A stretch of DNA of 20,940 nucleotides from a virus, in the IMG/VR virus record IMGVR_UViG_3300021960_000645, positions 1 through 20,940 of that record, one strand, 5' to 3'. Both the position numbers and the translations under genes were made by a program. The notes below the pieces were generated by a model. It did not search any database. It was not told the origin of the DNA and saw only the letters and a program-made list of their open reading frames with translations. This document shows positions 1 to 20,940 of this stretch, piece by piece. Position 1 is the stretch's first letter; each line of letters starts with the position of its first letter.

Positions 1-764
1 CCGGAGGGCTAGGAGGAGCAACTATTGCCAATGATGTTAATAATAGAATTACTACTGCAGTAGGTAATGGTACCTTGAACGGTGAAGCTAATCTTACATT
101 TGACGGAGGTACTCTTGGAGTATCAGGCTCTATAGACGTACTAGGACAGATTAATTTAGGTGAGGAAACTATTATTAGAGAATTCGATGCTGCAGACACA
201 GGAATAGTTAACTTGGTCGGAGGTACAAATCACGGTACAGTTATTGAAGGAGATGCTGATGGACACGTAGTAATAGGGTTGAGAAATGACGATGGAACAG
301 ACAGCTTCTCTATAGTGGCCGGTGACGGTGGTATATACTACGGTAGCGGCTATAATAAGTTAGCATTCCAAGTTTCTGGTTCCGGAAATACTATGATAGG
401 TAAGAACTTATGGGTATCTGGCTCCATTCAAGCGGAAGGAGATATTATTGCTTTCTCTTCTTCTGATATTAGATTTAAAAATAATATTACGCCAATAGAG
501 AGTCCTATTGAAAAAATTAAAGCAATAGGTGGGTATGAATTCGATTGGAATGACTTACAGGGTACTCATAAAGGACACGACGTTGGAGTCATCGCCCAAG
601 AAATCGAAAAAGTATTACCTGAAGTTGTACACACAAGACCTGACAGTTATAAAGCAGTACGTTATGAAAAAATTGTAGCTTTACTAATAGAAGCTATAAA
701 AGAACAAGAAGCTAGCATACAAGAACTAAAACAACAAGTTCAGCTTCTGCAGGATAAAAACTAG
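1..764 (+). CDS. Tail fibre/spike protein, C-terminal part, with S74 intramolecular chaperone domain (5' partial)
   Basis: The frame is open from base 3, so the gene begins upstream of the window; the TTG at 75 is not a real start. The first ~150 codons are Gly/Ser/Thr/Asn-rich with repeated short beta-type units (GVSGSIDV, WVSGSIQA), typical of a trimeric fibre shaft. From about base 462 the protein matches a peptidase S74 domain: the Ser-Asp self-cleavage motif SDIRFKNNI, then YEFDWND, a GVIAQEIEKVLPEVV block, YEKIVALLIEAIKEQ, and a C-terminal coiled coil rich in Glu, Gln and Leu. In this family (endosialidase and long tail fibre chaperones) the domain assembles the trimer and then cuts itself off at the Ser-Asp. 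The mature fibre would act at the virion surface in host recognition. The domain assignment is secure; the receptor is unknown. Confidence 0.93.
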   Translation, partial: GGLGGATIANDVNNRITTAVGNGTLNGEANLTFDGGTLGVSGSIDVLGQINLGEETIIREFDAADTGIVNLVGGTNHGTVIEGDADGHVVIGLRNDDGTDSFSIVAGDGGIYYGSGYNKLAFQVSGSGNTMIGKNLWVSGSIQAEGDIIAFSSSDIRFKNNITPIESPIEKIKAIGGYEFDWNDLQGTHKGHDVGVIAQEIEKVLPEVVHTRPDSYKAVRYEKIVALLIEAIKEQEASIQELKQQVQLLQDKN

Positions 765-766
765 AT

Positions 767-1849
767 ATGTCATTAGACAAAAAATTACCAGATGAAGCTC
801 GAGACACGGGTTACTTTTGCTCTGCCCCTTTTATCAATACAGAGTTCCAACACAGACGAACTACAGTTGATAATAAACTCCCCTTTACTCAGTATTTATG
901 CTGCCCCGCATGGAACCCAACTAATATAGCAGTATCAGAAAATCTTGATAAAAACTGGAATTCTCCTCAAGCAGTAGAAGTGAGAGAAGAAATGTTAAAA
1001 GGTAATTTTAAAAATTGTTCAACTTCTGAATGTCCTCATTTAAATACTTTCCTTTCAACAGGTAAATCTACAGGTCCTATTCAACCACTCAGTAAGTTTA
1101 AAGAACATGTACAGGATTATTCTGCTCCTTCGCTAGTTAGAATAGCAAACGATTTTGCTTGTAACCTTCAATGCCCTTCCTGTAGATTAGATTTTATACC
1201 TAACTCCGATAAAAACACCTCAGAAGTAGCAAACGTACTCGACGGAATTAAGAAATACTACACAAAAACGCTCAAAGGATTTTCAGTTAGTGGAGCGGGA
1301 GATCCATTTTATAGTACCCCTATTAGAGAGCATCTACTAAATATGGATGAAAACACATATCCTAATTTAGAATATATTAATATTGTAACTAACGGAATTA
1401 TGTTAACTCCTAAACTATGGGAAAAGTTAAAACACTTACATCCTTATATGAAACATATAGAATTTAGTATAGATGCTGCTACAAAAGATACATATGAGAA
1501 TAAAACTAGACTAAGAGGTAACTGGAATAGGTTAATTGAAAATATGAAATACATTGCTGAACAAAAAACAGTGAAGACAGTGTCTACTTCTTTTGTTGTA
1601 CAGCAAGCTAATTATCACGAAATGGAAGATTTTATACACTTAACTAAAAGTATATTTAAAAGACTTGATAAAGAACGACAACTGTATATAAAATTTTACA
1701 GAGTATTAGACTGGGCTCAATCTAAAGACCATAACTACGATAAAATGCAAGTATGGAGAGAATCGCATCCTGAATATAGCTTATTCAGAAAAGAAGTAGA
1801 AAAAGTAAAGGAGTATATGGATCAAGAAGTTATAATTAATTTTAACTAA
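767..1849 (+). CDS. Radical SAM protein with N-terminal twitch/SPASM-like cysteine region
   Basis: A 360-residue protein starting 2 nt after the fibre stop. The SAM-binding cluster motif is C132-x3-C136-x2-C139 (CNLQCPSC), followed by a GGE-like segment SGAGDP at about 175-180 and the strands of a partial TIM barrel (IVTNGIML, IEFSIDAA). N-terminal to the barrel are five more cysteines: C18 in FCSAPF, C45-C46 in YLCCPAW, and C84 and C89. This is the layout of radical SAM proteins with an N-terminal twitch or SPASM-like auxiliary Fe-S region, a group seen in phages and in surface-polysaccharide loci. The enzyme would cleave SAM reductively to make a substrate radical; the substrate cannot be read from the sequence. 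Its place directly behind the fibre gene and near an oxygenase-like gene suggests modification of a virion or host-surface component. The family call is strong; the role is inference. Confidence 0.9.
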   Translation: MSLDKKLPDEARDTGYFCSAPFINTEFQHRRTTVDNKLPFTQYLCCPAWNPTNIAVSENLDKNWNSPQAVEVREEMLKGNFKNCSTSECPHLNTFLSTGKSTGPIQPLSKFKEHVQDYSAPSLVRIANDFACNLQCPSCRLDFIPNSDKNTSEVANVLDGIKKYYTKTLKGFSVSGAGDPFYSTPIREHLLNMDENTYPNLEYINIVTNGIMLTPKLWEKLKHLHPYMKHIEFSIDAATKDTYENKTRLRGNWNRLIENMKYIAEQKTVKTVSTSFVVQQANYHEMEDFIHLTKSIFKRLDKERQLYIKFYRVLDWAQSKDHNYDKMQVWRESHPEYSLFRKEVEKVKEYMDQEVIINFN

Positions 1850-1854
1850 AAACA

Positions 1855-2349
1855 ATGGATATGACTTACCCTTCCTGGACTTACCAGGGTAGAATCTTCA
1901 ACGATATTACAGACTTCCCAGAAGATACTTATGGATTTATCTATGAGGTATACCATAAACCTACCGGCCAAAAGTATATTGGTAAAAAAGTCTTACGCTT
2001 TGAACGTAATAAAAGATTAGGTAAAAGAGCACTTGAAGCTTTACGAGAAGAACGGAAAGCACAAGGTATAGGAGGACGTGTTCCTCTCAAACAAAAAGTA
2101 GTAACAGAATCTGATTGGAAAAAGTATTATGGTTCTCATCCTACAGTAAAAAAACTTGTGAGTGAAAGTAGCGACGTTAGTAAAGATTTTGAACGTAAAA
2201 TCTTAGATTTAGTACCTAATAAAAAGCTCTTAACATATTATGAGTGTAAACACCTATTTATTAATGACGTCCTAGAGACATATAGTCATATGTATATAAA
2301 TGATAATATTCTAGGAAAATTTTATAGAAAAGATTTCAACAATGATTAA
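1855..2349 (+). CDS. GIY-YIG-like endonuclease
   Basis: A 164-residue protein. GFIYEV at 27-32 and YIGKK at 41-45 form a recognisable GIY-YIG pair. Next come an Arg/Lys-rich helix (about 48-69), the segment SDWKKYYGSHPTVKK (86-100), and E130 in YYECKHLF, which is placed like the metal-binding Glu of the fold. Phages use such enzymes as homing endonucleases (Seg type) or for DNA degradation. The protein stands alone, without an intron or a split gene, so a free-standing nuclease is most likely. Two ATGs (1855 and 1861) could be used; neither has a good ribosome binding site. The GIY element is slightly degenerate, so activity is not certain. Confidence 0.75.
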   Translation: MDMTYPSWTYQGRIFNDITDFPEDTYGFIYEVYHKPTGQKYIGKKVLRFERNKRLGKRALEALREERKAQGIGGRVPLKQKVVTESDWKKYYGSHPTVKKLVSESSDVSKDFERKILDLVPNKKLLTYYECKHLFINDVLETYSHMYINDNILGKFYRKDFNND

Positions 2350-3130
2350 ACTAAGAGAAGTCATAGGACTACCATCCCTGCAGTACCATATAGACAATGG
2401 ACTCTCTTTACATGAGAATGTCTACCGTTATTCTTCTGAAGCTTTTATACAACTATTTGCTGAAGCAAGAGAAGCTTGGAGAGACGGATATATACAGTTA
2501 AATGAAGAAGACGAAAAGCTTTTAGAAACGACTGATATAGGAGAGTATGGAGATTATAACGGTATGAAAGTACCTTTAGATCTTCCGATGGTGTCTCCTA
2601 AATATAACGCATTATTTGAAATAGGCTGTGCAATCGATGAAATGATTGAAAACGAGGAGACAATAGACGAAGCTCTTTCCATAGAAGAAATGATTGACTA
2701 TGAATTAATAAAAGAGTTAGTTGAATCGATTGGCGGTACTATTAATATGGATAAATTTAGAAAAGCAGTTCAAATTCATAACGAAACATTTGACTACTCT
2801 GGATTTGATCTTCTCAAAGCTTCTGTAGATTATATACCAGAAGCAGAGTACCAAGGTAAAAAAGTACAGCTTAATAAACCAAAACGTGGAGGTTCTAAAA
2901 AGTTCTACGTTTATGTTAAAAATCCTAAAACAGGAAACGTTAAGAAGGTATCATTTGGTGACACAGGCCTTTCAGTAAAGTTTAAACAAAAAGGAGCTAG
3001 AGCTTCATTTGCTGCACGTCATAAATGTGCACAGAAAAAAGACAAGACAAAAGCAGGATACTGGTCATGTAATATTGGTCGTTACTGGAAGAGTCTTGGC
3101 GGCAGTTCTAACTTCTCAGGATACTGGTAA
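2342..3130 (+). CDS. Conserved phage protein of unknown function with C-terminal Cys/His module
   Basis: A 262-residue protein whose start overlaps the upstream stop by 8 nt. Three parts can be seen. The N-terminal ~85 residues contain SLHENVYRYSSEAF and ETDIGEYG-like blocks (here TTDIGEYGDYNG) that I recall as recurrent in marine T4-like phages. A Glu-rich helical middle follows. The C-terminal module (about 185-262) is basic and aromatic, with KKFYVYVKNPKTG, RASFAARHKC, and DKTKAGYWSC with its single Cys. This module resembles a domain of unknown function (DUF5872-like, name uncertain) found as a tail on several phage proteins. The H-x-C and C spacing could bind a metal, but nothing here proves it. 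No enzyme motif is visible. Confidence 0.75.
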   Translation: MIKLREVIGLPSLQYHIDNGLSLHENVYRYSSEAFIQLFAEAREAWRDGYIQLNEEDEKLLETTDIGEYGDYNGMKVPLDLPMVSPKYNALFEIGCAIDEMIENEETIDEALSIEEMIDYELIKELVESIGGTINMDKFRKAVQIHNETFDYSGFDLLKASVDYIPEAEYQGKKVQLNKPKRGGSKKFYVYVKNPKTGNVKKVSFGDTGLSVKFKQKGARASFAARHKCAQKKDKTKAGYWSCNIGRYWKSLGGSSNFSGYW

Positions 3131-3134
3131 AGTT

Positions 3135-3686
3135 ATGTTAAAAAAAATTAAATTAAATTACGATTTAAAATACTTTCTACCTCCAAATCAAGATTATTCT
3201 GTGCATAAAGGCACTTGCCTTGCTCATCAGGTACATGAGTTAACTGATATACACGAAGAGTACGGATTAGGGGATACCTATACTAGCGAAAACACAGTTA
3301 TCCAACAGCTATGGTACGATGCTAATATGGTGGACTTTACCGAACTAGGTAAACAGTTAAATATGGAGGTGATCACAGTTTCTTCTATCCTGCAACCACC
3401 AGGTAACACTATAGCACTCCACAGAGATACTTTTTTTCAAATTAAAAAAAGATTCCCTGACGATAAAAGATTAAAAGTTAGAGCAAATATATATCTGGAA
3501 AATTGGAAAGTAGGTCACATGATTCAATATCAAGATATTAATAACCTAAATGAATGGAAAACTTCTGATAACTGGAAAGCAGGAGAAGGTTATTTATGGT
3601 CATCCAAACCTCTACACTTATCTTGTAATGCAGGTATGAAAGATAAGTATACTCTCCAAGTATCAGGCTTTTATAACGGAGAATGA
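3135..3686 (+). CDS. 2OG/Fe(II)-dependent oxygenase-like protein
   Basis: A 183-residue protein starting at the ATG 4 nt after the upstream stop. An open reading frame reaches back to 3009, but that part only shadows the conserved Cys/His module of the upstream gene. The core reads as a double-stranded beta-helix: PPGNTIALHRD carries an H96-x-D98 pair, RANIYLENW is the next strand, and the distal KPLHLSCNAG carries H161, followed by KYTLQVSGF. An HxD...H facial triad with PPG before it is the pattern of 2-oxoglutarate oxygenases, including aspartyl/asparaginyl hydroxylase-like proteins. K171 stands where an Arg often binds 2OG, so cofactor binding is not assured. Its neighbours are a radical SAM enzyme and a cupin-like protein, which suggests a modification cluster. 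Confidence 0.65.
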   Translation: MLKKIKLNYDLKYFLPPNQDYSVHKGTCLAHQVHELTDIHEEYGLGDTYTSENTVIQQLWYDANMVDFTELGKQLNMEVITVSSILQPPGNTIALHRDTFFQIKKRFPDDKRLKVRANIYLENWKVGHMIQYQDINNLNEWKTSDNWKAGEGYLWSSKPLHLSCNAGMKDKYTLQVSGFYNGE

Positions 3687-3946
3687 AACCTTACATAGAA
3701 GAAAAAAAAGACGGTTATATAGTAAGAGAATTTTCTTATAGTACTCCCTCATTTGAATTCGTTTGGCATAGAGACAAAGAAGATCGTATAGTCGAAGCAA
3801 CGCACGATACAGATTGGCAATTTCAATTAGACAATGAAACTCCACAGCAGTTATCAAAAAATAAACTATTTATACCAAAAGAGACCTATCACCGATTAAT
3901 AAAAGGAACAGGTGATTTAGTTGTAAAGATATGGCAAAAGGATTAA
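3683..3946 (+). CDS. Small cupin-like phage protein, function unknown
   Basis: An 87-residue protein whose ATG overlaps the preceding stop (ATGA), so translation is probably coupled. It contains EFVWHRDKEDRIVE, DTDWQFQLDNETPQQL, IPKETYHRLIKGTGDLVVKI. The alternating strands, the late 'IP...YHRLIKG' turn and the closing hydrophobic strand look like a short cupin barrel. VWHRDKED-type proteins recur in T4-like marine phages. His29 and His70 could be metal ligands, but a full cupin metal set is not clear. It sits next to the oxygenase-like gene and may belong to the same pathway. Function unknown. Confidence 0.75.
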   Translation: MKPYIEEKKDGYIVREFSYSTPSFEFVWHRDKEDRIVEATHDTDWQFQLDNETPQQLSKNKLFIPKETYHRLIKGTGDLVVKIWQKD

Positions 3947-4068
3947 CTTTAGGTACTTACGTAGATAAGCCTAAAAAGAGAAGAGCGGGAGTACACTCTA
4001 AAACTAAACAGTCTAAAAACAAAAACTCTAAAAACTACTCTAAACCGTACAGAGGACAAGGAAGATGA
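3931..4068 (+). CDS. 45-residue highly basic conserved phage protein
   Basis: A short gene overlapping its upstream neighbour by 16 nt and its downstream neighbour by 4 nt (ATGA). It reads MAKGLTLGTYVDKPKKRRAG and then a Lys/Ser/Asn-rich stretch ending YRGQGR. About one third of the residues are Lys or Arg, with no acidic residue except D12. I recall similar short proteins with a 'GTYVDKPKKKR...YRGQGR' pattern in marine T4-like phages, which supports it as a real gene despite its size. The charge suggests nucleic-acid binding, perhaps RNA or packaged DNA, but no fold or function is known. Confidence 0.75.
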   Translation: MAKGLTLGTYVDKPKKRRAGVHSKTKQSKNKNSKNYSKPYRGQGR

Positions 4069-4586
4069 AATTAACAGACTTAATATTCGAAGAAGAAAAT
4101 CAGGTAGCATCAGCTGCTAAAGCTATAAATAATGCTATCACCTCTATTGATGATAGTATGCACTACGGTGTATTTGCTAAGGCAGTAGCCCACATACTTA
4201 AAGACGAATACGGTTCTCACAATATTAAACCTTTTATGGAAACTTTACACAAGGAGTTAGGAATAGGTGAAAATTTAACAGAGGACTTCAATAAGTTTGA
4301 TAAAGAAGCTAAGGAACTTCAAAAAGAATTGGAGGACACTTACAATAGAAATGACATTTATGTTTCAATGGGGCAGTATAGCGGTAAAGATAGAGGGTAC
4401 GGTAAAGTTAGTTTTATGGTCAGAGACTTTGCAGGAATACCACCCGCTGAATGGAAAAATGTTAAAAATTTTCTTGAAGCAAAAGGATACGAGATAACTC
4501 AAGATTCTAACTTCTATGATGAAGATGATGACCGTAGATGGTATCCCCATTTAAATTTTGAATTTGATATCAATGAAGCTATCTAA
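4065..4586 (+). CDS. Conserved phage protein with capsid-targeting-like leader (MKLTDLIFE)
   Basis: A 173-residue protein, translationally coupled to the small basic gene. Its N-terminus, MKLTDLIFE|E, shows the I7-x-E9 pattern also seen at the starts of the next gene and of the kinase gene at 6920. T4 internal head proteins carry such a peptide (MKTYQEFIAE) and lose it to the prohead protease. After it comes a helical segment, YGVFAKAVAHILKDEYGSHN, with a strongly conserved look. The C-terminal half alternates strands and acidic loops (FYDEDDDRRWYPHLNFEFD). No catalytic motif is visible. Packaging in the head is an inference from the leader only; P1' here is Glu, not the usual Ala or Gly. Confidence 0.75.
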   Translation: MKLTDLIFEEENQVASAAKAINNAITSIDDSMHYGVFAKAVAHILKDEYGSHNIKPFMETLHKELGIGENLTEDFNKFDKEAKELQKELEDTYNRNDIYVSMGQYSGKDRGYGKVSFMVRDFAGIPPAEWKNVKNFLEAKGYEITQDSNFYDEDDDRRWYPHLNFEFDINEAI

Positions 4587-4773
4587 AATCATATTAGAAA
4601 ATAAAAAGTACGTTGTAAGAGAACAACTAGATATATCTGAAAAAGATGTGCTTAAGCTTAGTGAAAAGATAACAGAAAGATTAGAGGAGTATTTTGACAC
4701 AGGCAATAAGACATTAATATATCAGGTAGTTTCCGCTGCAATAGGAGACCTTCTACAAAATAACGAAGTCTAG
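4573..4773 (+). CDS. Small helical phage protein with MKLSKIILE leader
   Basis: A 66-residue protein. I chose the ATG at 4573, which overlaps the previous gene by 14 nt, over an in-frame TTG at 4558 because the ATG gives the same MKLS-type beginning as other genes here. Leader: MKLSKIILE|N, with I7-x-E9. The rest is a charged helical protein (EKDVLKLSEKITERLEEYF, then a hydrophobic helix around QVVSAAIGDLL). It could be a small internal head protein or a regulatory peptide; no family is recognised. Confidence 0.7.
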   Translation: MKLSKIILENKKYVVREQLDISEKDVLKLSEKITERLEEYFDTGNKTLIYQVVSAAIGDLLQNNEV

Positions 4774-4825
4774 TTGCTAGATCGAAAATAAGTTCTTACC
4801 TTACCATTAGGATACGGACTATTTT
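4774..4825. other. 52-nt intergenic gap before the primase gene
   Basis: The longest gap in the window. It holds no open frame of note and no hairpin that I can see. A CTATTTTATG sequence (4819-4828) runs into the primase start and is a one-base variant of the CTATTTATA motif found in other gaps. Confidence 0.4.
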
Positions 4826-5749
4826 ATGGATTATACTTTCCTTTTAGGATCAATAGAAAATATTTTAGGCAAAAGTCATAAGAGAGCTAGAGAAAACTAT
4901 GCTTTCTATTGCCCTTTCTGCAATCATAGAAAGCCAAAGTTAGAAATTAACATGGCTACTAATGAAGAAGGATATAATCCTTGGGAGTGTTGGGTTTGTC
5001 AGACTAAAGGTAGAACTATTAGATCTCTACTTAAACAGTTAAAAACACCACGGGAACAGGCCGCCGAGGTTTTAAAGTATCTGCCTAAAGGTACTACCAT
5101 AGAATATAAAGGACTATCTATAATAGAACTACCAAAAGAGTTCCAACCACTTTACTCTGCCTCTACTACATCTGTAGTTGCAAATTTAGTTAAAAAGTAT
5201 CTTTATGAACGAGGACTTACCGATAACGATTTTATTAAATATGGGATTGGATATGCAACAACTGGAGAATATGGAGGAAGAGTTATTATCCCAAGTTATT
5301 CTGGATCCAATCAACTCAACTTTTTTGTTGCACGAACTTACGATGGCAACTACTTTAAGTACAAAAATCCAGAAGCTTCCAAAGACATAATATTTTTTGA
5401 GAATCTAATAAATTGGGATACCCCTATTATTTTATGTGAAGGAGTATTTGATGCTATAGCAATACGTCGAAACGCTATACCTTTACTAGGAAAATCCGTA
5501 TCTAATTCACTTTATAAGAAAATTATTACCAGTAGGTTAAAAGATATTTATATTGCATTAGATACTGATGCTCAAGATAAGGCACTAACTATTGCCGAAA
5601 AATTTTTAAACGAAGGTAAAAGAGTCTTTTTAATTAACCTACCAGATAAAGACCCTAGTCAAATGGGCTTTAGACCTTTTACCGAATTAATCCAATCAGC
5701 AGAAGAATTAGACCTATCAGGTATAATGATGCACAAACTAGACCTATGA
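4826..5749 (+). CDS. DNA primase (zinc finger plus TOPRIM, DnaG-type/gp61-like)
   Basis: A 307-residue protein. The N-terminal zinc-binding region has C29-x2-C32 (CPFCNH) and C55-x2-C58 (CWVC), spaced like a CHC2-type finger. The middle (YLYERGLTDNDFIKYGIGY, GRVIIPSY) matches the DnaG-type core. The TOPRIM fold follows: E205 in LCEGVFDA and D246-x-D248 in ALDTDAQDKA, the expected metal-binding acids. It would synthesise RNA primers for lagging-strand replication with a phage helicase that is not in this window. It is short and lacks a clear helicase-interaction domain. The ATG at 4826 lies after the second-longest kind of gap in the window (52 nt), and a CTATTTTATG sequence runs into the start. 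The next gene starts inside its stop. Confidence 0.93.
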   Translation: MDYTFLLGSIENILGKSHKRARENYAFYCPFCNHRKPKLEINMATNEEGYNPWECWVCQTKGRTIRSLLKQLKTPREQAAEVLKYLPKGTTIEYKGLSIIELPKEFQPLYSASTTSVVANLVKKYLYERGLTDNDFIKYGIGYATTGEYGGRVIIPSYSGSNQLNFFVARTYDGNYFKYKNPEASKDIIFFENLINWDTPIILCEGVFDAIAIRRNAIPLLGKSVSNSLYKKIITSRLKDIYIALDTDAQDKALTIAEKFLNEGKRVFLINLPDKDPSQMGFRPFTELIQSAEELDLSGIMMHKLDL

Positions 5750-6528
5750 TAAAACAAGGTATGAACATTCTCGAACAAAACGAGAAGAAAAGACTAGACT
5801 TTAATCCTGATTTAAAACAAATAAACTTCTTAGATAGAAGAGTTTACAAGAGAGGCGAAGGAGTATATTACCCGTCCGTAACCACTATACTCCAGTATAT
5901 GCCCAAGAATAAGTTCTTTGAGACATGGATCAAGGACGTTGGGCATAACGCCGATCTTATTATGAGAAAGGCAGGTAAAGAAGGAACTCAAGTTCATGAA
6001 GCTTGTGAGAAGCTTGTATTAGGAGAAGAAGTATCATGGATGGATAATTTCGGTAATGCTAAATACTCTCAGATTGTATGGGAAATGATTCTTAAATTTT
6101 ATGATTTTTGGTCCACTCATAAACCGAAGTTAATCTCTACAGAAGATTTTGTATGGTCTGACGAATATAAGTATGCAGGAACTGCAGATTTAGTTGTTGA
6201 AATGGATGGAGAGATTTGGCTTCTAGATATTAAAACCTCTAACAGTCTACATAAGTCATATGATCTTCAGCTTGCTTCTTATGCTAAAGCATTAGGAGAG
6301 TCTAAAGGAATCAAAATTCAAAGAACTGGAATTATTTGGTTAAAAGCTAACACAAGATCGGCTTCTAAGAAAAAAGGAGTATACCAAGGTAAAGGTTGGC
6401 AAATAAAAATCATAGATGAAATAGATAAAAACTTTGAACTATTCCAGATGATCTACAAACTGTATGCATTAGAAAACCCTGTAACAGAACCTATTTACAA
6501 TTCTTACCCTACTACACTAAAGCTGTAA
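5746..6528 (+). CDS. PD-(D/E)XK nuclease, RecB/Cas4-like exonuclease
   Basis: A 260-residue protein starting with an ATGA overlap on the primase stop; an alternative ATG is at 5761. It carries the ordered motifs of RecB-family nucleases: GTQVHE (H84, E85), YAGTADLV with D148, LLDIKTS with D161-x-K163, and QLASYAKAL with Q175. YYPSVTTILQYMPK near the N-terminus is also usual in this group. The expected activity is metal-dependent exonucleolytic digestion of DNA in recombination, repair or host-DNA turnover. Coupling to the primase points to a replication or recombination role. Confidence 0.9.
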   Translation: MIKQGMNILEQNEKKRLDFNPDLKQINFLDRRVYKRGEGVYYPSVTTILQYMPKNKFFETWIKDVGHNADLIMRKAGKEGTQVHEACEKLVLGEEVSWMDNFGNAKYSQIVWEMILKFYDFWSTHKPKLISTEDFVWSDEYKYAGTADLVVEMDGEIWLLDIKTSNSLHKSYDLQLASYAKALGESKGIKIQRTGIIWLKANTRSASKKKGVYQGKGWQIKIIDEIDKNFELFQMIYKLYALENPVTEPIYNSYPTTLKL

Positions 6529-6540
6529 CTATTTATTTAT

Positions 6541-7149
6541 ATGAGGAATATTTGGTTACTTGCATTTATTTTCGTATTTTTAGTAAGCTGTAGTTCACTA
6601 CAGTTACAACTGTCAACATTAAATTATGTCTCTTCTAGAGCTAGTTTAAGTACGACAGTTCGACCGAGAGTAAATACATTTGAAAGTTACTATGACTTTA
6701 ACTATAATAGTTTCTTATATAGAAATGGTTACTACTGGAACAATTGGAACTATAGGTATAATTGGTGGTTCCCAAGTTACGGGCTGGAATATGACTATTG
6801 GCTTTATAGTAGTACCCCTCTTTTATATAGACCGTACATTAGACCTACGGTTGAACCAAGGCCAATACCAAGAAACAGAGAATTATTTAGACCAAGAACA
6901 AGAGTAAACGGAAGAAGAAATGAAACTATCAACACTAATCTTAGAAGCCCGAGACAAACCCAAACTCGTAGTGATGGCGGGCGGAGCTGGAGTAGGGAAG
7001 TCTTACCTTCTCAACCAACTAGACCTAGGATCTCTACCCCTAGTCAACCCAGACAAATACGTAGAGGATCCCAACAGCCCAGCATACAACAAACTAACAT
7101 CAGGCGTAGCTCTAGCCAACAAGGAAGCAGAAGACCTATCAAGCAATAA
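6541..7149 (+). CDS. Predicted lipoprotein, Tyr/Trp/Asn-rich then Arg/Pro/Gln/Ser-rich; overlaps kinase gene by 230 nt
   Basis: A 202-residue protein. The N-terminus is a type II signal peptide: MR, a hydrophobic core WLLAFIFVFL, and lipobox LVS-C17-SS, so the mature protein should begin at a lipidated Cys17. With Ser at +2, outer-membrane sorting is likely by the Enterobacteria rule. About residues 48-100 are dense in Tyr, Trp and Asn; the rest is low-complexity Arg/Pro/Gln/Ser. The last 77 codons lie over the start of the kinase gene in another frame. The codon shift in the kinase gene, which ends with this stop, argues that the reading frame is under selection and not accidental. Possible roles are superinfection exclusion, host-surface change or an outer spanin; none is shown. 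TATTTATTTATATG leads directly into the start. Confidence 0.72.
   Translation: MRNIWLLAFIFVFLVSCSSLQLQLSTLNYVSSRASLSTTVRPRVNTFESYYDFNYNSFLYRNGYYWNNWNYRYNWWFPSYGLEYDYWLYSSTPLLYRPYIRPTVEPRPIPRNRELFRPRTRVNGRRNETINTNLRSPRQTQTRSDGGRSWSREVLPSQPTRPRISTPSQPRQIRRGSQQPSIQQTNIRRSSSQQGSRRPIKQ
6920..7149 (+). other. Dual-coding segment: lipoprotein C-terminus over kinase N-terminus
   Basis: Two frames are open on the same strand. Kinase wobble positions are first positions of lipoprotein codons. In the first 76 kinase codons I count 7 ending in T and 25 ending in C; in the next 76 codons I count 35 ending in T and 9 in C. The switch falls at the lipoprotein stop (7147-7149). That is expected if the first-position C/A bias of CAA, CCN, AGA and AGC codons in the lipoprotein constrains the kinase frame. 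Confidence 0.7.
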
Positions 7150-7846
7150 AGAATCTTTTGTTTGGGATACTACTGCATCTAATCCTTCTAAAGTAAGAGA
7201 CATACTTAAGAAAGGATATGACGTCTATATGGTAATGGTATACACTCATCCTGTTATTGCTTATCTTTCTAACGCTAAACGTAAAAGACAGGTACCTTCC
7301 TCAGCAGTTTTTTCTACATGGAGAAATGTTTACCAGCTTATAGAAGATTACAACAAAATGCTTAAAGGAAATCTTTCTATCTTTGTTAACACTAGAGGAG
7401 GAGAATTTGATAAGTACATAGAAGAGTTTAATACAGCTGCAAAAAATGGAGCAGCCGGCATATCAGATTACCTAGAGAGACTAAACGAAAAAGAAAACAT
7501 TGGTGGTTCATCATTTAGAACACCGGTAGAACTTTCTGGCCAAGAAGAACAAGAATTCTATAATGCAGTTAAAAATATAGATTACGATACGGAAGACTAC
7601 GGTGAGGATAGAGTATTAAAGAAGTATTTTCAAGATTGGTACAGCAAGAACGGTACAGGACCTGGTGATGATAAGTTAAATCAAAAACTTTCCACATACC
7701 GTAAACAAAAACAATCTGCAGCTGAAAGAGAAAAACAAGTTTTAGATAATATAGGTGAAATGCTATTTAGCCCAGTCTTCCAAGAAAAATTAAAGCATTC
7801 AACACCACAAGAAATAGATCAAAAAGTACAAGAATTTTTAGCATGA
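6920..7846 (+). CDS. P-loop kinase, zeta-toxin-like, with capsid-targeting-like leader
   Basis: A 308-residue protein. Walker A is GGAGVGKS at 21-28, preceded by strand KLVVMA. It is followed by NPDKYVE (about 43-49), placed like the substrate-binding segment of zeta-type kinases, then VWDTTAS, and an Arg-rich lid KRKRQVPSSAVFSTWRNVY. This order matches zeta toxin/AAA_33-type kinases that phosphorylate small molecules or sugars; no antitoxin gene is evident beside it. The first nine residues, MKLSTLILE|A, fit the T4 capsid-targeting and gp21 cleavage rule exactly (I-L-E|A), which might mean that the kinase is packaged. The last ~100 residues are a helical, charged extension ending QKVQEFLA. 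The start at 6920 lies inside the lipoprotein gene; a later start would lose the leader but keep Walker A only from Met19. The next gene overlaps by 4 nt. Confidence 0.85.
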   Translation: MKLSTLILEARDKPKLVVMAGGAGVGKSYLLNQLDLGSLPLVNPDKYVEDPNSPAYNKLTSGVALANKEAEDLSSNKESFVWDTTASNPSKVRDILKKGYDVYMVMVYTHPVIAYLSNAKRKRQVPSSAVFSTWRNVYQLIEDYNKMLKGNLSIFVNTRGGEFDKYIEEFNTAAKNGAAGISDYLERLNEKENIGGSSFRTPVELSGQEEQEFYNAVKNIDYDTEDYGEDRVLKKYFQDWYSKNGTGPGDDKLNQKLSTYRKQKQSAAEREKQVLDNIGEMLFSPVFQEKLKHSTPQEIDQKVQEFLA

Positions 7847-9054
7847 TAGCACTTTACCCAGGAGCATTTAAACCGCCACATCGAGGACACTTTGATGTAG
7901 TAAAGAGACTTTTAAACGGGACTCATAACGGTAAGTTGTATAATGTAGATACATATAAAGATGTAGGTTCATCTGCATTAGCTGGGGATAAAGATGAAAT
8001 TAAAAAAATAAATAAAGTATTAGTCTTCATAGGAGGAGGAGAACGCAACGGAATTAGCAAGAAAGAATCAAAAGCTATTTGGGATATTTATAAGAAGTAT
8101 CTTCCTGGCGTTGTAATCATGGATGGAGAAAAAAATCCTATGTTCGCTTCTAAAGATTATGCTAAAGCGAATCCTAATCAAGAATTTTATGCTATAGCAG
8201 GAATTAGAACAGAGGAAGATATTACTGATTTAAGAAGAATAACAACATATAAAAATACTCCAAATGTACAAGGATTAGTTATAGCAGGACCTGGAGAACA
8301 AAGAGCTACTAAATTTAGAGCAGCAATACTTTCAGGTAATTTAGATACGGTAAGAGATTTTTTTCCTGCCGAACTAAAAAATGAAGAGATTTTAAAAATA
8401 TTAAATATGCTTAAACAATCTATTATATCTGAAGCCATGGAGAATACAATAGAAGATTTATTTTCCAGCTGGTTTGAAGAAGATAAGATCAACGAAGGAT
8501 CTTCCGGTGCACCTACTGCTCCTAGATCTGTTATGCGCTCAGAAGATAGAGCAAAATTAATTACTCTATATAATAGAATCCGAAATCAAGTAGAAACCGA
8601 CCAAGTTCAAGTAAGCTTTCAAGATGATCATATTAGAGTTAGCTTAGCTGATAGAAGATATAGTAAAAACTTTGATTTTACACCTTTCATGGGGTCCATA
8701 TTAGAATACATGATTGATAAAGGTATGAAGATTACACCTCTACCTGAAATAAAAATTAAAAGAGATATAGCCGAATCACAAGATTTTTTTGGTAGAACAG
8801 CATACTATGATCCTAATGTTAATGAAGTAGTATTATATGTTGAAGGTAGACACCCTAAGGATGTTATGAGATCATTTGTACATGAAATGATTCATCATAT
8901 GCAGAATATAGAAGGAAGATTAACAGATATATCTACATCTAATACAAATGAATCATCTGCCCTTCAAAAATTAGAAGCAGAAGCATATATGAAAGGTAAT
9001 ATTACTTTTAGGAATTGGGAAGATAAAATTAAAAACGGTTATGAAAAATCTTAA
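7843..9054 (+). CDS. Fusion: HxGH nucleotidyltransferase plus HExxH metallopeptidase-like domain
   Basis: A 403-residue protein. Residues 1 to ~185 are a cytidylyltransferase-like/nucleotidyltransferase fold: YPGAFKPPHRGH with H13-R-G-H16, then VLVFIGGG, and RATKFRAAILSG, which stands for the usual S-T-x-I-R motif near the end. Such enzymes transfer NMP to substrates such as NMN or phosphopantetheine; the substrate here is unknown. Residues ~230-403 form a second domain with FVHEMIHHMQ, an HExxH zinc motif (H347, E348, H351), and E378/E380 in KLEAEAY as candidate third ligand (gluzincin-like). The linker begins at Met189 with MLKQSIISE|A and later has INE|G at 216-219, both fitting the prohead-protease consensus. 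So two once separate genes appear joined, and the joint may be cut in the prohead. The ATG overlaps the kinase stop (ATGA). Confidence 0.82.
   Translation: MIALYPGAFKPPHRGHFDVVKRLLNGTHNGKLYNVDTYKDVGSSALAGDKDEIKKINKVLVFIGGGERNGISKKESKAIWDIYKKYLPGVVIMDGEKNPMFASKDYAKANPNQEFYAIAGIRTEEDITDLRRITTYKNTPNVQGLVIAGPGEQRATKFRAAILSGNLDTVRDFFPAELKNEEILKILNMLKQSIISEAMENTIEDLFSSWFEEDKINEGSSGAPTAPRSVMRSEDRAKLITLYNRIRNQVETDQVQVSFQDDHIRVSLADRRYSKNFDFTPFMGSILEYMIDKGMKITPLPEIKIKRDIAESQDFFGRTAYYDPNVNEVVLYVEGRHPKDVMRSFVHEMIHHMQNIEGRLTDISTSNTNESSALQKLEAEAYMKGNITFRNWEDKIKNGYEKS
8407..8436 (+). other. Internal leader-like segment, possible second start or prohead-protease site
   Basis: In frame within the fused gene, the ten codons from Met189 read MLKQSIISEA. 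This has I7-x-E9-A10 counted from that Met, the same spacing as MKLSTLILEA of the kinase. It lies at the domain boundary. It may be the relic of a former gene start, a working internal start or a cleavage site. No strong ribosome binding site precedes it (GAAGAGAT is about 14 nt upstream). Confidence 0.45.
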
Positions 9055-9586
9055 TGAACTACTTGGCGACGGCATACCTTTAAAAGAAGCTAAACCAGTA
9101 CTACCTTATAAAATATACTGCGACATGGATGGAGTCTTGACAGACTTCCAAAAAAGGTTTGAACACTTCACAGGTAAAACACCTAAGCAGTACGAAGATC
9201 AAAAAGGCACCCCAGCATTTTGGCATTTAATAGATACTGAAATTGGAGTTAGATTTTGGGTAGGTATGGATTGGATGCCTCAAGGTAGAAGACTTTGGGA
9301 TTTTATTTCTCCTTACAAACCAGACCTTTTAACTTCTCCTTCTAGAGATAATACTTCTAGATTGGGAAAAAATTTATGGGTTAGAAATAACTTAAACCCT
9401 AAACCTAAGACAATATTTGCTTATTCTAAAGATAAGCAGAGATATGCAAATGAAAATACTATATTAATAGACGACAAAAAGTCTAACATAAACGAATGGA
9501 CTGCTAAGGGCGGGATTGCAATTAGATGTAAAGACGGCAACGTAGACCATGTTATAGAAAAGTTACAAGAATTAGGATATGAGTAA
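9041..9586 (+). CDS. HAD-superfamily phosphatase, 5'(3')-deoxyribonucleotidase-like
   Basis: A 181-residue protein starting 14 nt before the end of the fused gene. HAD motif I is YCDMDGVLTDF with nucleophile D28 and acid D30; motif II is LLTSPS at 96-101; motif IV is ILIDDKKSN with D144 and D145. The size, the insertion after motif I (FWHLID, FWVGMDWMPQG) and the 'CDMDGVL' form resemble 5' nucleotidases of the NT5C type. The likely reaction is dephosphorylation of a nucleotide or similar small phosphate ester, perhaps balancing the nearby kinase and nucleotidyltransferase. An L-K-E|A sequence at residues 14-17 fits the prohead-protease rule, but the leader is not of the I7-x-E9 type. Confidence 0.85.
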   Translation: MKNLNELLGDGIPLKEAKPVLPYKIYCDMDGVLTDFQKRFEHFTGKTPKQYEDQKGTPAFWHLIDTEIGVRFWVGMDWMPQGRRLWDFISPYKPDLLTSPSRDNTSRLGKNLWVRNNLNPKPKTIFAYSKDKQRYANENTILIDDKKSNINEWTAKGGIAIRCKDGNVDHVIEKLQELGYE

Positions 9587-10160
9587 TGAATCGTTATTAA
9601 AAAAAGAGTTTAAAGAATCCGATGTACAGAGAGTTAGAAATCTAGTAAATAAGGATTTTACTGCTAAAACTAAAGTACAAACCGGCTATCAGAAATCTTA
9701 TAAATCATATAGTGAAGGAGATATTTGGGAGGAAAACGGTAAGCAGTGGACTATTAAAAACGGATTAAAACAAAACATTACTAAACTAGATTCAGCTAAA
9801 AAAGCTATAAGAGTACCTTTAACTTGTCCGAAGTGCGGTGGTCCTATGAAACACCATTTAGCAAAAAAAATGTATAAGGTTCACGGTTTTTGTTTTGACC
9901 CATGCACTGTAGAATATGAAGCCGAGCTTAGAAAAGCTGGTTTGTATAAGCAGTATGAAAAGAGAATGATGTCTGGTAATATAAAAGGGTTTATGAAAGA
10001 TATTGAATCATGGGCTATAGAAATGTTAGAAGACAGCAACAGCTATGTTACTGAACAAGGGGATGTTGAAGACTGGGGTAAAATGAGCTCTAAATTTAAA
10101 CAGAACATACTAAATAATCTTAAAGAATATTTAAAAATACTTTCTAAACATGTCGAATAG
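9579..10160 (+). CDS. Zinc-ribbon-containing conserved phage protein
   Basis: A 193-residue protein; the ATG overlaps the upstream gene by 8 nt and AGGAT lies directly before it. The N-terminal part is basic and contains EGDIWEENGKQWTIKNGLKQ, then a four-cysteine knuckle: C83-x2-C86 (CPKCGG) and C105-x3-C109 (CFDPC), with His92, His93 and His102 between. A helical tail follows (EYEAELRKAGLYKQYEKRMM). The pattern suggests a zinc ribbon for nucleic-acid or protein binding. I recall similar proteins in marine T4-like phages as conserved hypotheticals; the role is unknown. Confidence 0.78.
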   Translation: MSNESLLKKEFKESDVQRVRNLVNKDFTAKTKVQTGYQKSYKSYSEGDIWEENGKQWTIKNGLKQNITKLDSAKKAIRVPLTCPKCGGPMKHHLAKKMYKVHGFCFDPCTVEYEAELRKAGLYKQYEKRMMSGNIKGFMKDIESWAIEMLEDSNSYVTEQGDVEDWGKMSSKFKQNILNNLKEYLKILSKHVE

Positions 10161-10190
10161 GTTATAAGGCTATTTATACTTATATAACCT
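10159..10190 (+). repeat. 8-bp inverted repeat flanking a TATTTATA motif
   Basis: AGGTTATA at 10159-10166 and TATAACCT at 10183-10190 are perfect complements with a 16-nt loop that holds CTATTTATA. There is no T-run after it, so it does not look like an intrinsic terminator. It occupies nearly the whole gap between two genes and could be an operator or an mRNA structure. Confidence 0.5.
10170..10178 (+). promoter_or_regulatory. CTATTTATA motif upstream of the membrane-protein gene
   Basis: Nine bases lying 16 nt before the ATG at 10195, in the loop of the inverted repeat. The octamer TATTTATA is the reverse complement of the T4 late promoter core TATAAATA and recurs in most gaps here. Its role as a promoter is inference. 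Confidence 0.4.
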
Positions 10191-10194
10191 TGCT

Positions 10195-10551
10195 ATGACA
10201 CAAAAAGAACTATTAGAAACAGTTATTAGCGAACTAGGCAATATCAAAAAACATATGCCTAATGGAGAGTTAAAACAGATGCAGAGAGATCTTAATTCTA
10301 TGAAAGAAGATGTCTCTGACCTTAAGTATACCTTACTCAATCCTGAAGATGGAGTCATTGTTAATACAAATAAAAACACAGATTTCCGCCGCTCTATGCA
10401 AGCTAATGAAAAAGAATTCCAATCTCAAATGTCTAAAATAAAGGAAATAGAGGATTGGAAAACTGGTGTAACTAGAGCTCTCTGGATTATATTTGGTATT
10501 ATGGCAGGTATCATAATTAGAATGCTAATGATGCATTCAGACAAAGTATAA
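10195..10551 (+). CDS. Coiled-coil protein with one C-terminal membrane helix
   Basis: A 118-residue protein. Residues ~1-48 and ~62-88 are charged helices with coiled-coil character; between them is NPEDGVIVNTNKN, a loop I recall from related phage proteins. A hydrophobic helix spans about 94-113 (RALWIIFGIMAGIIIRMLMM), followed by a short tail. The architecture, soluble coil then one C-terminal helix, resembles XhlA-like holin-associated proteins, so a membrane or lysis role is possible. Sequence identity is too weak to call it a holin. Confidence 0.72.
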   Translation: MTQKELLETVISELGNIKKHMPNGELKQMQRDLNSMKEDVSDLKYTLLNPEDGVIVNTNKNTDFRRSMQANEKEFQSQMSKIKEIEDWKTGVTRALWIIFGIMAGIIIRMLMMHSDKV

Positions 10552-10555
10552 GGAT

Positions 10556-11116
10556 ATGAAAAATTTTAAACAAGCACTTAAAGAACTACAAGAAGAAAAA
10601 CCAGGACTTTGGGCTAATATTAGAGCTAAAAGAGCTAGAGGTGAAAAACCTGCTCATAAAAATTCTAATGCTCATAAAGATGCAGTAGCAGCAGGTAAAA
10701 AGATCAATGCTATGTCTGAAGACAAAGCTGATGCAGTTAGATGGTTCGGTAATTTAAAATACTTCTATCAAAAAGCTTTTGCAGAGTTAAAAGGGGAAGA
10801 TAGAGAAACCTATAAGCAATTAGCTAAAGATTTCTTTTCTAAATTAGAAATAGATCAAAAAGTACGTTCTGTAGGATTAGATGAGCAAGAAGGTAAATCT
10901 CTTGAAGATCTAGAAATGGGAGAAAAATTTACCTTTAACGGTAAAGGATATACTTTTATAGAACTATACCCAGAAGTAGAAAATGCTGCAAGAGTAGTTA
11001 AACCAGACGGTAATAAAGCAGTAGTATCATTCGGAGGAGGAAAAGTAAATACAGGCAAGAAAGCAGGTATTGGACCTGATGCATTCGGTCAAGGTAAAGG
11101 ACATCATATTGACTAA
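10556..11116 (+). CDS. Conserved phage protein with 'KPGLWANIRAKRARGEKPA' motif
   Basis: A 186-residue protein with AAGGAT just before the ATG. The N-terminus carries EEKPGLWANIRAKRARGEKP, a basic motif that I recall in several proteins of marine T4-like phages. A helical middle follows (WFGNLKYFYQKAFAELKGED), then a small beta segment, FTFNGKGYTFIELYP, and a Gly-rich end, DAFGQGKGHHID. The end resembles the NAFGKGH segment of the 77-residue protein at 19164. No enzyme motif is visible. It may be a virion or DNA-associated protein; that is a guess from the basic motif. Confidence 0.72.
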   Translation: MKNFKQALKELQEEKPGLWANIRAKRARGEKPAHKNSNAHKDAVAAGKKINAMSEDKADAVRWFGNLKYFYQKAFAELKGEDRETYKQLAKDFFSKLEIDQKVRSVGLDEQEGKSLEDLEMGEKFTFNGKGYTFIELYPEVENAARVVKPDGNKAVVSFGGGKVNTGKKAGIGPDAFGQGKGHHID

Positions 11117-11349
11117 TGAAATTATCTCAACTCATACAACTTGTTAAAGAAGTAATGGTTGAAGAGCTTCTTGGTGAAAACTACGCCGACGGTAAAGTAA
11201 AAGGAAAATCTAGACCCGGTAGAGTTAAAAAATCAGGAGCCTCATGTAAGGGTTCTGTCTCCGACCTTAGAGCAAAAGCTAAAAAGTATGGCGGGGAGAA
11301 AGGAAAAATGTACCACTGGTGTGCTAATATGAAAGCTGGCAGAAAGTAA
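11116..11349 (+). CDS. 77-residue basic conserved phage protein
   Basis: Starts at a TAATG junction sharing one base with the upstream stop. Leader: MKLSQLIQLVKEVMVEE, an amphipathic helix. The body is rich in Lys and Gly: KGKSRPGRVKKSGASCKG, then DLRAKAKKYGGEKGKMYHWC and NMKAGRK. C44 and C69, with H67, may form a small metal site. Similar short proteins are common in marine T4-like phages. Its first 16 residues share 9 identities with those of the other 77-residue protein at 19164. Function unknown. Confidence 0.75.
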   Translation: MKLSQLIQLVKEVMVEELLGENYADGKVKGKSRPGRVKKSGASCKGSVSDLRAKAKKYGGEKGKMYHWCANMKAGRK

Positions 11350-11350
11350 C

Positions 11351-11373
11351 CTATTTATATTATATACGTATAT
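11351..11373 (+). promoter_or_regulatory. CTATTTATA motif plus 12-bp palindrome upstream of acidic protein gene
   Basis: CTATTTATA (11351-11359) is followed by the perfect palindrome ATATACGTATAT (11362-11373), all in the 38-nt gap before the ATG at 11388. ACGTATAT also occurs in the gap before 18313 at a similar distance from TATTTATA. Promoter or operator function is inferred from position. Confidence 0.42.
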
Positions 11374-11387
11374 TAAATAATTTGCAA

Positions 11388-12869
11388 ATGACCTATCAAG
11401 AAATTAAAGAGCGTTTAACTAAATGTGAAAACACATTAGAGTCCTTAAAAAACGGCTCATACAAAAATAACACTTCAATTAATGTAAAGGAAACTGCTCA
11501 GAAACTAGAAATGCTTCGAGAATCCCTTCAAAGCCAACTTTTAGAAGCTGAAAAAGGTATGGTAGCAACCGATGATGAAAATAAAGCTAAGGAATTAGCA
11601 GATAAAGGAGTCAACGTAAAACTTACCTCAGAAATGAAACCCGGTGATCCAGAAGACTTAGAAAGAAGAAGATTCGAAAGATTAACGCCTAAAGATCAAG
11701 AGACTATTGCAAAAATACATGCTTTAATGCAAAATGCTAATAAGATGGAAGGTGAAGACGATGACAGAGATGATGATGAATTATCTCCTGAGGAGTTAGC
11801 AAATAAATATGCTGGTTCCCCAATGCACCAATTACCAGGTATGGAAGAAGAAGAGCTTCCAGTAGCAGATGAAGTACCAGAAGAACCAGAAGCAGAAGGA
11901 GATCTTGACGTAGGTCATCAAGATGACGAACCTTCAATGCTTAAAAAAGATTTATATGATATAGCCACATATGCTGCAAAACTTTACAAACAGTTAGACA
12001 AATACGATCAGCATGACGGTGAAGTTGACTTTCCACATTGGTGGCAGAAGAAAGTTACCTTATCTAGAGAGTACCTATCCTCAGCACAACATTATTTAGA
12101 AGCAGAAGAAAAACAACCTGCTTTAGATCAATTAGCTTTAGAAGAAGGAGTAGAAGAAGCTTCTGCAAATGCAATTAAAAAAGAATATGATGCTTTAGTT
12201 GGCAAAATGAAACAACTAGCACAGCATTACAAAACTGCAGAAGGTGAAAAGAAAGAAAAAATTGTAGCTGCATTAAAACAACATACTGCTCGTAAAAAAG
12301 AACTAGAAGATCAATTAGATCAAGCTGTAGCAGGTACAAATAGGAACCAAGAACTAAACGAAAGAGGTAATAGTTACCTACGAGCTTTAGTTAGCGTCAT
12401 TAAGGATATGGCTGCAAACTTTGACGGAGATGAGGTAGGTGCAGCAGAAGAAGCAATGGAAGCTATTGCCCAAGAATATGATATTCCATTTGAATTTGGA
12501 GCTGGACCTTCTAGAGTACAGGAACTTTTTGGTTCTAAAGTTAATTATGATGAACTTATAGGACCTATTGTTAAAAGGTTCCACGAACTAAAAAAATACG
12601 TTAGCAAAAAAGAACCGGATGCACTGGACGATCTCCAGCAAGTAATTCGAGCTTTTGAAATCTTTGATGAAAAGATGTCTTACGGTACTCATATGGAGCT
12701 AGAAGAAGCTAAAGGGGGTAAATATGTAGTTCGTCCTTGTTCGGCTAAAAATACTCCTTGGGCAGTTTGGAAAACATCTGCTGATGGAGAAAACGATAAA
12801 AGAATTAAAGGCTTTAAAACTAAACCAGAAGCTCAAAAATTTGCAGATGAAAAAAACGCAGCTGAATAA
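11388..12869 (+). CDS. Large acidic, helical virion-like protein with FPHWWQ segment and DUF2188-like C-terminus
   Basis: A 493-residue protein; I start at the ATG at 11388 and not at the TTG two codons earlier. The N-terminal ~60 residues are a coiled coil. Around residues 120-180 is a very acidic linker (DDDRDDDELS, GMEEEELPVADEVPEEPEAEG). Then comes a helical module with KKDLYDIATYAAKLYKQLDK and VDFPHWWQKKVTLSREYLSS, which I recall from marine phage proteins. Next is a Lys/Glu coil, a helical section, and a C-terminal ~50 residues (YVVRP..., WAVWKT, GFKTKPEAQKFADEKN) that look like a DUF2188-type fold. L-E-E|A at 438-441 just before that fold fits the prohead-protease rule. The size, acidity and location before the head genes suggest a head-internal or scaffold-like role, unproven. 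Confidence 0.72.
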   Translation: MTYQEIKERLTKCENTLESLKNGSYKNNTSINVKETAQKLEMLRESLQSQLLEAEKGMVATDDENKAKELADKGVNVKLTSEMKPGDPEDLERRRFERLTPKDQETIAKIHALMQNANKMEGEDDDRDDDELSPEELANKYAGSPMHQLPGMEEEELPVADEVPEEPEAEGDLDVGHQDDEPSMLKKDLYDIATYAAKLYKQLDKYDQHDGEVDFPHWWQKKVTLSREYLSSAQHYLEAEEKQPALDQLALEEGVEEASANAIKKEYDALVGKMKQLAQHYKTAEGEKKEKIVAALKQHTARKKELEDQLDQAVAGTNRNQELNERGNSYLRALVSVIKDMAANFDGDEVGAAEEAMEAIAQEYDIPFEFGAGPSRVQELFGSKVNYDELIGPIVKRFHELKKYVSKKEPDALDDLQQVIRAFEIFDEKMSYGTHMELEEAKGGKYVVRPCSAKNTPWAVWKTSADGENDKRIKGFKTKPEAQKFADEKNAAE

Positions 12870-13710
12870 ACTTATATTAGAAGCATACGCTGAAGTATTA
12901 GCAGAGCTCAATGAAGCACCAAAAGGTCTTTTCTACATTAAGGTAGCTGTTAGAGATGCTAGAAAAGCCCTAACCATCATTGATGACAATCCAGCATACA
13001 GTAAAGCGGTTGAAATAAACGGAAGTGACACTTATTACTTAACCGATGAAGAATTAGCTTACGACTTGCTAATGGATTTCGGAGCCTACGACATTGAAGT
13101 AACCGATAGTAATATGGAAGAAGGTTATTTTGAAGGAGCTTTGAATGAATCACTCTTAGATGAGGTGGAAGATGAGCCAGTACCAGAAGAAGAACCTGAT
13201 ACAGATGCTCCTGAAGAGACAGTTTTAGAAGATGCTACAGATACTATTCTAGGACGATTTCCAACTCTAAAAGCTGCTATTACTAAACTCCAGACAGAAG
13301 ATTTCAAAGAGTTTGTAGATTCTATTGATTGGATATCACCTCGCCCTACCTCATTTAGAGTTAATCTAAAAAATGGTCAAGATTATATTTTAAAATGGAC
13401 CGGTAAAACTTTTGAAGCTCAAATAATGGGCAAAAGATATTACTTGAACAGAATCGATGACTACCAACAGGCTTTAGACAAATTAGCTCTCCTTTATAGA
13501 GAAGCTCCAATGAAAGGAGCTGGCGAAGAGGAAGCTTCCGGAGAAGATATCGGGTCTGCCGATACCGGTGGAGGGGAATTTCCTGGAGAAGAAGGAGGAG
13601 CCGGAGGCGGAGAAGACTTTGGAGGAGAAGAAGGCGGTGGAGAAGAAGGAGGAGAAGATCTTTCTGATGAACCAATTGATTTTGAAGCAGGAGAAGAACC
13701 TGAAGCATAA
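12847..13710 (+). CDS. Acidic conserved phage protein with Gly/Glu-rich tail and LILE|A leader
   Basis: A 287-residue protein. I chose the ATG at 12847, which overlaps the previous gene by 23 nt, because it gives MKKTQLNKLILE|A; the open frame upstream to 12784 only shadows that gene. Residues 10-13 (I-L-E|A) and 21-24 (L-N-E|A) both fit the prohead-protease rule. A helical and acidic region follows (DEVEDEPVPEEEPDTDAPEE). Then comes a compact domain, FPTLKAAITKLQTEDFKEFV to YYLNRIDDYQQALDKLALLY, with conserved-looking strands (FRVNLKNGQDYILKWTGK). The last ~65 residues are low-complexity Gly/Glu. Probably virion-associated; function unknown. Confidence 0.72.
   Translation: MKKTQLNKLILEAYAEVLAELNEAPKGLFYIKVAVRDARKALTIIDDNPAYSKAVEINGSDTYYLTDEELAYDLLMDFGAYDIEVTDSNMEEGYFEGALNESLLDEVEDEPVPEEEPDTDAPEETVLEDATDTILGRFPTLKAAITKLQTEDFKEFVDSIDWISPRPTSFRVNLKNGQDYILKWTGKTFEAQIMGKRYYLNRIDDYQQALDKLALLYREAPMKGAGEEEASGEDIGSADTGGGEFPGEEGGAGGGEDFGGEEGGGEEGGEDLSDEPIDFEAGEEPEA
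13516..13707 (+). repeat. GGA/GAA low-complexity coding tract
   Basis: Imperfect runs of GGN and GAA/GAG codons encode the Gly/Glu tail of the preceding protein. The tract is purine-rich on the + strand, so its complement yields a long leucine-rich open frame that is not a gene. Confidence 0.7.
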
Positions 13711-14780
13711 TGAACATAACAGATAAGCTATATACGGAATGGGCCTGGAGAACTAAAACAGGTGTACCGGATATTAATAATCCGGAAGATAAAGCTATAC
13801 TAGATAATATTATCTCAGAACTTACTAATACTGATGGTGAAATTTCTAAAAAAGAAGTCATACAAGCTATTCAGAACGGAGACTTTACTCCTGAGCAACT
13901 TAAAAATATACTCAATGGTATTTCTGGGGTTGCTTATAAGAAGGATGTGTTAGAGTACCTGAGTCGGCAAGGTAAAGCTATAGATACAATAAAAAAGTAT
14001 ATTTACAACGAGTTAGTTGAAAATGGAGACATACAAAACTATCATACCACTATCGGGAATTTCCCTTCCTATAGTAGTTTAGGGTCTTCTGGTAATCTTT
14101 ATTCCTTGTTTAGTAATAAATTCTCACAGGAAACTTTAAAGTACTTAATGGACAAAAAACCTGCAATGGGTAATATTGCAACAGGTAAAGGCGAAATCTT
14201 TTTAGCAACTTTAATTGATGATGTATCTTCTGACTCTCCTGATGGAGATATCTCTGCAGGCGGTAAAGGTATCGAAGTTAAGAACAAAGGTGCTAAACCT
14301 GCTGGTCAAAAGTTTCAATTTGGTAAGAATGTAGATAAAATAATGGTTGATTCTATTGTTAAAGAAGTTAACAAATTGATAGACAGTCCTATACCTACGA
14401 GATATAGAGCTAGACCTTTTCATAGAATACAGTTAATTATTAACGAAGCATTAAAACAGAACCCGGGATTAACAGATGAAATTTTAAGCATAGCTGATAA
14501 TACAATCAATAATGTATACCCCGGTATTGATTTAACAGGATTAAGTATTAAGGATTACAAGAAGGGAAATAATTTTGACGCTAATAGTTTTGAGCTTGCC
14601 TTTGTTAAACGTATTGTTAGAGCATACATCCAAACCGAAGGATTTGAAGAAATATTATTTCTAGACGACTCATCTGGGGATTATGTAAGAGTACCAAGTT
14701 CTAAAATTGAAAATTTAATTGGTAATAAAATTACAGCAGTTATGAAAGACGGTCTTCCAAGATGGTCATATAACTTCTAA
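13710..14780 (+). CDS. PD-(D/E)XK nuclease-fold protein upstream of terminase
   Basis: A 356-residue protein starting at a TAATG junction. The N-terminus (LYTEWAWRTKTGVPDINNPED) has a conserved look; I recall similar beginnings for proteins placed before the terminase in marine T4-like phages. The centre carries a restriction-endonuclease-type active site: E162 in TGKGEIFLATL, D180 in DGDISAGG, and E189-x-K191 in GIEVKNKG. The spacing D-x8-E-x-K is right for a PD-(D/E)XK enzyme. The C-terminal half is helical and ends DGLPRWSYNF. It may act on DNA during packaging or be a head-associated nuclease. It is not a recognisable small terminase, although it fills the position where one might be expected. 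Confidence 0.75.
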   Translation: MNITDKLYTEWAWRTKTGVPDINNPEDKAILDNIISELTNTDGEISKKEVIQAIQNGDFTPEQLKNILNGISGVAYKKDVLEYLSRQGKAIDTIKKYIYNELVENGDIQNYHTTIGNFPSYSSLGSSGNLYSLFSNKFSQETLKYLMDKKPAMGNIATGKGEIFLATLIDDVSSDSPDGDISAGGKGIEVKNKGAKPAGQKFQFGKNVDKIMVDSIVKEVNKLIDSPIPTRYRARPFHRIQLIINEALKQNPGLTDEILSIADNTINNVYPGIDLTGLSIKDYKKGNNFDANSFELAFVKRIVRAYIQTEGFEEILFLDDSSGDYVRVPSSKIENLIGNKITAVMKDGLPRWSYNF

Positions 14781-14785
14781 TAGTT

Positions 14786-16360
14786 ATGGCACAAGACATA
14801 AAAAAAATAATCGCACAAGAGTATATCAAGTGCGCAAAAGATCCGGCGTACTTCATGAAGAAGTACTGCTATATACAGCACCCTACACGAGGCCGTATCT
14901 TATTTAATCTTTATCCTTTCCAAGGTAAAGTACTTCATTTATTCAAAGATAATCAATACATTATTACTCTTAAGTCAAGACAGTTAGGTATATCTACTTT
15001 AGCTGCTGCTTATAGTTTATGGTTGATGTTATTTCATAAAGATAAGAACGTATTAGCATTAGCAACTACTCAAGCAACTGCACGTAACTTAGTATCTAAG
15101 ACGATGTTTATGTACGATGAGTTACCAAGATGGTTAAAGCTACCTGCTAAGGAAAAAAACAAATTATCTCTAAGACTTAAAAACGGATCTAAAATCACAG
15201 CAAAATCATCTAATGCAGATGCTGCACGCTCTGAAGCGGTATCACTACTGCTGATAGATGAGGCTGCCTTTATTGATAACATTGAGGAGACCTTTACTGC
15301 TGCACAGCAAACACTTGCTACAGGTGGACAATGTATGGCATTATCAACCCCCAACGGTATTGGTAACTGGTTTCACCAGACATGGGAAAGAGCTGAATCA
15401 AAAGAAAACTCATTTCTACCTATCAGACTACCCTGGACAGTGCATCCTGAAAGAAATCAATCATGGAGGGATCAACAGGATAAAGACTTAGGTCCTAGAA
15501 TGGCCGGTCAGGAATGTGATTGTGATTTCCTAGCTTCTGGTGATACAGTATTTGAACCGGACGACATGGCATTCTACGAACAGACCTATGAAAAAGACCC
15601 TTTAGAAAGAAGAGGTGTAGACGGTAATTTATGGGTTTGGGAAGGAGTAGATTATTCTAAGTCATATATGGTTGTAGCTGACGTCGCTAGAGGTGACTCT
15701 ACTGACTACTCTGCATTCCATATATTTGATATAGAATCTTGTACACAAGTTGCTGAATATAAAGGTAAACTTTCACCCAAAGACTTCGGTAACGTACTAG
15801 TAGGAATAGCATCAGAATACAACGATGCATTACTTGTAGTTGAAAATGCAAATATCGGTTGGGCTACTATTGAACAAATACTAGAAAGAGAATATAGAAA
15901 CCTATATTACAGTTCTACAGCTAATATGGAATCAGTTGAATCTTATATGAGCAAGTTTGAAAGAGATAAGTTAGTTCCTGGCTTTACAATGTCTGCTAGA
16001 ACTAGACCATTAGTTATTGCTAAGATGATTGAATATATTAGAGAGAAATCAGTTACTATTCAATCAAAACGCTTAATGTCTGAAATGCGAGTATTTGTTT
16101 GGAAAAACGGTAAAGCTCAAGCACAGGATAGATATAATGATGATCTCTTAATGGCTTGTGCAACAGCACTGTATGTACGTGACACAGCACTTAGACTACG
16201 TCAGCAGGGTATGGATTTAGCTAGAGCACAGCTATCTTCTTTTAACAATCTCAACGCTAGAAATCAAGCAGTCATAAAAAACGTTGGTATCCAGAGAGAA
16301 AATCCTTATCTTATAAAGACCAGAGATGGAGAACAAGATATCTCTTGGTTGTTAAAATAG
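14786..16360 (+). CDS. Terminase large subunit (gp17-like)
   Basis: A 524-residue protein, the DNA-packaging motor. The ATPase half has a variant Walker A, KSRQLGIST, at 63-71, Walker B LLLIDEA with D158 and E159, and coupling motif ALSTPNG at about 185-191. The C-terminal nuclease (RNase H-like) half has D299 in VADVARGDSTDYS, E353 in VVENANIGW, and D452/D453 in DRYNDDLLMA, the three expected metal-binding positions. It is shorter than T4 gp17 (610 residues). It cuts concatemeric DNA and drives it through the portal, which is encoded next. A small terminase subunit is not recognised in the window. Confidence 0.97.
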   Translation: MAQDIKKIIAQEYIKCAKDPAYFMKKYCYIQHPTRGRILFNLYPFQGKVLHLFKDNQYIITLKSRQLGISTLAAAYSLWLMLFHKDKNVLALATTQATARNLVSKTMFMYDELPRWLKLPAKEKNKLSLRLKNGSKITAKSSNADAARSEAVSLLLIDEAAFIDNIEETFTAAQQTLATGGQCMALSTPNGIGNWFHQTWERAESKENSFLPIRLPWTVHPERNQSWRDQQDKDLGPRMAGQECDCDFLASGDTVFEPDDMAFYEQTYEKDPLERRGVDGNLWVWEGVDYSKSYMVVADVARGDSTDYSAFHIFDIESCTQVAEYKGKLSPKDFGNVLVGIASEYNDALLVVENANIGWATIEQILEREYRNLYYSSTANMESVESYMSKFERDKLVPGFTMSARTRPLVIAKMIEYIREKSVTIQSKRLMSEMRVFVWKNGKAQAQDRYNDDLLMACATALYVRDTALRLRQQGMDLARAQLSSFNNLNARNQAVIKNVGIQRENPYLIKTRDGEQDISWLLK

Positions 16361-16362
16361 AT

Positions 16363-16375
16363 CTATTTATAAATA
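16363..16375 (+). promoter_or_regulatory. CTATTTATAAATA: overlapping TATTTATA and TATAAATA before portal gene
   Basis: Between terminase and portal the gap holds TATTTATA (16364-16371) and, overlapping it, TATAAATA (16368-16375). The second is the exact T4 late promoter core in the sense direction, 12 nt before the ATG. This is the best promoter candidate in the window; a start of transcription is not shown. Confidence 0.5.
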
Positions 16376-16387
16376 AACTATAGTTAA

Positions 16388-18283
16388 ATGGCAGATACTT
16401 CATTATTTGGAAGGCTGAGGAGATTATTTTCTAATGATGTTGTCATCAGAAATGTTGGAGGAGACGAGCTTAAAATAGCTGACGTTAATCAAATACAATC
16501 TACTGGTAGATATCAAACTAATTCATTAGTAGATAGATTTAGTCGACTCTATATCTACAATAATCAAAATATTTTTAATCCTAATCTTAACTACCAAACG
16601 TTAAGAATACAGCTTTACTCTGATTATGAGGCGATGGACACTGATCCTATTATTGCTTCTGCACTAGATATTATAGCTGATGAAGCTACTGTTAAAAATG
16701 ATCAAAACGAGATACTAGGTATAAAATCATCAGATGAAAATATACAGAGAGTACTATATAACTTATTTTACGACGTTTTAAATATTGAGTTTAACCTTTG
16801 GTCTTGGACTAGAAATATGGTTAAATACGGAGACTTTTTCTTAAAGCTAGAAATAGCAGAGAAGTTCGGTGTTTATAACGTCTTACCTTATACAGTTTAC
16901 CATATGGTTAGAGAAGAAGGATTAGATCCTGATAATCCTGCTAAGGTAAACTTTAAATTAGACCCGGACGGTTTAGCTTCTTCTCAACACCCAAATTATT
17001 TACCTAAGAGAAAAGGACAATCTAAAGTTGTAGAATTTGATAATTATGAGATTGCACACTTCAGATTAATCTCAGATACTAACTACCTACCTTATGGACG
17101 TTCTTATTTAGAGCCTGCTAGAAAGATCTTCAAGCAAGTTACTCTAATGGAAGATGCTATGTTAATTCATAGAATCATGAGAGCCCCTGAGAAGAGAATG
17201 TTCTACATTAACGTAGGGGCTATTCCTCCAAATGAGGTAGAGCAGTTTATGCAGAAGACTATCAATCAAATGAAAAAGACTCCATACATCGGAGATGATG
17301 GTCAATATAACCTACGTTTCAATATGCAAAATATGATGGAAGATTTCTACCTACCTGTTAGAGGAGGAGATACTTCTACCCGTATTGAAACTACTAAAGG
17401 GCTAGAATACGACGGTACAACTGACGTAAATTACTTACTACAAAAAATGTTTGCAGCTCTTAAAATTCCGAAAGCTTATTTTGGATATGAAGGAGACCTA
17501 CAGGGAAAAGCAACACTAGCTGCTGAAGATATTAGATTTGCAAGAACAGTAGAACGTATTCAAAAGATCTTAGAATCAGAGTTAACTAAGATTGCTTTAG
17601 TACACTTATACACTCAAGGATTTACAGGAGAGAGTTTAACTAACTTTGAACTTAAGCTTACTACTCCATCTATTATATTTGAGCAAGAAAAAATCGCTTT
17701 ATTAAAAGAGAAGATTGATCTTGCTAATCAAATGAAAGATACTAAACTATTCTCATCAGATTACATCTATGAAAACATATTTGACTTATCAGAAGATGAG
17801 TATATGGAAATGAGAGATCTAGTTAGAGAGGATAGCAAAAGAAACTTTAGAATTGCACAGATTGAAAACGAAGGAAACGATCCTGCTAAATCAGGCGTTA
17901 CTTACGGTACACCTCACGACCTTGCATCGATGTACGGTCGAAGAGCTACAAATACACCTAAAGGCGGCTCACCGGACGAACTACCACAAGGATACTCAGA
18001 AATGGAACCTAAGTGGGGAGAACCTGGACCTGAAGGTGGAAGACCAACAGAAAAAGCTTCTATATACGGCACTAATGATGGATTAGGAGGTAGAGATCCT
18101 CTAGGTCAGCATGGTATGAAGGGTGGTTATCCATCTGACAACGATAATGTGATGGAAACTTCTAGAACACAAACAGTTTACCTTAAAAACAAGGATTTGC
18201 TCAAAAGTATTGTATTCGATAAATCTTCTGTTGATAATACAGAACTACTTAAAGAAGACAATATTAAGGATTTAGGAGAATAA
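16388..18283 (+). CDS. Portal vertex protein (gp20-like)
   Basis: A 631-residue protein forming the dodecameric portal at one head vertex, through which DNA passes and to which the tail attaches. Conserved T4-type portal segments are seen: YEAMDTDPIIASALDIIADE, IAHFRLISDTNYLPYGRSYL, MLIHRIMRAPEKRMFYINVG, and KIPKAYFGYEGDLQGKATLA. It is about 100 residues longer than T4 gp20 (524). The extra length lies at the C-terminus (from about residue 505), which is Gly/Pro-rich and lacks clear secondary structure (GTPHDLASMYGRR, EKASIYGTNDG). It directly follows the terminase gene; sheath and tube genes, which lie between them in T4, are missing here. Confidence 0.96.
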   Translation: MADTSLFGRLRRLFSNDVVIRNVGGDELKIADVNQIQSTGRYQTNSLVDRFSRLYIYNNQNIFNPNLNYQTLRIQLYSDYEAMDTDPIIASALDIIADEATVKNDQNEILGIKSSDENIQRVLYNLFYDVLNIEFNLWSWTRNMVKYGDFFLKLEIAEKFGVYNVLPYTVYHMVREEGLDPDNPAKVNFKLDPDGLASSQHPNYLPKRKGQSKVVEFDNYEIAHFRLISDTNYLPYGRSYLEPARKIFKQVTLMEDAMLIHRIMRAPEKRMFYINVGAIPPNEVEQFMQKTINQMKKTPYIGDDGQYNLRFNMQNMMEDFYLPVRGGDTSTRIETTKGLEYDGTTDVNYLLQKMFAALKIPKAYFGYEGDLQGKATLAAEDIRFARTVERIQKILESELTKIALVHLYTQGFTGESLTNFELKLTTPSIIFEQEKIALLKEKIDLANQMKDTKLFSSDYIYENIFDLSEDEYMEMRDLVREDSKRNFRIAQIENEGNDPAKSGVTYGTPHDLASMYGRRATNTPKGGSPDELPQGYSEMEPKWGEPGPEGGRPTEKASIYGTNDGLGGRDPLGQHGMKGGYPSDNDNVMETSRTQTVYLKNKDLLKSIVFDKSSVDNTELLKEDNIKDLGE

Positions 18284-18286
18284 TAC

Positions 18287-18311
18287 ATATTTATATATAG
18301 TTAACGTATAT
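18287..18311 (+). promoter_or_regulatory. TATTTATA plus ACGTATAT in the gap after the portal gene
   Basis: TATTTATA (18288-18295) and ACGTATAT (18304-18311) lie in the 29-nt gap before the ATG at 18313. The same pair of elements, at nearly the same spacing, occurs before 11388. A shared regulatory element is inferred. Confidence 0.42.
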
Positions 18312-18312
18312 A

Positions 18313-19167
18313 ATGAAGATAAAACACTCAAAGTATAAGAATACTGGTTTAATTTTTGAGCTTTTGGTAAAGCAGATTGCTGCCGATACTTTAAAGAATG
18401 AAGATTCTCCCGCTGTAGGAATAATTAAAAAGTATTTTGCTGGCAAAACTGCTCTTTCTAGAGAGTTTAAACTGTATGAGTTTATTTCTAAGAATAGAAA
18501 CGTAACACAGAGTAAAGCAGAAGCTATTCTATCTACCATTACAGAGGTATCAAGAAAGATTGATGGTAAAAAGTTAAAAACTTTAAAATACAATCTCATT
18601 TCTGATATAAAGGAAAACTATAATATCGAAGAATTTTTTGGTATTCAAGTTAGAGACTATAAACCTTTTGCTGCACTGTACTGTCTATTAGAAGCTCATA
18701 ATATTGATAGTCTAGTAGATCCTCAAGTTTTAATAGATAATAAAACTACTATATTAGAACACCTAACCTCAGTTCCTCAGGACGAGGAAAAGGTCAAAGA
18801 TACTATTATAGAAGAATTCGGTAAGTACGATAAAGACCTCAGACTGTTAACTTTTAAGATTTTATTAGAGAAGTTTAATAACACTTACAAGGATCTACTT
18901 CCGGAACAAAAAAATATATTAAAAGAATTCATCACTTCAGTTAATTCTAATACCCGTTTGAGAAACCTAGTAAACGAGGAAATAAACAAAATTGAAACTG
19001 AGGTTAGTAAACTTATAAGCAAAGTAAGTGATAGCGTAGTTAAAATTAAACTTCAGGAAGTGTTAAAAGCTATGCGACCTTTGTCTAATAAAGAAAAAAT
19101 ATCTGATACTCATTTAGTAAATCTAATGCAGTATTATGACCTAGTCAACGAGCTAAGAAACTTATGA
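18313..19167 (+). CDS. Conserved protein in prohead-core position, function unknown
   Basis: A 284-residue, mostly helical, charged protein beginning MKIKHSKYKNTGLIFELLVK. It follows the portal gene and precedes the protease, where T4 encodes the prohead core proteins gp67 and gp68. I recall homologues at this place in marine T4-like phages, usually without an assigned function. There is no membrane segment, zinc site or catalytic motif. The charge pattern (long Lys/Glu helices, e.g. DDEEKVKDTIIEEF-like stretch at 155-168) suits a scaffold or core protein, but this is an inference from position. The next gene overlaps the stop by 4 nt. Confidence 0.72.
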   Translation: MKIKHSKYKNTGLIFELLVKQIAADTLKNEDSPAVGIIKKYFAGKTALSREFKLYEFISKNRNVTQSKAEAILSTITEVSRKIDGKKLKTLKYNLISDIKENYNIEEFFGIQVRDYKPFAALYCLLEAHNIDSLVDPQVLIDNKTTILEHLTSVPQDEEKVKDTIIEEFGKYDKDLRLLTFKILLEKFNNTYKDLLPEQKNILKEFITSVNSNTRLRNLVNEEINKIETEVSKLISKVSDSVVKIKLQEVLKAMRPLSNKEKISDTHLVNLMQYYDLVNELRNL

Positions 19168-19397
19168 CAAGATCAAACCTAGTGAAGCTTGTAAGAGAGG
19201 TAATGCAGGAGCTTGATGAAGCTAATATTACCAATGCCGGAGGAGCTTCATTCACACCGGGTGCAGGAGCACAGTATGCTACCCCTAATGCATTTGGTAA
19301 AGGACATAGAGCAAAAAAAACGTTAACTAAAATAGGTTTCAAACAAGTAAGCAGGCCAAAAAGGCCATCACATACAAAAGGATTTGACTATTTATAG
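19164..19397 (+). CDS. 77-residue protein with LVREVMQELDE|A leader, prohead-core position
   Basis: Starts with an ATGA overlap. The N-terminus, MTRSNLVKLVREVMQELDE|A, is a short amphipathic helix ending L17-D-E19|A20, which fits the T4-type prohead-protease rule. After it the protein is Gly/Ala-rich (NAGGASFTPGAGAQYATPNA), then basic (KGHRAKKTLTKIGFKQVSRP), and ends KGFDYL. A leader removed by the protease encoded two genes later would be expected for a small core or internal protein. The similarity of its first 16 residues to the 77-residue protein at 11116 suggests a shared leader type. Function unknown. Confidence 0.72.
   Translation: MTRSNLVKLVREVMQELDEANITNAGGASFTPGAGAQYATPNAFGKGHRAKKTLTKIGFKQVSRPKRPSHTKGFDYL
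19388..19396 (+). promoter_or_regulatory. CTATTTATA motif just before the gene at 19401
   Basis: It lies within the last codons of the upstream gene (Asp-Tyr-Leu-stop) and ends 4 nt before the next ATG. As a promoter this would leave almost no leader, so it may instead be coding coincidence or a signal at RNA level. Confidence 0.25.
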
Positions 19398-19400
19398 AAT

Positions 19401-20723
19401 ATGAGAACAATAACTGTAACAGAAAAATATAGAGCCGTACAAGAAGGAACTATGTCTAAAAATGAATTTGTACGTCAAATGAGACAAGAATACCCTATGT
19501 ATGTCTCAAACTTTGATGGATTTGATAGTACAGTTAGTATCCTTAAGACTAGAAATATGCTTTTCGAAGCACCAAAAAAAGCATTCGAAAACGTAAAAGT
19601 CTACGATGATAGACCGGCTTTAACTTATTCACTAGATGCCTTACATAGAGGTATTAGAGCTGAATTAGGAAAAAATAATAACCCAACCTCAGAAGAGTTT
19701 ATTGCTGCAGAAAAGAAAGCAAAAGATAATCTTGAAAAAGACTCTAACCATTACCTTAACTTAATGGCCGGTGAATCTAATAAAGTAGATAAACACGACA
19801 GAGAAAAAGAAGTTAAGAGAGGTGCTTTAGATAAAGATACTTTTAATGATATGAAAAAAGCTACGTTAAAAGAAAATATGTATACCGATGATGAGGAGTG
19901 GGAAAAAGAAATGGGTAGAACACCAGAAGATACTGAAAAAGCTATAGATAAAGAAGCTTCTAAGATGTCTGAAGACGCTAAAAAGAACCTATTGGGAAAA
20001 GTAGTAGGAGCTTTGAGAGCTAATTACCCAGACATCACAGCCGGTATATTAAAAGACTTTATTAAAACTCATTATCAAGACCTATTAGACGGAGCTGACA
20101 TAGAAGATGAGTTTGCAGAATATATTTCAGTAAACTATGAAGGTCCTTCTGATATGGGAGAGGCAGAAAAAGCAGCTAAGGATTACGATAAAGATGGAGA
20201 AGTAGAATCACCAGAAGATGAGTACAAAGGATCGAAAGACAGAGCTATTAAAGCAGCCATGGGCAAGCAGAACCAACTTAAAGAAGCTATCAAAACAATC
20301 ATCAAAAAAACGCTTACCGAAGAGGTAGTAAATGAAGCTGCTACAAAAAGATTAGCAGATTGGGGTGAAGGCTATGAAAGCTTTGAAGGTGTTAAGTCTG
20401 TTGTAAACGACTTAGAAAATGTTGTAACAGAGGTAGAAGCTTTTTATGATAAGATAGGAGATAAGATTGCTAAAATCTTTGAGAGAACATCAGGGTTTAA
20501 AAATGATGAAGGTCTTAGTATTGGAGCATTTATTGCACCATCTTTAGAAACAGCATTTTTTCAAGATTTAAAACCTGTTACTAAAAAAGGATTTCTACAC
20601 AAAATAGATTTACCTAAAGTTAAAACAATTTCACAAGCCGACATTCAGTCAGCTAGAGAAAGAGGAGAGATCGACGAAACACCTGAGGAACCAAAGGCAA
20701 CAATATTTACACCAAACTTCTAA
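19401..20723 (+). CDS. Conserved head-region protein with EF-hand-like loop and prohead-protease-type sites
   Basis: A 440-residue protein beginning MRTITVTEKYRAVQEGTMSK, a start I recall as conserved in marine T4-like phages. N-terminal part: FVRQMRQEYPMYVSNFDGFD, then L54-F-E56|A57, a candidate protease site. The middle is charged and helical. D261 to E272 (DYDKDGEVESPE) has Asp at positions 1, 3 and 5, Gly at 6, Val at 8 and Glu at 12, a complete EF-hand-type calcium loop. L293-K-E295|A296 follows soon after. The C-terminal part is a coiled coil then a compact segment ending TIFTPNF. Its location between portal and protease suggests a prohead core or decorating role. Calcium binding is inferred from the motif alone. 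Confidence 0.75.
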   Translation: MRTITVTEKYRAVQEGTMSKNEFVRQMRQEYPMYVSNFDGFDSTVSILKTRNMLFEAPKKAFENVKVYDDRPALTYSLDALHRGIRAELGKNNNPTSEEFIAAEKKAKDNLEKDSNHYLNLMAGESNKVDKHDREKEVKRGALDKDTFNDMKKATLKENMYTDDEEWEKEMGRTPEDTEKAIDKEASKMSEDAKKNLLGKVVGALRANYPDITAGILKDFIKTHYQDLLDGADIEDEFAEYISVNYEGPSDMGEAEKAAKDYDKDGEVESPEDEYKGSKDRAIKAAMGKQNQLKEAIKTIIKKTLTEEVVNEAATKRLADWGEGYESFEGVKSVVNDLENVVTEVEAFYDKIGDKIAKIFERTSGFKNDEGLSIGAFIAPSLETAFFQDLKPVTKKGFLHKIDLPKVKTISQADIQSARERGEIDETPEEPKATIFTPNF

Positions 20724-20726
20724 GAT

Positions 20727-20940
20727 ATGGCACAATTATTAGTAAACGTTACGCCATTTAGACCTACCATTAGAGAGTCTAAATCTAAACCAGGAGTCTT
20801 TGAAGTTGAGGGTATCATGCAGAGAGCATCTGCACAAAACCAAAACGGTAGAGTTTACAAAAAAGAAATTTTAGAACGTGAAACTAAAAGATATATAGAA
20901 GAGTTTGTTAATAACGGAAATGCTTTTGGTGAACTAGATC
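20727..20940 (+). CDS. Prohead protease (gp21-like), 3' partial
   Basis: The first 71 codons are present; the frame runs off the window. MAQLLVNVTPFRPTIRES leads into VEGIMQRASAQNQNGRVYKK and EILERETKRY, then AFGELD. The N-Q-N-G-R-x-Y block and the G-E-L-D end are typical of T4-type prohead proteases (peptidase family S80); in the family the catalytic His comes directly after G-E-L-D, just outside the window. It matures the head by cutting core and shell proteins after (L/I)-x-E. Only 3 nt separate it from the upstream stop. Confidence 0.93.
   Translation, partial: MAQLLVNVTPFRPTIRESKSKPGVFEVEGIMQRASAQNQNGRVYKKEILERETKRYIEEFVNNGNAFGELD

What the first reader, a model, noticed from the sequence alone, without database searches (positions are those of the whole stretch)
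6920..7149. Lipoprotein gene and kinase gene share 230 nt, with a codon-usage break where the overlap ends
Both frames look real: one begins with a clean lipobox signal peptide, the other carries Walker A and the leader seen in neighbouring genes. By my count the kinase gene has 7 T-ending and 25 C-ending codons in the first 76, and 35 T-ending and 9 C-ending in the next 76. The switch falls at the lipoprotein stop. Kinase wobble positions are lipoprotein first positions, so selection on Gln, Pro, Arg and Ser codons of the lipoprotein would produce exactly this. Long same-strand overlaps of a membrane-anchored protein and a soluble enzyme are uncommon in T4-like phages.
Basis: partly seen in the sequence, partly recalled or inferred. 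Interest (0 to 1): 0.78.

Follow-up and report, generated by a model that had tools for sequence, protein, structure and literature searches.

The report
Lipoprotein tail overlapping a kinase gene
In a large group of marine T4-like viruses, probably of Bacteroidota, the last 76 amino acids of a membrane-anchored lipoprotein are written in a second reading frame inside the active-site region of a kinase gene, and comparison of 129 related genes shows that selection acts on both readings at once.

Summary
The lipoprotein ORF (6541-7149) and a Zeta_toxin/PNK-type P-loop kinase ORF (6920-7846) share 230 nt, and the counts (7 T/25 C, then 35 T/9 C) are exact. Of 129 distinct complete homologues (kinase identity down to about 50%), 117 keep the lipoprotein frame open for about 200-239 nt of the kinase, where normal codon usage predicts about 9 stops. 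In all 117 the kinase uses C over T in the overlap (0.73) but not after it (0.21). In 12 homologues (about 7 inferred changes) the frame is closed: the lipoprotein is absent, or ends at the kinase start with its own tail. There codon usage is normal (0.27 vs 0.23). Selection acts on the lipoprotein's amino acids as well as on openness: T at the kinase wobble is common where it spells Ser and absent where it spells Cys or stop. Tails, overlapping or not, share a character: disordered, about +12 net charge, almost no Cys. Synonymous change falls by only about 25%, so bulk chemistry is conserved more than sequence. The tail's function and the kinase substrate are inferred, not shown. New, deeply conserved member of a known kind (overprinted viral gene pairs; compare Rz/Rz1).

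The parts
6541..7149 (+). lipoprotein gene (202 aa): signal peptide, lipobox, Tyr/Trp/Asn-rich middle, Pro/Arg linker, disordered basic tail
   Evidence: ORF; lipobox in 111 of 114 homologues with complete upstream sequence by pattern, two of the three misses having Met-Ser-Cys and one a frameshift; no Pfam/PHROG/NCBIfam match; AlphaFold mean pLDDT 50.6
6541..6591 (+). signal peptide and lipobox, predicted lipidated Cys17 (codon 6589-6591)
   Evidence: sequence; Cys17 invariant in 30-row alignment
6920..7149 (+). dual-coding overlap: lipoprotein residues 127-202 in the alternative frame of kinase codons 1-77
6920..7846 (+). P-loop kinase gene, Zeta_toxin/polynucleotide-kinase superfamily, 308 aa
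   Evidence: PF06414 E=8e-10, all 43 aligned homologues match; AlphaFold pLDDT 88.9; Foldseek best hits PSTK, PNK, zeta, PezT
6910..6919 (+). purine-rich GGAAGAAGAA just before the kinase ATG, lying inside the lipoprotein frame (encodes GRRNE with the ATG); possible ribosome-binding region (inferred)
   Evidence: similar purine-rich stretches upstream of several homologues
6920..6946 (+). kinase N-terminal leader MKLSTLILE|A, resembling a T4 capsid-targeting/prohead-protease leader (inference)
   Evidence: Glu9 invariant in 43 homologues; residues 1-10 pLDDT<50; similar leaders on neighbouring genes
6980..7003 (+). Walker A GGAGVGKS of the kinase, inside the overlap
   Evidence: translation; G21, G26, K27 invariant
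7046..7054 (+). Asn-Pro-Asp (N43-D45), invariant, probable catalytic Asp of zeta-type kinases, inside the overlap
   Evidence: assignment of D45 to the catalytic Asp is by motif comparison from memory, inferred

Best explanation
This is a genuine, deeply conserved overlapping gene pair. The lipoprotein gene runs 230 nt past the kinase start codon, so one stretch of DNA encodes both the kinase's leader and active-site loop and the lipoprotein's C-terminal 76 residues. Shown: the second frame is kept open and its amino acids are under selection. Inferred: the lipoprotein is exported and lipidated, and its tail works as a flexible, strongly basic, cysteine-free arm in the periplasm or at the outer membrane. 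The structured kinase fixes most of the sequence and the disordered tail tolerates what results, so the tail keeps composition rather than exact sequence. The kinase is translated independently from its own ATG inside the lipoprotein frame (inferred). Some lineages switched to a non-overlapping lipoprotein, at least once by a recombination-like exchange of the lipoprotein together with the kinase 5' end, and that lipoprotein's own tail has the same chemistry.
For: Frame open in 117/129 distinct complete homologues, including the most divergent ones (L245/L246, 49% identity to their query). About 9 stops expected, 0 seen; the other forward frame has 9.4 stops per sequence in the same stretch. 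C/(C+T) 0.73 in overlap vs 0.21 in rest, 117/117 sequences; 0.27 vs 0.23 in the 12 without overlap. Wobble T is 0.24-0.53 when it makes Ser but 0.00 when it makes Cys or stop; wobble C is 0.67-0.82 when it makes Gln but 0.00 when it makes His. Column-shuffle test: Cys, stop, His, Ala and Lys depleted and Gln and Ser enriched beyond all 2000 shuffles. Synonymous change ratio 0.75 (0.66-0.85), 1.05 in pairs without overlap. Natural knock-outs: L065 and L147 lack the lipoprotein; L022, L079/L080, L113-L118 and L150 have a lipoprotein ending at the kinase start; all carry 5-17 stops in the old frame. Non-overlapping tails also have 0 Cys and +11 to +15 charge; overlapping tails average +12 with 2 Cys in 8263 residues. 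No conserved RNA structure in the overlap.
Against: No proteomic or ribosome-profiling data: translation of the tail is inferred from selection. The synonymous-rate reduction is modest and several close pairs show excess change in the overlap, probably recombination. The Arg-synonymous A/C test gave no enrichment (11/232 vs 39/551), so selection at individual Arg sites is not shown. The arm-like role of the tail rests on composition only.
Confidence: 0.88

Rival explanations
1. The open frame and C-ending codons are a by-product of kinase codon choice, for example special codon usage or RNA-structure avoidance at the kinase 5' end for expression; the lipoprotein simply reads on by chance.
For: 5' ends of genes can have unusual codon usage; the overlap coincides with the 5' end (general knowledge).
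Against: Homologues without the overlap use normal codons in the same 76 codons of the same kinase. Wobble choice depends on the lipoprotein codon formed: Ser tolerated, Cys and stop never. No conserved RNA structure. The change point sits at the lipoprotein stop.
Confidence: 0.02
2. Only openness of the frame is selected (translation through the kinase start tunes kinase expression, or the stop is needed downstream for coupling), and the tail's amino acids do not matter.
For: Synonymous reduction is modest; the tail differs in 28.7% of residues between paired relatives vs 11.7% for the kinase.
Against: Cys, His, Ala and Lys are avoided and Gln favoured far beyond stop avoidance. Non-overlapping tails in the knock-out lineages have the same charge and lack Cys.
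Confidence: 0.08
3. The pair is a diverged two-component spanin: the lipoprotein is an o-spanin and its overlap partner an inner-membrane spanin, as in lambda Rz/Rz1 or P2 LysB/LysC.
For: A lipoprotein gene in a same-strand overlap is a hallmark of embedded and overlapped spanins (PMC6139136); unstructured, Pro-containing tail.
Against: The partner is a P-loop kinase, not a membrane protein with coiled coils. Here the lipoprotein gene lies upstream of and runs into its partner's 5' end, the reverse of Rz/Rz1. Neighbours are primase, exonuclease, a NadR-like gene and a nucleotidase, not a lysis cassette.
Confidence: 0.02

Closest known systems
Lambda Rz/Rz1 and other embedded or overlapped two-component spanins
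   Same: Outer-membrane lipoprotein encoded in an alternative frame of the same strand as another gene; an unstructured lipoprotein region shares DNA with its partner gene (PMC6139136).
   Different: Partner is a soluble P-loop kinase; the overlap is the lipoprotein's 3' end on the kinase's 5' end including Walker A; not in a lysis cassette; the lipoprotein is longer (about 200-330 aa) with an aromatic/Asn-rich middle.
Overprinted viral overlapping genes in general (PMC6195259)
   Same: Overlap-encoded protein rich in Arg, Ser and Pro, poor in Tyr; disorder relieves constraint; C enrichment at nucleotide level.
   Different: A terminal extension rather than a whole new gene; non-overlapping versions with an equivalent tail exist as natural controls.
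Zeta/PezT toxins and bacterial polynucleotide kinases (PF06414, PDB 1gvn, 2p5t, 4gp6, 3adb)
   Same: P-loop kinase core with Walker A, matched by Pfam above the gathering score and by Foldseek.
   Different: Under 20% identity, whole-chain TM-scores about 0.3-0.4, extra helical C-terminal region, no antitoxin-like neighbour seen; substrate unknown.
T4 internal proteins with a capsid-targeting sequence (PMC3012670)
   Same: A short N-terminal leader shared by several otherwise unrelated proteins of the phage, here with an invariant Glu.
   Different: Cleavage and packaging not shown; the leader sequence differs from T4's.

Membership tests
Overlapping (overprinted) gene pair | Alternative frame open in homologues beyond what the main frame dictates | tested here: met
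   117/129 open, about 9 stops expected
Overlapping (overprinted) gene pair | Reduced synonymous change in the main frame over the overlap | tested here: met
   ratio 0.75, bootstrap 0.66-0.85; modest
Overlapping (overprinted) gene pair | Amino-acid-level selection in the alternative frame | tested here: met
   Cys/His/Ala/Lys depletion and Gln enrichment beyond 2000 of 2000 column shuffles; Arg A/C test negative
Overlapping (overprinted) gene pair | Both proteins are made | not testable with these tools
   no expression or proteomic data
Two-component spanin | Lipoprotein with lipobox | tested here: met
Two-component spanin | Overlap partner is an inner-membrane protein with N-terminal transmembrane helix and coiled coil | tested here: not met
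   partner is a P-loop kinase with a confident kinase fold
Two-component spanin | Location in a lysis cassette | tested here: not met
   neighbours are primase, exonuclease, NadR-like, nucleotidase; spanins may also lie outside cassettes, so this is weak on its own
Zeta_toxin family (PF06414) | Profile match above the curated cut-off | tested here: met
   38.8 bits vs 22.3 cut-off in the window protein; all 43 aligned members match at E<=0.1
Zeta_toxin family (PF06414) | UDP-GlcNAc kinase activity and cognate antitoxin | not tested
   activity not testable; neighbouring genes show no antitoxin match, not searched exhaustively
T4-type capsid-targeted internal protein | Leader cleaved by the prohead protease and protein found in virions | not testable with these tools
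   only leader conservation and disorder seen

The most novel reading that the evidence does not exclude
The overlap is a functional linkage device: the lipoprotein arm and the kinase act in one envelope-directed step of infection (for example a zeta-type kinase, packaged through its leader, acting on a cell-wall precursor, and a lipoprotein acting at the envelope), and the shared DNA keeps matched alleles together during the frequent recombination of this locus.
Probability: 0.08. Interest if true: 0.85.

Novelty: new member of a known kind. Interest (0 to 1): 0.62.

Why it matters
Long overlaps are rarely documented with this much comparative evidence in large double-stranded DNA phages, where genome space is not scarce. 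This one is kept across about 42 lineages (85% identity clusters) of marine phages, covers the kinase's active-site region, and has natural knock-outs in both senses (lipoprotein lost; lipoprotein kept but not overlapping). It therefore shows directly how a second frame reshapes codon usage and what is selected in an overprinted tail: charge, disorder and absence of cysteine more than sequence. Gene callers that penalise overlaps may truncate or miss such tails.

Tried and rejected
Arg-synonymous A/C wobble test as a position-specific test of lipoprotein selection: no enrichment. Conserved RNA structure as cause of the codon bias: none found; no Rfam match in the window. Spanin membership: partner gene does not fit. 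Cultured relatives: kinase and lipoprotein queries found no clear homologue in 50,697 phage records; only weak kinase matches in Pelagibacter phage HTVC008M, Methylophilales and other phages. Flavobacterium phage immuto (portal 72% identical) has an unrelated gene between its exonuclease and NadR genes. Kinase profile in bacterial genomes: none, so no host evidence from binned genomes. Lipoprotein structure: not predictable, pLDDT 50.6.

Full report
CHECK. The two ORFs, their 230-nt overlap and the codon counts are exactly as described. In the kinase frame, codons 1-76 end in T 7 times and C 25 times, the next 76 in T 35 and C 9. No other gene in the window has a stretch like it: C minus T reaches at best 0 elsewhere, +18 here. 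The change point for C/T usage lies between codons 75 and 76 and the lipoprotein frame ends at codon 76.7. Given the kinase protein and normal codon usage one expects 9.1 stops in the lipoprotein frame and never none in 5000 draws.

RELATIVES. Six scans of viral contigs gave 245 sequences with a kinase match (window included), 139 of them distinct, 129 with a complete kinase. In 117 of the 129 the lipoprotein frame is open over about 200-239 nt of the kinase (up to two stops tolerated near its end; L029 has one stop at 158 nt). All but one of the complete upstream ORFs begin with a lipobox signal peptide; the exception, L023, has a frameshift just before the overlap. The most divergent loci (L245/L246) keep a 212-nt overlap. 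The upstream part of the lipoprotein varies in type and length while the tail stays. The window is a fragment of a virus record; its portal is 72% identical to that of Flavobacterium phage immuto, so a T4-like phage of Bacteroidota is likely, though the host is inferred.

NATURAL KNOCK-OUTS. Twelve distinct sequences lack the overlap. L065 and L147 have no lipoprotein. L022, L079/L080, L113-L118 and L150 have a lipoprotein that ends at the kinase start. With L245/L246 as outgroup, parsimony gives the overlap as ancestral in the sampled family with 7 changes; recombination and the choice of outgroup make this provisional. L164, close to the L113 group, still has the overlap. L079 and L088 differ strongly at synonymous sites in the first 100 codons (0.42-0.87) and little in codons 151-250 (0.06-0.10), which fits exchange by recombination of the lipoprotein with the kinase 5' end. 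In L022 the old frame is still recognisable with 5 stops.

SELECTION. C/(C+T) is 0.73 in the overlap and 0.21 after it, higher in the overlap in all 117 overlap sequences, but 0.27 and 0.23 in the 12 without. At fourfold sites, T is common when the lipoprotein codon becomes Ser (0.24-0.53) and absent when it becomes Cys or stop; C is 0.67-0.82 for Gln and 0.00 for His; G is favoured for Gly and Val and avoided for Ala. Shuffling whole columns, which keeps relatedness, never reproduces the depletion of Cys, stop, His, Ala and Lys or the excess of Gln and Ser. This is amino-acid-level selection, which implies translation. Synonymous change is reduced by about 25%, and the tail varies more than the kinase (28.7% vs 11.7% of residues between paired relatives); an Arg-specific test was negative. 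So composition is conserved more than sequence. Overlapping tails have mean net charge +12 and 2 Cys in 8263 residues; both Cys are in L239. Non-overlapping tails have +11 to +15 and no Cys.

PROTEINS. The kinase matches Zeta_toxin (PF06414) in all 43 aligned members. It folds confidently (pLDDT 88.9), with residues 1-10 of low confidence, and resembles PSTK, PNK, zeta and PezT kinases over the core. Walker A and the invariant Asn-Pro-Asp lie inside the overlap. The leader with invariant Glu9 and similar leaders on neighbouring genes suggest a capsid-targeting, protease-cleaved peptide, not tested. The lipoprotein has no database match and no predictable fold.

MECHANISM. Shown: open frame, amino-acid selection, dependence of the codon bias on the lipoprotein. 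Inferred: export and lipidation; a disordered basic arm in the periplasm or at the outer membrane; kinase start by internal initiation at a purine-rich site within the lipoprotein frame. Rivals (kinase codon bias alone, openness alone, spanin pair) are weighed above.

KNOWN. It works like other viral overprints in which a structured and a disordered product share DNA, and recalls Rz/Rz1 in involving a lipoprotein (PMC6139136, PMC6195259), but it fails the spanin partner test. Two targeted literature searches found no description of this pair; that library is not complete.

Noticed in passing
window 4065-4092, about 4573, 6920-6949, about 12850; L157 several genes: A shared N-terminal leader of the type MK-x-x-x-L-I-x-E occurs on several unrelated genes here and in Flavobacterium phage immuto (including a form on its major capsid protein, MELNQLFEG), suggesting a capsid-targeting or prohead-protease leader.
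   Followed up: partly
window 12784-13710: The true start of this ORF is probably the internal ATG near 12850 (MKKTQLNKLILEAYAEVL), which removes most of its apparent overlap with 11382-12869.
   Followed up: no
L079 vs L088, kinase codons 1-100: Mosaic kinase: the first 100 codons are strongly diverged at synonymous sites while codons 151-250 are nearly identical, so the lipoprotein and kinase 5' end appear to be exchanged as one block.
   Followed up: partly
L023 upstream of 3001; L029 overlap codon about 52: L023 has a frameshift in the lipoprotein just before the overlap, L029 a single stop inside the tail; sequencing error or recent damage cannot be told apart.
   Followed up: no
lipoprotein N-terminal halves in L002, L037, L043, L045, L050, L070, L079: At least three different N-terminal module types (SILAVTxxGDTI; TLNHDP..DTIDSYFKLRYKLRNDFRFRWDFAQYA; SSLQF..LSTDLFSINAP) are combined with similar tails, suggesting module exchange upstream of the overlap.
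   Followed up: partly
window 13361-13861, - strand: A 166-codon open antisense frame lies opposite the Glu/Gly-rich end of ORF 12784-13710; probably a composition effect.
   Followed up: no
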